Of a stretch of 57,414 nucleotides of DNA, positions 1 to 57,414 are shown in pieces. Every line of letters starts with the position of its first letter. The first letter of the stretch is position 1. The position numbers were made by a program, and so were the translations under genes. Source of the stretch: a virus; the IMG/VR virus record IMGVR_UViG_3300046007_006572, positions 1-57,414 of that record; one strand, given 5' to 3'. The notes beneath the pieces were generated by a model. It did no database searches. It saw only the letters and a program-made list of their open reading frames with translations, and had not been told where the DNA came from.

Positions 1-235
1 CAAAACCAGCAACTGGACCAGCAGCAGCAGCAGAACCACCAAAACCGCCTGTACCAGCAAAGTTAGTTGGTGAACCTGTTTCTTGCAGAATACCAGACTC
101 TTTAATCATTTCTTGAGCTTGGTTTTCCAGAATAACTGCTGTAACTGCCTTACGATATGGGTCAGCAATCGTTGGCAGGTCTGGGTGGTTTAGAACACCA
201 TCCCATTTGTTTTGTAGTTGTTCAGACAAATACAT
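1..235 (-). CDS. gp23: Major capsid protein gp23, N-terminal part (3' end outside window)
   Basis: This is the first 78 codons of the major head protein, which forms the hexamers of the T4-type prohead and is trimmed by the gp21 protease. The visible translation starts MYLSEQLQNKWDGVLNH and continues with the motif AVILENQAQEM, which is characteristic of gp23 N-termini in T4-like phages; a Gly/Ala-rich stretch follows near the window edge. The ATG at 233-235 is preceded by a strong Shine-Dalgarno, AAAGGAGATA (241-250). It lies directly downstream of gp22 and gp21, the canonical T4 order 21-22-23. The gene is cut by the window edge, so length and C-terminal fold cannot be judged. Confidence 0.9.
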   Translation of the reverse strand, partial: MYLSEQLQNKWDGVLNHPDLPTIADPYRKAVTAVILENQAQEMIKESGILQETGSPTNFAGTGGFGGSAAAAGPVAGF

Positions 236-258
236 CTTTGTATCTCCTTTGTTTATTA

Positions 259-1353
259 TTAAATTTTTGTTTTCGAAATTGCTTGCATGACTGATGCAAC
301 GTATGGGTCAGAAGCGACTCTCTTTTCGTTACCATCTTCGTCATCAACTGTTTCGTGAAGTTGTGCTGCATCGGCTTTTTTCATGCCTGATGGGAAGTAG
401 TTCTCACGAATTGTCTCAAGTTTATCTTTGAATTCTTCTTCTGTGGAAAATTCAACACTCTCTGCAAGTGATTTGATTTTTTCTACTTGAGTTGCTGTGA
501 GTCCTTCACATACTTCATTTACAAGTTGTACTTTAACTGCTTCAGTAAGCTGTTTCTTATACTGAACATTAGTTTCAATTTCTTCATTTAATTTGTTTTC
601 CAGTTCTTCGACTTTAGAAGCAAGTTCTTCTACCAAGTCAACTTTATCTTCTGGAACATTGATGTAGTTTTCAGCAAACAGATTACGTAGACCAGCAATG
701 AAATCTTCAGTAATTTCTGAACGCAGACCGCTTTCAATAGCAATCTCGTTTTCATCCATCCACTGCTCAACAACATAGTTGAGGTAGTCATCTACTTTTT
801 CTGTTAGTTCTTCTTTGATTGTTTCAACTGCTTCGGCAAGCTGGCCAGCATATTCTGCTTCCAGTTGCTCTTGAATTTGTGACACACGGTCAAATACACG
901 TGCTTCAAAGATTGTTGCTGCTCTTGATTTGAAGTCATCAGAAATTGATGAATCGTCAGCGAACAATGAAGCAACATCTTCTTTGATTTGTGCTTTGATT
1001 TCTTCAACTGCTGAATCGTCGTCAAGAATTTCTTCTTCAACATCAGCATCTTCAGGCATCATTGCTGTACCTGTGCCAGCTTTCATGTTCTTGTCACCAA
1101 GTTGAACATCGCTTGATGCTGCTGAAGGTTTAGTTGTAGGTGCTGTTGCACTTTTAGCAGAACCTTTGCTCGACAACTTGTTAGAATCATCAGTTGGTTT
1201 GTTGTTTTGTGGGGTTGGTCCACCTAAATCTTCAGGTGTTCCAGAATTGCCTGGAGTGTCGTGCTGTAACTTAGGCATTGGCATACCAGGAGCGGAAGAC
1301 TTGCTTGATGCAAGAATTTCTGCTGCGGCTTCCATTAGTTTGTTTATTGCCAT
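259..1353 (-). CDS. gp22: Prohead core scaffolding protein gp22
   Basis: This is the internal scaffold of the prohead, degraded by gp21 during maturation. The 364-residue product is longer than T4 gp22 (269 aa). It has a low-complexity Pro/Ser/Thr/Ala-rich N-terminal part (about residues 18-105), a very acidic patch around 100-145, and a long helical, Glu/Lys-rich body with a clear coiled-coil segment near 235-275. The C-terminus ends in ASDPYVASVMQAISKT, a conserved gp22 tail. It lies between gp21 and gp23. The start is supported by an AAGGAG Shine-Dalgarno (1361-1366) and by a TATAAATA late-promoter box at 1376-1383. Identification rests on position, composition and the C-terminal motif. 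Confidence 0.87.
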   Translation of the reverse strand: MAINKLMEAAAEILASSKSSAPGMPMPKLQHDTPGNSGTPEDLGGPTPQNNKPTDDSNKLSSKGSAKSATAPTTKPSAASSDVQLGDKNMKAGTGTAMMPEDADVEEEILDDDSAVEEIKAQIKEDVASLFADDSSISDDFKSRAATIFEARVFDRVSQIQEQLEAEYAGQLAEAVETIKEELTEKVDDYLNYVVEQWMDENEIAIESGLRSEITEDFIAGLRNLFAENYINVPEDKVDLVEELASKVEELENKLNEEIETNVQYKKQLTEAVKVQLVNEVCEGLTATQVEKIKSLAESVEFSTEEEFKDKLETIRENYFPSGMKKADAAQLHETVDDEDGNEKRVASDPYVASVMQAISKTKI

Positions 1354-1375
1354 TGGATATCTCCTTATGATTTCT

Positions 1376-1383
1376 TATTTATA
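1376..1383 (-). promoter_or_regulatory. T4-type late promoter box TATAAATA upstream of gp22
   Basis: The minus strand reads TATAAATA, an exact match to the T4 late consensus recognised by gp55 with gp33. It lies in the gp21-gp22 gap, 23 bases upstream of the gp22 start and just upstream of its Shine-Dalgarno. A separate late start for gp22-gp23 would fit the high demand for capsid protein. Confidence 0.7.
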
Positions 1384-1387
1384 AATT

Positions 1388-2038
1388 TTAAAGTTTTCGT
1401 AGGAAGTTTTCGAAAAGTTGAAGTCCAACGGACTCAATATCTTTACGAGATGCTTGACGAATCTGTTTTTTAGCGTAGTCAATATGTGACTCAACAAAAC
1501 GACCCTCAATATACATCCATTCTTTGTTTTCCATGATACCTTGGACGAATGCGCCTGGTGCTGAAGGGTCAGCAACGATGTCTGCTGCTGTAGCCAAACG
1601 CAAATCATCTTGCACTAAATTGTAGCCTTCTTTTGTCATCACAACTGAGCCAAGGGCACGTGAAGAAACACCCAGATTTACACCAGAATCAATCAAATTC
1701 TTAGCAATGTTACCATAAGGTGTTTCCATAATGAGTGCTTTACCAACAAAAGTGTTGCCGTTTTCTTTGAGACTAACAATCTTATGTGACACACGCTCAA
1801 GATTCAATGATGGTGTATCAGGATGTCCTAGTTCACCAAGCGCACGATTTGACTCGATGAGTTCTTTGGTATAACGAGCAACTTCGTTACGCAGTGTATC
1901 CATTTTGTACATACGATTGTTTCGATTGACTGCATCGCCAACAAGAAAGATACCTTCGATGTACATTTGTTTTTTGCCATCTTCTGTCTTTTCGGTAAGA
2001 TAGCGAACTTCTTCAATATGTTCTTTGATAAGTTTCAT
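1388..2038 (-). CDS. gp21: Prohead core protein protease gp21
   Basis: This is the maturation protease that cleaves the scaffold and capsid N-termini inside the prohead (T4 gp21 family, herpes-assemblin-like serine protease fold). The 216-aa product is the usual length. Visible family landmarks are GELGHPDTPSLNLERVSHK (about residues 68-86, with the presumed catalytic His at 72) and GVNLGVSSRALGS (119-131, with the nucleophile Ser among residues 125-126). Its ATG overlaps the stop of the upstream 120-aa gene in a TAATG junction, so the two are probably translationally coupled. It precedes gp22 and gp23 as in T4. Confidence 0.92.
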   Translation of the reverse strand: MKLIKEHIEEVRYLTEKTEDGKKQMYIEGIFLVGDAVNRNNRMYKMDTLRNEVARYTKELIESNRALGELGHPDTPSLNLERVSHKIVSLKENGNTFVGKALIMETPYGNIAKNLIDSGVNLGVSSRALGSVVMTKEGYNLVQDDLRLATAADIVADPSAPGAFVQGIMENKEWMYIEGRFVESHIDYAKKQIRQASRKDIESVGLQLFENFLRKL

Positions 2039-2400
2039 TAGATAGTTACTCCTGTGTATGGATCGACATTGTATGTCGCTATTTTGGATACTTCCATCAC
2101 AAAAGAACCACCAGTATTAATAGTTGCCACAATACTTTGAGTATTATTGTTTGCTATTGAGTGGGAGAAGTCAGCAAAATCCATTACGCCACCAGTATGC
2201 AGTGCAAGAATAGGCACACCATTACGAGTGATTGTAATGCTACCGTTTGTTGACCACATGATTCGTTTGATGTCGGCGCCAGTAACGTTTTCAATAGTTG
2301 TATTTGCTCTCAAATCATTAAGAGTAAATGTATATGTACCAGCATCAACAGCACGAATAACTGATAGACCTCTTAGTGTGTTGGTAATTTCAAATGGCAT
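2038..2400 (-). CDS. Conserved hypothetical structural protein between core genes and gp21
   Basis: This 120-residue protein has a predominantly beta pattern (alternating Thr/Val/Ile strands) and no cysteine. It has no recognisable catalytic motif. Segments such as AGTYTFTLNDLRA and ITRNGVPILALHTGG resemble a small beta-sandwich virion or decoration protein. It sits between the gp68-like gene and gp21 and overlaps the gp21 start by one base (TAATG), placing it in the prohead operon. A minor head protein is the simplest reading, but this is inferred from position. No function is claimed. Confidence 0.6.
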   Translation of the reverse strand: MPFEITNTLRGLSVIRAVDAGTYTFTLNDLRANTTIENVTGADIKRIMWSTNGSITITRNGVPILALHTGGVMDFADFSHSIANNNTQSIVATINTGGSFVMEVSKIATYNVDPYTGVTI

Positions 2401-2401
2401 T

Positions 2402-2863
2402 TTATTTTAGTCCCATAGATTGGCGACGGCGCATTGACATTTTTCTCTTCATCAATGTTCGTCTAAGTTTTGCTTTTCTTGTTGTTTTCCAAGAACGTTT
2501 GAGTAAACGTGCTTTACGTAATCTTACTGTTGCTGGTATACGCTTGATTGTATTACCAGAAATTCGATATCCTTTAATACCTGATTTTCGTACATTTTTC
2601 TGTACAACAATTCTACCTTTTTTATTACGACGAATACGGCGACGAACTTTTGTTATACGACCCATTTTTACAATATTTGGATTGCGTTTCTTTGCCGCTT
2701 CTTCTAATACTTCCTCGTCAACTTCAATCTCTTCAAACATCTCATCGACGATGAATGGTTTTGCTTCTTCCATTTTGATAGAAGCAATGTCATCTAAACG
2801 GTCAAAGATTAGTTTCTTTGCTTCGTCTAATTTATTTTGAAGAATTAGTTCTACAAAATTCAT
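2402..2863 (-). CDS. Prohead core protein, gp68-like, with highly basic tail
   Basis: The 153-residue product starts MNFVELILQNKLDEAKKLIF, which resembles the helical N-termini of T4-like prohead core proteins (gp67/gp68). It has an acidic middle (FEEIEVDEEVLEE, about residues 43-55) and an extremely Arg/Lys-rich second half containing RRRIRRNKKGRI and ending MSMRRRQSMGLK. I chose the ATG at 2861-2863; an in-frame TTG at 2873-2875 would add four residues and is less likely. The 5' end overlaps the preceding gene by about 32 bases. It holds the gp68 position in the operon. Its function as internal core protein is inferred from position and charge; the basic half could contact DNA. Confidence 0.55.
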   Translation of the reverse strand: MNFVELILQNKLDEAKKLIFDRLDDIASIKMEEAKPFIVDEMFEEIEVDEEVLEEAAKKRNPNIVKMGRITKVRRRIRRNKKGRIVVQKNVRKSGIKGYRISGNTIKRIPATVRLRKARLLKRSWKTTRKAKLRRTLMKRKMSMRRRQSMGLK

Positions 2864-3602
2864 TGAGTTGACCAAATGTTGTTATTGATTCTGTAAGTTG
2901 CTGCCAGAATACTTGTTTATTTTCTTCGTCTAATTGACTATAAGTGTCAATTAAAATCTGTTTACTTTCTTCGTTCAGTGTAACTGAGTTGCCATCATTG
3001 AGTAATAGTTGTTCGGATTCAACAAGTTCTTTTATGTATTCTTCTGCCTGAACGACAGCATCAACAGTAGGACCATATGGCAAACTAAACACTCTTTTGA
3101 GTTTGTCGCTGTAATACAAAGCAACACGTGTGCCGTCTGGATATAAACGAACTGCTTTACGCTTGATTACCAAAACAACAGGTGGATCTGGTACTATTGG
3201 ATAAGCACTTCCAACGCTATCTCCTTTGGCTTCTTTCATATCGTAGCCAACATCACCAATCTTTAGTCTTGAACGACGATATTTTCTGCCTTCAATATTT
3301 GTTTTAAAATCGGCAGTGTCAATCATACCTTCATTCAAATCTTCACGAACTGCTTGTCTTGCTTTGGTATAAATTTGTTTATTACTGGTAATCAAATCAG
3401 CCATACGATTGAAAAGATTACGCATGATTTCACGGTCAGCATTGTTGAACACTGGTCGTTCTTCACCCATCTTATCCATTATTTTATGGATACGTTGTAA
3501 CTGTGCTTTATTGGCCAAACCAGCACGAACAAGAGCGTCTAACTTTGAGTAGTCAGACTTCTCTTCTTCAACGATGTGTTTGAACTCTAGTAAAGACTTC
3601 AT
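2832..3602 (-). CDS. Hypothetical head-operon protein between gp67 and gp68 positions
   Basis: This is a 256-residue soluble protein that I do not recognise. The N-terminal half is helical and charged (MKSLLEFKHIVEEEKSDY). The middle has a segment with YRRSRLKIGDVGYDMKEAKG and KAVRLYPDGTRVALYYSD, which looks like a small beta barrel. The C-terminal third is helical and acidic (residues 190-256). The start forms an ATGA overlap with the gp67 stop (3599-3602), indicating translational coupling. Lying inside the prohead-core cluster, it is probably a capsid-assembly or internal head component. No enzyme motif is visible. Confidence 0.55.
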   Translation of the reverse strand: MKSLLEFKHIVEEEKSDYSKLDALVRAGLANKAQLQRIHKIMDKMGEERPVFNNADREIMRNLFNRMADLITSNKQIYTKARQAVREDLNEGMIDTADFKTNIEGRKYRRSRLKIGDVGYDMKEAKGDSVGSAYPIVPDPPVVLVIKRKAVRLYPDGTRVALYYSDKLKRVFSLPYGPTVDAVVQAEEYIKELVESEQLLLNDGNSVTLNEESKQILIDTYSQLDEENKQVFWQQLTESITTFGQLNEFCRTNSSK

Positions 3603-3796
3603 TCTTCTACGGCTTCTTCGTTATCTGTAACTTCTTGAGACTCTTGGTTTTGCCCGCCAAAAAGAGTAGAAGCGATTTCTTGCTTGCGGCCTTGGAGCGC
3701 ATCGAACGCTTTCGCTGATAATGCATTTTCTATGCTTTCTTTTGCTGCTACGTTTTCACCAGCAGCAATGTTGTTGATAATGTCTTGAATATCCAT
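3599..3796 (-). CDS. gp67: Prohead core protein gp67 (small acidic internal protein)
   Basis: This is a 65-residue acidic protein with the pattern NIAAGENVAAKESIENALSA followed by KAFDALQGRKQEIASTLFGG, which matches the short gp67-type prohead core proteins of T4-like marine phages. It ends in a Glu-rich tail (DNEEAVEE), as expected of a core protein processed by gp21. It lies immediately after the portal gene, the T4 order 20-67-68-21. A TATAAATA box 26 bases upstream, inside the end of the portal gene, probably gives it its own late start. Confidence 0.75.
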   Translation of the reverse strand: MDIQDIINNIAAGENVAAKESIENALSAKAFDALQGRKQEIASTLFGGQNQESQEVTDNEEAVEE

Positions 3797-3807
3797 AATA
3801 ACCTTTC

Positions 3808-5475
3808 TTATCTGCGTCTATTATTTATACTGATAACCGACTTGTTTACTTCATCGTCTAGACCAGGTGTTAGCGACTCAGTTTCTTCGGTATTTTCAAT
3901 TGTGTTATCTTCTTGTGGTACATCAGGTGCTGGTGCTCCACCGCCACCCATTACAGGTCCTTGCATATCAGAAGGCAGTGTATCTTTTTCTTCAGCAATT
4001 TGTTCGTCCATTATTTCAATCTCATCTTCAGTCATCATCAGAATTTTTTCTTTGACATACTTGTTTGAGAAATAACGACCAACAAATGGGTCAACCAATT
4101 GTACCATTTGCAGACGATTCTGTAATAGTTCTGCTTCACGAAGTTCGGTAAAGTTATTGTCTTTACGGAAGTCGTAATAAATTTGTTCCTTGAATTCGTC
4201 CCATTCTTCACGTGTGCAAATGCCTTTGAGTACCAATTGTGTACGCAGAAGGTCATCAAACAATTGAGAAAACTTATTACGCAGACGAACAACAAATTTG
4301 GCAAACTTGAGTTCATCACGTGTGACTTCTTGTGAACGACCTAGTCCAGCAAGACCACCTTCTTGTGATTCAAGGCGTGAATATGGCACATTGAGTGATT
4401 GCAATAATTTCTTTTGAAAGTATTTTACATCTTCCAGTTCACCAAGATTCTGACCTGCTGGCAATGTTGTAATCTCTGTACCTTTACCACCTTCACGGCG
4501 TGGTAACCAAAAATCTTCAAGCATTGACATGTGCTTACGCTCATCACGCAGTTCACCAGTGTTGGCATCATAAACAAGTTTGTTACGATACTTAATCATG
4601 ATGTCACGCAGATATTGTTCTGCTTTACCACGTGGCAAGTTACCAACGTCGATATAGAAAACACGGCGTTCTGGCGCACGTGAAATACGATAGATAACAA
4701 TCGCATCTTCAATCATACGAAGCTGATTGAGTGGCTTGATTGCTTTGTGTAGATATGAAATAACAAATGTATTCTTAGCGTCCATCAAACCAGAATTAAT
4801 ATTGACAATTGAATCTGGTGATATACGCAGACCTTGACCTACATTTGCTGTAAATGTTTGTGTTGTTGTACCACGGTCATTGAACACATAGTATTCAGCA
4901 GTTGATACAATGACCATTGCACCCGTTCTTGGGTCACGGTCTTTTTTGATTTCACGCACTTTACGAATCTTACGTGGGTCAATGTAACGAAGTTCTTTGA
5001 TACCTTCTTTTGGATTTTCATCATTGACAACGATGTGATAAAACATACGACCGTCAATGTACCAACGTTTGAACAAATCGTCAGCAAGATTTGAAAAGTT
5101 CAACAATCTGGTAATTGTATTAAACTCTTCAATGATTTTCTTTTTGATTGATTCTGGTTGTTTGAGATTGTTTAGAACGATGTCAACAACTTTACCAGAT
5201 TCATCGTGTGTGATGGCTTCGTTGACAATTTCATCAATAGCCATTTGACACTCTGGGTGATTTGACATCTCACGATATCGTGTGATAAGTTCAATCTCAT
5301 TACGTACTGAACCTTCTAAGTCAACATAGGTACCGTAATACGCATTTTGCGTAACGGTAACTGCACCATCATCTAATTGTGCAGCAGACGGCAGAGTAAA
5401 GGATGCCTGTTCAGGTTTTTCTTTCTGAACGACATCCCTTGCTCCGATTGTGAAGCCAAACAGTTTGATTGCCAC
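3808..5475 (-). CDS. gp20: Portal vertex protein gp20
   Basis: This is the dodecameric portal through which DNA is packaged and to which the neck attaches. At 555 residues it matches the family (T4 gp20 is 524 aa). Typical stretches are MSNHPECQMAIDEIVNEAI (about residues 70-88), LRYIDPRKIRKVREI, RRVFYIDVGNLPRGKAEQYL and LPAGQNLGELEDVKYFQKKL, all hallmarks of T4-type portals. The C-terminus is acidic and disordered. The start codon is GTG (5473-5475), with AGAGGATA upstream as the ribosome-binding site. It lies between gp19 and gp67 as in T4, and a hairpin terminator separates it from gp19. Confidence 0.95.
   Translation of the reverse strand: MAIKLFGFTIGARDVVQKEKPEQASFTLPSAAQLDDGAVTVTQNAYYGTYVDLEGSVRNEIELITRYREMSNHPECQMAIDEIVNEAITHDESGKVVDIVLNNLKQPESIKKKIIEEFNTITRLLNFSNLADDLFKRWYIDGRMFYHIVVNDENPKEGIKELRYIDPRKIRKVREIKKDRDPRTGAMVIVSTAEYYVFNDRGTTTQTFTANVGQGLRISPDSIVNINSGLMDAKNTFVISYLHKAIKPLNQLRMIEDAIVIYRISRAPERRVFYIDVGNLPRGKAEQYLRDIMIKYRNKLVYDANTGELRDERKHMSMLEDFWLPRREGGKGTEITTLPAGQNLGELEDVKYFQKKLLQSLNVPYSRLESQEGGLAGLGRSQEVTRDELKFAKFVVRLRNKFSQLFDDLLRTQLVLKGICTREEWDEFKEQIYYDFRKDNNFTELREAELLQNRLQMVQLVDPFVGRYFSNKYVKEKILMMTEDEIEIMDEQIAEEKDTLPSDMQGPVMGGGGAPAPDVPQEDNTIENTEETESLTPGLDDEVNKSVISINNRRR
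3822..3829 (-). promoter_or_regulatory. T4-type late promoter box TATAAATA upstream of gp67
   Basis: The minus strand reads TATAAATA, an exact T4 late consensus, 26 bases upstream of the gp67 ATG and embedded in the last codons of gp20. The same spacing to the start codon as the gp22 box supports function. Confidence 0.65.
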
Positions 5476-5496
5476 GCTGAGTTATCCTCTCATTTC

Positions 5497-5529
5497 AAAA
5501 GTAAAAGTAAGGGTAAAACACCCTTACTC
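5497..5529 (-). terminator. Intrinsic terminator between gp19 and gp20
   Basis: On the minus strand a 9-bp perfect stem AGTAAGGGT/ACCCTTACT (5506-5514 with 5520-5528) closes a 5-base loop and is followed by the T-rich run TTTACTTTT. It begins directly after the gp19 stop codon, so it should end or attenuate tail-tube transcripts before the portal gene. Confidence 0.7.
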
Positions 5530-6075
5530 TTAGACCACACCGTCTGCAACTGCTTCCCACCACTGATAGGTAAGCGTTACAGAAAACTCTTCAATAGTAT
5601 CATTTGAACCCCAATCAACATCAATTGGAGTTACGTCTGTTGGGAACAGACCGACAAACTTATATTTCTTGATTGCATTACCAGCTTTTGCAAACTGAGT
5701 AACTTCACCATCAACTGAGTAACCCAATGGCGTACTTGCAAGAGGATTACGAACGTTTAGATTGTGGCTGTTGATGCCATTCATCCAACGCTCAAATGCA
5801 TTACGAATAATAAAATCTTCATCGTTGATGATTGTTACTGTCCAATCAGCAAATGTACGATTGCCAACAAACTTTAATTCACGACCAAAGTATTGAACAG
5901 GCACAACACCCAGAGTTGCCCCTGGAAGTTGTGCTGTCTTACACATGAACGTCATTTTTGTTTGTGCGTTTCCTGGTGCTGAGAACGCAGGAAACGGCAT
6001 ACTTACCTCAAATAGATTTGGGCGGGCACCGTCACCTGTTAATTGTGAACGGAACTGATTTACGTTAAATGCCAT
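5530..6075 (-). CDS. gp19: Tail tube protein gp19
   Basis: This protein forms the inner tail tube by stacking hexamers. The 181-residue product (T4 gp19 is 163 aa) begins with FRSQLTGDGARPNLFEVSM, then shows FMCKTAQLPGATLGVVPV and VGNRTFADWTVTIINDEDF, the standard tube-protein beta-barrel landmarks. The C-terminal strand FSVTLTYQWWEAV is also typical. It follows the sheath gene gp18 by 25 bases and precedes the portal, the canonical 18-19-20 order. A terminator hairpin follows its stop. Confidence 0.95.
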   Translation of the reverse strand: MAFNVNQFRSQLTGDGARPNLFEVSMPFPAFSAPGNAQTKMTFMCKTAQLPGATLGVVPVQYFGRELKFVGNRTFADWTVTIINDEDFIIRNAFERWMNGINSHNLNVRNPLASTPLGYSVDGEVTQFAKAGNAIKKYKFVGLFPTDVTPIDVDWGSNDTIEEFSVTLTYQWWEAVADGVV

Positions 6076-6100
6076 TTAATTTTCTCCTGTTTCTCTTTAT

Positions 6101-7792
6101 TTAAGCTGCACCAACAACTTCATTGAAACTTACGCCTGTACGAACAGCAACAAAGTTCAACTGAATGAAGTTGATAGAACGAGCAGGTTTGATGTAAATG
6201 TCACCAACAAATTCATTACGGTCAATAATTTCCGCTGTGTTATTTGTATCATCGCAGACAACACGGAAGTCTGTGATACCACGACGACCTTGAACATCAC
6301 GCAGGAATGGTTCTACAAGAGCAACAAACTGGGCACGTGTAAATTGGTCGTTGTATTCAAACAGTGAGAAACGTGCTGCACGTGAAATTGCTTTTTCAAG
6401 AACGATGAACAGACGGCGTACATTGATACGGTCAAATGCACTTGGCTTGCTCAACAGTGTCTTGTCACCAAACAGAACTGTGCCTTCACCTGGGAACGAA
6501 ACAACTGGGTTTACGCCAATTGGATACAAATCGTCACGGTCTGTCTTAGTTGGATTCCACGAAAGTTTGATTACGTTCTTGATTACACCACGATTCATAC
6601 CACCAGGTGAGAACCATGGGTCACGTTCGTTATCGGTACGTACACATAGACCAGCAATGTCACCATTGAGTGGTACCCAACGATAAACGTCTGAGTATTT
6701 GTCGTACTGATACTTATAGCCTGAATCCAGAACTGCATATGAAGATGAAGTTAGACCGTTACGGAATGCTGTAATATCAGTTACTTCATTTCCTGCATTG
6801 TCAACAACGTCTGCTTTTTCTGGTGAAATAAATGCAACACAGTCTTTACGTGTTTCTGCAACATTACTGATAACATACGTAGCGATTGTGCTGTTACCTT
6901 GACCAGTAACAAGTAGTGATACATCAACAGATTCAGCATTTTTGAAGCTATCCCAACCAATTGTGACATTTGCTGTGCTAACTGTACCAACAGTACCGCC
7001 AGATAGTGAATTGGAAGAATTGCTTGAGAGTAATTTGAATGCGCTAGTATTAGCAGCCGAACCCCATGCTGTACCTGTTCCTAAGTTTGTTGGATGTGAC
7101 AGCCACCAAATGTATTGTGAACGATTCTGAATAACATCTTTATAGTAGTTTGAATTACCGCTATCATCTCTAGCATCGGATGCTTTAGAAACAAACGCAT
7201 ATTTTTCTAGAACTGTGCCAGCGGCGCCTGTCCACAAACCATCTTCGTCAACGACAACAATATGAACTTCGTCATTTGCGCCGCCACGACTTGCAACATA
7301 TGATGATGTGTTTGGTGTTGCGCTGAATTGTGATGCATATGCCCATACGTTCCATGTATTTGCATCGGCCATTGAAACGAGAATGCTGTTACCTAAAGAA
7401 CCAGCGTAACGTGCGCCCCATCCACCAGTGTTACCGTATGAACCTGCTGCGTAGCCTGTGTGATTATCTACATAATCATCTTCGTTTTTGATAAGTACGC
7501 CTGTGCCATTTGCTGTAGCATTCAAGGCACCAAGGCCTTGGGCACGAACAATCTTTAGATTATTACCATATGCTAGAAAGTTCGCTGCCGAGAACCAATA
7601 TTCATAATTATCGCTATCTGGTTTACCGAATGAATTCACCAAACGAACTTCATCCGAAATAGTTGTTACTGCACCGATTGGTCCCCAATTAAAAGGTCCT
7701 ACAAAAGCGCCAGTAGAAGTGGCAACTGAAGGAATAACTGTAGTCAGATCAATCTCTGATACATTCACTCCAGGTGATAATTGAAATGCCAT
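6101..7792 (-). CDS. gp18: Tail sheath protein gp18
   Basis: This is the contractile sheath subunit surrounding the tail tube. The start MAFQLSPGVNVSEIDLTTVI and the following TGAFVGPFNWGPIG are near-universal T4-type sheath signatures. The C-terminal domain includes NVRRLFIVLEKAISRAAR and GVSFNEVVGAA, used in sheath-sheath contacts. The length of 563 residues is shorter than T4 gp18 (659), the difference lying in the variable surface domains (about residues 100-350). It has an AAAAGGAGAAA ribosome-binding site and a CTAAATA late-type box in the gap after gp17. Confidence 0.96.
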   Translation of the reverse strand: MAFQLSPGVNVSEIDLTTVIPSVATSTGAFVGPFNWGPIGAVTTISDEVRLVNSFGKPDSDNYEYWFSAANFLAYGNNLKIVRAQGLGALNATANGTGVLIKNEDDYVDNHTGYAAGSYGNTGGWGARYAGSLGNSILVSMADANTWNVWAYASQFSATPNTSSYVASRGGANDEVHIVVVDEDGLWTGAAGTVLEKYAFVSKASDARDDSGNSNYYKDVIQNRSQYIWWLSHPTNLGTGTAWGSAANTSAFKLLSSNSSNSLSGGTVGTVSTANVTIGWDSFKNAESVDVSLLVTGQGNSTIATYVISNVAETRKDCVAFISPEKADVVDNAGNEVTDITAFRNGLTSSSYAVLDSGYKYQYDKYSDVYRWVPLNGDIAGLCVRTDNERDPWFSPGGMNRGVIKNVIKLSWNPTKTDRDDLYPIGVNPVVSFPGEGTVLFGDKTLLSKPSAFDRINVRRLFIVLEKAISRAARFSLFEYNDQFTRAQFVALVEPFLRDVQGRRGITDFRVVCDDTNNTAEIIDRNEFVGDIYIKPARSINFIQLNFVAVRTGVSFNEVVGAA

Positions 7793-7836
7793 TGGATTTC
7801 TCCTTTTATTGTTGGGTCAATATTCTTTTTATAGTC

Positions 7837-7843
7837 TATTTAG
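7837..7843 (-). promoter_or_regulatory. Late-promoter-like CTAAATA box upstream of gp18
   Basis: The minus strand reads CTAAATA in the 55-base gp17-gp18 gap, 45 bases upstream of the gp18 start. The same heptamer occurs upstream of other units in this window (14559, 20651). The larger distance from the start codon makes this one less certain. Confidence 0.45.
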
Positions 7844-7847
7844 TTTT

Positions 7848-9479
7848 TTACAACCTTGATGATAAATAACCCGTTGGTGCTTCCCAGACATCTCCATCTT
7901 CGGCCATAGCTTCCTGAGTAACTCCATCGTCAATGAAGCCAAAAGGCACCATACTTTCATCTACGAGCATATTCTGCTCTTCCAACATAATCTTACGAAT
8001 GTCGATTCTAGTCTCATCTTTGAAGAATGCTTGCGCTGTCAGCCACGCATAAAGCACCAGACCCATCACAATATCGTCGTTGTTACCCTCTTCGGCAGCA
8101 AATGTGTCTTTTGTTCTGACGAATGTGTTCAGTTCAGCAATGGTGTCAAAGTCATTGATAATCAGCTTGTCGTTTTCAATCAGCGTTTTGAGGTTAGCAC
8201 AACCAATTTTCTTGACTGATTTAGTTGTTTTTACACCAAAAGCCACTGAGCGTTTGAAGCCAGAAGAGATACTCTGACCCTTGATATGATGGTGTTCCAG
8301 CTTGTAAATATGTTCATACTCTAAGTCGTAATGCAAAATATCCACAACTTGTTGACCAACATTGTTTGTTTCAATCAGTACATAGGCTTCATTATATCTA
8401 CGAGCTAATGAGTAAATAATCGTTGGAAAGAATAACAACGGTAACTTATTGTTGCGATATCTTGCCACTTGTTTATAGGGAGCTTCGGTAGCGTCAAGAA
8501 TATTGATTGTTGAATAGTCTAGATTGACACCTTCAGCACAGTCTACCGTAGCAATGTATATTCTACCTGGTCGTGGGTCCTCATAAATGAACAGATTACC
8601 ATCATCTTCAATACGCATTGGGTCACGAAATGCCATTGAACGTAGTTTTGCACCAGAGATAAGCGTAGCCGCAGAACCAATAAACTCAGTCTCAAACTCC
8701 TGTCGGAACTGCTCTTCAGAAGTATTTCGTATTGTTTCCTCTTTCCACTTCTCATCACGGCCTGGTACCATTGACCAGTGAACTTCAAGTGTCTTATATA
8801 ACGAACGACCCTCTAAAGCATCCATCCACATCTTGTAGAATAGATTTAGACCGTTCGGCGTAGAAACAATAATTACTTTTGACGTTTTACCAGATGAGAT
8901 AACAGGGTAAGTAGAAGTGAAAAATTCTACCGCTAAGTTGTGTGGCACAAACGCAAATTCGTCAAGAAAAATCAGATTATAAGTACCGCCTCGAACACCT
9001 GCTGCTGATGTGGCATAAGCATAAATCTTTGAACCGTTCTCTAATTCAATCGAACGTTTGTTCCAGTTGATAATGCCTTGTTGCAACCATATGGGAAGAT
9101 ATTCATATGCTTTTTGAATCTTGGCAAGAATGTCTTGAGCTAATTGAAGTTTGTTGGCAAGAATACCAATAACAAACTCTTCATTGAACAAAGCAGACCA
9201 CAGCATATAACCGACAGTGGTTGTTGTTTTACCAACCTGTCGAGGCATCTTGGCAATACAGAAACGATTCTCATGAAACGTTCTGACCATATCTTTTTGA
9301 AAGTCCCACATATCAAATGGAACAAGACCACGGTCAACGTTGACAATCTTTACATAGTTCGCTATAAAGTATACTGGATCTTCGGCACACTTTACATACT
9401 CTTTGACTTCTTCTTCTGTAAGGGATAATTCAACACCGACTTTTTTGAGTCGTGCATTACCAAGATATCCAACTTCCAT
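7848..9479 (-). CDS. gp17: Terminase large subunit gp17 (packaging ATPase-nuclease)
   Basis: This is the motor that translocates DNA into the prohead and cuts concatemers. At 543 residues it is a little shorter than T4 gp17 (610). The N-terminal ATPase has an adenine-binding region LVPFDMWDFQKDMV, Walker A MPRQVGKT (residues 78-85) and Walker B LIFLDEF (169-175), with the presumed catalytic Glu adjoining the Walker B Asp. The C-terminal RNase H-like nuclease shows the acidic motifs ATVDCAEG and VLIETNNVGQQVVD and a later NDDIVMGLVL. It lies between the Dps-like gene and gp18; gp16 is two genes upstream, so the usual 16-17 pair is interrupted. Confidence 0.97.
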   Translation of the reverse strand: MEVGYLGNARLKKVGVELSLTEEEVKEYVKCAEDPVYFIANYVKIVNVDRGLVPFDMWDFQKDMVRTFHENRFCIAKMPRQVGKTTTTVGYMLWSALFNEEFVIGILANKLQLAQDILAKIQKAYEYLPIWLQQGIINWNKRSIELENGSKIYAYATSAAGVRGGTYNLIFLDEFAFVPHNLAVEFFTSTYPVISSGKTSKVIIVSTPNGLNLFYKMWMDALEGRSLYKTLEVHWSMVPGRDEKWKEETIRNTSEEQFRQEFETEFIGSAATLISGAKLRSMAFRDPMRIEDDGNLFIYEDPRPGRIYIATVDCAEGVNLDYSTINILDATEAPYKQVARYRNNKLPLLFFPTIIYSLARRYNEAYVLIETNNVGQQVVDILHYDLEYEHIYKLEHHHIKGQSISSGFKRSVAFGVKTTKSVKKIGCANLKTLIENDKLIINDFDTIAELNTFVRTKDTFAAEEGNNDDIVMGLVLYAWLTAQAFFKDETRIDIRKIMLEEQNMLVDESMVPFGFIDDGVTQEAMAEDGDVWEAPTGYLSSRL

Positions 9480-9482
9480 TTT

Positions 9483-9917
9483 TTATCGAGTGAAACTCTT
9501 TAGCATCCAACCATGTTTTTGATGAGCGTCAAGAATGTCTTGAAGAAAATTACCTACTGCTGGTTCATCAGCAGCATCAGCAAGAGCAATACCTGCACGA
9601 AGTTCGAGGATGTACTTGTTGTTATCATTTACAAGTTCACTCATCATAACCAATGGTGATGGTATTGCTACCAAGTCATTTACTTTAGAAAGTTCCATCA
9701 TTCGTGCTAATGTAGTAGGTGCATATGAACCTAAAGCACGAATATGTTCTGCAATAGAATCTGTCTGGTCAAACACAGATTCATAAAAGTCACCTAAGAA
9801 GCCGTGATATTGTGCAAAATCTGGACCTTCTACATTCCAGTGAAATGTATGAGCCTTGAAATACAAACCGAAGTTTGTGCCAAGGATAGTTTTCATTTGT
9901 TCGATTAATTGTTCCAT
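9483..9917 (-). CDS. Dps-like mini-ferritin (DNA protection during starvation family)
   Basis: This 144-residue ferritin-like four-helix protein belongs to the Dps family. Members oxidise and store Fe(II), detoxify peroxide and often coat DNA. The family core KAHTFHWNVEGPDF is followed by YHGFLGDFYESVFDQTDSIAEH. Against E. coli Dps, the ferroxidase residues H51, H63, D78 and E82 fall on H26, H38, D53 and E57 here with the same spacing; the position of D67 is Gly42, with Asp next to it. The product starts about 25 residues before the first His, so the Lys-rich DNA-binding tail of E. coli Dps is absent. It sits three bases upstream of gp17 in the packaging operon. Family assignment is confident; the role in infection is inference. 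Confidence 0.88.
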   Translation of the reverse strand: MEQLIEQMKTILGTNFGLYFKAHTFHWNVEGPDFAQYHGFLGDFYESVFDQTDSIAEHIRALGSYAPTTLARMMELSKVNDLVAIPSPLVMMSELVNDNNKYILELRAGIALADAADEPAVGNFLQDILDAHQKHGWMLKSFTR

Positions 9918-9921
9918 AGTC

Positions 9922-10323
9922 TTATTTGTTAGATTTAATCATTTTTAAAAGTTCAGTGGTGGAGCCAACAAAAACTGCTTTATCTATGTTGACTCCCTTT
10001 GCGACTTCAGATTGGGGTGCAAGCTCTCTTTTTGTTTTCTGAAGTTGAAGCAAATCTTTGTTCATCTCGGTTAAGTTCTTCATCATGTTAGCCAAGACTT
10101 CATATGCTCTCGGTGATTCTGATTGATTGGCAACATAAGCCAAATCAGTCAATGCTTTGTTGCCTGTATCAATCAATGTACGAATATTTTCACGGGCATA
10201 ATTTGCATCTGTTTCTACAGCATCGGATGTTTCGACAACAACAGGCATGGTTTGGACTGGTGTTGCTTCTTCCACTGGTTCAATGTCGAAGATTTCAGAT
10301 AAATTTTTGTTTAGCTTTTTCAT
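9922..10323 (-). CDS. gp16: Terminase small subunit gp16
   Basis: This is the DNA-recognition and regulatory subunit of the terminase. The 133-residue product (T4 gp16 is 164 aa) has a central helical pair ANYARENIRTLIDTGNKAL and SPRAYEVLANMMKNLTEMNK, followed by LLQLQKTKREL, the coiled-coil oligomerisation core typical of T4-like gp16. A disordered N-terminus precedes it. It overlaps the end of gp15 by four bases and is separated from gp17 by the Dps-like gene rather than overlapping it as in T4. Confidence 0.85.
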   Translation of the reverse strand: MKKLNKNLSEIFDIEPVEEATPVQTMPVVVETSDAVETDANYARENIRTLIDTGNKALTDLAYVANQSESPRAYEVLANMMKNLTEMNKDLLQLQKTKRELAPQSEVAKGVNIDKAVFVGSTTELLKMIKSNK

Positions 10324-11321
10324 GATAACGTATCAGGCCATTCTACGATTGTTTCAATATAACCGTAACTAGTATTCGGTAATGCTGTAGTTGGTGTAGG
10401 CTCAGTAATTACAGCAGCAGCATTGATTGAATTGATGTCCAATGTTGCAACATTGTACTTTGCACCAGAATAATCACCCGTCAATGTATAACCAGATTCA
10501 ATATATTTATTACCACCAGTAATGACAAGTGTACCAAGTGATGTATTGCTAAAGAACTCTACTGTACCTACAAATCCGTTTGCTGTGTCACGTAGAGTTT
10601 CACCTGTGGTAAATACGTTATTACCATTAGCAAAGTCAACATAGACCTTTTGAATTTCTTTTGATGTAAGGTCGATGTTGAGATTTGTGTTTGCAGTATT
10701 GATGATTTTGCCAGATTTGACTGGTGGCCAGATAAAGCTCTTGGCAGTAAATGTTAAATCCCAAACAATCAATCTTGTTGTGCCATCACCCATACCACCT
10801 TCATATTCAACCGTAGATGCAACAGAGTTGAGTATGATAGGTACATTATATTTCTGATTCATTGCGGGAATAAAATCCACAACAACATTGAAATCTGGTG
10901 TGAAGAATGGTAAAATCTGTTCTAGTATCTGCGTACCATCTTCCGTATTACGAACATAGATTGATAAACTAAATTCAAAGTTATACGGTACAGGCAAAAA
11001 CTGTGTGCTTACGCCAGTGTTTGTGGCAGCAGCAAAATTTTGTAACGTTGAAACTTGTTTACGACTTACATCATATTCCAGACTGTCAAGATTAAATGAC
11101 ATTCTTGGAACAACTGTGTTGATTGATTTGATAAGATTCGGGTCAGAAGTTATCTGTGTTAGATAACGTTCTTTTGGTCCATATGATAATGGTACTTTTT
11201 GTTTTTCTTTTGCAACACCTGCTTGTGTATAACGAACAATTTCTAAATCATTGAACATTGTGCCGAACACAACCACCATCTTACGAATGGTGCGGTGATA
11301 AAATTGTGCGTTACCTAACAT
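10320..11321 (-). CDS. gp15: Tail sheath stabiliser / tail terminator gp15
   Basis: This protein caps the completed tail and provides the head-joining surface. The 333-residue product (T4 gp15 is 272 aa) starts LGNAQFYHRTIRKMVVVFGT, with the family stretches KVPLSYGPKERYLTQI, SINTVVPRMSFNLDSLEYD and YNFEFSLSIYVRNTEDG. The domain after about residue 225 (GNNVFTTGETLRDTANGF) is a beta extension not found in T4 gp15. It overlaps gp14 by one base and gp16 by four, continuing the 13-14-15-16 operon. Confidence 0.9.
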   Translation of the reverse strand: MLGNAQFYHRTIRKMVVVFGTMFNDLEIVRYTQAGVAKEKQKVPLSYGPKERYLTQITSDPNLIKSINTVVPRMSFNLDSLEYDVSRKQVSTLQNFAAATNTGVSTQFLPVPYNFEFSLSIYVRNTEDGTQILEQILPFFTPDFNVVVDFIPAMNQKYNVPIILNSVASTVEYEGGMGDGTTRLIVWDLTFTAKSFIWPPVKSGKIINTANTNLNIDLTSKEIQKVYVDFANGNNVFTTGETLRDTANGFVGTVEFFSNTSLGTLVITGGNKYIESGYTLTGDYSGAKYNVATLDINSINAAAVITEPTPTTALPNTSYGYIETIVEWPDTLS

Positions 11322-12223
11322 TATGGTTCACCAAATGGATTGATTTCAGTGAAGTCAATTATGCCATCACTTGCTGCTTCGATACGAGCATTGTCAAAGA
11401 TATCTTCAAATGCATTGTTCGTTGTTGCTGCATCGGATGCAAGTGTCACTGTCCACTGTGCGCTGCTTGTGTTACCATGAACGTTTGATGTTGTCACAAA
11501 ATCGCCTTGTATACGATACACATCGATGTACGCATTTGGCTGAAAATCATATACTAATGCTTGTGATGTTGCAGTGGCTAATGATGAACCTTGATATACA
11601 ATCTCATCATTGAGAAACTTACCTGAACCAGAACCTAATGAAATACGAATTTTTGGATAGTAATTACGAATGTTATTGTCTATATCATCAATACCAGTTT
11701 CAATAATTTCATTTGAGAATACATACTGTTTCATTTTTATTGCATACACATAAACATTACCACCACGACCACGACCTAATGTGTAGAACATTGCTTGGTC
11801 ATTTTCACTTTCGACACTCGTAATCTCAAAAAAACTTGTTGTCATTGGAATATAAATCAAATCACCTTCACGTGGTCTTGTGTAACCATTTACTGTATAT
11901 CTAAATCTAAGGCGTGACACAAGCATTGTAATTTCGTCACGAATCTCTAAACCAAACTTAGATATAAAGTCTTGTTCACCATCAAAACCCGTAACATTTT
12001 CAAGATACATTTCAATGGCATGTGCGGTAAGATATTGTTTCAGTCCATCTTCACCATACAGAAAATCTACTTCATCACGTGTTGTTCGTGGAAGATAATA
12101 CACATCCAAGCCATAGATTTTAAGTGCTTCTATGACCAAATCTTCAACAAGCAGTTGCTCTGGTGTAATGGGAGCATCAGCAAGTCTGCTTGGAAAATTA
12201 TTGAAGTAGAAATTAGTGGACAT
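11321..12223 (-). CDS. gp14: Neck protein gp14
   Basis: This is a head-tail connector protein that binds the portal-gp13 ring and the tail. At 300 residues it is close to T4 gp14 (256 aa). Recognisable segments are LLVEDLVIEALKIYGLDVYY and LPRTTRDEVDFLYGEDGLK near the N-terminus and FEITSVESENDQAMFYTLGR in the central barrel. The C-terminal part (DIFDNARIEAASDGIIDF) is conserved in marine relatives. The start overlaps the gp13 stop by one base. Confidence 0.92.
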   Translation of the reverse strand: MSTNFYFNNFPSRLADAPITPEQLLVEDLVIEALKIYGLDVYYLPRTTRDEVDFLYGEDGLKQYLTAHAIEMYLENVTGFDGEQDFISKFGLEIRDEITMLVSRLRFRYTVNGYTRPREGDLIYIPMTTSFFEITSVESENDQAMFYTLGRGRGGNVYVYAIKMKQYVFSNEIIETGIDDIDNNIRNYYPKIRISLGSGSGKFLNDEIVYQGSSLATATSQALVYDFQPNAYIDVYRIQGDFVTTSNVHGNTSSAQWTVTLASDAATTNNAFEDIFDNARIEAASDGIIDFTEINPFGEP

Positions 12224-13173
12224 TATCCTGTAAATATCTCAGAAGGTAGTGAACCCATTTGATAAATCTGTTCTTCCATCTCTTTTATTTCTTCAACTGC
12301 TTCATCATAAATCTTCTGACCATTCAGCGTTACACCACCAGGCATTTGAATACCTTCAAACTTTTTGAGATTGTTACCCCATTGTTGTTTGATTTTTGCT
12401 GTGGCTAGTTGTTTTAAGAAACGGTCATTCCACACATCCGTTGTGCCTTCAATCTGAATTGCAGAATTATTATGTGTCAGTGTTGGTGGTCCAATCAATG
12501 TCAAACTTGTAGGCGATTCAATATTACCAACTTGTTTTGATTCGTTACCAATTGTAATGAAATCGTATGGCACAATTTCTTGGTCGAACTTTGTACCATA
12601 ACCCGTAATTGTGTTTGATGATGGACTGCCTGTAACTGTGCCGGTCAATGTCACTGTTTCCGGTTGTAAAACTCGATAACATTCAACAATAACCCAATCA
12701 CCAGGTTGAACATCACGGGTCCAATCGATGTCAAGCAGTATTTTGTTTTGGCGACGATTGAAACGGAACTGCGGTGTGCCAGAGAACAATAAATTCAATG
12801 TACGTAAGTGTTGCATTGTGATTTCATATGACACATATGATACTGATGTGAAGTCATACAAATCATGTAAACGCAACTGATAACGCAAATCAAACATGTT
12901 AATTGATGCATTAGACTGGTCAAACGGAAAAATGCCAGTCACAAATTGTACTGCATCAGGACAATGAATCCATTGGCGATTGATATCGTCTTGTGTAATC
13001 TGATGCTTCATGAAAAGTTTTTCGGTACCATCATAGTGATAGTCACGCCAAAAAGCAAGCGCATCATCAATACGGTCATCTACTTGGTCGTCATCTACGT
13101 TGATTTCAATTACTGGCCATCCTAGACGGCGTAAACAGTAATCTTTGAATTGTTGTCTTGTTGAAATTGCCAT
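12223..13173 (-). CDS. gp13: Neck protein gp13
   Basis: This is the head completion (adaptor) protein that forms the ring under the portal. At 316 residues it is close to T4 gp13 (309 aa). Diagnostic segments are FKDYCLRRLGWPVIEINVDD with VDDRIDDALAFWRDYHYDG at the N-terminus, and ILLDIDWTRDVQPGDWVIVE with FLKQLATAKIKQQWGNNLKK further on. It is the last of the canonical neck genes before the fibre region; the next gene upstream is the 189-residue fibre-like protein. Confidence 0.94.
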   Translation of the reverse strand: MAISTRQQFKDYCLRRLGWPVIEINVDDDQVDDRIDDALAFWRDYHYDGTEKLFMKHQITQDDINRQWIHCPDAVQFVTGIFPFDQSNASINMFDLRYQLRLHDLYDFTSVSYVSYEITMQHLRTLNLLFSGTPQFRFNRRQNKILLDIDWTRDVQPGDWVIVECYRVLQPETVTLTGTVTGSPSSNTITGYGTKFDQEIVPYDFITIGNESKQVGNIESPTSLTLIGPPTLTHNNSAIQIEGTTDVWNDRFLKQLATAKIKQQWGNNLKKFEGIQMPGGVTLNGQKIYDEAVEEIKEMEEQIYQMGSLPSEIFTG

Positions 13174-13175
13174 TT

Positions 13176-13745
13176 TTATCCTAAACCAAAAATCGAATTT
13201 CCAGTAATTACTGTATAAGAGTTTGCTGCCGTTTTGAACACAGAATAACTAAACAAGTTTATTTCTTGATTCGTAATAGAAGCACTACCTGGTCTTGTGT
13301 TTCCAACGTAATATAACGTTTGAAGAGCGCCATCAATATATAGATTTGCTGTATGTCTTGTTGAACCATGTTTCAATGCAATCGCAACTGTCATTGCTTG
13401 ACCAATTGTTGTGATTGAATCAAAAGTATTTTGTGTGTTCGCACGAAGATTGAAAGTCACATTCGCTGTGGTATTTGCATTAAAATAATATAGTGTGTTA
13501 TTAGCAACATCAATATTGACATTACCTCCAATACCAAGAGTATTTACATTTGCTTGTTCTAAAACTCTGGAAAGAGAGATGTTTAGATTTGATGCCAAAG
13601 AATTAGAAGAAACTGCTGAAACTGCAATCAAATTACCAGTAATTGTTCCAGCAACAATATTGTTACCACTAACAGCAGAAGCCGCAATCAAATTGCCAGT
13701 AATATTTGCTGTACCAATTAGGGGTGAACGAACTCTTTGAATCAT
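13176..13745 (-). CDS. Small fibre/tail structural protein with GNNIVAGTITGNLIA repeats (paralogue 1)
   Basis: This 189-residue virion-type protein has two parts. Residues 1-55 are short beta repeats of the type NIVAGTITGNLIAVSAVS, suggesting a triangular beta-prism or beta-solenoid stalk. Residues about 60-189 form a beta domain containing NTTANVTFNLRANTQNTFDS and LYIDGALQTLYYVGN. The second domain is clearly paralogous to that of the gene at 13988-14536. The ATG follows the stop of the preceding 77-residue gene with no spacing. It is probably a tail-fibre tip or decoration; function is inferred from composition and location. Confidence 0.65.
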   Translation of the reverse strand: MIQRVRSPLIGTANITGNLIAASAVSGNNIVAGTITGNLIAVSAVSSNSLASNLNISLSRVLEQANVNTLGIGGNVNIDVANNTLYYFNANTTANVTFNLRANTQNTFDSITTIGQAMTVAIALKHGSTRHTANLYIDGALQTLYYVGNTRPGSASITNQEINLFSYSVFKTAANSYTVITGNSIFGLG

Positions 13746-13979
13746 TTACATGCCTCCAAATAAAAATACATCATCAAATATGTCTGGAGGTGATACGATG
13801 TTATTTCCAGAAACGGCATTATTTGCAATAAGGTCACCCGAAATTGCAGCAGTAGCAATCAAATTGCCAGTAATTGTTCCAGCAACAATATTGTTACCAC
13901 GAATGGCGTTAGGTGCAATTTTGTTTCCAATAACTGCACCATTTGCTATACGACCCGATTCAACTTTTTGTTCTGGCAT
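13746..13979 (-). CDS. Small repeat protein ending PDIFDDVFLFGGM
   Basis: This 77-residue product is almost entirely made of 14-16-residue repeats (NGAVIGNKIAPNAIRGNNIV, then AGTITGNLIATAAISGDLIA). It ends in the distinctive tail SPPDIFDDVFLFGGM. The same tail closes the 222-residue protein at 32068-32736, and the DNA of both ends is closely similar. It lies between two paralogous genes. It is likely a fibre stalk fragment or a stand-alone module carrying a shared C-terminal docking peptide. No domain of known function is seen. Confidence 0.6.
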   Translation of the reverse strand: MPEQKVESGRIANGAVIGNKIAPNAIRGNNIVAGTITGNLIATAAISGDLIANNAVSGNNIVSPPDIFDDVFLFGGM

Positions 13980-13987
13980 TTGCTACC

Positions 13988-14536
13988 TTATTGATTCAAT
14001 GCTTTTTGAAAATTAGAGTTTGCTGCTAAAACTGTATATGTATTTGCTGCCGTTTTCAACACTGTAAAAGAATAAGTATCAACCGATTCTTGTTGAGATG
14101 TTGCATAAGAAGGCGCAGAGTTACCTAACCAAAATGGTGCCTGCAACACACCATCAACATAAACATTTGCACGATATCTTATTGCTCCCTGCTTTAGTAA
14201 AATGCCAGTAGTAACCGACTGACCTACTGACAACTGAGAGTCTAATGTATTTTGTGTATTGGCTCTCAAATTGAAAGTTACATTTGCTGTCGTATTCGAA
14301 GAAAAGAAATAAACAGTATTATTTTGTAAATCTATATTTACATTACCACCAACAGCCGTTGGATATACATTTGCAGTTTCGAATATTTGTGTTAGAGATA
14401 TTTGTAAATTTGCAGCAAACGTATTTGACGATAACGAACGAGCAACAATATTGTTGCTGCGAACGGAGTTATCTGCAAGTTTTAGACCTGTGATTGCAGT
14501 GTTTGCTATTCTATTTGAACCTACTCTTTGCGTCAT
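13988..14536 (-). CDS. Small fibre/tail structural protein (paralogue 2)
   Basis: At 182 residues it is paralogous to the gene at 13176-13745. It has the same layout: a short repeat stalk at residues 1-45 (ANTAITGLKLADNSVRSNNI) and a beta domain with the shared core NTTANVTFNLRANTQNTLDS and VYVDGVLQAPFWLGN. The two differ mainly in surface loops, as expected after duplication and divergence of an exposed domain. A CTAAATA box lies 23 bases upstream of the ATG. Fibre or tip role is inferred. Confidence 0.65.
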   Translation of the reverse strand: MTQRVGSNRIANTAITGLKLADNSVRSNNIVARSLSSNTFAANLQISLTQIFETANVYPTAVGGNVNIDLQNNTVYFFSSNTTANVTFNLRANTQNTLDSQLSVGQSVTTGILLKQGAIRYRANVYVDGVLQAPFWLGNSAPSYATSQQESVDTYSFTVLKTAANTYTVLAANSNFQKALNQ

Positions 14537-14558
14537 TTTTTATTCCGTATTTTGTTAG

Positions 14559-14565
14559 TATTTAG
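14559..14565 (-). promoter_or_regulatory. Late-promoter-like CTAAATA box
   Basis: The minus strand reads CTAAATA between the giant fibre gene and the 182-residue gene, 23 bases upstream of the latter's ATG. The spacing equals that of the gp22 box. Confidence 0.55.
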
Positions 14566-14578
14566 AACTAACCTCCAA

Positions 14579-17500
14579 TTATGTTACGCTACCCATAATC
14601 ACACAAACTGTTGGACTTATAAACAATATTGATGCAACACCTCTTGTCGCAAGACTTACGGATGCCTTGTCACTATCTGTTCCAGAAATATAAGCAGTTG
14701 TAATCGAACATGTTATTGTGATAGAGCCTGATGTGTTATTGAACACTGATACGGCATCACCAGAAGCAAAAACACCATCAGGAATAGTTATCGAACCGCC
14801 CGTACCCACTTCAACATATTCACCAACATCACCTTTTGCTAAAATATAACTTGATGTTTTTTGACCTACTGGTGGAATATTCAAATAACCAACAGGTTGG
14901 TTTCCGTTTCTTCCGTCATAAATTGCATCAGCGTAAACATTACCTCTAACACCAACACCACCAACAACTACAACTGTTCCTGTTCCATTTGATGTTGACG
15001 GAAGCCCAGATGTGCTATGACTTCTTACATTGAACACCTCAGTTGCACCATTAGATACAACTATATTTGCTCCAGAAACAACAAGATTGCTTGTTAGTGA
15101 TAACTTAGCTGCTGTTACGGAGCCATCTGGTATAACCATAGCATTTGCTGTGGTATAGAACGTTGCTACACGAACAAGTTCGCCATTACCTGGAGCTTCA
15201 GTGAAAGTAATTGTATCATTAGAGGTGTCAACACTATATGAAGTTATTGGTTGGACAATACCATCAATTGTAACAAGTAGTGTTTCTTTGGCTTGTGGGT
15301 CAAAACCTAAATTAAATGTTGTAAAGTTTCCATTTGCAGTTGTTTCAAACACCGAAACTGAAACATTAGATGCTGTATATCGAATAAAATAAGGATTGAT
15401 TTTTTCAAAACCAACCACACGAATGTTTTCACCATCACCAGGTGCTGTGCCAAATGTAACAGTATTCGTTGATGGATTTACAGTGTAGGCACTTTCTGGT
15501 TGTAAAATACCACCAATCGAAACGAAGATTGTTTTCTCTGATTCGGGTCTAAATCCAACATTGAATGCAGTAGATGTTCCATCACCAATGTTATCATAAG
15601 TTGAAACAACGGCACCCGCAGAATTAGCAACATCCAAGAAATAAGGAACTACGTTGTTGAAGCCAGCAACACGAATCTTTTCTCCCGCCGGTGGTGGTTC
15701 ATTAAACGAAATAGAATTGTTTGTTCTTGTTACGACATAATCATCAGGTTCTGTTTGAACGATACCACCAATCGAAACAATTACAGCACTATTTGACGCT
15801 GGTGTAAATCCTAAAGCAAAAGTTGAGACTGAACCATTTGAAGTTGTGGAGAATGTAGAAACTTCAGCATTAGCGCCAGTGTTTGCCTTATCAAACGCTG
15901 CATTTGCTTGTATGAAAGCAGCATTTGCCTGACCACGAACCCATGTATCAAGTGCATTGTTTGCCGCATTGAACGCCGCATTTGCATGAATGAATGACGA
16001 ATTTGCTTGAATAAATGCAGCGTTAGCAGTGTCAAATGCTGGCTGAACTTGTGGTGCTACATTGTTTGCCGAATTGAATGCTGCATTTGCATGAGCGTAT
16101 GCCGAGTTTGCTTGAATGAATCCACTATTTGCATGAACAAATGCTGAGTTAGCGTATTGACTACCAGAATTAGCAGTTGCAAATGCACTGTTTGCATATG
16201 TGCCACCAGAATTAGCAGCAGCAAATCCTGCATTAGCAGTGTTATATGCATCATTTGCATGGAAGAATGCTGAGTTTGCTTGAATGAAGCCAGAGTTAGC
16301 AATAATAAACGAGGCATTTGCATAATTACCTGCTGAGAATGCATCAGCATTTGCAATGTTCGCTTGAGCAAATGCACCATTGGCATAGATTGCAGCAGAG
16401 TTAGCAGTGTAACTTGGTGTGTTAGCGTAAATCGATATTGTGTTCAGGTCAGCATATGCAGAGTTAGCATGAATAAATGCTGCATTAGCTGTATTGAACG
16501 CTGGTTGAACTTGTGGTGCTACATTATTTGCAGAGTCGAATGCTGCATTGGCATGAGCAAAAGCTGAATTTGCGTAACTACCAGTTGTGTTCTGTGCATT
16601 GAATGCCGATTGTGCATGAACTATCGCACCGTTAGCTTGAATAAATGCGGCATTGGCAGTATCAAATGATGGTTGAACTTGTGGTGCTACATTATTAGCA
16701 GCAGCAAAAGCAGCATTGGCATGAACAAATGCCGAATTAGCATAAGAACCAGCAGATATTGCATTTGCGTCAGCATTATTTGCTTTATCAAATGATGCAT
16801 TAGCATGTATAAATGCCGCATTAGCGGTATTAAATGCTGGTTGAATTTGAGGTGCTACATTATTAGCAGCAGCAAATGCGGCATTAGCATACACACCAGC
16901 AGATATTGCATTTGCGTCAGCATTATTTGCTTTATCGAACGCTGAATTTGCATGTAAAAATGCAGCATTAGCATAAGTACCGGCAGCAGAATTGGCTGCT
17001 ATGAATGCGGCATTAGCATGATTGAACGCAGCATTTGCTTGAATGAATCCAGAGTTTGCATACTGGCCTGTTGCATTCTGAGATTCATATGCGCTGTTTG
17101 CATGAATAAAAGCAGCATTAGCATATTGACCTGTAGCATTCTGTGATTGATATGCAGAGTTAGCTTGAATAGATGCCGCATTTGTTGTATTGTATAATAC
17201 TTTGATGACATTTGCAGATATTAGTGACGCAAATGTTAAGTTGCCAGCACCATCTGTTCTAATATAATCATCATTAGAACCACCCGTAATATGAACATTT
17301 GCAACAGCGCCTAACAAAACACTCTTAGAAAGACTGATATCTACGTTGGCACGAATGTTGATTGTGTTACTTGAACCGATGATACGCATCTGTTCATTTT
17401 CAATATTCATACCACCAGCAGCAAATACAACATCATTCTGTGGTAAAAATGTACCTATTACAAGGTCGCCGCCACTTGTTGATGTATTTCCATGTGTGTA

Positions 17501-20059
17501 CAGATAACCGTCATTTGGTCCAACTAATGTGAATTCTGGGTCGGCATGTGTGCTACTACCAATGCCCATGTCAATATATGTGTCATCTTCAGTACCATTA
17601 TCAGCAGTGGCAACATAGTCTCCTGATGCATCAGTTCCATTATTAATATTTTGAATGTTTATCTGTGAATAACCATCATAGTTCGCAGATGCTTGGAAAA
17701 CTGTAAATGGCTGATAATCGTATCCTGTTGGAATACCAGCATATAATGCATTATGACCGTTAGATGCATAACCAAAAAACTGACCGCTGTTACCTGTAAC
17801 TGTTATAGAGGTAACATTCCCTACAAAATTGACATTACCTAAAACACTAAGGTCATTTTGAATAGTTACATTACCAGAAATTGTACCACCAGACGCACTG
17901 AATCTTGTGTTTGCAAAATCGAATGCAGCATTAGAATGTACGAATGCCGCATTAGCGTGGATGAATGCCACATTGGCTTCTATGAACGCAGAATTGGCGT
18001 GATAAAAAGCTGCATTTGCTTGAACGAAGCCAGAGTTAGCAATAATAAACGCAGCATTTGCATACTGACCTGTCGCATTCTGCGACTGATATGATGCGTT
18101 CGCTAAATCAAAAGATGCATTGGCGTGAATGAATCCACTGTTTGCATGAATAAATGCTGCATTTGCATACTGACCACTAGCATTCTGACTTAGATAAGCA
18201 GCATTGGCGTGACCAAACGCCGAATTCGTTTGAATGAATGCGGAGTTGGCTTGGATATAAGCAGCATTAGCGGCAGCAAAAGCACCATTAGCATTTGCAA
18301 AGGCAGCATTAGCGGCAGCAAAAGCACCATTGGCATTTGCAAAGGCAGCGTTAGCATGAATGAATCCACTGTTTGCATGAATGAACGATGCATTTGCATA
18401 TTGACCAGTGGCATTTTGACTTTCATATGCTGAATTGGCATGATTGAATGCAGCATTTGAATGAATAAATCCACTGTTTGCATGAGTGTATGCAGCATTA
18501 GCGGCAGCAAAGGCACCATTGGCGTTGGCAAAAGAAGCATTGGCTCTAGCAAAAGCACCATTGGCATTTGCAAACGAAGCATTTGCAGCAGCAAGTGCAG
18601 CATTTGACTGTGCATATGCAAGTGATGAGTAGATGTATAAATCTACATTACCGTTTGCCGCAAAGATATAATTTGTAAAGATAGCATTAGCACCTGTAAT
18701 GCTACCATTTGAACCTGTTGTTGTTAGTGTATTTGATGTGACATTACCAACAATAACAACATCACCCGTAACTTGACCGCCAACATTGGCATTCAGTGAA
18801 TTGTTTGCACGAATAAATGCCGCATTAGCTGTGTTGAATGATACATTCGCCATTGCAAAAGCGCCATTGGCATTTGCAAAAGCAGCGTTGGCTCTAGCAA
18901 AGGCGCCATTGGCATTTGCAAAGGCAGCGTTAGCAGCAGCAAAAGCACCGTTGGCATTTGCAAAAGCGGCGTTAGCTACATTACCTGATGCATTCTGTGA
19001 ACGGTATGCGGCATTTGCTTGAATAAATCCAGAGTTAGCGTGAATGAATGCGCCATTAGCGACAGTGAACGCAGCATTAGCGTATTCACCACTAGAGTTT
19101 TGACTTTCGTATGCTGAGTTAGCTTTGACAAATGCCGCATTAGCATGGTCGAATCCAGAATTAGCATGTGCAAAGTTTGCATTTGCTAAAGTAAAAACCG
19201 AGTTTGTGTACTGACCTGTTGCATTCTGTGAGATGTATGCTGCATTTGCATGAGCAAAACTAGCATTAGTCTGAATAAATGCGCTATTAGCGTGAATGAA
19301 TGCGGCATTAGCCGTATCATATGCCGGTTGAACTTGCGGAAACACATTGTTTGCGGCAGCAAAGGCAGCATTAGCGTGAACGAAAGCGGCATTGGCTTGA
19401 ATAAATCCAGAATTGGCAGTATTAAACGCTGGTTGAATTTGTGGAAATACATTGTTTGCAGCAGCAAAAGAGGCATTAGCATGGTCAAAAGATGCATTGG
19501 CTTTAATGAATGCCGAGTTTGCATATGATGATGCTGATGTACCACCTAAGTCATCATAGTTTGTGCCATCATTTGTAAATTGCCACTTGTTACCAGTTTC
19601 ATTCCACAACAAATAAACATTCGGTTGTGCGCCACGGTCAATCTCAATACCAGCATTCATTGTCGGCTGTGCTGACTGATTGATTGCCGTATTCAATGAG
19701 ATGATATTATCACCAATCATTACAACGGGTGTGTTTCCACCAATTGCACCACCAACAATATTCAGATTACCTTGAATGGTAAGGTCGCCAGTGATAATAC
19801 CACCAGCGTTTGCATTCAATGAATTGTTTGCACGAATGAACGCAGCATTGGCAGTAATATATGCAGAATTTGCCTGTTCATATGAAGTAAGACCACGAAG
19901 ATAACTATCGTGACCACCAATGGCAATAGCACCATTTTCTGCTGGACTACCAATGAAAAGTGTATTACTGCTATATGAATACGCTGGTTCACCAATGTTT
20001 AGTGCTACTGGTGTATTTGATACTAGCGAACGCTTTATTTGAATTGGTGTATTTGCCAT
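14579..20059 (-). CDS. Giant tail fibre protein (1826 aa) with aromatic heptad repeats
   Basis: This is a very long fibre. The N-terminus MANTPIQIKRSLVSNTPVAL and the following LNIGEPAYSYSSNTLFIGS are typical of T4-like aquatic virion fibres. About residues 55-85, 180-430, 475-720 and 950-1400 consist of heptads of the form (F/Y)xxANxA, for example AFIHANSGFIQANAAF, forming an extended rod. These blocks are separated by beta islands; the central one (about 720-950, with DYVATADNGTEDD and YIDMGIGSS) is a module known from other phage fibres. Residues 1400-1640 hold three tandem beta modules (TAFNVGFRPESEKTIFVSIG), and the last 120 residues form a domain shared with the genes at 27923 and 20835. 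Inferred role: host-contacting tail fibre. Confidence 0.85.
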   Translation of the reverse strand: MANTPIQIKRSLVSNTPVALNIGEPAYSYSSNTLFIGSPAENGAIAIGGHDSYLRGLTSYEQANSAYITANAAFIRANNSLNANAGGIITGDLTIQGNLNIVGGAIGGNTPVVMIGDNIISLNTAINQSAQPTMNAGIEIDRGAQPNVYLLWNETGNKWQFTNDGTNYDDLGGTSASSYANSAFIKANASFDHANASFAAANNVFPQIQPAFNTANSGFIQANAAFVHANAAFAAANNVFPQVQPAYDTANAAFIHANSAFIQTNASFAHANAAYISQNATGQYTNSVFTLANANFAHANSGFDHANAAFVKANSAYESQNSSGEYANAAFTVANGAFIHANSGFIQANAAYRSQNASGNVANAAFANANGAFAAANAAFANANGAFARANAAFANANGAFAMANVSFNTANAAFIRANNSLNANVGGQVTGDVVIVGNVTSNTLTTTGSNGSITGANAIFTNYIFAANGNVDLYIYSSLAYAQSNAALAAANASFANANGAFARANASFANANGAFAAANAAYTHANSGFIHSNAAFNHANSAYESQNATGQYANASFIHANSGFIHANAAFANANGAFAAANAAFANANGAFAAANAAYIQANSAFIQTNSAFGHANAAYLSQNASGQYANAAFIHANSGFIHANASFDLANASYQSQNATGQYANAAFIIANSGFVQANAAFYHANSAFIEANVAFIHANAAFVHSNAAFDFANTRFSASGGTISGNVTIQNDLSVLGNVNFVGNVTSITVTGNSGQFFGYASNGHNALYAGIPTGYDYQPFTVFQASANYDGYSQINIQNINNGTDASGDYVATADNGTEDDTYIDMGIGSSTHADPEFTLVGPNDGYLYTHGNTSTSGGDLVIGTFLPQNDVVFAAGGMNIENEQMRIIGSSNTINIRANVDISLSKSVLLGAVANVHITGGSNDDYIRTDGAGNLTFASLISANVIKVLYNTTNAASIQANSAYQSQNATGQYANAAFIHANSAYESQNATGQYANSGFIQANAAFNHANAAFIAANSAAGTYANAAFLHANSAFDKANNADANAISAGVYANAAFAAANNVAPQIQPAFNTANAAFIHANASFDKANNADANAISAGSYANSAFVHANAAFAAANNVAPQVQPSFDTANAAFIQANGAIVHAQSAFNAQNTTGSYANSAFAHANAAFDSANNVAPQVQPAFNTANAAFIHANSAYADLNTISIYANTPSYTANSAAIYANGAFAQANIANADAFSAGNYANASFIIANSGFIQANSAFFHANDAYNTANAGFAAANSGGTYANSAFATANSGSQYANSAFVHANSGFIQANSAYAHANAAFNSANNVAPQVQPAFDTANAAFIQANSSFIHANAAFNAANNALDTWVRGQANAAFIQANAAFDKANTGANAEVSTFSTTSNGSVSTFALGFTPASNSAVIVSIGGIVQTEPDDYVVTRTNNSISFNEPPPAGEKIRVAGFNNVVPYFLDVANSAGAVVSTYDNIGDGTSTAFNVGFRPESEKTIFVSIGGILQPESAYTVNPSTNTVTFGTAPGDGENIRVVGFEKINPYFIRYTASNVSVSVFETTANGNFTTFNLGFDPQAKETLLVTIDGIVQPITSYSVDTSNDTITFTEAPGNGELVRVATFYTTANAMVIPDGSVTAAKLSLTSNLVVSGANIVVSNGATEVFNVRSHSTSGLPSTSNGTGTVVVVGGVGVRGNVYADAIYDGRNGNQPVGYLNIPPVGQKTSSYILAKGDVGEYVEVGTGGSITIPDGVFASGDAVSVFNNTSGSITITCSITTAYISGTDSDKASVSLATRGVASILFISPTVCVIMGSVT
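15860..19540 (-). repeat. 21-bp-period coding repeats (heptad region of giant fibre)
   Basis: Degenerate 21-base units encode (F/Y)xxANxA heptads over most of this span, interrupted by a non-repetitive beta island at about 17200-17900. Individual units use many synonymous variants (gcatttgcatga, gcattagcgtga, gcattggcttga on the plus strand), so the period is strict at protein level but diverged in DNA. Confidence 0.85.
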
Positions 20060-20068
20060 TTGTAATTC

Positions 20069-20290
20069 TTAGAATATTCCACCGTCTAGCTGGTCTAAAA
20101 CGGAAGTAGCAATTTTTGTCTCGAACCGATTGTTTGCAGAACTATACACTAATGAAAATCCATCTTGCACACCATCAGTATTTACATCATTGATTTCATT
20201 CAATGCCACATTAGGCTTAGGACTATACTTTGGTGATACAACAGTTGTGCGATTTGGCTGAAATACTGTGACTTTACCTAAATCTGGCAT
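20069..20290 (-). CDS. Small structural protein with LDGGIF terminus
   Basis: This 73-residue protein has VDTDGVQDGFSLVYSS-type beta strands (here NDVNTDGVQDGFSLVY) and ends SVLDQLDGGIF. Short proteins with a DGF..VYxS pattern and a terminal LDGGxF are common next to fibre genes in T4-like aquatic phages, and the same tail motif is used as a linker in larger fibres. It lies 9 bases upstream of the giant fibre gene. It is probably a fibre attachment or tip piece; no function is demonstrated. Confidence 0.6.
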   Translation of the reverse strand: MPDLGKVTVFQPNRTTVVSPKYSPKPNVALNEINDVNTDGVQDGFSLVYSSANNRFETKIATSVLDQLDGGIF

Positions 20291-20293
20291 GAC

Positions 20294-20629
20294 TTACCTC
20301 GTAACAGATGGAAGAACTGTAGCAGTACCTTCGACTACACGTGTTACAGAATTATCGGTTGAGTTTGTAATTTTTAAATCATAAACGTAACGACCTGGCG
20401 TCAAATTACTTGTGTTTGCTGCTGTCATTGAAAGAGTAATTTGACCATTTGCATTTCCTGTAATGGTCGCTGTCAGTGTATTTGCTGATGAAGAGTAATA
20501 AGATTTGCGTAACTGAGCAGATGCCGAATATGTCGCAAGATTGATAGCATCACCTTGGGTATCATTTACTGTCACAGTGGATGTGAGGTTTGCACCTTGC
20601 TCAATCGTGATTTCTACATATGCTGCCAA
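20294..20629 (-). CDS. Immunoglobulin-like virion protein (BppU-N-like)
   Basis: This is a 111-residue all-beta protein. The order of strands, with IEQGANLTSTVTVND, then INLATYSASAQLRKSYYSSS, then GQITLSMTAANTSNL and GRYVYDLKITNSTD, matches the small Ig-like domain seen at the N-terminus of baseplate upper proteins and in many tail-associated phage proteins. No signal peptide is present. It is the first gene after a UUCG-loop terminator and has a CTAAATA box 22 bases upstream, so it starts a new late unit that includes the giant fibre. Adhesion or decoration role is inferred. Confidence 0.65.
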   Translation of the reverse strand: MAAYVEITIEQGANLTSTVTVNDTQGDAINLATYSASAQLRKSYYSSSANTLTATITGNANGQITLSMTAANTSNLTPGRYVYDLKITNSTDNSVTRVVEGTATVLPSVTR

Positions 20630-20650
20630 GATTGTCTCCTTCTAATCGTC

Positions 20651-20657
20651 TATTTAG
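20651..20657 (-). promoter_or_regulatory. Late-promoter-like CTAAATA box after terminator
   Basis: The minus strand reads CTAAATA 22 bases upstream of the ATG of the Ig-like gene. It lies immediately downstream of the terminator at 20671-20697, so the two together mark a transcription-unit boundary in front of the giant fibre gene. Confidence 0.6.
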
Positions 20658-20670
20658 TCAATCTCGGAAA

Positions 20671-20697
20671 TGTAAAAAAAGCCTCCGAAGAGGCTTT
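20671..20697 (-). terminator. Intrinsic terminator with C(UUCG)G tetraloop
   Basis: On the minus strand the stem AAAGCCTC/GAGGCTTT (20678-20685 with 20690-20697) closes a TTCG loop and runs into seven T residues. The ultrastable C(UUCG)G loop is the typical form of T4 terminators. It ends the unit containing the small genes at 20719-21532. Confidence 0.85.
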
Positions 20698-20718
20698 AAT
20701 TTTTAGAACATTATAAAA

Positions 20719-20838
20719 TTATCCTCCAAACGAAATGTCCGAAAGTGGTGCACCAGAAAAAGAACCATCAGAAAGAACGGTAACACCACCTCCACCAGAA
20801 GCAGCAGTTCCAATTATTGCCAACATGATTCCGCTCAT
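20719..20838 (-). CDS. Small Gly/Ser-rich peptide (39 aa), translationally coupled
   Basis: A 39-codon ORF begins MSGIMLAIIGTAAS, runs through a Gly-rich stretch and ends APLSDISFGG. Its ATG overlaps the stop of the upstream 89-residue gene in an ATGA junction, and the TAA is followed by a terminator, which together support real translation. The N-terminal hydrophobic run (about residues 4-13) is too short for a firm membrane call. The final SDISFGG resembles the LDGGxF-type tails of neighbouring fibre-associated proteins. Function unknown. Confidence 0.5.
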   Translation of the reverse strand: MSGIMLAIIGTAASGGGGVTVLSDGSFSGAPLSDISFGG

Positions 20839-21104
20839 GCTATTCCCCTTGTAAATACAACTGTTTTTGAATCAATGAACACTGCATTTAACATACATCT
20901 TGGTGGAAACTCAATCATGGTTGCTTTTCTAGGATAACCTGAACGATAGCTGTTAGGAACTTCACACTGAATTGTACCTGCTTCGTCTTTGTTATTAAAT
21001 AAAATCAGCACATCTCCTTGAGAAAATTCTTCAGCAGGAATGGTTACAACTGAAGAATTTTCCACACTCACAACTTTATTAGCGTGTTCTTTTTGTAATA
21101 TCAT
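20835..21104 (-). CDS. Stand-alone beta domain related to fibre C-termini
   Basis: The 89-residue product contains VVTIPAEEFSQGDVLILFNN and ends AVFIDSKTVVFTRGIA. The arrangement of a short strand, IP-x-x-x-F-x-x-GD and V-x-x-FNN matches the last domain of the giant fibre (SITIPDGVFASGDAVSVFNN) and of the 258-residue protein at 27923-28699. It therefore looks like a separately encoded copy of that terminal domain, possibly a fibre cap or trimerisation subunit. It overlaps its neighbours by four bases on both sides. Confidence 0.6.
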   Translation of the reverse strand: MILQKEHANKVVSVENSSVVTIPAEEFSQGDVLILFNNKDEAGTIQCEVPNSYRSGYPRKATMIEFPPRCMLNAVFIDSKTVVFTRGIA

Positions 21105-21532
21105 GATTTTGGATACTTTGTTTTGATTTCTTGAATCTTTGCAGTCATTTCTGTGGCTGCTTCACCACCTTTCCACATAGCATCTAATTGTTCCGCTAAA
21201 GGTGGATATTCAGAACGGCGTTTAGCATAATAGTCAGGATTATCTGGTCGCACAATTTCACTCTTATCGATATCCACTATTTGTGGTTCACCACCCATAG
21301 GGTCTGGTATCTCACGTGTTTTAGGTGTGAGTGCTGCCCATACACTTTCTTTTGCATCGATATCAGCATAAATTGATTCTTCTTTTGACGAAATATAATC
21401 AGACAAGTTTACATTTGGTGGTATGAACAATGACCAATCATATGTTTGACCGTTACGTTCAACCTTCAAATATGCAAGACCTCTTTCTTCACCTGCTATG
21501 TTTGATGCAATTCCTTCCAAAGAAATGCTCAT
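21101..21532 (-). CDS. Tail-associated hypothetical protein (XkdW/tail-assembly-like)
   Basis: This 143-residue protein has an N-terminal beta part (LAYLKVERNGQTYDWSLFIP) and a helical C-terminus with AKRRSEYPPLAEQLDAMWKG and MTAKIQEIKTKYPKS. The YPPLxEQLDAxWKGG..IxxIKxKYP pattern recurs in small proteins encoded beside phage tail-fibre genes and is often annotated as tail-assembly related. ATGA-type overlaps link it to both neighbours. A chaperone or minor fibre component role is inferred, not shown. Confidence 0.5.
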   Translation of the reverse strand: MSISLEGIASNIAGEERGLAYLKVERNGQTYDWSLFIPPNVNLSDYISSKEESIYADIDAKESVWAALTPKTREIPDPMGGEPQIVDIDKSEIVRPDNPDYYAKRRSEYPPLAEQLDAMWKGGEAATEMTAKIQEIKTKYPKS

Positions 21533-22884
21533 TTTGTTGCCTCCAATCTAAAGTTTTTACCTGGATGCTGCCCCGTTGGTGGCAGAATCTTTATGTTTTT
21601 GAAACCTATTTCTTTACACAATTCTGATAACGATTTTGGATTATATCCCCAAAGATGTGGTGACAATGCACCGTTCTTTTGTGTTTCGGGTGTCAATCTA
21701 TCTACGTGTGCGCCAAAGATACACATTGCTGTCATATGCTGCTCTGCGCCACTTTGCTCCAAATAATCTTTACATAAAGCCTCTAAGTCAGGTAATTCCA
21801 TAACTAATTTACCTTTTGGCTTGAGTGTACTCATCCATTTATTTAGAACTTCTGGAGCACGATGTTGTGGTATATGTTCAATTACATGACTAGCAAAGAT
21901 TTCATCAGCACAATTTTCTGGTAAATCTAATTCCATAATATCCATTTTGATGTCTGCTGTATCGCTATGCATATCAACACCCATATAGCCTTCTAATCTA
22001 TCACGACCACAACCCATGTTGAATTTGATTGGCTGTTCTTCTTGAATCATTTGTTGAATGATTGCTTTGTATCCAGCAGAAGGACCAGAACCCTCTGGTA
22101 AACGGTCAGCCCAACGACGGTCAATAAAATCTTTGTCATCTAAAGTCAATGGTCTTGTTGGCTCGATATTCGTATAATAATTTTTCAAATCAACAGATGG
22201 ATGTGCTGTGTACATACCAGTTGCTAAATCCATGTGTAGACACTGAACATCTGTATTGACTAAAAGTTTGGTGCCACGTTTGTGTAAACGATGAACAAAG
22301 AAATTATCTTCACCGATAAAAGGAATTTCATCATTGATATTATTACCAATACAGCAGAATGGTAAGTCTGGATTTTCTTCTTTCATTTGACGAAGAATCT
22401 CAATTGGTATCAACATGATATCCATACCAGTTTGCCATGCTTCAATGATTTGTCCTGGTGCAACATCAGGAATTGTAATCCAGTCGCCTTCACGAACCAT
22501 AATCATTGCATCAGAACATTTGATGTAATACACACCTGTAATTACTGCATCGGGATATTGTTCAGATGTACGCATTAGTTTTTTGAATGCATCATATGGA
22601 ACAACAGTATCTTCACCAATAAAGAGTAAATACTTGGCGCCAGATTCTAATGCTTGTTCAATAAGATAGTTTCGTGCAACATCTACTTTTTCACCACCAA
22701 TGTTGCAGAAACCATGAGAGAAGCCCATCAAGTCTACATGCAGACCATCATAACCATCAAAGTTTTGAGCTGCTTGTTCTTCTAGATTTCGTCTTGGCTG
22801 TGCAATGACAACATAAGGTTTGATTGTTTTAGATTCATCATAAATTTCCTGCATTGTTGCAATAATTTTATCTCGGTTATACAT
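21529..22884 (-). CDS. Bifunctional glycosyltransferase-methyltransferase fusion
   Basis: This is a 451-residue two-domain enzyme. Residues 1 to about 270 resemble a GT-A-type glycosyltransferase: VVIAQPRRN near the start, YLLFIGEDTVVPYDAFKKLM (85-104) with an acidic GED in the place of the usual DxD, and a second FIGEDNFFVHRL (189-200) plus VQCLHMDL. Residues about 285-451 are a Rossmann SAM-dependent methyltransferase: motif I FNMGCGRDRLEGYMGVD (288-304), an acidic residue pair after the next strand, and FASHVIEHIPQHRAPEVLNK. The ATG has GAGGAAA upstream and an AATAAATA box 29 bases away. Lying among fibre genes, it probably modifies a virion or cell-surface glycan; the substrate is unknown. 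Confidence 0.78.
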   Translation of the reverse strand: MYNRDKIIATMQEIYDESKTIKPYVVIAQPRRNLEEQAAQNFDGYDGLHVDLMGFSHGFCNIGGEKVDVARNYLIEQALESGAKYLLFIGEDTVVPYDAFKKLMRTSEQYPDAVITGVYYIKCSDAMIMVREGDWITIPDVAPGQIIEAWQTGMDIMLIPIEILRQMKEENPDLPFCCIGNNINDEIPFIGEDNFFVHRLHKRGTKLLVNTDVQCLHMDLATGMYTAHPSVDLKNYYTNIEPTRPLTLDDKDFIDRRWADRLPEGSGPSAGYKAIIQQMIQEEQPIKFNMGCGRDRLEGYMGVDMHSDTADIKMDIMELDLPENCADEIFASHVIEHIPQHRAPEVLNKWMSTLKPKGKLVMELPDLEALCKDYLEQSGAEQHMTAMCIFGAHVDRLTPETQKNGALSPHLWGYNPKSLSELCKEIGFKNIKILPPTGQHPGKNFRLEATK

Positions 22885-22912
22885 AATTTCCTCACTTTCA
22901 TAATGTATTCAG

Positions 22913-22920
22913 TATTTATT
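22913..22920 (-). promoter_or_regulatory. Late-promoter-like AATAAATA box
   Basis: The minus strand reads AATAAATA 29 bases upstream of the ATG of the glycosyltransferase-methyltransferase gene, in the gap after the first propeller protein. Confidence 0.5.
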
Positions 22921-22938
22921 CAGTAAAAATAGACGCTA

Positions 22939-25089
22939 TCAAAATTTATTGAAGAATGGTGATAGGGCGTAGCCTACATTTCTTGTTGTGCCAGTGGATA
23001 TTTTTTGGCCTACTGTTCCAGAGGCATTTATAAAATAAATTTCTCCAAATTGGTTTAAGACGCCGCCAGAATATGTAGCGGCAGTCGTTGCTGTACTAGC
23101 TAACGAATACGTAGATACTACACCAGTAGCTGATACTTTTTGTCCTACGGCAGCTCTTGATGAAATAAAATGAATATCTCCGTTAGGAGCCAAAACGCCT
23201 CCAGAATACGCAATGCTGCTTGTGTAAACTAAAGAATATGTAGAAACAACACCCGTAGCTGATACTTTTTGACCGACCGCAGCAGACCTAGGAACAAAAT
23301 GAATATCGCCATTAGGTGCCAATACGCCACCTTCATATGCAGACGATGCTGTGTAGACCAAAGAATAAGTAGAAACAACTCCAGCCGCTGATACTTTTTG
23401 GCCAAATCCTATAGTTTGAGGAACAAAATGTATGTCTCCATTTCTGGCTAAAACGCCGCCAGCATAATCTGTTCCAGCAGCACCAGCAACAACAGAAAAC
23501 GTAGAAACAACGCCAGCAGCAGAAACTTTTTGCCCAATTCCGCCTGCGTTAGACGGAATAAAATATATGTCTCCATTGGGGGCTAATGCGCCTCCAATAT
23601 AATTCCCACCGGTAAAAACCAAAGAATAAGTTGAAACTACTCCCGAAGCATTTATTTTTTGACCCCTATCAGCCAAAAATGGAATAAAGTGAATGTCTCC
23701 GTTTGAGGCTAAAACACCACCACGATATGCGTTTGTTCTTGTATAAACCAAAGAATATGTAGAAACTACCCCTGTTGCTGAAATTTTTCTACCAACAGAA
23801 GCGCTAGTGGGAACGGAATGTACATCACCATTTGGAGCTAATACGCCGCCTATGTAACTTGAACTAGCCAAACTAAACGTACTCACCACTCCTGCCGTAG
23901 TGTTATTGTTGTACGGCACTCCGTTAATTACACCACGGTCTAGCTCTTTTTTTAGATTTGTCCATGCCACCAAATCAGTGCCTACTTGACTCGTATCTGC
24001 TTGTGGTACTGTTCCTTCTGTCGCATCTGCTGGAAACGTACAGAACACATCTTTACTGCCAGCACCCCAATTGACTAATGCATTGCTATTGGATGATTCC
24101 AGCACCGTGTTGCGATATAACTCTGTACCATTAATCGATAGTGTACCAATTCCTATCTCCCAATCAGTGGCGTTGGTGATGGCGTAGTAGATTTCGTTTA
24201 CCGATAGATTGAATTCATTAACATAGTCGTTAGACGCTCCACTGACGTACATTTTTCCACCATCGGGCTTAAAAAATATACCACTTGGAGTTATCTCAGC
24301 AAAACCAACCGAGAAAGTCTGAAAATAAGATGCGGTCGATACATTCCAAGCAGATGACAGATTGTATTCGTACACTCCATCATTAACGCTACCAACAACA
24401 TACATCTTCAATCCATCAGGTCTAAAGTATAAAGCCTGAGGAACGCTATCTTGTGGATTTACACTAAATCCTTGAACGTGAGTGGCTGTTGAAATGTCCC
24501 AAGCAGTAGAAAGGTTGTATTCGTCAACCGATTCAGGAGTAGGATTGGCACCAACAACATACATTTTTGTGCCATCAGGTTTGAAAAATACACCTCCAGG
24601 CTGGTTGTCTTGAGTTGCAGTTGAGAACGCCTGAAGATAAGATGCAGTAGAAATATTCCAAGCAGAGGAAAGGTTGTACTCATAGATATTATTATTGTCG
24701 TTGCCAACAACATACATCTTCAACCCATCTGGCTTAAAAAATACACCTTCTGGAGTTGTGTCTTGTGCGCTTATTACAAAGTTCTGTACGTAAGAAGCAG
24801 TTCTAACATTCCAAGCCGTAGACAAATTATATTCATTGACTTCAGCGCCGGCGCTTCCGACAGTATACATTTTCAAACCATCTTCCCTAAAGAATAGTCC
24901 TTGAGAATTTGTATCTTGTCCTTCTACGGAAAACCTTTGTAACAACTGTGCGGTCGATACGTTCCAACCAGACCCCGAGGCAATAGATGCAAAACTCTGA
25001 TATCCTGAAACTGCTGAACCAAGCGTAAACGTACCATTGCCAGTAGTTACACTTGTTACTTTTACTTTATCTTTAACGACTAAAGGCAT
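22939..25089 (-). CDS. Tail fibre/receptor-binding candidate with five-repeat insertion plus seven-repeat propeller-like domain
   Basis: This 716-residue protein is the largest of three tandem paralogues. The start VVKDKVKVTSVTTGNGTFTL is a module common at the base of phage tail proteins. After GYQSFASIA (about residue 36) comes an insertion of five roughly 50-residue units (residues 41-298), each with GVFFKPDGLKMYVVG and EYNLSSAWNVSTASY. The interrupted N-domain then resumes (YYAITNATDWEIGIGT). Residues 400-700 hold seven units of about 42 residues, VVSTYSLVYT..GGVLAPNGDIHFVP..GQKISATG, a probable seven-bladed beta-propeller. The C-terminus ends in FFNKF, like its paralogues. Receptor binding is inferred from fold and location. 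Confidence 0.72.
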   Translation of the reverse strand: MPLVVKDKVKVTSVTTGNGTFTLGSAVSGYQSFASIASGSGWNVSTAQLLQRFSVEGQDTNSQGLFFREDGLKMYTVGSAGAEVNEYNLSTAWNVRTASYVQNFVISAQDTTPEGVFFKPDGLKMYVVGNDNNNIYEYNLSSAWNISTASYLQAFSTATQDNQPGGVFFKPDGTKMYVVGANPTPESVDEYNLSTAWDISTATHVQGFSVNPQDSVPQALYFRPDGLKMYVVGSVNDGVYEYNLSSAWNVSTASYFQTFSVGFAEITPSGIFFKPDGGKMYVSGASNDYVNEFNLSVNEIYYAITNATDWEIGIGTLSINGTELYRNTVLESSNSNALVNWGAGSKDVFCTFPADATEGTVPQADTSQVGTDLVAWTNLKKELDRGVINGVPYNNNTTAGVVSTFSLASSSYIGGVLAPNGDVHSVPTSASVGRKISATGVVSTYSLVYTRTNAYRGGVLASNGDIHFIPFLADRGQKINASGVVSTYSLVFTGGNYIGGALAPNGDIYFIPSNAGGIGQKVSAAGVVSTFSVVAGAAGTDYAGGVLARNGDIHFVPQTIGFGQKVSAAGVVSTYSLVYTASSAYEGGVLAPNGDIHFVPRSAAVGQKVSATGVVSTYSLVYTSSIAYSGGVLAPNGDIHFISSRAAVGQKVSATGVVSTYSLASTATTAATYSGGVLNQFGEIYFINASGTVGQKISTGTTRNVGYALSPFFNKF
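24196..24969 (-). repeat. Five tandem ~50-residue FFKPDGxKMYVVG coding repeats
   Basis: Five units, each with a (L/V)(F/Y)F(K/R)xDGxKMY core followed by (E/N)(Y/F)NLSxAW, are inserted into the N-terminal domain of the 716-residue protein. The two flanking paralogues lack the block at the equivalent site. Confidence 0.8.
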
Positions 25090-25099
25090 GGTGTAATCC

Positions 25100-26506
25100 T
25101 TAGAACTTGTTCAGGTATGAGCTTAGGCAGGTGTCAAGGCCGAAGGAGATGGCGGGGTTGGTGGAGATACGTTGGCCTATTTGTAAAGCAGTCCCAACCT
25201 GATCATTTGGAACAAAATATATAGACCCATCAGGAGCCAAAACACCTCCGTAATAAGCATACGAGCCTGTATAAATTAACGTATAAGTAGAAACAACCCC
25301 GGTTGATGAAACTTTTTGGCCTCTGTTTGCCAGTGCGTTGACAAAATAAATATCACCGTTGGGAGCAAGAACGCCGCCAGTATAAGCATCTGTTCTTGTA
25401 TAAACCAATGAGTAGGTAGATACAACGTCTGCTGATGAAATTTTTTGCCCTACTGGAGCGTTGTATGGAACAAAATGTATGTCTCCATTTGGAGCAAGAA
25501 CCCCGCCTTGATATGCGGCTGTAGTTGTATAGACAAGAGAGTAAGTAGAAACCACTCCAGCCGCTGATATTTTTTGTCCCCGCCTTGCTCCTCTGGGAAC
25601 AAAATGAATATCTCCATTCGCTGCCAATACACCTCCAACATAAGCGCCACTAGTTGTATAAACTAATGAATAAGTACTTACAACTCCTGCGGCAGAAATT
25701 TTTTGACCTACTGGAGCATCATGAGGGACAAAATGCAAATCACCGTTAGGCGCTAATACACCACCTGCATAGGCAGTTGTTGTTGTATAAACCAAAGAAT
25801 AGGTAGAAACAACACCAGAAGCGTTTATTTTTTGTCCTCTATTCGCACTGTATGGAACAAAATGTATATCGCCATTAGGGGCAAGAACTCCACCCAAATA
25901 AGCTCCAGTTGCGCTTGTGTAAACCAAAGAATACGTAGATACAGTTCCTGTTAAATAATTTACTTTTTGTCCTCTTGCAGCAGCGTAAGGCACAAAATGT
26001 ATATCCCCGTTAGGAGCAAGAACTCCACCACGATAAACATCGCCAGTAGCAGCGGTGTAAACCAAACTATACGTACTCACCACACCCGCAACACCGTTAT
26101 TCTTAAACGTCACCCCAGCGTTGATGCTCTGGTACAGGTTCTTCTGGAAGTTGTCGAATGCTACACCATCCGTGCCAATAGAACTGTTATCACCTGTTGC
26201 CGCCGAACCTTGTGTGTTCTCAGCAGGTTGCGGCACATAAACATCTTTGCTACCTACAGCAAAGTCAATTTTGGAACCAGTAGATGAAGATAGCACAGTA
26301 TCACGTGATAAAGTTGTACCACTTGATGTATATGTGCCTATTCCTACTTCCCACTGAGTTCCACCTACGATAGCATAATAAGTCTGATTGCCATCACCTA
26401 TGCCAGAAAAGTTTTGAAATCCACTAGCGGCGGCACCAAGGGTGAACGTACCTGTTCCTGTCGTGGTGCTTGTAACTTTTATGCGGTCTTTAGTAACAAA
26501 TGCCAT
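25100..26506 (-). CDS. Propeller-type tail protein, paralogue 2 (468 aa)
   Basis: The N-terminal domain (residues 1-135) begins MAFVTKDRIKVTSTTTGTGT and contains QTYYAIVGGTQWEVGIGTYT and SGTTLSRDTVL, a tail-protein module found in many aquatic phages. Residues 141-455 form seven repeats of VVSTYSLVYTTTTAYAGGVL followed by APNGDIHFVP and RGQKISAAG; the first contains a small variation (GQKVNYLTG). Seven units are expected for a closed beta-propeller. It ends LSSYLNKF. It is 11 bases from the previous paralogue and the same length as the next, so the three arose by tandem duplication. Probable receptor- or glycan-binding fibre component. Confidence 0.72.
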   Translation of the reverse strand: MAFVTKDRIKVTSTTTGTGTFTLGAAASGFQNFSGIGDGNQTYYAIVGGTQWEVGIGTYTSSGTTLSRDTVLSSSTGSKIDFAVGSKDVYVPQPAENTQGSAATGDNSSIGTDGVAFDNFQKNLYQSINAGVTFKNNGVAGVVSTYSLVYTAATGDVYRGGVLAPNGDIHFVPYAAARGQKVNYLTGTVSTYSLVYTSATGAYLGGVLAPNGDIHFVPYSANRGQKINASGVVSTYSLVYTTTTAYAGGVLAPNGDLHFVPHDAPVGQKISAAGVVSTYSLVYTTSGAYVGGVLAANGDIHFVPRGARRGQKISAAGVVSTYSLVYTTTAAYQGGVLAPNGDIHFVPYNAPVGQKISSADVVSTYSLVYTRTDAYTGGVLAPNGDIYFVNALANRGQKVSSTGVVSTYTLIYTGSYAYYGGVLAPDGSIYFVPNDQVGTALQIGQRISTNPAISFGLDTCLSSYLNKF

Positions 26507-26516
26507 TATGATTTTC

Positions 26517-27923
26517 CTAGAGCTTGTTCAAGAAAGAACTGAGGCAGACGCCAAGGCCGAGCGGTGAGCCGGGGTTGGTAGAGATTTGCATTCCTCGTGC
26601 TGCCGCTAATGGGATAAAGTAAATATTTCCATTTGGTGATAAAACGCCGCCTTGATACCCTGAACCACCAGTAATTGGAAGTGAATACGTGCTGACAACA
26701 CCAGCAGCAGAAATTTTTTGACCAACAGGAGCGTTGCCCGGAACAAAATGAATGTCCCCATTTGGAGCAAGCACACCACCTTGATAATCCGAGCTACCCT
26801 CTACAGAACGAACTAATGAATAAGTTGAAACAACGCCAGAAATAGAAATTTTCTGCCCTATATTGCCGCCGTAAGGAATAAAATGAATGTCTCCGTTTAA
26901 AGCAACAACCCCGCCCATATAAGCATTGCTTCTTGTGTAAATTAATGAATAGGTAGACACAACTCCAGCAGCAGAAACTTTTTGACCAACTGTCGCACGG
27001 TACGGAACAAAGTGTATATCACCATTTGGAGCAAGAACTCCACCAGCATAAGCAAGAGTTGTTGTATAAGCCAAAGAGTATGTTGACACAACGCCAGCGG
27101 TAGAAATTTTCTGACCCACAACGCCACTATGCGGAACAAAATGCACCTCTCCACTTGCGGACAAAACGCCACCAAAATAAATTTCTGGAACGGCGGTGTA
27201 AGCTAATGAATAAGTAGACACTACGCCAGAAGCATTTATTTTTTGCCCAACCGCAGTTGCTGCGGACAACTGCCGAGGTATAAAGTGTATATCACCATTA
27301 GGGGCAAGAACGCCTCCTGTATAAGCGCCAGCGGTTTGTATTAATGAATATGTTGAAACAACTCCAGTAATTGATATTTTTTGCCCAACGGTAACGCCAC
27401 TATACAAAACCATGTGTATATCACCGTTTGGCGCAAGCACCCCGCCAGCATACTTAAAACTTCCGCTTGTATCAGTTATTCCGTATGTGCTTATGATTCC
27501 GTTCGTATTATTGTTCCCAAACGTAGTGCCGCCTGTCACACCATTATTCAGTGCTGCTTGAAACGCAGTCCAGCCTGATAAATCAGTGCCTATCTCATTA
27601 TCATCACAGAACGGAACGCCTAAAGGCATCGCCGCAGCAGGATAAGCACACAGCACATCTTTAGTGCCTGCTGAGAAGTTTACTTTTTCACCGCTATTAG
27701 AAGAACCAAATATAAAATCTCTGGATAAAGTTGTACCCGAAGAAGTATAAGTTCCTTTACCTACTTCCCACTCAGTCGTGCCTTTGATAACATAGTATGT
27801 TTCGTTGCCATTGCCAATAACTGAAAACGATTGATAGCCTGTTGCGGCAGCACCAAGTGTGACTGTTCCTGTTCCGGTTGTTGTAGTCGTGGACTTGACC
27901 CTATTTTTGAGTACGAGTGCCAT
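26517..27923 (-). CDS. Propeller-type tail protein, paralogue 3 (468 aa)
   Basis: The start MALVLKNRVKSTTTTTGTGT at 27923 is preferred over an upstream in-frame ATG at 27950. The chosen ATG shares a base with the stop of the upstream gene (TAATG), and it gives 468 residues, exactly the length of paralogue 2. It has the same N-domain (ETYYVIKGTTEWEVGKGTYT) and seven C-terminal repeats (about 142-450), including VVSTYSLAYTTTLAYAGGVL. The first repeat is the most diverged (ISTYGITDT). It ends LSSFLNKL. The paralogues are best conserved in the N-domain and the repeat framework and vary in the loop between the YT and GGVL motifs. Role as for its paralogues. Confidence 0.72.
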   Translation of the reverse strand: MALVLKNRVKSTTTTTGTGTVTLGAAATGYQSFSVIGNGNETYYVIKGTTEWEVGKGTYTSSGTTLSRDFIFGSSNSGEKVNFSAGTKDVLCAYPAAAMPLGVPFCDDNEIGTDLSGWTAFQAALNNGVTGGTTFGNNNTNGIISTYGITDTSGSFKYAGGVLAPNGDIHMVLYSGVTVGQKISITGVVSTYSLIQTAGAYTGGVLAPNGDIHFIPRQLSAATAVGQKINASGVVSTYSLAYTAVPEIYFGGVLSASGEVHFVPHSGVVGQKISTAGVVSTYSLAYTTTLAYAGGVLAPNGDIHFVPYRATVGQKVSAAGVVSTYSLIYTRSNAYMGGVVALNGDIHFIPYGGNIGQKISISGVVSTYSLVRSVEGSSDYQGGVLAPNGDIHFVPGNAPVGQKISAAGVVSTYSLPITGGSGYQGGVLSPNGNIYFIPLAAARGMQISTNPGSPLGLGVCLSSFLNKL

Positions 27924-28699
27924 TAGGTAATATTTCCTGCTACAACGCAAATGGTATTGCTAATAAAAAAGATTGTTGCTAGTCCACGTGTTGCTAAAGT
28001 CATCGTAGCTTTATCTAAATCTGTTCCAGCAATATATGCCGTTGTAATATTACAAGTAATTGTAGCATCCGAAGCTGTATTATTGAATAAACAAACAACA
28101 TCACCTTCAGAAAATGTTGCATCAGGGATTTCAATTGAACCACCCGAACTTACTTGTACGTATTTACCAATGTCAGCAGTTGTTAAAACATAAGAAGATG
28201 TTTGTGTTCCTACTGGTGGAACAGTTCGAATAACTGTATTTGCTGAAGATGAAAAATGATTCCCCGAAATTTGTCCTGCAACAATGTTATTACCTGATAT
28301 GGAATTGCCTGCAATTAAATTACCTGTTATTTGTCCTGCAACGATGTTGTTACCACGAATGGCATTGGCTGTGATGTTGTTACCAGAAACAGCGCCACTT
28401 GCAAGTTTTACACCAGTAACAGAACCATCTGATGGTACTTGTGTTGTTGTACCATTACCCAGATGATGAATAATGACATTGTTTGTACCAGCACCAGGTG
28501 CAGTTGTAAATGTAATCACTGCACCGTTCAACGAGTAGTCAAACGATGGTCTTTGGTAGATACCATTGACATAAACAGCAATTGATGCTGTGCCTGCTGG
28601 TGACCTTGCTAGTGTACCAAAACTAACAGTGCTACCATCACCGTTGTAAACATCAACGATGTAGGGTACTGATGTAACTTGATTGCCAATATAAGACAT
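27923..28699 (-). CDS. Modular tail fibre protein (258 aa)
   Basis: Three modules are visible. Residues 1-88 form a beta module (MSYIGNQVTSVPYIVDVYNG and VYVNGIYQRPSFDYSLNGAV) of the kind repeated in the giant fibre. Residues 95-155 are short stalk repeats with GNNIVAGQITGNLIAG. Residues 165-258 are the fibre-terminal domain (SSYVLTTADIGKYVQVSSGG, then IPDATFSEGDVVCLFNN), which closely resembles the last domain of the giant fibre, including LATRGLATIFFIS. It thus looks like a short version of that fibre without the heptad rod. An ATAAATA box lies 21 bases upstream. Adhesion role inferred. Confidence 0.72.
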   Translation of the reverse strand: MSYIGNQVTSVPYIVDVYNGDGSTVSFGTLARSPAGTASIAVYVNGIYQRPSFDYSLNGAVITFTTAPGAGTNNVIIHHLGNGTTTQVPSDGSVTGVKLASGAVSGNNITANAIRGNNIVAGQITGNLIAGNSISGNNIVAGQISGNHFSSSANTVIRTVPPVGTQTSSYVLTTADIGKYVQVSSGGSIEIPDATFSEGDVVCLFNNTASDATITCNITTAYIAGTDLDKATMTLATRGLATIFFISNTICVVAGNIT

Positions 28700-28718
28700 T
28701 TATATTCCTGTTTTTACT

Positions 28719-29138
28719 TTATTTATTTGACCTCGATGGTGGTTCACCATCAGGTGCAGGATATTGTTCGTTCACCAATTTGATTGTACGATAAAACTCT
28801 GATTCTTTTCCTGGAATCTGGTCTTTATCAATTGCATTCCACAACATATTGAATAATACTGTGATGTCAGGATATGATTGATATCGGTCATAAAAAAACT
28901 GCCAGTAATCACAAAATCTTTGCTGAAATTCTAATTCTTCTTCTATTTCTTCTTGTGTTGGTGGTGGTAATCCCTCTGCATCATCCCAACCACTAATAAC
29001 ATATTCTTCGTTTTCTTGTGACAGTCCATATTTTGCAGTTGGTCTAAGGGCACGAATTGCTGTTTGTGGACTGCAAGAAAACTTTTTATTTTCATGGTCA
29101 ATCAAAAACTGTGAATAAAATATTTCTTCATTGTTCAT
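28719..29138 (-). CDS. XkdW-like / tail-fibre-associated hypothetical protein
   Basis: This 139-residue acidic protein contains SPQTAIRALRPTAKYGLSQE, then WDDAEGLPPPTQEEIEEELE, then a helical C-terminal half (FYDRYQSYPDITVLFNMLWN). The arrangement of a short beta N-terminus, a phrase near ISGWD...PPTxEEIEAE and a helix is typical of small proteins adjacent to tail-fibre genes, some placed in the XkdW family. A GTAAATA box lies 22 bases upstream. A fibre-assembly role is plausible from context; it is not established. Confidence 0.5.
   Translation of the reverse strand: MNNEEIFYSQFLIDHENKKFSCSPQTAIRALRPTAKYGLSQENEEYVISGWDDAEGLPPPTQEEIEEELEFQQRFCDYWQFFYDRYQSYPDITVLFNMLWNAIDKDQIPGKESEFYRTIKLVNEQYPAPDGEPPSRSNK
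28720..28726 (-). promoter_or_regulatory. Late-promoter-like ATAAATA box
   Basis: The minus strand reads ATAAATA 21 bases upstream of the ATG of the 258-residue fibre gene, overlapping the end of the preceding 139-residue gene. Confidence 0.5.
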
Positions 29139-29159
29139 TCAATCACCTTTCATTTTATG

Positions 29160-29166
29160 TATTTAC
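29160..29166 (-). promoter_or_regulatory. Late-promoter-like GTAAATA box
   Basis: The minus strand reads GTAAATA directly after the stop of the tail-assembly chaperone gene and 22 bases upstream of the next ATG. The first base departs from the other boxes, so confidence is lower. Confidence 0.4.
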
Positions 29167-29646
29167 TTATGGCTGTTCTGGCCACTGAACATTCCAAGGA
29201 AATCCTTCTTGCTCAGGAACTTCACGTAGTGCTTGACGATATGTTGCCCATGCTGCTTTATCAACAGGCGAATCTTCTAATTGCGTCCAATCACAATCTT
29301 TTAATTTTTGATTGCGGTCACGACGAACAGCATCACCTTGTTCAGCATCTTTTCTTGCTTTATATTCTGCTTCTTGTTCAGCAGCAGTTTTTTCTTCATT
29401 GTCAGTGAAGATTGGTCCTAGTACATACTTAGTGAACCATTTTCCATCCTGTGCTTGTTCAATGCCAGCAAATTGGCTGTATTGATATACTGTACCACCA
29501 GTTGCTTGTGGTCCTTCAAATACTGAGTCAACACCATTTGCTTCCATCCACTCCAGTGTGAGTGGAGCAGGAGCGTCTGGCATCGTGCTACGCAGAGCAT
29601 GGTCTGTTGGAAAGTATTCACCTGTTGATTGTAATCTGTATCCCAT
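29167..29646 (-). CDS. Phage tail assembly chaperone-like protein
   Basis: The 159-residue product has a C-terminal domain with RRDRNQKLKDCDWTQLEDSP, DKAAWATYRQALREVPEQEG and FPWNVQWPEQP. This RNxxLxxCDWTQ...W..YRQALR.....FPWNV pattern defines the widespread tail-assembly chaperone domain (Phage_tail_APC-like), found beside tail fibre genes. The N-terminal half (YRLQSTGEYFPTDHALRSTM) is more variable. It lies immediately downstream of the 681-residue tail protein and upstream of fibre genes, consistent with helping fibre folding or assembly. Confidence 0.78.
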   Translation of the reverse strand: MGYRLQSTGEYFPTDHALRSTMPDAPAPLTLEWMEANGVDSVFEGPQATGGTVYQYSQFAGIEQAQDGKWFTKYVLGPIFTDNEEKTAAEQEAEYKARKDAEQGDAVRRDRNQKLKDCDWTQLEDSPVDKAAWATYRQALREVPEQEGFPWNVQWPEQP

Positions 29647-29665
29647 GATTGTTTCTCGTTAAAAT

Positions 29666-31711
29666 TTATGCGATTGCTAAGAAAATAAATAAACCGCCAC
29701 TGCCGTTAATTGCTGCTGGTGCCGTGCTGCTGATTTCGAAACCTGCATTGAATGTATCGATATAATCTGTGTTAGTGACTTCATTCGCAGTTGAATTGAT
29801 TATGAGATATGGGTCGTTACCTGCCACAATACCTCTTGTGCTATCCCAAACATACCAAGCGCCAGGGTCTACATCATCATAACGTTTTATCATTACAAAT
29901 CTTGCACCAGTAGTAAAGCCACAATCGATTTGTTTAGTTGTTCCGGAACCAACATAGCTGCCCACTTTAGACACTCCGGGACATGATGCGAATAGATAAG
30001 CAACAAAAGTTCCACCTAACCCATTTGTGTCGTTTGCACCGTCAAGAGAAAATACAGAGCTAGTTGGTGCAGTTGAATTCCATTTATTGGGTGTTGCGGG
30101 GTCGGCATTGTTGGATAAGTTAAAAAATGCAGTTTCCGTTGGACCGTATGCAGAATGATAAGTAGGCCAATTACCTATTGATTCACGCCTTTTAATAATC
30201 ATCATCTCAGGCGGAACGCCTAAATTATGAGCTATAGTTCTTACGGCTAATGTTCCTGTATAGCACACGATATCGAAGAAACCAGGAGCCCGACGGAAAA
30301 ACCAAGGTACATAAGTTTGACCAGATAAATTGGTATATCCACCGCCACTGTTATTACCTAAAGTGATTCCGTTCATGTCAAAGGAAGTTATTTCATTGCT
30401 ATAATTAGCTTCTGCATTATTTAAATGAGTTATGAGCAGGGGTGCGCCACGTAGTCTATCTATAAAAGTGTGACCTGTTCCGCTTCTTGAACCAGTAAAC
30501 ACCAAATCTGGCGCAAATCCTACTTCAGTTACCGTTGCAGTAGCACTAGTGCCGCTACGAGCAATGGCGTTATAAACCTGCGTCCCACTCGTCGGTGTTT
30601 TCATCGGACCACGACGAATGGTAATATACATGTAATTGGTTGAAGTTAACCAAAGACTTCCAGTGCTAGGACCAAAACCTGTTGCGTTGATTGGAAGTTG
30701 TGCGCCTTGTGCTACCTCTGCGGAGCTGCTGTTTGGCAACAAGTATGCTGAACCCGTAACACTCCAAGACCGCATATTGTCGTAAATAATCCAGGATTGT
30801 GGATTATTGATTGATTTTACTAATATCCATTGAGGCTCATACCCAAGATTTACCGCCGGAGCATTACCACTACCATCAGTCGTAAACGATCCACAGCTAA
30901 TCACATTGTCCGTACCAGTCAGACCAAATCCTCCTGCATCGTGAGCAAATATGTAGGCAATGTATGTTCTAGTGTCACCATTTACGTCCGAATCGTTTGA
31001 TAAATTAAAAGATGTTGAAGTAACTTGATTGACTTTAGTGCTTATTTGTTCTGCGCTTGTGGTATTCAATTGTAAAAATCCACTAGCACTTAAACTTCTA
31101 TGCCAAACAACCCAATTGCTAGTAAAGCCGGCAGCTGACAAGCACTTAATTATAATGCAACCAGGCGTTGATCCAAGATTATGTGAAACTGGCCGACTGT
31201 TTTGTCCATCTCCCGTATAAGTCACCATATCAAAAAACTTTGGCTGCTTGCGGAATGTCCAAGATGTGTAAGTTGTGCCGCTTTGATTAACAAGATATCC
31301 TGTGCCACCTTTGACGGTGAATCCATTAGAATTGAATGATGTAACACCGAAATCAGAACCGAAAAGTGTGGATACATCATTATTGTCAGAAAACAAATAT
31401 CTGTTTACACCTCTTTGTGTATCAAAAATGGCATGTGACTGAGCATTTGATCTTGATTTGATCCATGTCATACCACCTTTACTAGACAAATCGATGCCAT
31501 TCGTAATTGTTTGCGCTTCTGGAGGAGCACTAGGGCTAGTACCCGTGTATAAGTACGTCGAAAATACTTCTTCAATGTAATTGGCAACAGCAGCAACAGG
31601 AGAAGCCGAGGGAAAAGGAAAACGCCTAAGGCTCAGTCGATTTGAACTGAACCTATACGATGAAACTGTTTTGCTCCGAAGAGTACCTACACTGGCTCTT
31701 TTAAGACTCAT
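29666..31711 (-). CDS. Tail/fibre protein with DUF7483-type repeats (681 aa)
   Basis: The N-terminus is Arg/Ser-rich (RASVGTLRSKTVSSYRFSSN). From about residue 50 on, several copies of a beta module appear: FFDMVTYTGDGQNSRPVSHN followed by LGSTPGCIIIK, and again FFDIVCYTGTLAVRTIAHNL followed by GVPPEMMIIKRR, with RGVNRYLFSDNN and TSWTFRKQPKFF preceding the first. This is the DUF7483 kind of repeat found in tail proteins of marine and freshwater phages. The last residues GGLFIFLAIA form the buried C-terminal strand. Probably a host-contact protein; the preceding gene on the transcript encodes a small structural protein and the next a tail chaperone. Confidence 0.7.
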   Translation of the reverse strand: MSLKRASVGTLRSKTVSSYRFSSNRLSLRRFPFPSASPVAAVANYIEEVFSTYLYTGTSPSAPPEAQTITNGIDLSSKGGMTWIKSRSNAQSHAIFDTQRGVNRYLFSDNNDVSTLFGSDFGVTSFNSNGFTVKGGTGYLVNQSGTTYTSWTFRKQPKFFDMVTYTGDGQNSRPVSHNLGSTPGCIIIKCLSAAGFTSNWVVWHRSLSASGFLQLNTTSAEQISTKVNQVTSTSFNLSNDSDVNGDTRTYIAYIFAHDAGGFGLTGTDNVISCGSFTTDGSGNAPAVNLGYEPQWILVKSINNPQSWIIYDNMRSWSVTGSAYLLPNSSSAEVAQGAQLPINATGFGPSTGSLWLTSTNYMYITIRRGPMKTPTSGTQVYNAIARSGTSATATVTEVGFAPDLVFTGSRSGTGHTFIDRLRGAPLLITHLNNAEANYSNEITSFDMNGITLGNNSGGGYTNLSGQTYVPWFFRRAPGFFDIVCYTGTLAVRTIAHNLGVPPEMMIIKRRESIGNWPTYHSAYGPTETAFFNLSNNADPATPNKWNSTAPTSSVFSLDGANDTNGLGGTFVAYLFASCPGVSKVGSYVGSGTTKQIDCGFTTGARFVMIKRYDDVDPGAWYVWDSTRGIVAGNDPYLIINSTANEVTNTDYIDTFNAGFEISSTAPAAINGSGGLFIFLAIA

Positions 31712-31713
31712 TC

Positions 31714-32052
31714 TTAGTAAACTTCAGTACCAAATGCAGAGAATGCTAACAGTGAACTATTTGCATTTACCGAAACAATTGAACCAGCATTCAGTGTAAC
31801 ACCAAGTGTCAATGTCACAGTGTCTCTTGATGGAACGTTCACACTGTATGCAAGATAACTTGCGTTTGAAACAGCAGCACTTGAAGTATTCGCTGCAATT
31901 CTAAACGCTGCACCAATGTTAGCCGCTTCATCAAGATTCGCAACAACAATTGATGAAATGATAGCAGAATTGCCTGATGGCACTGTGTAAAGAGTGCTGA
32001 GTACATTTGCTGTCGGATTTCTTTGTCCTAAAATTTTATATGCTCTTGCCAT
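31714..32052 (-). CDS. Small virion structural protein
   Basis: This 112-residue beta protein begins MARAYKILGQRNPTANVLST and contains LYTVPSGNSAIISSIVVANL and a strand-rich Ser/Ala/Val C-terminus. The phrase LYTVPxGxxAIISSIVVANL is common in short structural proteins encoded next to tail fibre and baseplate genes in aquatic phages and resembles small trimeric jelly-roll-like decoration proteins. No catalytic residue pattern is seen. The adjoining 110-residue gene has a similar layout. Role inferred from context. Confidence 0.6.
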   Translation of the reverse strand: MARAYKILGQRNPTANVLSTLYTVPSGNSAIISSIVVANLDEAANIGAAFRIAANTSSAAVSNASYLAYSVNVPSRDTVTLTLGVTLNAGSIVSVNANSSLLAFSAFGTEVY

Positions 32053-32067
32053 TTAGTTTTCCTTTGT

Positions 32068-32736
32068 TTACATTCCACCAAATAAAAATGCATCATCAAA
32101 TATGTCTGGAAGTGACACAATGTTATTTCCAGAGATTGCATTATCTGCGATTAGATTACCTGTAATTGTTCCTGCAACAATATTATTAGCACGAATAACA
32201 TTGTCATTCAATTCATTGCCAGTAATTGCACCATCTGCAATTAGATTGCCTGTAATTGTGCCAGCAACGATGTTGTTACCACGAATTGAGTTTTCTGTAA
32301 TGTTATTTCCACTTACAGAAGTTACGCCTAGTTTCACACCTGTAACACTACCATCTGCAATGTCTGATGCAATGACTGTTCCTGGTGCAATCTTACTGCT
32401 CGTCACAGAGTTATCTGCAAGTGCTCCTGTAGTAACTGCATTTGCTTGAAGCTGACTTGCAGAAACTTGATTGAACGTCAGTGTAATTGGTGATGTATAG
32501 TTCACCAAAATGTTTTCTGTTCCTAGAGATGGTGCTTCAGTAAATGTAACAATACCTGAAGAAACATTATACGATGCTATTGGTGTTTGTAATACACTGT
32601 TGACAACAACTAGTATCGCATTGGCATCATCAATAGTTCTTGACAAAGTGAACTGAGTACAAGCACCTGTACCGCTAAACTTATCTACTTTAGCAGTAAA
32701 AACGTTGACTTCAGGACTGTTGCCAATATATGCCAT
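32068..32736 (-). CDS. Modular fibre protein ending PDIFDDAFLFGGM
   Basis: The 222-residue product starts MAYIGNSPEVNVFTAKVDKF and has an N-terminal beta module (ILVVVNSVLQTPIASYNVSS, residues to about 90) paralogous to modules of the giant fibre and of the 258-residue protein. Residues 95-205 are stalk repeats (NNIVAGTITGNLIADGAITG). It ends SLPDIFDDAFLFGGM, almost identical to the end of the 77-residue protein at 13746-13979. The start shares one base with the preceding stop (TAATG). Fibre role inferred from the shared modules. Confidence 0.68.
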   Translation of the reverse strand: MAYIGNSPEVNVFTAKVDKFSGTGACTQFTLSRTIDDANAILVVVNSVLQTPIASYNVSSGIVTFTEAPSLGTENILVNYTSPITLTFNQVSASQLQANAVTTGALADNSVTSSKIAPGTVIASDIADGSVTGVKLGVTSVSGNNITENSIRGNNIVAGTITGNLIADGAITGNELNDNVIRANNIVAGTITGNLIADNAISGNNIVSLPDIFDDAFLFGGM

Positions 32737-33068
32737 TAGGTAACCTCCAGAACTGAAACAATAACGTCTGCTGATGACGCAACTGAAGTGTTGACTTGCA
32801 GATAATCACCTGCTTCAAGAACTAGTTTTTGGTCGCCACCAACTGGTACTAAAGCACCACCAGGTGCCACTGTCGCTTCTTTGACCAGATAAACATTACC
32901 AGTAATATTGCCTCCACTTAGAATGACATTTGCAGAAATTGGTGTAGCAGTAATGTTGGCAATTGTCATACCAATTACCGTTGCTTGTACGCCAGCACCA
33001 GCTGCATAAGCATTCTGCGCTGTTGTTCCAGCAGCCTTGAGTGTTTGATTTTTAAAAGTATTAGCCAT
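32736..33068 (-). CDS. Small virion structural protein
   Basis: This 110-residue beta-rich protein starts MANTFKNQTLKAAGTTAQNA and contains ISANVILSGGNITGNVYLVK and GDQKLVLEAGDYLQVNTSVA. It is of the same general type as the 112-residue protein encoded at 31714-32052, both being Ala/Val/Ser-rich with no cysteine. An ATAAATA box is placed 23 bases upstream, directly after the stop of the previous gene. Probably a fibre or baseplate decoration subunit; function not known. Confidence 0.6.
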   Translation of the reverse strand: MANTFKNQTLKAAGTTAQNAYAAGAGVQATVIGMTIANITATPISANVILSGGNITGNVYLVKEATVAPGGALVPVGGDQKLVLEAGDYLQVNTSVASSADVIVSVLEVT

Positions 33069-33090
33069 TAAATCCTCTGTTTTTCTTCAG

Positions 33091-33097
33091 TATTTAT
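33091..33097 (-). promoter_or_regulatory. Late-promoter-like ATAAATA box
   Basis: The minus strand reads ATAAATA immediately after a TGA stop and 23 bases upstream of the ATG of the 110-residue structural gene. Confidence 0.5.
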
Positions 33098-33313
33098 TCA
33101 ACCCAAGGCAATCGCAAAAGCAAGGGCATCATCAACAATAGAGTTGTTTCCAGTTACAGTAAAGTCTCCACCAACAACTAGATTTGTGTTAGCATAAAAT
33201 GTGCCACCGACACCGTTTGTCAGATTATTCGCAACTGCAATCAGGTCTTGTGTTGCAACAAGCCACTGCTGAAAGGTGTTTGCGGTAGTTACTTGATTAA
33301 TATTCGCTGGCAT
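33098..33313 (-). CDS. Small structural protein (71 aa)
   Basis: The protein begins MPANINQVTTANTFQQWLVA and continues TQDLIAVANNLTNGVGGTFY, then a beta stretch LVVGGDFTVTGNNSIVDDA. The phrase NTFQQWLVATQDLI...NxLT.G is common at the N-terminus of fibre and baseplate proteins of T4-like aquatic phages, where it probably forms the attachment helix. Here it is encoded as a separate short gene. Inferred to be a fibre anchor. Confidence 0.6.
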   Translation of the reverse strand: MPANINQVTTANTFQQWLVATQDLIAVANNLTNGVGGTFYANTNLVVGGDFTVTGNNSIVDDALAFAIALG

Positions 33314-33315
33314 TT

Positions 33316-33525
33316 TTATCCTCTATTTGCAATCTGTTGCAATAAAAACTTAATTTCTTGAAAGTCATTTTTCAAAGACGATATCTCTTCATTGAGGTGT
33401 TGAATCTCATCTTTCACTTTGTTTTTATTTCTGTGTTCCATCAAAGTTTCCCTATCAACGCTAATTATTGCATTGTTGAAAGGGTCCCTCAAAAGATTTT
33501 TATGGTCTTTTACTTTATGCATCAT
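33316..33525 (-). CDS. Small coiled-coil protein (69 aa)
   Basis: The N-terminal RDPFNNAIISVDRETLMEHR is followed by a charged helix KDEIQHLNEEISSLKNDFQE and IKFLLQQIA with clear hydrophobic heptads, indicating a coiled coil over about residues 38-65. Small proteins of this layout (RDxxSxAIxNxDxxxL then a coiled coil) lie between baseplate and fibre genes in related phages. It overlaps the stop of the large baseplate/tail gene in an ATGA junction and is probably translationally coupled to it. Function unknown. Confidence 0.6.
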   Translation of the reverse strand: MMHKVKDHKNLLRDPFNNAIISVDRETLMEHRNKNKVKDEIQHLNEEISSLKNDFQEIKFLLQQIANRG

Positions 33526-36500
33526 GATAGTGCAATCGCTCTCAGATTCTTGACTGTTGGTGCAGCCGCCGGGTTTGTAGAGAAGAACACAATCTTGATT
33601 GCAAATGTTCTAAAGTTTGTATATGTAACTCCACTTGAGGTGTAAGTAACATTGTTCACTTTATACTCATAATCATAATATTCAGAAGCATTTTGATTTA
33701 CCGAAGATACTCCACTCTGTGTCATCAATACCCAAGGCTTGTTCTCAATCTTATCCGAATCGGTTGCCGCTACAGCACGGTAATACACTTGAATTGAAGA
33801 ACCCTGCGGCAAGTTTTGTTGCAAGTAAACTCTGAGAGCAGTCGCATCAAATGCATCATTCAGTGTAACTTTTCTCAGAAGATATTTTGACGCTGCACCG
33901 CCACCCGATGACAATGTTTCAGGATACGATGTAACGTTTGCTGCTGCTGGACTTTCTAACAGATTTTTGATTGCAACATATGTAGAAGTCGAGACATCAA
34001 CGTATGGTGATACATCTGGATTCGTCGTAAACATCGAGATTTTTACGTTTGCATCTGCTGCTGTGTTCGCAACTTTTCTTTGGTCCAAGATAATGTTAGA
34101 GTTAGGAATAATTCCAACATAATCACTCAGAACTGCTGCACCATTATTTTTGGTTGCCAACTCAAAAGAAATATTTGCAGATGTAGCAACAGAGTCATAA
34201 GGAATGGTGAGTCTTGCTGCATCATATTGTTGCTCGTAACCAAATTGTTCAGTAGTCAAAACAGCAACTTGCGTTGTATTTGCATTGAATTCACACTTGT
34301 TCAAAACAAAACAAATATCACTGTTTTGGTCCGGCGTCCAAGTTGAACCATTCTGAGACTTGAAGAATGAGCCAATGTATGGTTGAGAAACAATTGGTCC
34401 CGTACCATCAATTCTTTGCTTCAGAATCGTACCAATGTAAACATTATATTTGTCTGAGTTCGCAGCAACAACAAAAGAATACTCACCAGGTTCCAAGAAA
34501 ATTGGAGAACTAAATGTGAATGTAGTTGCTACCGGTACATTTGCTGTTACTGGTAAGTTTACACTAGTTGGATTTAGTGTTACAGTTGAACCAGGTATCA
34601 CATAATTCGAATCTGGGAATCCATTCACTGTTGGTCTAAGTTCAACAGTAACGGGAATTCCAGTTGTGTCTTTTGTAGCAAAGAAAAGGTCGATGCTTGA
34701 AACGTAGATGCCTTCAGGATTCGTGAACTCATTTACAAAGAATGTTTGTCCAAGGGGGTCACCCACAGAACATTTTTCTTTTTTAGCTTCGTTCTTGAAT
34801 GCTTCTGTAACCTTGTCTAATGAAGCACCTCCAGCCGCAACAGATACCCAATAATTATAACCATCTTGGTCTGGTTTTCTTCCTAATTCACTCTGATATA
34901 ACTGTACAATTTTATCGGCAGCAGCATTAGCATTAGATACAACAGTGGCATAAGAAGGTGGTGTATAAGATGAACTCCCTGTCAAATCGTTAACCGCTTT
35001 TTGATAGTCTGTGCTTCCACCATATCTTCCACCACCACTTGAAGCAGCAGTAATAGCAACTGAAACACCCGTTGTATATGTTGGAGCATTACTGTCAATA
35101 TATGGACCAGTTGACTCTCCACCAATAACAGTTAGGAAAGGCACGTTAGGTTTCTTCTTCTTTTTCTTCTTTTTCTTTTTACCAGAGTAAAAATAAGTTT
35201 CGGCAAGAGTGCTTGCTAATTGCATTCCTAAACGATTATCACAGAAATATAAATGATTTTCACCAAAAGTAAACTTGAAGGTATCATCATTAGGAATTTT
35301 TAGTTGACCCTTAGCATAACCATTGGCGTTTGACACCAGTGCTTCCGTTGTATAAGTATTTGAAACGGTATTATAAGTGTTCAAATAACTACCAAGGTGT
35401 ACAGAATCTAAGTAAACTGTCAACTCTGTATTAGGTCGCATCCCAAAAAGTTCAAAGTTAATAGTAGTGTTGGCGACATATAGAAGAACTCTATTATCAT
35501 TCAATCTGCTATCATTCTCTCTTACTAAACCACTAGATGTTGTTTGAATTTGTTGTCCAGAAGTTGAATAATATGTATATACAATATTATTTTCTTCCGA
35601 AAAACCTAGTAAAGCCCAGTCGTTCCATTTTGTTCCTTCAAAGTTATTTGAATAAACATAATTATCCAAATCTTTGTCTTTATTCAAAACAACTTTAGCT
35701 TTTTTGAAGTCTATCCATCTTGGAGATTCTTTGTCTAGCTTTACGTATCCGATAAATCCAACTACATTGAATGGGTTTACATTGATTATTCCCGATGCTA
35801 CATTCTGAGTAATATAAGGAACAGAAGTATAAGACAAAGTGAGTAAATTGCCAGTTACTGCCAATGTGTTACTCGAAACTGACAAGAAAGTAGCATTACT
35901 TTCAAACTTTGGTCTCAAAACTTCATTGTCATAATCAATTGAGCATTTATAGTCTGGACTGAAAACATCACCAACACCATGACCTTTGAACGAATCTACA
36001 ATAAATCCATTGTTGAATAATCTATTGTCTTGGTCATCGTAGTAGGTGGTTGTCGCAATATCTTTTTCTAAAAGATTGAGTGCTGTATAGTACTCAACTC
36101 TTGTCAAACGGTTATCAAGAGCGCCAATGTCTCTCATTGTGTAACGTCTGTTATTTTGAATAGTTATATCAACATTACTTGTACTGTATGTGTAAGGGTC
36201 AACTTTTAAAGTATAAAGAGTCATTGCATCGACTTCATCATTTGGAGTCGGTGGATTGTTCAATGCACTTACACCAGAAATAACTTTAAAGGTACCATTC
36301 TTACGCAGAACAACTTTATCTGTTCTTGAGAGATAATATTCAACATTTGTGTCAACTGCACCAAGAATTGAATCGACAATCTGCTGCGAACTAAATGACA
36401 TTGCTAAGTTTGAATAAACATTCGAAGAAGCATCCGAAACTCTAATTGGTCTAAAGTCAACGGAATCTCTTAAATCAATAACTGTTCCATCTGTCTTTGT

Positions 36501-38861
36501 ATAAGTTGGAATAGTGTTATAAGTTGGGTATGACAATGTATCAAAGAAGCCTGTACCAGAATGACTATACCGGTCAAAAATAATCAAAACATTACCACTA
36601 TTTACAGTAGCATTATTGTTCACTTTGATTGTGGCATGGTCGTAGAATCCATCTCTTTGACCATAATCAATTGTGAAGCTACCAACTACGTTTACGTTCG
36701 CATTGGCATTGGCAGAATTTGTTGTGCTATCAGAAATATAAATTGCCGAAACATTGACAACATCAGCAAAACCTAAAGACAATGTGTTTGCGGTGTATTG
36801 ATTGATGTACTTTCTTACACCAGTTACTAAAGTTTTTGTTCTTCTTGCTGCCGCTGTGATATCAATCGTTGTCAAAATGTCTGCCGTACCATTGAAACCT
36901 GTGTCGGCAAGGTTGATGTTTAGAGTAGCTGGAGAACCAACAGATGGACTAGGAAGACTAAAATAGGTATTTGAACTTAAATCTACCCATTGTCCTCTTG
37001 AATATGCGCTAGCCGGAGTTCGAATACAAATAGCATAATTTTCTTGCTTGTTTCCTCCAGTTGCACTTGCAAATCTTTCTGTTCCATCATTTGTCTGAAC
37101 TGAACCTACACCAGCGGTAAATGAAACAGATTTGAATACTCGTTTTGTATAATAATTTACTTGAGAAAACTCTTTGACTACATCGTAAGAACTTTCAAAA
37201 ACTGAAGAATCGTAATTAGTATCTGTTAAGTATGCCGACTTGAATGAAAGTGTTGCTGCACCATTACTTGCAACAGGCGTTTGGCTAATTGTAATTTGAT
37301 TACCATTAACTGCCGTTACATACGTTGGAAATCTAATTTCAGCCGCATTTGGATTGCTAACAGCCATACCAACGGTAACACCAGTTGAGCTGGACAAGTT
37401 GATAAGAGGATTTGCACTGTTATATGCACCAGTAAGAGTTCTTGTAGTGATTGAACTTGAATCAATATTACATGTTCCGTTTACAGAAGTTGTATTACCA
37501 GCAATAATTGTGTTTGCTAAATCAATTGGAGTGTTGCTAGTTTTTACAATATTAAACAATTGCAATTTATAAACAGACGCCGAACCGTTTCCACTTACAT
37601 ATTCAATATTTCTTGGATATGCTTCTGCAATTTTTGTTGATGCGCCAAAATTACCGTTGTTACTGTGAATTTCAAGTTTTGATGCGGTTGAGAAATTAAA
37701 GATTTCACCGTTCGCACTTGTCACATAAAAGTAGTTACCATAATATGCAGGAACATCATAGCCCGAAACTGTTTCTGTATCTCTTGATTTTGACAATACA
37801 AGTTCGGTTACACCAACAGTTTCTATTTCATAACCTCTGACGTATGCCTTTCCGGGACTTATATCTAAAACAAAATTTGTGTTTGCCGCATCTGCAAATT
37901 TTTCATCTGGAATTTTTGGATCTAATCCTTCAACTCTATAATCTCCAGATTCATCATAAGTTCTTCTAGCAAGGGTATCTGCCAAAACAGAATACTGTGA
38001 GTTTTGAACATTCTTTACTAATTGACCTCTTCTATAACGAGCAACTTCAATGTATTTTGAACTCGTCAGACTTGGAATAGATTCATTGGCACTAATTTCT
38101 TTTGTAGTTAGTGTAAGCGTAATCTTGTATCTGTCTGCGCCTGGTGCAATATAATTTGAAGCACCAACGGCGGGGTCAAGTAAAGAAGTATCTGAAGAAG
38201 AAGTTACGATAGATTCTTCAACATCAAAACCAACAGTAACATTTGCATCATTAGAATATTTTGAAACTACTACAGTTTCAGGGTTACTTTGTACAAAATT
38301 TCCATTGATGAAAAAAACACCTTCTGTTACAGAGAACACTCTTGCTATAGTAGACGATTCTGTTGCCGATACGTTTGCTCTTGTGACAAGATTGGCTGTT
38401 GCAAGGTCATCGGTAGAATAAATTCTTAAAGTCTCAGAATTAGCAATTGAGCCATTTGAATTGAGTGTTGAGATACTTGAGGTTTTTATAAAAGTCAATA
38501 ATAATGTATTTGGGTCAGTGTCATCGGCAACCAGTGCTTTTTTGATTTTATAAACGGCATTACTACTATTCGCTACTGCAAAATAATTATCATATCCTGA
38601 AATGCTAATTGCAGTACCAGCGTAAGTTGATTGTAGCTTGACCGAATAAACTTGTTCATCAAATGTCTCAGCACCAGTAACTTTTGAACCTTCTTGAAAA
38701 ACATGCTTACCAAAACGGTCAATTTGATTTTGTAGAATAGTTTGTGATTGTGTCAATTCACGTGCTTGAACGGCACGACCAGGTCTAAACAGAATTCTGT
38801 GAAAATTTTTATCTTCATCAAAATCATCATAATATGGATTCGTATTGAAATTTAATGCCAT
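33522..38861 (-). CDS. Large baseplate/tail protein (1779 aa), DUF4815-type with DUF4214-like domain
   Basis: The N-terminus LNFNTNPYYDDFDEDKNFHR with ILFRPGRAVQARELTQSQTI marks the DUF4815 family of very large tail/baseplate proteins in T4-like aquatic phages. A helix-and-beta body follows (RDSVDFRPIRVSD near the middle). At residues 1228-1237 there is a run of ten lysines. Around 1310-1365 lies a DUF4214-like helical segment (VQLYQSELGRKPDQDGYNYW), a motif often linked to carbohydrate-associated proteins. The last 400 residues are beta-rich, with GIYVSSIDLFFATKDTTGIP. It occupies the gp9/gp10 position beside gp8, so it is probably a baseplate-to-fibre connector. Confidence 0.75.
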   Translation of the reverse strand: MALNFNTNPYYDDFDEDKNFHRILFRPGRAVQARELTQSQTILQNQIDRFGKHVFQEGSKVTGAETFDEQVYSVKLQSTYAGTAISISGYDNYFAVANSSNAVYKIKKALVADDTDPNTLLLTFIKTSSISTLNSNGSIANSETLRIYSTDDLATANLVTRANVSATESSTIARVFSVTEGVFFINGNFVQSNPETVVVSKYSNDANVTVGFDVEESIVTSSSDTSLLDPAVGASNYIAPGADRYKITLTLTTKEISANESIPSLTSSKYIEVARYRRGQLVKNVQNSQYSVLADTLARRTYDESGDYRVEGLDPKIPDEKFADAANTNFVLDISPGKAYVRGYEIETVGVTELVLSKSRDTETVSGYDVPAYYGNYFYVTSANGEIFNFSTASKLEIHSNNGNFGASTKIAEAYPRNIEYVSGNGSASVYKLQLFNIVKTSNTPIDLANTIIAGNTTSVNGTCNIDSSSITTRTLTGAYNSANPLINLSSSTGVTVGMAVSNPNAAEIRFPTYVTAVNGNQITISQTPVASNGAATLSFKSAYLTDTNYDSSVFESSYDVVKEFSQVNYYTKRVFKSVSFTAGVGSVQTNDGTERFASATGGNKQENYAICIRTPASAYSRGQWVDLSSNTYFSLPSPSVGSPATLNINLADTGFNGTADILTTIDITAAARRTKTLVTGVRKYINQYTANTLSLGFADVVNVSAIYISDSTTNSANANANVNVVGSFTIDYGQRDGFYDHATIKVNNNATVNSGNVLIIFDRYSHSGTGFFDTLSYPTYNTIPTYTKTDGTVIDLRDSVDFRPIRVSDASSNVYSNLAMSFSSQQIVDSILGAVDTNVEYYLSRTDKVVLRKNGTFKVISGVSALNNPPTPNDEVDAMTLYTLKVDPYTYSTSNVDITIQNNRRYTMRDIGALDNRLTRVEYYTALNLLEKDIATTTYYDDQDNRLFNNGFIVDSFKGHGVGDVFSPDYKCSIDYDNEVLRPKFESNATFLSVSSNTLAVTGNLLTLSYTSVPYITQNVASGIINVNPFNVVGFIGYVKLDKESPRWIDFKKAKVVLNKDKDLDNYVYSNNFEGTKWNDWALLGFSEENNIVYTYYSTSGQQIQTTSSGLVRENDSRLNDNRVLLYVANTTINFELFGMRPNTELTVYLDSVHLGSYLNTYNTVSNTYTTEALVSNANGYAKGQLKIPNDDTFKFTFGENHLYFCDNRLGMQLASTLAETYFYSGKKKKKKKKKKPNVPFLTVIGGESTGPYIDSNAPTYTTGVSVAITAASSGGGRYGGSTDYQKAVNDLTGSSSYTPPSYATVVSNANAAADKIVQLYQSELGRKPDQDGYNYWVSVAAGGASLDKVTEAFKNEAKKEKCSVGDPLGQTFFVNEFTNPEGIYVSSIDLFFATKDTTGIPVTVELRPTVNGFPDSNYVIPGSTVTLNPTSVNLPVTANVPVATTFTFSSPIFLEPGEYSFVVAANSDKYNVYIGTILKQRIDGTGPIVSQPYIGSFFKSQNGSTWTPDQNSDICFVLNKCEFNANTTQVAVLTTEQFGYEQQYDAARLTIPYDSVATSANISFELATKNNGAAVLSDYVGIIPNSNIILDQRKVANTAADANVKISMFTTNPDVSPYVDVSTSTYVAIKNLLESPAAANVTSYPETLSSGGGAASKYLLRKVTLNDAFDATALRVYLQQNLPQGSSIQVYYRAVAATDSDKIENKPWVLMTQSGVSSVNQNASEYYDYEYKVNNVTYTSSGVTYTNFRTFAIKIVFFSTNPAAAPTVKNLRAIALS

Positions 38862-38870
38862 GTTTAACCT

Positions 38871-40427
38871 TTAAAATTGTATAATAAATCTAACATTCTC
38901 AGCTTGACCATCTTCTCTTTCTATTTTTTCGATGTTTTCGACGTACAGTACATCACCAGAATATGGTTCAAATTCAGGATTAGTTGACGCCACAACTGTT
39001 CTTGATGCGCCTGAAGTTGCTCCAATCAGTGAAAGACCAACAACAAAAGTTCCTTGAACTTGAGTAATTTTTACAGCACTTGCAGTTTGTGAATAAACAA
39101 AACCATAAGCTACAGTGTTATTAGCAGTTACTTGAGACACATACTCATTCAGTGTATAAGACGGACCCGGTGTTAAGGTCAACGTTCTTGCTTGAGATAT
39201 AACTGAATTTGCTGTTGAGTTGTTTGCTTTTGCTGCTTGACCATATTTATGCGGGTTTCTAAGCAGTCCAAATTGTCTAAAAGAAGTATCTACAGAAATC
39301 AAACCGTTTTCTGTAGAATCTACTTCTCCAATTCTAGCTGTAACTTCAACATTTTTTGCCAACAAATCTTTTGCTGGATTCTTAGCATGACCGTACTTGG
39401 GCGCAATAATTGCTCTTGCATTGGCACCTGTGCCTGAACCGAATATTAAAACATTGGCTCTAGAGTAACCAGTTCCAATTGTTGTCAATGTAATCTTAGT
39501 TATGGCTCCATTAGCCAAAGTTGCAGATGCCGCAGCACTTGTTCCATCACCATCAAAGTAAATTCGTGTTGCGAAAGACAAGTTATTACCAGTTCCACCA
39601 CCATTTGCTGTTGCGGGTGAAGATAAGGTTATTTTATTATTTGGCGTATCAAGAACAGAAATAATAGCACCAGTTGGAATGCCTGTTCCAGAAACCGTCA
39701 TGTTTGCAGCAACATTCGTTGTATTGGCGACTGTCAAAATTGAGCAGCCAGTAATAAACGAAGTGACATTGACACTCGTATCATAGTAACCGGAACCAGC
39801 ACTTGTAATTACCACTGTTGTCAGTTCACCTTCTACTACACCAGTATCATCTAAGTTGAAGTCTGACAGTGTACTTGCTTGTGTATTTCGTGTTGGAGTT
39901 GGTACCCACTCTGTACTCAAGAATTTGTTCGATGATTTTACATTGAACATATACTTCCAAATGTAACCATCAGCCGTTGAGATAGCACCATTTGATGTTG
40001 AATAATCACCCGTTGGCTCTACTGTAGAGTTTGAAGAGAAATTGTTTGACAGACATTTGTAAACGTTTTTAGCCGATGTAATAATATAGAATGGCTTTAG
40101 ATTCTGAGATGTGTTGCCAGTAACTAAATCTGACAAAGCAATCGTATCATCATATTGACGATACTTTGTATTTGCTGTCCAGTTGACTCTTGGAATTACA
40201 AGCTCAACATCGTTTGCCGTAACTCTCTTTGCCGCAAACATATTATCCCAAACAGACTTCTCACTTGAGATTGTTTCCACAATGCTTGGTGGTGAAGATT
40301 CATTGGCATATGGAGTATGATTTCCAATGAAAACATACTGAATAGATGGATCCGAGTCGCTAAAAGAGTTTTTGAATCTCTCGGCGTTTTCTAGTGCAAG
40401 TTTTTCGGATGTGTAATTTAGAGCCAT
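38871..40427 (-). CDS. gp8: Baseplate wedge protein gp8
   Basis: The 518-residue product carries the gp8 hallmarks YVFIGNHTPYANESSPPSIV, SVWDNMFAAKRVTANDVELV and YKCLSNNFSSNSTVEPTGDY, and further on GYIWKYMFNV. It is longer than T4 gp8 (334 aa) because of inserted beta modules with the GTGYSRANVLIFGSGTGA pattern (about residues 205-345). It follows the gp7-position gene and precedes the DUF4815 protein, the T4 wedge order. gp8 stabilises gp7 and the outer wedge. Confidence 0.88.
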   Translation of the reverse strand: MALNYTSEKLALENAERFKNSFSDSDPSIQYVFIGNHTPYANESSPPSIVETISSEKSVWDNMFAAKRVTANDVELVIPRVNWTANTKYRQYDDTIALSDLVTGNTSQNLKPFYIITSAKNVYKCLSNNFSSNSTVEPTGDYSTSNGAISTADGYIWKYMFNVKSSNKFLSTEWVPTPTRNTQASTLSDFNLDDTGVVEGELTTVVITSAGSGYYDTSVNVTSFITGCSILTVANTTNVAANMTVSGTGIPTGAIISVLDTPNNKITLSSPATANGGGTGNNLSFATRIYFDGDGTSAAASATLANGAITKITLTTIGTGYSRANVLIFGSGTGANARAIIAPKYGHAKNPAKDLLAKNVEVTARIGEVDSTENGLISVDTSFRQFGLLRNPHKYGQAAKANNSTANSVISQARTLTLTPGPSYTLNEYVSQVTANNTVAYGFVYSQTASAVKITQVQGTFVVGLSLIGATSGASRTVVASTNPEFEPYSGDVLYVENIEKIEREDGQAENVRFIIQF

Positions 40428-40436
40428 AAGTTTTGT

Positions 40437-42932
40437 TTAAGTAATAATTATCAACGTCTGTGCAGAGGCGTTGCTTGTAAATGCACTTGAAACTGTCAAT
40501 GATGTATTGCTGACAATTGCATTGATTGTTCGAATCTGATTATTTATAGCGATTTGTGTGCCAATCGAAATGATACCTAGAGTATTTGCTATATTGAATT
40601 TAGTACCGGTACCAGTGACAGTAATAGAGCCGTTTGTCGTAGATACTAAACCAGAAATTGTTTCTGTGACTGATGACTCAACTGTGGCTTCCGAATCTAT
40701 GGAACGAGAGATTGGATATTCAGCAAAGTTTCTGAAACCAGCAGGATGAAGCAGATTCTTCAAAATAGCTGCGTACTTTGAAAATTCGGTGGCAACTGAA
40801 GTCACATAAGTGAAGTCGATATAGTAATCTAGACCCTCAATCTTTCTATCTAAAGAAGATATAATACCATCAGAACCTACCCATTTTCCTGGGAAAGAAA
40901 TATACGACCTTTCAATCTGTGCATTAGCTGTTGCAGTTCCATCACCAAAGTTTCCTAAATCAATCGTAGGAATGAATTGATAGCCTGCACCAGGATTTGT
41001 TATTTTGATTCGTGTAATTTGCCCCGAAACTCCAGAACCAGTAATTCCAAGTCTGTCACCATCACCCATCAAAGATGTAATTTGTAAGTTTGCTGCTGAA
41101 CCTGTAGCAGAAGAAACTGAAACTGTTGGGAAGTTGTTTTGTTCGTATCCTTGACCACCAATCAAATATCGGTCATATGCACCGATTCTTCTCTCTGTAG
41201 ATGTTCTTGTGAAAGACACATTTACATTCAATGATGTTGCCGAAAGAATCGAATTAACATATCTAGCTTCAGAGTTAATCATGATTTGGTCACCAACCGC
41301 CAGTTCATTGACGAAATCTGTTCCTGTTCCAACGACAACAACATTACCTGCTGTTGTATTAGCATTACCACTAATTCTTGTTGGTTGAATTTCGATTCTA
41401 GTAATCGCACCAGAAGCGTTTGTGTTTGTAACCGCTGCGGCAAATCCTCTTCCATAGGTTCCAACAGGATTTGCGCCAATAACAATTTCATCACCTATTT
41501 TGTAGCCAGTACCACCAGATACAATATCAATTCTACCAATAGAACCAAAAGAACCTATATCAAAAGTATTTGCGTACTTAGCACCGTCAGCAATAATGGT
41601 TAGATTTGATGCGTTAGTTCCAGAGTAAATGATAGCAACGTTGGTTATTGGACCAATATCAGTAATCGTTGCTTTTGAAAAAGCATCGACAAGACGAGTT
41701 GCTATATTCTCACCTGACGGTATTACAGTTGATGGGAATCCATAGTTTGAATTTGAAAGAACTATATTTGCATACGTGTTGATTGTGTCAGTGAAAAGCG
41801 TATACGAATTGGCAGAGTTTGCACCTGATGTGTCAATCGCTTGAGATGCTAATGTAATCGTACCATCATCATTAAATGCTGTTATAATACCACCAAGTGC
41901 AAAGCCTGCACCACCATAACCAACAGTTGCAGCATCAGCAAAACCAACTGACACTTCATCAACAATTGCTTCGGCAGGAGTTTGTGGAGCACCACCAATA
42001 ATTGTTACTGGGTCACCAACGTTATAACTAGTGCCGCCATTTATTATTGTAATCGAGCTGAGTGTTGCAACGGTATCTGACCGTATTGTAATAAGAGTTA
42101 CACCATCATCGGCAAAAACATCGGATGTGATTGTTTCGGCGTTAAGAAACGAACCAGACAAAGTGGATTCGTCAACATATAATTCAATTGAAGTTTGCTG
42201 AGTAATTAATCTTGGCGCCGCACGTTCAACAATTGCAGTAGCACCAGAAGTCAGGCCTGTGATTTTTCTGTTTGTAAATAATGTTTCATCAAAATCATCA
42301 TATACAACTTTTATTTTAGCGTTACTGGCTGGAGCAGAATTGAATACTATCTTTTTTGCTTCTTTGAGAATATAAAAGCCACTTGTAGTTACAACATCAT
42401 TTACATAAACTGTAACATCCGAATCGGCAACTTCTTGTGGAAGAATAAAAATTTTTGTTGTGCCATCACCCACATAATAAGAATAAACATCGTTGTCAAT
42501 TCGAACGACATTTTCTACTGTCCACTTACCGTCTGATGCACGAAGAATATTATCTTTGGGATATGTAATTGTAACTTCTTCACCGTAAAGAAGTCTGAAC
42601 AATAATTCAAATGACTTTACACTACCCTTTGTCAGATATAAAGGTAATGCTTTTTTGATGAGAAGTGCTTTATCAGCAGCAGTATCTAATGGAAATAATG
42701 GTGCATAGTTATTGATAAAGTTTTTCTCAAACTGCTCTATTGAATCATCAACATCCGAAACGTGACGTAAATTTTTGGCTTGCGTAATTAGGTCGTTGAT
42801 TTTTGTTCCTTGTTTTTGCTCAAGGAACTCATAATACGCTTCAAGAAAAGTGACGAAAAGAGGATATTCGTCCCGAACAAACTCAGGAACTTGGCGATTG
42901 ACAAGTATGGATGTTCTCAAATCTGTAGTCAT
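40437..42932 (-). CDS. Baseplate wedge structural protein in gp7 position (831 aa)
   Basis: The start TSILVNRQVPEFVRDEYPLF and VTFLEAYYEFLEQKQGTKIN is highly characteristic of a large baseplate protein of T4-like marine phages. Residues about 95-130 hold LPLYLTKGSVKSFELLFRLL. Several beta modules follow with GGTSYNVGDPVTIIGG, GGTGYKIGDEIVIG and NPGAGYQFIPTIDLGNFGDG. Near the C-terminus is LKNLLHPAGFRNFAEYPIS. It overlaps gp6 by one base and sits between gp6 and gp8, the position of gp7, the wedge initiator. Whether it is a true gp7 homologue is not decided by the visible motifs. Confidence 0.68.
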   Translation of the reverse strand: MTTDLRTSILVNRQVPEFVRDEYPLFVTFLEAYYEFLEQKQGTKINDLITQAKNLRHVSDVDDSIEQFEKNFINNYAPLFPLDTAADKALLIKKALPLYLTKGSVKSFELLFRLLYGEEVTITYPKDNILRASDGKWTVENVVRIDNDVYSYYVGDGTTKIFILPQEVADSDVTVYVNDVVTTSGFYILKEAKKIVFNSAPASNAKIKVVYDDFDETLFTNRKITGLTSGATAIVERAAPRLITQQTSIELYVDESTLSGSFLNAETITSDVFADDGVTLITIRSDTVATLSSITIINGGTSYNVGDPVTIIGGAPQTPAEAIVDEVSVGFADAATVGYGGAGFALGGIITAFNDDGTITLASQAIDTSGANSANSYTLFTDTINTYANIVLSNSNYGFPSTVIPSGENIATRLVDAFSKATITDIGPITNVAIIYSGTNASNLTIIADGAKYANTFDIGSFGSIGRIDIVSGGTGYKIGDEIVIGANPVGTYGRGFAAAVTNTNASGAITRIEIQPTRISGNANTTAGNVVVVGTGTDFVNELAVGDQIMINSEARYVNSILSATSLNVNVSFTRTSTERRIGAYDRYLIGGQGYEQNNFPTVSVSSATGSAANLQITSLMGDGDRLGITGSGVSGQITRIKITNPGAGYQFIPTIDLGNFGDGTATANAQIERSYISFPGKWVGSDGIISSLDRKIEGLDYYIDFTYVTSVATEFSKYAAILKNLLHPAGFRNFAEYPISRSIDSEATVESSVTETISGLVSTTNGSITVTGTGTKFNIANTLGIISIGTQIAINNQIRTINAIVSNTSLTVSSAFTSNASAQTLIIIT

Positions 42933-44995
42933 TATGATGCCATTTTTTCAAGCGTTGTTACAATTGAAGTCGCATCAGCATCATCTATGGTAATAATCGA
43001 ATTTCTGGTAGATTCAATCACACCCTCTTCAGAAACGGCAGTAAATCTTAACAAGCCATCACTTGAAGATACCGAAAGAACTCTCAAATCGTTTAGAGTA
43101 ATGATACCAGTATCATAGTTGATTTCGCCAACATTTTCATCGATGATTTGTCGATTAGCGTTGGCATCATAATAAATGACTCTTAGTGTGCCAATTTTCG
43201 AATCAATCACTGCTGTTGCTGACCCACTGAAGCCACCTCCACCAGTGATGCTCACAGTCGCACGTGTGTAATCTGTACCACGATTTACCATGCGAATTTG
43301 TGTGATTGCACCACCCTCAATAATTGCTTCAGCAATAGCACCAGTTCCATCACCAGAAATTGTTACAGTTGGTGTTGAAGTGTAACCGTAACCAGGATTT
43401 ATGATTTCAATAGATGAAACACCCGTAAATGATTGTGGTATTTCTTCAATAATCGCTGTTCTTGTTACACCAGTAGCATCAAGAACAGAAAATTCTGTTG
43501 TTGTTAATCTATCCGTTAATGTTCCTCTTTTAATTGGAACACCAAATGTTATGGTGTAATTAGAACTTTGATTTAGTTCCGGCACAATTCTTTTTTGAAG
43601 TTTGACTGTTGTTTCCGAACCAATAATAGCATTTGTATCTACATTATCAATTTGGTCTTGCACTTTTGAAAGAGCAAATATGGCATTAAACTTATTCAAA
43701 TAAGTTTGTTTGTATCCAACAATTGCATTTCTAATTTGTGTAGTAAGTTGTGTTTCAGTGAAAGTGGTTTTCTTTGAATCATACTTGACTTGATTGTTGA
43801 GCAGTATGTACAGATAATCAGGATCTCTAATCTCCGCACTTACCGAAATAATTGATTTTGGTCCAACAATCTCATCAAGAATTCTTTGCTTTTCTGCTTC
43901 ACTTAAATAATAGTTATCTTTCGGTTTCAGAGAAATGAAAACTTTACCATAAACTCTAGGTATCTCATCTTCACCACCCCAAACTGATAATGAATCAATT
44001 GATGGATAATTTTTCTTGATGTATGATTCGTAATCTTTTACTGTAACAAGACGGTTCTGTGTCGTATACTGAAGAGGTGCTGAAAACTTTATTTCATCTA
44101 CACTTTCACGTTCGGCACCACCAGCAGCAGCACTTATAGGTTCAATGATAAAATCACTCTGAGAATTTCCAAGAGAATCTGCTAAAGATGAAGTGGCAAC
44201 AAAGTTATTTGCTTTGTTTGCAGCATCAGCGTTTGTAACAAGATATGAAATGTTGACAACTGCACCGTCAGGCAATTTTTTACCAATTATACCACCACCA
44301 AAATATATTTGATACTGCTGATTTCTATTCTCTTGTAAATAGAAAACTTCAGATTGCGTTGACGTATTGCTTGCATCTAGAGCCAGCGTATAAACTGAAA
44401 TTTGTGTATTCGTAGAAGATGGTTGAACAGTTACAGCAATTGTGGATGTGTCTACACTTGTATCGGGTAATGTAAAAATTTGTTTAGGATTTGTTGCTTC
44501 ATTATGATTGAATGAATATGATGCTAACTGTCCTTCGTAAATTGGCAAATTAGCAAAAGTGAAATCATTATTGGCTTTAGTCACCGTTGTTTCCGATAAA
44601 GTAACAAAACCATAACTAACGCCGTCTATTTCGTTGGATAAAAATCTAAATCCTTTAGGTATAGTTAGAGTTGCCGCAGCGTTCGAACTTGTATTTGCCG
44701 TGAAATTGATTGTTGCAACTGGTGCTTTACGTGAATAAGGAACATAACCTAAAACTTTGGCATGAGATACTACCGAATCTCTAAGCAATGCAGTGTCCAT
44801 GAATGCTTCGTTGGCAATCATGTTCAGATAATATGCTTGATAGTGGGTGTTATAAGCCAAAATGTCAAGCAAAACAGACAGACCTGATCCTTCGAAATCA
44901 TAGTCCGTAAATTCAGTTTGTTGATTTAGAAATGTCTTTAGATTTTGTTTGATTGTGTCAAAATCTAATTCAGTTACTCTTAGTCTATCTGCCAT
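42932..44995 (-). CDS. gp6: Baseplate wedge protein gp6
   Basis: gp6 forms the continuous inner ring of the baseplate and transmits the conformational change. The 687-residue product (T4 gp6 is 660 aa) starts ADRLRVTELDFDTIKQNLKT, then DYDFEGSGLSVLLDILAYNT and the following HYQAYYLNMIANEAFMDTA, the strongest gp6 signature. Residues about 310-350 contain TTQNRLVTVKDYESYIKKNY. A beta module with NPGYGYTSTPTVTISGDGTG follows around residue 540. Neighbours gp25 and the gp7-position gene complete the wedge set. Confidence 0.94.
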   Translation of the reverse strand: MADRLRVTELDFDTIKQNLKTFLNQQTEFTDYDFEGSGLSVLLDILAYNTHYQAYYLNMIANEAFMDTALLRDSVVSHAKVLGYVPYSRKAPVATINFTANTSSNAAATLTIPKGFRFLSNEIDGVSYGFVTLSETTVTKANNDFTFANLPIYEGQLASYSFNHNEATNPKQIFTLPDTSVDTSTIAVTVQPSSTNTQISVYTLALDASNTSTQSEVFYLQENRNQQYQIYFGGGIIGKKLPDGAVVNISYLVTNADAANKANNFVATSSLADSLGNSQSDFIIEPISAAAGGAERESVDEIKFSAPLQYTTQNRLVTVKDYESYIKKNYPSIDSLSVWGGEDEIPRVYGKVFISLKPKDNYYLSEAEKQRILDEIVGPKSIISVSAEIRDPDYLYILLNNQVKYDSKKTTFTETQLTTQIRNAIVGYKQTYLNKFNAIFALSKVQDQIDNVDTNAIIGSETTVKLQKRIVPELNQSSNYTITFGVPIKRGTLTDRLTTTEFSVLDATGVTRTAIIEEIPQSFTGVSSIEIINPGYGYTSTPTVTISGDGTGAIAEAIIEGGAITQIRMVNRGTDYTRATVSITGGGGFSGSATAVIDSKIGTLRVIYYDANANRQIIDENVGEINYDTGIITLNDLRVLSVSSSDGLLRFTAVSEEGVIESTRNSIITIDDADATSIVTTLEKMAS

Positions 44996-44997
44996 TT

Positions 44998-45420
44998 TTA
45001 TCTAATTCTCTCTAAGAAGAAATCAATGGTAATTGGTATTGGATTATTTACTATTACAAAAGTGAGCGTTATCGCATATGCATTTTCATCAGGAGATGCT
45101 TGCGCTCTGATATTTGTTACTGTAACTCTTGGCTCATAATTTGAAATTGTTTCGGCAATTGCTCTCTCAAGCCTTGATGCTACCAAAGGGTCAACGTTCT
45201 CAAACAAAAGATTGCGAACAGATGACCCTATTTCTGGTCTAAAAGGCTTCTCATAAAAATTGGTCGAAACCAGATTCTTGACTGAATTTATAATTGCATA
45301 CTCGTTGATGTGCTTTGACACATCTTTTTTTACTGGATGCAAAGTAAAATTCAAGTCTAAATCTTTGAATATCCTTTCAGAAGATATTCTTGGATTATTG
45401 GAAGTTATTGTGGTTGACAT
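44998..45420 (-). CDS. gp25: Baseplate wedge protein gp25
   Basis: This protein of the sheath-initiator (GPW_gp25) family joins the baseplate to the sheath. The 140-residue length equals the family norm (T4 gp25 is 132 aa). Landmarks are FKDLDLNFTLHPVKKDVSKH near the N-terminus, STNFYEKPFRPEIGSSVRNL and the following LFENVDPLVASRLERAIAET. It lies between gp5 and gp6. The family is sometimes named lysozyme-like, but no catalytic residues or activity are implied. Confidence 0.95.
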   Translation of the reverse strand: MSTTITSNNPRISSERIFKDLDLNFTLHPVKKDVSKHINEYAIINSVKNLVSTNFYEKPFRPEIGSSVRNLLFENVDPLVASRLERAIAETISNYEPRVTVTNIRAQASPDENAYAITLTFVIVNNPIPITIDFFLERIR

Positions 45421-45431
45421 CTTTTATTTAT

Positions 45432-46361
45432 TCAGTCTCCGATAAACACTGTGCCGGAACCAGTCTGAATTGTTCCTGTATCTGGTCCATTTGTTTCAGT
45501 GTCATTATCTCTTGTGGTATCACCGATTCTGGCGGCTCCATTATCACCATCATTGAGGTTGATTGTTTTACCATTTATTCTTATATCGCCAGTAACATTC
45601 AAGTCGTAGTCTCCGTCAACATATATTCTTACATCACCTTTGATGTAAACTTCTTCATCTCCAACTACAACAGTGTACTTGTTTCTTTGTATTCTTTCTG
45701 CTCTGTCACCTTCTGGTCCCCATTCAACATAAGAGCCTGAACGATGATATAGATGAACTCTCTCTGAACCTTTCGTATCGTCAAACTCTAGCGCATGACC
45801 AGACTCAGATTCATATACATTATTATATGGATATTTTGCATTGTAATATGGATTAGGCTCAACTTTACTTGCCTTGTTTGTTTTCTTTGATGCTACGATT
45901 TCTGATGGATAGTCGGCATCATTTCTTGCAAGTCTTGATGTTGTTGGCTCATCTAACTTACGTGGATAATTAGTTGCAGATTCGTATGGCTTTACTGGAG
46001 CATCAGAAAGTTCAGCAGAAGTTCTTGGGTCGGTAAAAGGCTCTTGATTGTTTGCTGCTCTTAGTGGTATGCCAGGAAAAGAACCAAGCATCACAGGCTC
46101 TTGAGCATTTTCTCCATCAACAAAGAAACCAAACACCATATCTCCTTCTTTGGGAGTATATACAACATTGGTGTTTACTGGTATGTTTGGTATAGCCCAA
46201 GGTAACATATCCGTAGCAAGTTGCATTTTATTTGCAGAATGCCAACCAACACAACGAACACGACAACGACCTAACTTGAGTGGGTCTTTTCTGTCCTCTA
46301 CGACACCAACCCACCAAATAAAGTTTGCTCTGCCAGCAAAATCATATGCGCTTGAATTCAT
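45432..46361 (-). CDS. gp5: Baseplate spike/hub protein gp5, without lysozyme domain
   Basis: This is the central spike that punctures the outer membrane. The N-terminal OB-fold (residues 1-130) shows NFIWWVGVVEDRKDPLKLGR and RCRVRCVGWHS with TPKEGDMVFGFFVDGENAQE. A linker and then a beta-helical region with VVVGDEEVYIKGDVRIYVDG and DYDLNVTGDIRINGKTINL follow, ending in a short tip GTVFIGD. At 309 residues it is far shorter than T4 gp5 (575). The T4 lysozyme domain that lies between the OB-fold and the beta-helix has no counterpart here. It is adjacent to the gp27-like hub and gp25. Confidence 0.92.
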   Translation of the reverse strand: MNSSAYDFAGRANFIWWVGVVEDRKDPLKLGRCRVRCVGWHSANKMQLATDMLPWAIPNIPVNTNVVYTPKEGDMVFGFFVDGENAQEPVMLGSFPGIPLRAANNQEPFTDPRTSAELSDAPVKPYESATNYPRKLDEPTTSRLARNDADYPSEIVASKKTNKASKVEPNPYYNAKYPYNNVYESESGHALEFDDTKGSERVHLYHRSGSYVEWGPEGDRAERIQRNKYTVVVGDEEVYIKGDVRIYVDGDYDLNVTGDIRINGKTINLNDGDNGAARIGDTTRDNDTETNGPDTGTIQTGSGTVFIGD

Positions 46362-47687
46362 TTACGTGCTTTTGAGTAATTCATTTTGTTGGGGATTGCT
46401 TGTATAGATTTCTGGATTATTCGTTGAATCGGTAGCAATCTCAATCAAAGTTTCATGCTTATTGGTTGTTATAGTATGTCTTGCTGCTATAATTAAATAT
46501 TTTCCATTCAAAGAAAGGTCATCATTTGTTGAATCTTTAGTTTTTCTATTGAAGCCGGATGTCAGCACATCTACATTGAATCCAGAGGTCAATTGAAAAT
46601 TACCAGGTAAGACTACTTTCAATCTTTTTGCGGTTAGATTTTTGAAAATTGCTTTTCTTTGAAAAAGAAAACTTTCATAATTTTCCACTTTAGAAATTGA
46701 ATCTGAGTCATATTTTTTGATGTATGAACTGTTCTTTCTGTTTGCTCCAAAAATACTCAATACTTTTCTTGAATCTACTGATGTCAAATTAGTTGTGTTA
46801 TCTTTATTGAATATTTCTGATATATTTGGAGTTTTATTCAAATGTTCGACAAGATTGTAATGTTCATCGAATGAAACATTTTTCTCAGCAAAACTTTTGG
46901 TCAAAGGGTCAAAACCAATAAATTTACCAGCATTTACGCCGCTTTTGATTTTGTCGATAGAATCATTTTGCATCACAACTTCAAATGCTCTAGCACTACT
47001 CATCTCAACCAAAGCATCATTTTGGGATAAATTTTTAGGGTCAAAGTTGACTTTCAAAATTGAGTCTTTATTCAAAAGAGATGATAAAGAAACATAATTG
47101 TAGCCAAAAATATTAGAAAAGAAAATAAAGCTCGGAGCATTTCTATTATCCAATGAACGTTTAGCACACCACTCTATTGCCTCGATAGGAGATAAATTCG
47201 GTATTACAACTTTTCTGATACCGAAAGAATTCTCAATTATACCTTTGTCCCTATTTTCCAGCTTCAAATAAGACGATAAGATTTTCTGTGCAATATCCGA
47301 ATATGTTGATTGATAACTTTGATTTACTTTTTGTTGCAAAGAAAAAACAAATTCGTCGGCAACAAAATGTAGAATATATTTCTCGGCAGATTGATTTACG
47401 TTTTTGCGGTCTGTTTGCTTGTATATTCTAAACGACTTTGTAAATGATAAGAAGTTTGAGCTTTTTTCAATATCAAATAAAATGACTTCTGAACCATCAA
47501 AACTCAAAGATTTGGAAAGTCCAACTGCATCTGTTATCAAAATATTTCCAGTCATCATTGGCATGAACAATGAATCGTAAATATTGATTTCGTCATATAC
47601 AGCAGAAACGTCGATTGGTCCACCTTTAGAAACGATGGAAATCTTTTTTATTTTAAACTGCGTTGAATCTTGTAAAGTTGTTGTCAT
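46362..47687 (-). CDS. Baseplate hub protein, gp27-like
   Basis: The 441-residue product (T4 gp27 is 391 aa) lies between gp5 and gp53. Its N-terminus IKKISIVSKGGPIDVSAVYD and INIYDSLFMPMMTGNILITD are typical of the hub in T4-like aquatic phages; later segments include SYQSTYSDIAQKILSSYLK and IEAIEWCAKRSLDNRNAPS, which suit the tube-like second domain. Its immediate upstream position to gp5, with which gp27 forms the hub-spike complex in T4, supports the assignment. It ends directly at the gp5 start. Confidence 0.72.
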   Translation of the reverse strand: MTTTLQDSTQFKIKKISIVSKGGPIDVSAVYDEINIYDSLFMPMMTGNILITDAVGLSKSLSFDGSEVILFDIEKSSNFLSFTKSFRIYKQTDRKNVNQSAEKYILHFVADEFVFSLQQKVNQSYQSTYSDIAQKILSSYLKLENRDKGIIENSFGIRKVVIPNLSPIEAIEWCAKRSLDNRNAPSFIFFSNIFGYNYVSLSSLLNKDSILKVNFDPKNLSQNDALVEMSSARAFEVVMQNDSIDKIKSGVNAGKFIGFDPLTKSFAEKNVSFDEHYNLVEHLNKTPNISEIFNKDNTTNLTSVDSRKVLSIFGANRKNSSYIKKYDSDSISKVENYESFLFQRKAIFKNLTAKRLKVVLPGNFQLTSGFNVDVLTSGFNRKTKDSTNDDLSLNGKYLIIAARHTITTNKHETLIEIATDSTNNPEIYTSNPQQNELLKST

Positions 47688-48346
47688 TCTCTAATAATCT
47701 GTTTGAATTCTTCAAAAACATCAGATGCAAATTCAGGCTTCAATAATTTAATTTTTCTCTTATCTTCATTTACTTGCATTTCATATTCATAATATGTCAA
47801 CTTTTCTTTTGTAACAGATTCGGTTATTGTCTTTCCATTTTGAAGAGTGTATGTGACTGAACCGACAATTACATTAGCATAATTATTTGCTGTTATTTGA
47901 ACTTTTTCTTTGATTGTCTTGGTATCAAATGTCTGAGAAACAGAACTTCTTGTGTTTACCTGATAATAAGAATGAATATTGTTTTCGCTTTTTGCCCACT
48001 GTAATCCAGTTTGAACTGTGGTATTTGCTGCTCCGTTTGCAGAATATTTTTCGTTTACATAGTCTATGAAATTGGAATAACTCATTGGCCAATCATACTG
48101 AGGATCAATAATATTATTGAATACCAAAACTACCCAATGCCTTTCAGAACTTCCATAAAGTTTGTATGCGATTGATTCTGGAGTGTCTGAGTCTTTTATT
48201 TCGTATGGATAGAAAACATTAGAGTTTTCTTTGAGTGAAGATTCAAATGCAAATCTTGAAGTGATGTTTGTTACAACATCAAGTGCATTGACACTCTCAT
48301 CGACCTTATAAAATGTTGCTGGAAAAAAATTGAAATAGTTTGCCAT
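47684..48346 (-). CDS. gp53: Baseplate wedge protein gp53
   Basis: The 220-residue product (T4 gp53 is 196 aa) begins MANYFNFFPATFYKVDESVN, a characteristic start. It then has a LysM-like segment DTPESIAYKLYGSSERHWVV with FNNIIDPQYDWPMSYSNFID and YVNEKY. gp53 clamps neighbouring wedges together. It overlaps the hub gene by four bases and lies upstream of it. A beta extension (residues 130-195) is present. Identification is firm. Confidence 0.92.
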   Translation of the reverse strand: MANYFNFFPATFYKVDESVNALDVVTNITSRFAFESSLKENSNVFYPYEIKDSDTPESIAYKLYGSSERHWVVLVFNNIIDPQYDWPMSYSNFIDYVNEKYSANGAANTTVQTGLQWAKSENNIHSYYQVNTRSSVSQTFDTKTIKEKVQITANNYANVIVGSVTYTLQNGKTITESVTKEKLTYYEYEMQVNEDKRKIKLLKPEFASDVFEEFKQIIRE

Positions 48347-48352
48347 TTTTTA

Positions 48353-49699
48353 TTATTTTTTAGAAAAAATTCCTCCGTTTTGGGTTTTCAATTGTTCAAC
48401 ATCTACTTTTGTTGAACCGTAACCTTGAGCGGAAGTAAAATCTTCTTTGGTAACATAAGTTGTTTCTCTGAACTGAAGAGTCAATTGAATACCGACTGGC
48501 ATACCTGTGCGACCTATATCGGGATTATTTTCACCAGGAACTTCATATGCTGCCCATCCTCTTGGTGTGTAGTTCACTTGAATGTTTTCTAACACACATG
48601 AAGCAATTGGAGGAATGTTTGGATTCTGGCGCCCTGCATAGAAAAACTGAATGTCGAACTCCGATGGTGGTATCAAAAGACCAGATTGTTTACCTGAAAT
48701 CTTTTCTAGCTCTGGGGCCTGATGAAAACGAAAACGTTCAATAATCTTTTGAACTTCCAGTGCTTCTCTTTCGTCACGTGGCCAAAAGAAAAACTCAAAT
48801 TGAAATTGACGAAAATCTGGTGAGTTGTAAATCAATTCCAACATAGGGTTGACTACTCGACCTGTTACGCCAAAAACACCTAGACGAGTTGTATCTGTGG
48901 CACCAGTTGTTCCACCAATCACTCTTTCACCAAGTGCTTGCAAAGCTCCTGTTTTTTTGATTGCTTCTAAAGCAGCTCTACCACCAGTTCCTGGAGCAGC
49001 ATTTCTATAAGTATCAACTAAACCAGGTAAAGCAACAAGTGCTTGTCCTAAAAGTTCTTTGCCCGGAGATAAACCATCATACGATTGGCGACTATCAAAC
49101 TGAATTGTGTCGGGCATGTATAGTGCAATAGAATCAGTTGTCAACTGTGTTTTATTGATAAATGCAAAAGGTGTTTTATCTGTGATTCTTTTGACTGAAC
49201 TTGTAATATTGTCGTTTATTTTCTGTTCACTACCATATAAAGGAACTGAAGCTGACGTTGTATTTGTTCCTATCCATCCCTCAATACCAGAACGAACTTT
49301 CTGTCCTACATTTCCTCCATACTGGCCAATTTTTTGTGCTACACCAGAAATTCCATTTTGAACTTCTCTGTTTATTTTATCAGCAAAAGAATTGACTACT
49401 TTGCTTGGATTTGTTGCACGTGCAACAGAAACTCCTCTGGACAATTGGTCCTGAATAGCACTTTCAGCATTTGAATCAAAGACTTGACCACCACGATATG
49501 CAGAAGAAAACTGAGTCTCTTTTTGTTGACGCACAAAAAATATCATATAATGGCCTTTGTCGGCACTACCTACATCAAGTGGATACTTTAAGGAATTTTG
49601 TTTGAATCCTCCACTCGTAGCATCTAATACTGAAAGGGGACCAAATGAACGAGTTTCATCGTAATTGAATCTTATTTCTGACAGACCGAAAAATGCCAT
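48353..49699 (-). CDS. Baseplate tail-tube cap protein, gp48/gp54-like
   Basis: The 448-residue protein starts MAFFGLSEIRFNYDETRSFG, with LKYPLDVGSADKGHYMIFFV at residues 36-55, a pattern of T4-like baseplate/tail-junction proteins. The C-terminal half has PMLELIYNSPDFRQFQFEFF and FPRDEREALEVQKIIERFRF-type sequence (here WPRDEREALEVQKIIERF), resembling a tail-tube-like fold. T4 gp48 (364 aa) and gp54 cap the hub and start the tube. It is the first gene of the large minus-strand morphogenesis run, with a CATAAATA box 28 bases upstream. Confidence 0.7.
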   Translation of the reverse strand: MAFFGLSEIRFNYDETRSFGPLSVLDATSGGFKQNSLKYPLDVGSADKGHYMIFFVRQQKETQFSSAYRGGQVFDSNAESAIQDQLSRGVSVARATNPSKVVNSFADKINREVQNGISGVAQKIGQYGGNVGQKVRSGIEGWIGTNTTSASVPLYGSEQKINDNITSSVKRITDKTPFAFINKTQLTTDSIALYMPDTIQFDSRQSYDGLSPGKELLGQALVALPGLVDTYRNAAPGTGGRAALEAIKKTGALQALGERVIGGTTGATDTTRLGVFGVTGRVVNPMLELIYNSPDFRQFQFEFFFWPRDEREALEVQKIIERFRFHQAPELEKISGKQSGLLIPPSEFDIQFFYAGRQNPNIPPIASCVLENIQVNYTPRGWAAYEVPGENNPDIGRTGMPVGIQLTLQFRETTYVTKEDFTSAQGYGSTKVDVEQLKTQNGGIFSKK

Positions 49700-49726
49700 G
49701 AGAGTTCCTGTTGGTTGACTAGATAG

Positions 49727-49734
49727 TATTTATG
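49727..49734 (-). promoter_or_regulatory. Late promoter box CATAAATA in the divergent gap
   Basis: The minus strand reads CATAAATA 28 bases upstream of the gp48-like ATG. It overlaps the start codon of the divergent gp4 gene, so both genes depend on the 32-base gap 49700-49731. No comparable box is visible on the plus strand of the gap. Confidence 0.55.
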
Positions 49735-50163
49735 CCAAACAAAGGAAGATTTAGACCGAAAAACCCGCAGAAATACAAAGGTGATGCTACCAATATCATC
49801 TACAGGTCTACGTGGGAAATAAAGGTAATGAGATATTTAGATGAGAATCCAAACATCATTTGGTGGGGTTCGGAAGAGTTACCTATACCTTATTACAGTC
49901 CCATTGACAAAAGAAAGCATCGTTACTTTCCAGACTTCATTGCCAAAATTCGTAAAAATGATGGTAAAGTGATGACTTATATTATTGAAGTCAAACCAGA
50001 AAAGCAGACAAAGCCTCCCACACAGAAACGCAAAACAAAGACGTTTATCCAAGAAGCTATGACATACGAAGTCAACAAAGCCAAGTGGCACGCCGCCGAA
50101 GAGTTCTGCAAAGACCACGGCTGGCAGTTTCTTGTTCTGACAGAGAAACATCTAGGCATCTAA
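49732..50163 (+). CDS. gp4: Head completion protein gp4 (nuclease-fold)
   Basis: The 143-residue product (T4 gp4 is 150 aa) has YRSTWEIKVMRYLDENPNII and WWGSEELPIPYY, then HRYFPDFIAKIRKNDGKVMT and YIIEVKPEKQ, the D...ExK pattern of TnsA/PD-(D/E)XK-type nucleases, with the Asp of PDF and Glu-x-Lys of EVKP. T4 gp4 (also called gp50/65) finishes DNA-filled heads. The C-terminus WHAAEEFCKDHGWQFLVLTE is also typical. It opens the plus-strand module; no clear Shine-Dalgarno is visible before its ATG. Confidence 0.92.
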   Translation: MPNKGRFRPKNPQKYKGDATNIIYRSTWEIKVMRYLDENPNIIWWGSEELPIPYYSPIDKRKHRYFPDFIAKIRKNDGKVMTYIIEVKPEKQTKPPTQKRKTKTFIQEAMTYEVNKAKWHAAEEFCKDHGWQFLVLTEKHLGI

Positions 50164-50175
50164 GATAAATACTCG

Positions 50176-50760
50176 ATGGCTAAGAAATTAATAGACAGAG
50201 TTAAAGAGTCGCTGGCAAAGTCTGGCTATGAACCACGCACACGTGAAGCTCGTAAATGGCTAAGAACAAAGATACCAAGTCTTAGACCAACAAAGGGTGA
50301 ACTGATGCGTGACCGCATGAGACTCCGAGACAAGTCTTTTATTGGCCGTATGTATTTTTATTATTATGATCCTAAGACAAAGGACACGCTGCCATATTAC
50401 GACAAGTTCCCATTGGTCATACCAATAGAACGATACTCAGACGGTTTTCTAGGGTTGAATTTACATTACATTCACCCAAAGCAGCGTATAGTCCTATTAG
50501 ATAAACTTAGTATCATATTAAACAACCGTGATTATGATGAGACAACAAGGCTGAGAATCAGTTATGATTTTCTAGCAAGAGCAACGAAGGTTTTCTCTCA
50601 AGCAAAGCCTTGCATAAAACGATATTTGTTTAGCCACATACAATCTCGTTTTTTGGAAATTACAGCAGATGAGTGGGATATTGCCGTCATGTTACCAGTA
50701 GAATCATTTGCTAAAGCAAGTGCAAGTAAAGTCTGGTCAGAATCAGAGGATAAATTTTAA
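50176..50760 (+). CDS. gp2-like DNA end protector candidate
   Basis: The 194-residue basic protein contains MYFYYYDPKTKDTLPYYDKF and PLVIPIERYSDGFLGLNLHY, a strongly conserved block in T4-like aquatic phages, followed by a helical C-terminus. The N-terminal half is rich in Arg/Lys (TREARKWLRTKIPSLRPTK), which would suit contact with packaged DNA ends. In T4, gene 2 (DNA end protector, which blocks RecBCD) lies next to gene 4, as here. Assignment to gp2 rests mainly on position and composition; it could instead be another head-tail completion protein. Confidence 0.5.
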   Translation: MAKKLIDRVKESLAKSGYEPRTREARKWLRTKIPSLRPTKGELMRDRMRLRDKSFIGRMYFYYYDPKTKDTLPYYDKFPLVIPIERYSDGFLGLNLHYIHPKQRIVLLDKLSIILNNRDYDETTRLRISYDFLARATKVFSQAKPCIKRYLFSHIQSRFLEITADEWDIAVMLPVESFAKASASKVWSESEDKF

Positions 50761-51488
50761 TGTCGTTTTCACCTAATCTATTTTTATCAAACATTAAAGG
50801 CAAAGACGGTTTAGCTCGTCCATGTCGATATGAAGTAATACTTCCTATTCCTAGTTATGTTGGTAATTATGTAAAAAATTCTGTCATTGAAAGAATTCTA
50901 AACTTACCTAATTCTGCATTTTCTGAAATATCAGAGGCAATAGGAAATGCTCTAGGTCAAAAAAATGATGCACAGAAAAGTGCAAACCCTGGAATGACAA
51001 GATATCTTGCTTTGCAATGTGAAACTGCTGAACTGCCTGGCAAAACAATTCAAACTGAAGATGTTAAGATATATGGTCCCACTTTCAAAGTTCCTTATCA
51101 GACACAGTATGCGGAAACATCTTTGACATTTCTTTGTACGAATGAATTTTATGAACGCAAATTATTTGACCGTTGGATGGAAGCAATCATGCCGACAGAC
51201 ACAAACAATTTGCGCTACCCAAAAGGCAGCAATTCAAGATACTTGACACAAATTACAATAACACAATTTGATGACCTTATCAAGCAAATATATGCAGTGA
51301 ATCTAATTGACGCATTTCCAATAGGTGTTGCAGCACAACCTCTCAGTTGGGGAGAAGAAGGCTTTCATCGTTTGACTATTCAGTTTGCATATCAAAGATA
51401 CGAAACGATTTATGAAGGAAAATACAATCTTGGCGCTACAGCAGCATCTCTACTTGGAATAGGTACTGCAAGGGCTCTATCACTATAA
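50760..51488 (+). CDS. Tail-tube-like baseplate protein (gp54-like candidate)
   Basis: The 242-residue product starts MSFSPNLFLSNIKGKDGLAR and shows a tube-protein layout: TRYLALQCETAELPGKTIQT, then TSLTFLCTNEFYERKLFDRW and MEAI, then LIDAFPIGVAAQPLSWGEEG with the final strand LTIQFAYQRYETIY. This pattern parallels gp19 in the same window, so it is a diverged tube-fold protein, as gp54 and gp48 are. Located next to gp4, gp26 and the tape measure, it is probably the tube initiator. The start overlaps the previous stop (TAATG). Confidence 0.62.
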   Translation: MSFSPNLFLSNIKGKDGLARPCRYEVILPIPSYVGNYVKNSVIERILNLPNSAFSEISEAIGNALGQKNDAQKSANPGMTRYLALQCETAELPGKTIQTEDVKIYGPTFKVPYQTQYAETSLTFLCTNEFYERKLFDRWMEAIMPTDTNNLRYPKGSNSRYLTQITITQFDDLIKQIYAVNLIDAFPIGVAAQPLSWGEEGFHRLTIQFAYQRYETIYEGKYNLGATAASLLGIGTARALSL

Positions 51489-51506
51489 TCTTACCGTGAG
51501 GATATT

Positions 51507-52241
51507 ATGTTACCAAAAATAGATGTACCGATTTATGAACTAACTTTACCTTTGACAAAGAAAGTAATTCAATTTCGACCATTTCTTGTCAAAGAAGAAA
51601 AAATTTTGTTGATGGCAATGGAATCAAATGAAGCAGATTCTATTCTGTTAGCAGTGAAACAGATACTAACAAATTGTTGTTTATCTGATTTGAATATAGA
51701 TGATTTGCCAATCACTGATATAGAGTTTTTGTTTCTGAATCTTCGTGCCCGGTCAGTCAACGAAGTTGTTGAATTGCCTTATCGCTGTAACAACAAAGTC
51801 GGCGCTGATGGTGAAGAAAAAGAATGTGGAAATATTGTTACACTTGAAATGAATTTGCTCGACATACATCCAGAAGTACATAAAGAAAAAATTGACCAAA
51901 TTCCACTGAGTTCAACAATGGGTCTGCTAATCAAGTATCCATCTTTCAAGATGGTGGAAGAGGCACAGAAACAAGAGGGTTCGGAAGTTGATAAACTTAT
52001 GAATGTTCTGATAGCTTGTATTGATGGTGTTTACACTGAAGAAACTATATTTTATTCTAAAGATGTTTCTAAAAAAGAACTCATTGAGTTTGTGGAGAAC
52101 TTGACACGTGAACAGTTCAGCAAAATACAAGAGTTTTTTGAGACTATGCCTAAAATCAAAAAGGATGTAGACTTTCATTGTTCAAAATGTGGTTATGATG
52201 AAAAAATTACGATAGAGGGTCTACAAAGTTTTTTCGTATAA
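51507..52241 (+). CDS. gp26: Baseplate hub protein gp26
   Basis: The 244-residue product (T4 gp26 is 208 aa) has KKVIQFRPFLVKEEKILLMA and MESNE, then FLFLNLRARSVNEVVELPYR, standard for the T4 baseplate gp26 family. It carries two cysteine pairs: C...EEKECG around residues 92-107 and FHCSKCGYDEK near the C-terminus, suggesting a metal-binding ribbon. It is followed by a one-base overlap with the next small gene and then the tape measure, the T4 hub order 26-51-29. Confidence 0.88.
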   Translation: MLPKIDVPIYELTLPLTKKVIQFRPFLVKEEKILLMAMESNEADSILLAVKQILTNCCLSDLNIDDLPITDIEFLFLNLRARSVNEVVELPYRCNNKVGADGEEKECGNIVTLEMNLLDIHPEVHKEKIDQIPLSSTMGLLIKYPSFKMVEEAQKQEGSEVDKLMNVLIACIDGVYTEETIFYSKDVSKKELIEFVENLTREQFSKIQEFFETMPKIKKDVDFHCSKCGYDEKITIEGLQSFFV

Positions 52242-52432
52242 TGTTTTGTTATGATAATTTGAAAAACTATTTTGATACCAACTTTGCTCTGATGCAACAC
52301 CACAAATATAGTCTTTATGATATTGAACAGATGTTGCCTTGGGAAAAAAGTGTTTATGTAACGATGTTAGTAAACTTCATAAAAGAAGAAAACGAAAAAT
52401 TGCAACAAGAAAAGATTTCAAATAAGAGATAA
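52241..52432 (+). CDS. Small protein between gp26 and tape measure (gp51 position)
   Basis: The 63-residue protein contains YSLYDIEQMLPWEKSVYVTM and LVNFIKEENEKLQQEK. The YSLxDIExMxPWExxxYVxxL...KEENEKL pattern is common immediately after gp26 in T4-like aquatic phages and resembles the short products made from the end of tail-chaperone genes before tape measures. In T4 this position is gp51, the hub assembly catalyst, which is longer. Role as a hub or tape-measure chaperone is inferred. The start overlaps the gp26 stop (TAATG). Confidence 0.6.
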   Translation: MFCYDNLKNYFDTNFALMQHHKYSLYDIEQMLPWEKSVYVTMLVNFIKEENEKLQQEKISNKR

Positions 52433-52435
52433 AAA

Positions 52436-54595
52436 ATGGCTTCATTTACAGACTTAGTTCGTGCCCAAAGACAATCAGGTAAAAGCGTAATTACTTCATT
52501 GTCTGGTGCGTATAATCAAATGAATATGCAAAAATATGATCCTCGAAATGCTTTGTTTAGCAGAGGAGGACTTATGACTGCTTTATTTCCTGAACTAAAA
52601 GGTTATCAAGCCACGGCATCAAGTCGTTCACCATCTTCATTGATGGCGCAACAAGCAGGTTCCTCTCCAACAGCACTTAGTTCTATAGCACGTGATGCAA
52701 GAATCAGTGCCAGAAACTCAATGGCTTTACCATCAATCGCCCGTAACATGGCGCAACTAGTTCGCATATGGGGAGGCACACCAGCAAAGTATTTTGAAAG
52801 AGCGGGACAAAGAGAAGCAGCTTATGAATCAAAGTATAGCACTGGAAGAAAAGGTATGCCTGGTTTAGGCAAATCTTCTGCTGGCGGTGGTTTCAACTTA
52901 CTTGGTATGTTGGGTGGTATTGGAAGTGCTGCGGGAAGTTTGCTTAGTGGCGCAGGAAGCATTATCGGTTCTATACTTGGTGGAATTGGAAGTTTAGTTG
53001 GCGGTGCATTTCGTGGCATATTTGGTGTGTTAGGAGGTGCATTAGGCAATATGGGTTTTATGGGAGTTGTTCTTGCTGGTGTTGTTGGATTTGCACTTTA
53101 CTCTCTTTATAAAGCACTTGATTTCTCAAAATTAGGAGGTGGCATAAGTGATTCTTTAGGTGCAATCAAAGATTCTTTATCTGGTTTATATAAAGAACTT
53201 GACGGACTTACTGGCGGAAGATTGAGTACGTTTATTGATGATACTCAAAAAATGTTTAAGAAAACTACAGATAAAATTGCTGCTGGTATGGAAACAGCAT
53301 TGAATCTTTTCAAAGACTTAGGATTAGCGGTTATAAAAGATATGTACGGTTTTGTGTATAATATCTTTAAAGAAAATCAAGGTAAAGTTTTGGGAATGGT
53401 TACCATTGGTGCATTAGCCGCTTTTGCTGGTGTTGGAGGACTAAAAGGTGCGGCTGTTGCTGCTGCAATATCTGCTGCTATGGCAGCTTATGGTTCACTG
53501 ACTAGTGAACGCTCATTAGAAGATATGGAAAAAATAAAAAAAGCAAAAGAAGATGAATTGGAATATTTTAGAAAAACAGGTCAAATGAATATTCAAGCTG
53601 ATGAGGGTGCTAATATTCCAAGTAAAGCAGAATATGAAAAAAGACTAATTGGAGAAATAGGTTCATTAGGAACACAAATAGAAGAAAAAAAAGCACGAAC
53701 AAGTAATACACAATCTGTTTTGAATCGAATGAATTCGGCGGATATTGGTGCAGACTTCGATAGAAGATTTGCTGAAAGGCAAGCACAAGGTTCACCAACT
53801 CCCGCAGGAGCTACATCATACAGTTATGATAAAAAAGTTACTTTCAATAGTTTGACTAGAGCGCAACAAAATCAACTAATGGAAGAACAAGCAAAACGAG
53901 AAGGCTCAACTAAACCCGGTACGGTTGGATTTAGACACATGAATCCAGGCAATATTATTGCAAAAAGTTCGACTGAAGTTTATCCAGAACAAGCAAAGTT
54001 TGGGGGTGTTCCTGGTGAAACAATTACGCATGAAGGTGTTACAAGAACATTTGTGAGATTTCCTAATTGGCAAGCTGGCTGGGAAGCACAGAGAGATTTA
54101 TGGTCCAGAAAATACGGAAATATGGACTTACAACTAGCAATCAAAAAATGGGTAAATCCATCTGCGTCTGAAATGGCTTCTGGTGCATATGGAAATTATG
54201 AGCGTTCTTTGATGAAGGTTGCTGGCGCAACTGGAACACCAATCGCAGGAATGCCTGAAGAACGAATCGCATCGGCAGAAAGACCAAAGCCAAGTCCAGC
54301 ACCTGGTGCGCCAGCAGCTAGAACAAGTATGTCAGATAGTGTTGCTTCACTTGCATACAAACAAATAACTGCATTGGATACAATGATGGGTGGAAAATTG
54401 ATGCAAGGTTCAACAGCACTTGCGGATATGTTGAGAGATGTAACAAGAGAGTTTATGAGCAATCCTACTTTCGTTGATAATTCTCAGACAGTCAATAATT
54501 CTATGCCATCAGCATTAGCATCTTCTGCTCTTGGTTCAGCATATAATGCTGATGCTACAAATCTTTTAGTTGATAGAACAACATCCAATTATTGA
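52436..54595 (+). CDS. Tape measure protein (gp29 position) with embedded muramidase-like domain
   Basis: This 719-residue protein sets tail length and passes through the tube into the host. Residues 1-150 are disordered. Residues 150-230 are a Gly-rich hydrophobic stretch with FMGVVLAGVVGFALYSLY, and 318-355 is a second hydrophobic helix region, both typical of tape measures. After a coiled part (360-430), residues about 497-598 form a distinct domain: VGFRHMNPGNI, FVRFPNWQAGWEAQRDLW and KWVNPSASEM. The NPGNI ... F.....G..A...L. pattern resembles the PRD1 P5/phage muramidase-like domains. T4 gp29 has no such domain. Enzyme activity is not shown. Confidence 0.8.
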   Translation: MASFTDLVRAQRQSGKSVITSLSGAYNQMNMQKYDPRNALFSRGGLMTALFPELKGYQATASSRSPSSLMAQQAGSSPTALSSIARDARISARNSMALPSIARNMAQLVRIWGGTPAKYFERAGQREAAYESKYSTGRKGMPGLGKSSAGGGFNLLGMLGGIGSAAGSLLSGAGSIIGSILGGIGSLVGGAFRGIFGVLGGALGNMGFMGVVLAGVVGFALYSLYKALDFSKLGGGISDSLGAIKDSLSGLYKELDGLTGGRLSTFIDDTQKMFKKTTDKIAAGMETALNLFKDLGLAVIKDMYGFVYNIFKENQGKVLGMVTIGALAAFAGVGGLKGAAVAAAISAAMAAYGSLTSERSLEDMEKIKKAKEDELEYFRKTGQMNIQADEGANIPSKAEYEKRLIGEIGSLGTQIEEKKARTSNTQSVLNRMNSADIGADFDRRFAERQAQGSPTPAGATSYSYDKKVTFNSLTRAQQNQLMEEQAKREGSTKPGTVGFRHMNPGNIIAKSSTEVYPEQAKFGGVPGETITHEGVTRTFVRFPNWQAGWEAQRDLWSRKYGNMDLQLAIKKWVNPSASEMASGAYGNYERSLMKVAGATGTPIAGMPEERIASAERPKPSPAPGAPAARTSMSDSVASLAYKQITALDTMMGGKLMQGSTALADMLRDVTREFMSNPTFVDNSQTVNNSMPSALASSALGSAYNADATNLLVDRTTSNY

Positions 54596-54596
54596 A

Positions 54597-54624
54597 TAAA
54601 AAAACGCCACCCGAAGGTGGCGTT
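54597..54624 (-). terminator. Intrinsic terminator after gp32 with C(UUCG)G loop
   Basis: On the minus strand AACGCCACC and GGTGGCGTT (54603-54611 with 54616-54624) form a 9-bp stem around a TTCG loop, followed by seven T residues. It lies between the converging tape-measure and gp32 genes and ends the gp32 transcript. On the plus strand there is no T run. Confidence 0.9.
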
Positions 54625-54631
54625 ACAATCA

Positions 54632-55498
54632 TCAATCTTCTGCTAGAGACTTGAAGTAATCAAGTTCTTCATCATCAATATCTGCTGATGGTTTAGGAAC
54701 AAAGTTCTCATCAATAGCCTTAGTCTTTGATACTGGTGCAGCACCATCAAGACCCAAGACTTTATCAAGTTTTGCTTTTAGCACATCATAAGATTTGAAG
54801 TTCTTTGGATCAAGAAACTCTTTGAGTGAGTGTTGCTTTTTCCAGAGTGCTTCAAGTTTTGCATCATCACCATCAAGTAATGCTGAAGGAGAATCAAACT
54901 CAGATTTGTCATAGTTGCGATAACCTTCAACTTGACGAATCTTGATTTTGAAGTTGGCGCCTTCCCAGAAATCAAAAGGATTGATTGCTTTTTCATCTTC
55001 AAACTCTGGATTCATTGCTTCTGTAATCTTATCAAAGATTTTCTTACCAAACTTGTAAAGACGAATCTGTCCTTCATTTTCTGGATTTTTTGGGTCAGAA
55101 ACAATGTAAACATTAGTGATATAATGTAAACGGCGTTTTTGTTTACGTGCAATCTCTTTGTTTGCTTCAATACCTGAGTTCCACAAAACAGAGTTATGCT
55201 CCGAAACGGGGTCTTTTTGATTGAGTGTTGTCAAAGAGTTTTCAATGTACCAGCCACCAGGACCCTGAAAGCCATGGTCAAAGATACGTACCCAAGGAAG
55301 TCCTTCATCACCATCTACTGCTGGAGCAGGAAGAAAACGAACAACAGCCATGCCGTTACCTGCTTTGTCAACTTCTGGTGTCCAGAAGCGGTCATCATCT
55401 TTTGAACCAGATTCAGTGTTTGTATTGATTGATTCAACCGCTTTGGTGAGTTTCTCGAATGAGTTGCGGTTATTGCGGAGTTTAGAAAAATCAGACAT
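54632..55498 (-). CDS. gp32: Single-stranded DNA-binding protein gp32, lacking zinc cysteines
   Basis: gp32 coats ssDNA in replication and recombination. The 288-residue product (T4 gp32 is 301 aa) starts with a basic B-domain (DFSKLRNNRNSFEKLTKAVE), then FLPAPAVDGDEGLPWVRIFD, YIVSDPKNPENEGQIRLYKF and GKKIFDKI, FWEGANFKIKIRQVEGYRNY, all gp32 core segments. The acidic C-terminal tail (DIDDEELDYFKSLAED) is the domain that binds gp59 and other partners in T4. The protein contains no cysteine at all: the T4 zinc ligands (C77, C87, C90) align with Ser, Asp and Ser in ENSLTTLNQKDPVSEH. A terminator follows. Confidence 0.95.
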   Translation of the reverse strand: MSDFSKLRNNRNSFEKLTKAVESINTNTESGSKDDDRFWTPEVDKAGNGMAVVRFLPAPAVDGDEGLPWVRIFDHGFQGPGGWYIENSLTTLNQKDPVSEHNSVLWNSGIEANKEIARKQKRRLHYITNVYIVSDPKNPENEGQIRLYKFGKKIFDKITEAMNPEFEDEKAINPFDFWEGANFKIKIRQVEGYRNYDKSEFDSPSALLDGDDAKLEALWKKQHSLKEFLDPKNFKSYDVLKAKLDKVLGLDGAAPVSKTKAIDENFVPKPSADIDDEELDYFKSLAED

Positions 55499-55524
55499 GT
55501 AATTACCTCGTATAAGTTAGTGTA

Positions 55525-56067
55525 TTAAGTTGTATGTGCATCTTGTCCACATGATTCATTATATACTTCTATATATGTATCGTCAAGAACTGATTGCACA
55601 ATTTTTATCGTTTTCGCCGTATCTCTGTGAAGAATGCCAATACCGCCGGCAAGATTGAAGTCATCAATTACATCCGTTGTATCATCAATTAGAATGACAT
55701 CAGACTTTGCATAATTTGCTTTGAGATGACGACCAGGCACGATATTAGCCTTGAAGTCAATGTAATGACGTTTCAGCCAAACTTTCTTTTGCTTCTTTAC
55801 TTCTTCATGATGCATTTTACCACCAGACGATGAAAGAATCTCAATCGGTATATCAAGTGAGAGAACAAACTTCAATAACTCTTTACCACCAGGATACCAA
55901 TCAAGTGTTTCAAAGTTTCTACCTTCTACAAATCGATTCCAATTGTCATCGTGTTTTTCACCTCGTTCACGGCTGCTTGATGCTGCTCGTTTGAACATCT
56001 CTTTGTATCTTTTATTGAAATCAGACAACACACCATCCATGTCAAGGTAAATTTTCTGTATTCGCAT
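55525..56067 (-). CDS. HAD-superfamily phosphatase, 5'-nucleotidase-like
   Basis: The 180-residue product begins IQKIYLDMDGVLSDFNKRYK with the HAD motif I DxDG (D9, D11), then EILSSSGGK (motif II Ser near 79-81), a conserved Lys region and DVILIDDTTDVIDDF (motif IV) at 124-138. Architecture and length match small 5'(3')-deoxyribonucleotidase-like enzymes of phages, which could return monophosphates or regulate pools. It overlaps gp59 by 26 bases and lies just upstream of gp32. T4 has no gene here. The substrate is unknown. Confidence 0.78.
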   Translation of the reverse strand: MRIQKIYLDMDGVLSDFNKRYKEMFKRAASSSRERGEKHDDNWNRFVEGRNFETLDWYPGGKELLKFVLSLDIPIEILSSSGGKMHHEEVKKQKKVWLKRHYIDFKANIVPGRHLKANYAKSDVILIDDTTDVIDDFNLAGGIGILHRDTAKTIKIVQSVLDDTYIEVYNESCGQDAHTT

Positions 56068-56653
56068 CGTATTCCTTTTTCAGTATAAGTTTATATTTCG
56101 TTGGTTCGAAATTTATGAACGGAGTGTATTTCTTTATTGTTCTGCTAATTTTAGGAAAGTGAATCGTATCTTCAATCTTCGCATCCCACTTGGGTAAAAA
56201 GTTCAGTATGCTATTCAATACACAAATCGTTTCAATCGATACATCACCATGTAACATATTGTGTAATAACTTAGGATACTGAGTATCTAACACCGTCAGA
56301 TTATCATTTGGATTACCATCCAATAAAAAATCTTTAACTTCATTTGTAAAGTGATATGTCAGTGCTTGAATTACTTTTTGTCTTTTCCGATACTGAATGT
56401 CTGATTCTTCTGTCAATAGATGTCCAATCCAAACATTAGAATCATGCACAAGATTAGCAACGATGAAATCACAACCTTGTTCAGCATTTGAGAATCGCCG
56501 ACTCAATTTGTAATAATGATATTTGTCTTTACGATTCTCAAAAGCATCTATACTCGTATTAGTCTTACCATTATATCGAAAGTAATCGTAAGAATCGGAA
56601 TTGAAGTGAAGTTTGAGAGAATTGAATAAACAAAAGGCTTCATATCCAGTCAT
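56042..56653 (-). CDS. gp59: Helicase loader gp59
   Basis: gp59 loads the gp41 helicase on gp32-coated forks. The 203-residue product (T4 gp59 is 217 aa) has the family pattern ENRKDKYHYYKLSRRFSNAE (comparable to RRDKYFFQKLS in T4), then FIVANLVHDSNVWIGHLLTE and LHNMLHGDVSIETICVLNSI with LNFLPKWD. It is encoded between gp33 and the HAD gene, overlapping both. T4 has the order 33-59-32; here the HAD gene separates 59 from 32. Similarity is by pattern, so confidence is high but not full. Confidence 0.8.
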   Translation of the reverse strand: MTGYEAFCLFNSLKLHFNSDSYDYFRYNGKTNTSIDAFENRKDKYHYYKLSRRFSNAEQGCDFIVANLVHDSNVWIGHLLTEESDIQYRKRQKVIQALTYHFTNEVKDFLLDGNPNDNLTVLDTQYPKLLHNMLHGDVSIETICVLNSILNFLPKWDAKIEDTIHFPKISRTIKKYTPFINFEPTKYKLILKKEYDANTENLP

Positions 56654-56874
56654 ATGGGTAAACGATTACCTTTTCCTTTTAGCATGTTCAAACTTTCTGC
56701 TTGTTCTTGAATTTTTGCTTTAAGATTTGGCGTAATCAAAGTAGCAGCAACTTCAACTTCCAAACCAGTCTCTTTGCAATGTTCACTGATAGCCTCAAGA
56801 TATGTGTAATCTGTATTGGCTACCAGTTGTTCAATGCTCAAAGAAAACTTTAGCATTTCCTCTTTAGTAGGCAT
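56650..56874 (-). CDS. gp33: Late transcription coactivator gp33
   Basis: The 74-residue protein has FSLSIEQLVANTDYTYLEAI and SEHCKETGLEVEVAATLITP, then LKAKIQEQAESLNMLKGKGN, matching the short gp33 proteins of T4-like phages. gp33 bridges host RNA polymerase, gp55 and the sliding clamp (gp45) for late promoter activation; in T4 the clamp-binding motif lies at the extreme C-terminus, here RLPI. It overlaps gp59 by four bases. Its presence fits the late-type boxes in this window. Confidence 0.82.
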   Translation of the reverse strand: MPTKEEMLKFSLSIEQLVANTDYTYLEAISEHCKETGLEVEVAATLITPNLKAKIQEQAESLNMLKGKGNRLPI

Positions 56875-57269
56875 TAGGCACCGTTCGGGCTACCAAATCG
56901 CAAATCATAAGTTGCGCCACCGACCGTGCCTGGCATTGCAAATGTCACAGGTTCTTTTGCTTGCGGTGGAATCGTATCATTCATTGTTGCACTGAATGGC
57001 CAGTTGTTGTTTGGAATATTTTCGAAACTAAAGTCGGGCGCATCATTCAATACCAAATAGTCATCTGTTCCAACATATACATCTTCGTGTTCAGAAGGCA
57101 CAACTTGAATCTGTCCATCGATTTCGTAACCACAACCTCTTAGAAAATCTCTTACTTGATTGAGAATGTCATCAAGAAACAATTCACTAAAGTTCATTTC
57201 AAGACTTCTATTGCCATCATTTGAATCAAATCGAATTGTAAAGTTATGAGTGTCGTTATCAAAATCCAT
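56874..57269 (-). CDS. Conserved hypothetical protein upstream of gp33
   Basis: This 131-residue acidic protein has an N-terminal beta strand pair (THNFTIRFDSNDGNRSLEMN), then FSELFLDDILNQVRDFLRGC and GYEIDGQIQVV, and a Pro-rich disordered C-terminus ending YDLRFGSPNGA. The FLRGCGYEIDGxI phrase is conserved in marine T4-like phages. It overlaps the gp33 start by one base (TAATG). T4 has dsbA in the corresponding position upstream of 33, but no similarity to DsbA is visible. Function unknown; a good GGGAGA ribosome-binding site precedes it. Confidence 0.6.
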   Translation of the reverse strand: MDFDNDTHNFTIRFDSNDGNRSLEMNFSELFLDDILNQVRDFLRGCGYEIDGQIQVVPSEHEDVYVGTDDYLVLNDAPDFSFENIPNNNWPFSATMNDTIPPQAKEPVTFAMPGTVGGATYDLRFGSPNGA

Positions 57270-57287
57270 AATATATCTCCCGTTTTT

Positions 57288-57404
57288 TTATTTACGTGTT
57301 GAGGCGTGTGCTACACAAACGATATCGTCACTGTGAGCATAAGAACATCTTACTGACAATGGGTCGATACCTTTTGCAATAGCGTTTTCAATATTTGCTG
57401 CCAT
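57288..57404 (-). CDS. Small hypothetical protein (38 aa) or C-terminal end of a cut gene
   Basis: An ORF from ATG at 57402-57404 to TAA at 57288-57290 begins MAANIENAIAKGIDPLSVRC and ends CVAHASTRK. The frame stays open to the window edge, so it could be the end of a larger gene; a GAGA four bases into the visible upstream sequence is a weak ribosome-binding site. It ends 18 bases before the 131-residue gene. No family recognised. Confidence 0.4.
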   Translation of the reverse strand: MAANIENAIAKGIDPLSVRCSYAHSDDIVCVAHASTRK

Positions 57405-57414
57405 AAGTTTTCTC

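Follow-up and report, generated by a model that had tools for sequence, protein, structure and literature searches.

A Dps mini-ferritin gene between the terminase genes in a large lineage of uncultured T4-like phages

The dps gene and its neighbors

The window analyzed here comprises positions 1 to 57,414 of the IMG/VR virus record IMGVR_UViG_3300046007_006572. It carries a minus-strand run of genes in the order 13-14-15-16-[dps]-17-18-19, i.e. the T4 order plus a dps gene, with 18 and 19 assigned by position only. The following features make up this run:

5530..6075, minus strand: gp19-like tail tube, assigned only by its place in the T4-like order and a conserved neighbor
6101..7792, minus strand: gp18-like tail sheath, assigned only by its place in the T4 order and a conserved neighbor
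7848..9479, minus strand: terminase large subunit (gp17-like); PF03237 (Terminase_6N) 2.5e-29, PF17289 2.3e-15
9483..9917, minus strand: dps, predicted tail-less mini-ferritin; Pfam, PHROGs and PDB matches, invariant residues, AlphaFold model
9922..10323, minus strand: terminase small subunit (gp16-like); PF11053 2e-10, phrog_445 6.8e-33
10320..11321, minus strand: gp15-like tail sheath stabilizer; PF16724 2.9e-63
11321..12223, minus strand: gp14-like neck protein/head closure; PF11649 2.9e-30
12223..13173, minus strand: gp13-like head-tail adaptor; phrog_211 5.1e-42

The dps ORF encodes 144 amino acids from an ATG start (the coordinates include the stop codon), and is separated by 4 nt from the small terminase gene upstream and by 3 nt from the large terminase gene downstream, while the gp18-like gene begins 55 nt past the latter. 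The compact, co-directional setting between the two terminase subunits was therefore found as originally predicted. The adjacency of genes 16 and 17 in T4, against which this setting had been compared, was also confirmed: the two overlap by 17 nt (96194-96688 and 96672-98504) and T4 has no Dps, whereas in the window dps lies between them. Gene order 14-15-16-17-18 and the flanking genes are alike in T4, S-PM2, Pelagibacter phage Mosig and the window, but S-PM2 and Mosig have other small, unrelated ORFs, and no Dps, between 16 and 17, so this junction evidently accepts inserts. The nearest deposited large terminases, from cyanophages and Mosig, are about 55% identical to that of the window. Megablast of the first 25 kb of the window against deposited phages gave zero matches, and no tRNA genes were found in the window.

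Profile searches identified the dps product as a ferritin-like domain protein (Pfam Ferritin, 2.4e-22; phrog_3636, 1.1e-31), and a sequence search of the PDB returned 73 matches at E <=1, with bacterial Dps at the top. An AlphaFold monomer model, with an alignment of 32 sequences (window, viral and bacterial) as input, reached a mean pLDDT of 97.1 and a pTM of 0.92, and matched solved Dps structures with TM scores of 0.90-0.96. The predicted helices (residues 2-28, 34-49, 52-61, 70-76, 88-115 and 119-143) form the four-helix bundle of ferritin-like proteins, with the additional short BC-loop helix that is expected of the Dps family. The identification of a Dps-type mini-ferritin gene at this place, made before any database search, is thereby upheld. 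The window protein has its fold, ferroxidase residues, length and lack of a lysine-rich tail in common with bacterial tail-less Dps, namely Brevibacillus Dps (1n1q), B. anthracis Dlp-1/2, P. aeruginosa PA0962 (8ff9), H. pylori NapA and Listeria Dps; it is only about 25-33% identical to these, and its gene is phage-borne and situated inside a packaging operon. Judged by sequence, the protein is an ordinary Dps mini-ferritin, and the novelty is the constant position of its gene.

The timing of dps expression was approached through late-promoter-like boxes. ATAAATA occurs within 60 nt upstream of seven out of 49 gene starts, compared to about 1% of random minus-strand positions, and five of the seven boxes sit 27-35 nt ahead of the start. 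Several structural genes are preceded by such boxes. None lies within 60 nt upstream of dps itself, for which the closest exact same-strand box upstream falls within gp15 (10511), followed by one at 22920. Boxes in front of structural genes, the lack of one belonging to dps and the 3-4 nt gaps together make late co-transcription with genes 13-17, i.e. with the neck and packaging genes, the likely reading. The late expression originally predicted is to that extent indirectly supported. Directly ahead of the 13-dps-17 run, no exact copy of the TATAAATA-type late box is present; a weak CTAAATA occurs there at position -29 relative to the ORF that begins at 14536.

Ferroxidase site, missing tail and selection

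The ferroxidase residues pointed out in the original prediction (H26, H38, D53 and E57) proved to be invariant, together with the neighboring W27, in 273 out of 273 aligned Dps sequences, i.e. the window protein and 272 relatives comprising 166 distinct proteins. The same positions, which make up the inter-subunit ferroxidase motif and its neighboring Trp, are common to bacterial Dps too. Nearly all of the 273 sequences are 143-145 amino acids long. The Lys/Arg-rich tail of the E. coli-type DNA-binding Dps was sought at both ends of the window protein and is absent, as had been claimed for the Lys-rich tail: there is no N- or C-terminal extension, and the C-terminus comes seven residues past the conserved W137. 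The predicted pI across 22 members is 4.9-5.6, with 10-12 basic against 16-21 acidic residues. These features place the window Dps in the tail-less mini-ferritin class (NapA/Listeria type). With no basic tail and a pI of about 5, DNA coating is unlikely, and iron and peroxide chemistry likely. DNA coating was consequently dropped as the main role of this acidic, tail-less protein. Of the DNA protection envisaged at the outset, the coating variant is thus improbable, and no particular role is established.

Between the window and its near relatives, dps has a pN of 0.05-0.12 and a pS of 0.5-0.7. By these measures, the constraint is about that of the large terminase subunit and stronger than that of the small subunit, which indicates strong purifying selection on dps.

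Spread, loss and exchange of the 16-dps-17 order

Queries for the IMG/VR scans were the window Dps and the large terminase as well as diverged members; the resulting sample is seeded from relatives of the window and does not amount to a census of T4-like phages. The Dps scan yielded at least 595 confirmed relatives. The 16-dps-17 order was found at at least 282 loci (at least 191 distinct by DNA), while eight of the loci gathered had 16-17 without dps and 59 had a Dps gene away from the terminase genes. Homology combined with the same order at at least 282 loci excludes chance placement. The survey that the original prediction had proposed thus shows the order to be constant throughout a large lineage, with the qualification that the same junction holds small ORFs in S-PM2 and Mosig.

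In the unrooted large-terminase tree, the eight dps-free loci are nested among dps-bearing ones and three changes are needed to account for them. About three secondary losses are the likely explanation, with the direction of change likely rather than proven, as the root was not inferred. In one dps-free phage (L146), genes 16 and 17 overlap as they do in T4. In another locus (L091:4676-5008), dps has a frameshifting 113-nt internal deletion between intact neighbors, possibly an assembly error. Losses in three sub-branches and this deletion suggest that dps is dispensable in some settings.

Certain loci combine the 16-dps-17 order with a very different terminase. In L054, L060, L265, L285 and their relatives, the large terminase is only about 43-45% identical to that of the window, while the Dps of this group remains 70-74% identical, so that one of the two genes, terminase or dps, must have been exchanged in it. 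The idea that Dps was recruited to packaging, where it would act on the terminase subunits, has the gene position as its one argument and is difficult to reconcile with the retention of dps beside two such different large terminases. As the ferroxidase site is wholly retained and dps-free phages such as L146 still have both terminase genes in T4-like order, we consider this role extremely improbable.

Other rearrangements were seen at the same junction. In L099 (4436-5008), the large terminase gene is separated from dps by a 190-amino acid ORF whose NUMOD3 motif and GIY-YIG-like N-terminus mark it as a likely homing endonuclease, and a similar insert is probable, from gap size alone, in L033, L039, L104, L132 and L136. 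In L087 (1-1396), a large terminase gene (95% identical) follows fibre-like, glycine-rich ORFs that replace 16 and dps, either through rearrangement or in a chimeric contig.

The homing-endonuclease-like ORFs, like the small ORFs of S-PM2 and Mosig, are what would be expected if dps were a passenger with little function, left by a single old insertion at an insert-tolerant junction. Strong purifying selection and an active site fully conserved despite wide divergence speak against this, as does the ratio of just eight dps-free loci to at least 282 with dps. A mere passenger is therefore already disfavored and very improbable.

Two possible host clues were examined. The photosystem domain PF00124 was absent from 14 long relatives, giving no sign of photosystem-carrying cyanophages. 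Bacterial Dps at 17 loci were 23-36% identical, came from mixed phyla and were uninformative.

Among deposited phages, Dps-like matches were found in 54 records, with identities of no more than 60% in any and of at most 33% over full length. They include Salmonella phage 7-11 and relatives, Synechococcus phages S-SRM01 and S-EIVl, and Streptomyces, Lactobacillus and Bacteroides phages. In none of the four records whose surroundings were read (S-SRM01, S-EIVl, Bacteroides phage BS162P1 and Salmonella phage 7-11) is Dps next to terminase genes. In the T4-like S-SRM01, 58 kb separate dps (186.9 kb) from the large terminase (128.3 kb), whereas the two adjoin in the window; in Salmonella phage 7-11, the neighbors of dps are genes for nucleotide metabolism and DNA polymerase. 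The Dps of some deposited phages has been proposed to relieve oxidative stress (PMC8008677, PMC6669764). A published account of a phage Dps inside a packaging operon was not found in the open-access papers searched. Phage Dps as such is already known; what is new is its fixed packaging-operon place in so large a lineage.

Companion genes and proposed function

A rubrerythrin-like protein is encoded on five out of 11 long 16-dps-17 contigs (L108, L043, L034, L355 and L263), where absence from the others says little as the contigs may be incomplete. Rubrerythrin-like proteins (PF02915) lie at L328:1471-1914 and L329:1468-1896 and in the records of L034, L355 and L263, all in phages also carrying 16-dps-17. 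The rubrerythrin family includes peroxide-reducing enzymes, and its presence in several relatives fits a peroxide defense.

The sister Dps group, in which the gene is placed elsewhere, has different companions. Within about 3 kb of the Dps gene, 28 of the 47 loci have an ORF with a T4 ipII/ipIII-like N-terminus (MKTYQEFIAEA), e.g. L297, L334, L338, L362, L364 and other loci in L330-L378. Tag-like ORFs constitute 10.4% of the ORFs in sister loci as against none in 16-dps-17 and bacterial loci, a pattern composed post hoc from viewed loci, with counts that compare Dps loci only and lack a control from other regions of the same genomes. Furthermore, a Dps domain is found inside a 578-amino acid protein in L379 (5647-7383), directly behind a tag-like MKTFSKLQEA stretch. 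Including L458, such longer proteins occur at two of 80 loci, and the viral structure library also holds Dps domains within longer proteins, some labeled prohead protease. These neighbors and fusions suggest a virion link in those phages.

The window Dps could itself be a virion component that enters the prohead or associates with the packaging complex, and either shields the packaged DNA from iron-driven damage or supplies the next host with iron or ferroxidase activity. The fixed place of dps among head, neck and packaging genes at at least 282 loci agrees with this, as do the sister-group observations. However, no window ORF has an MKTYQEFIAEA-like capsid tag, the window Dps opens directly with ferritin helix A, and its 16-dps-17 relatives likewise have neither tag nor extension. 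The fusions are rare, and the tagged ORFs may be common in sister phages regardless of Dps. We therefore hold a virion role to be possible but rather unlikely. Its fuller version, in which the mini-ferritin resides in or on the head or is packaged with the DNA, for the protection of the particle's own DNA or as iron/ferroxidase cargo, with the sister settings and tagged fusions as parallel solutions, is likewise doubtful.

Dps is known to store iron, and dps might accordingly be an auxiliary metabolic gene that, where water is poor in iron, acquires or stores this metal for the iron enzymes of phage or host, with oxidant protection secondary. The chemistry is identical to that of a protective function, from which sequence cannot separate it. 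A late, packaging-linked place is poorly suited to early metabolic support, and the four deposited phages described above have their Dps away from the terminase genes. Such a metabolic role seems unlikely.

We favor, at a probability of roughly 60%, a late-made tail-less mini-ferritin that would remove Fe2+ and H2O2 while DNA is being replicated and packaged, without coating it. In this proposal, dps would be transcribed along with the neck and packaging genes, as its position in the compact run and the promoter-box pattern suggest, and would thus be synthesized late. The subunits would assemble into a dodecamer with ferroxidase sites at the subunit interfaces, where Fe2+ would be oxidized, in Dps preferentially with H2O2, and the ferric iron stored. 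In the infected cell, this would lessen Fenton chemistry during replication and packaging of the phage DNA, and might also buffer iron released by the breakdown of host proteins. Any DNA protection would be chemical. The case is built from sequence, namely homology, the predicted fold, intact ferroxidase residues, the lack of tails, the fixed position and purifying selection.

In descriptions to date, phage Dps figures as a host-support gene that turns up occasionally. In the large uncultured T4-like lineage described here, it belongs almost constantly to the packaging operon and has an untouched active site. Whether phages control iron and peroxide while packaging their DNA thereby becomes a testable question in phage biology, and the Dps of the 16-dps-17 phages a concrete candidate for ideas on phage-carried iron. 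The gene's sequence and setting suggest that the phage produces a scavenger of iron and peroxide as it packs its DNA.
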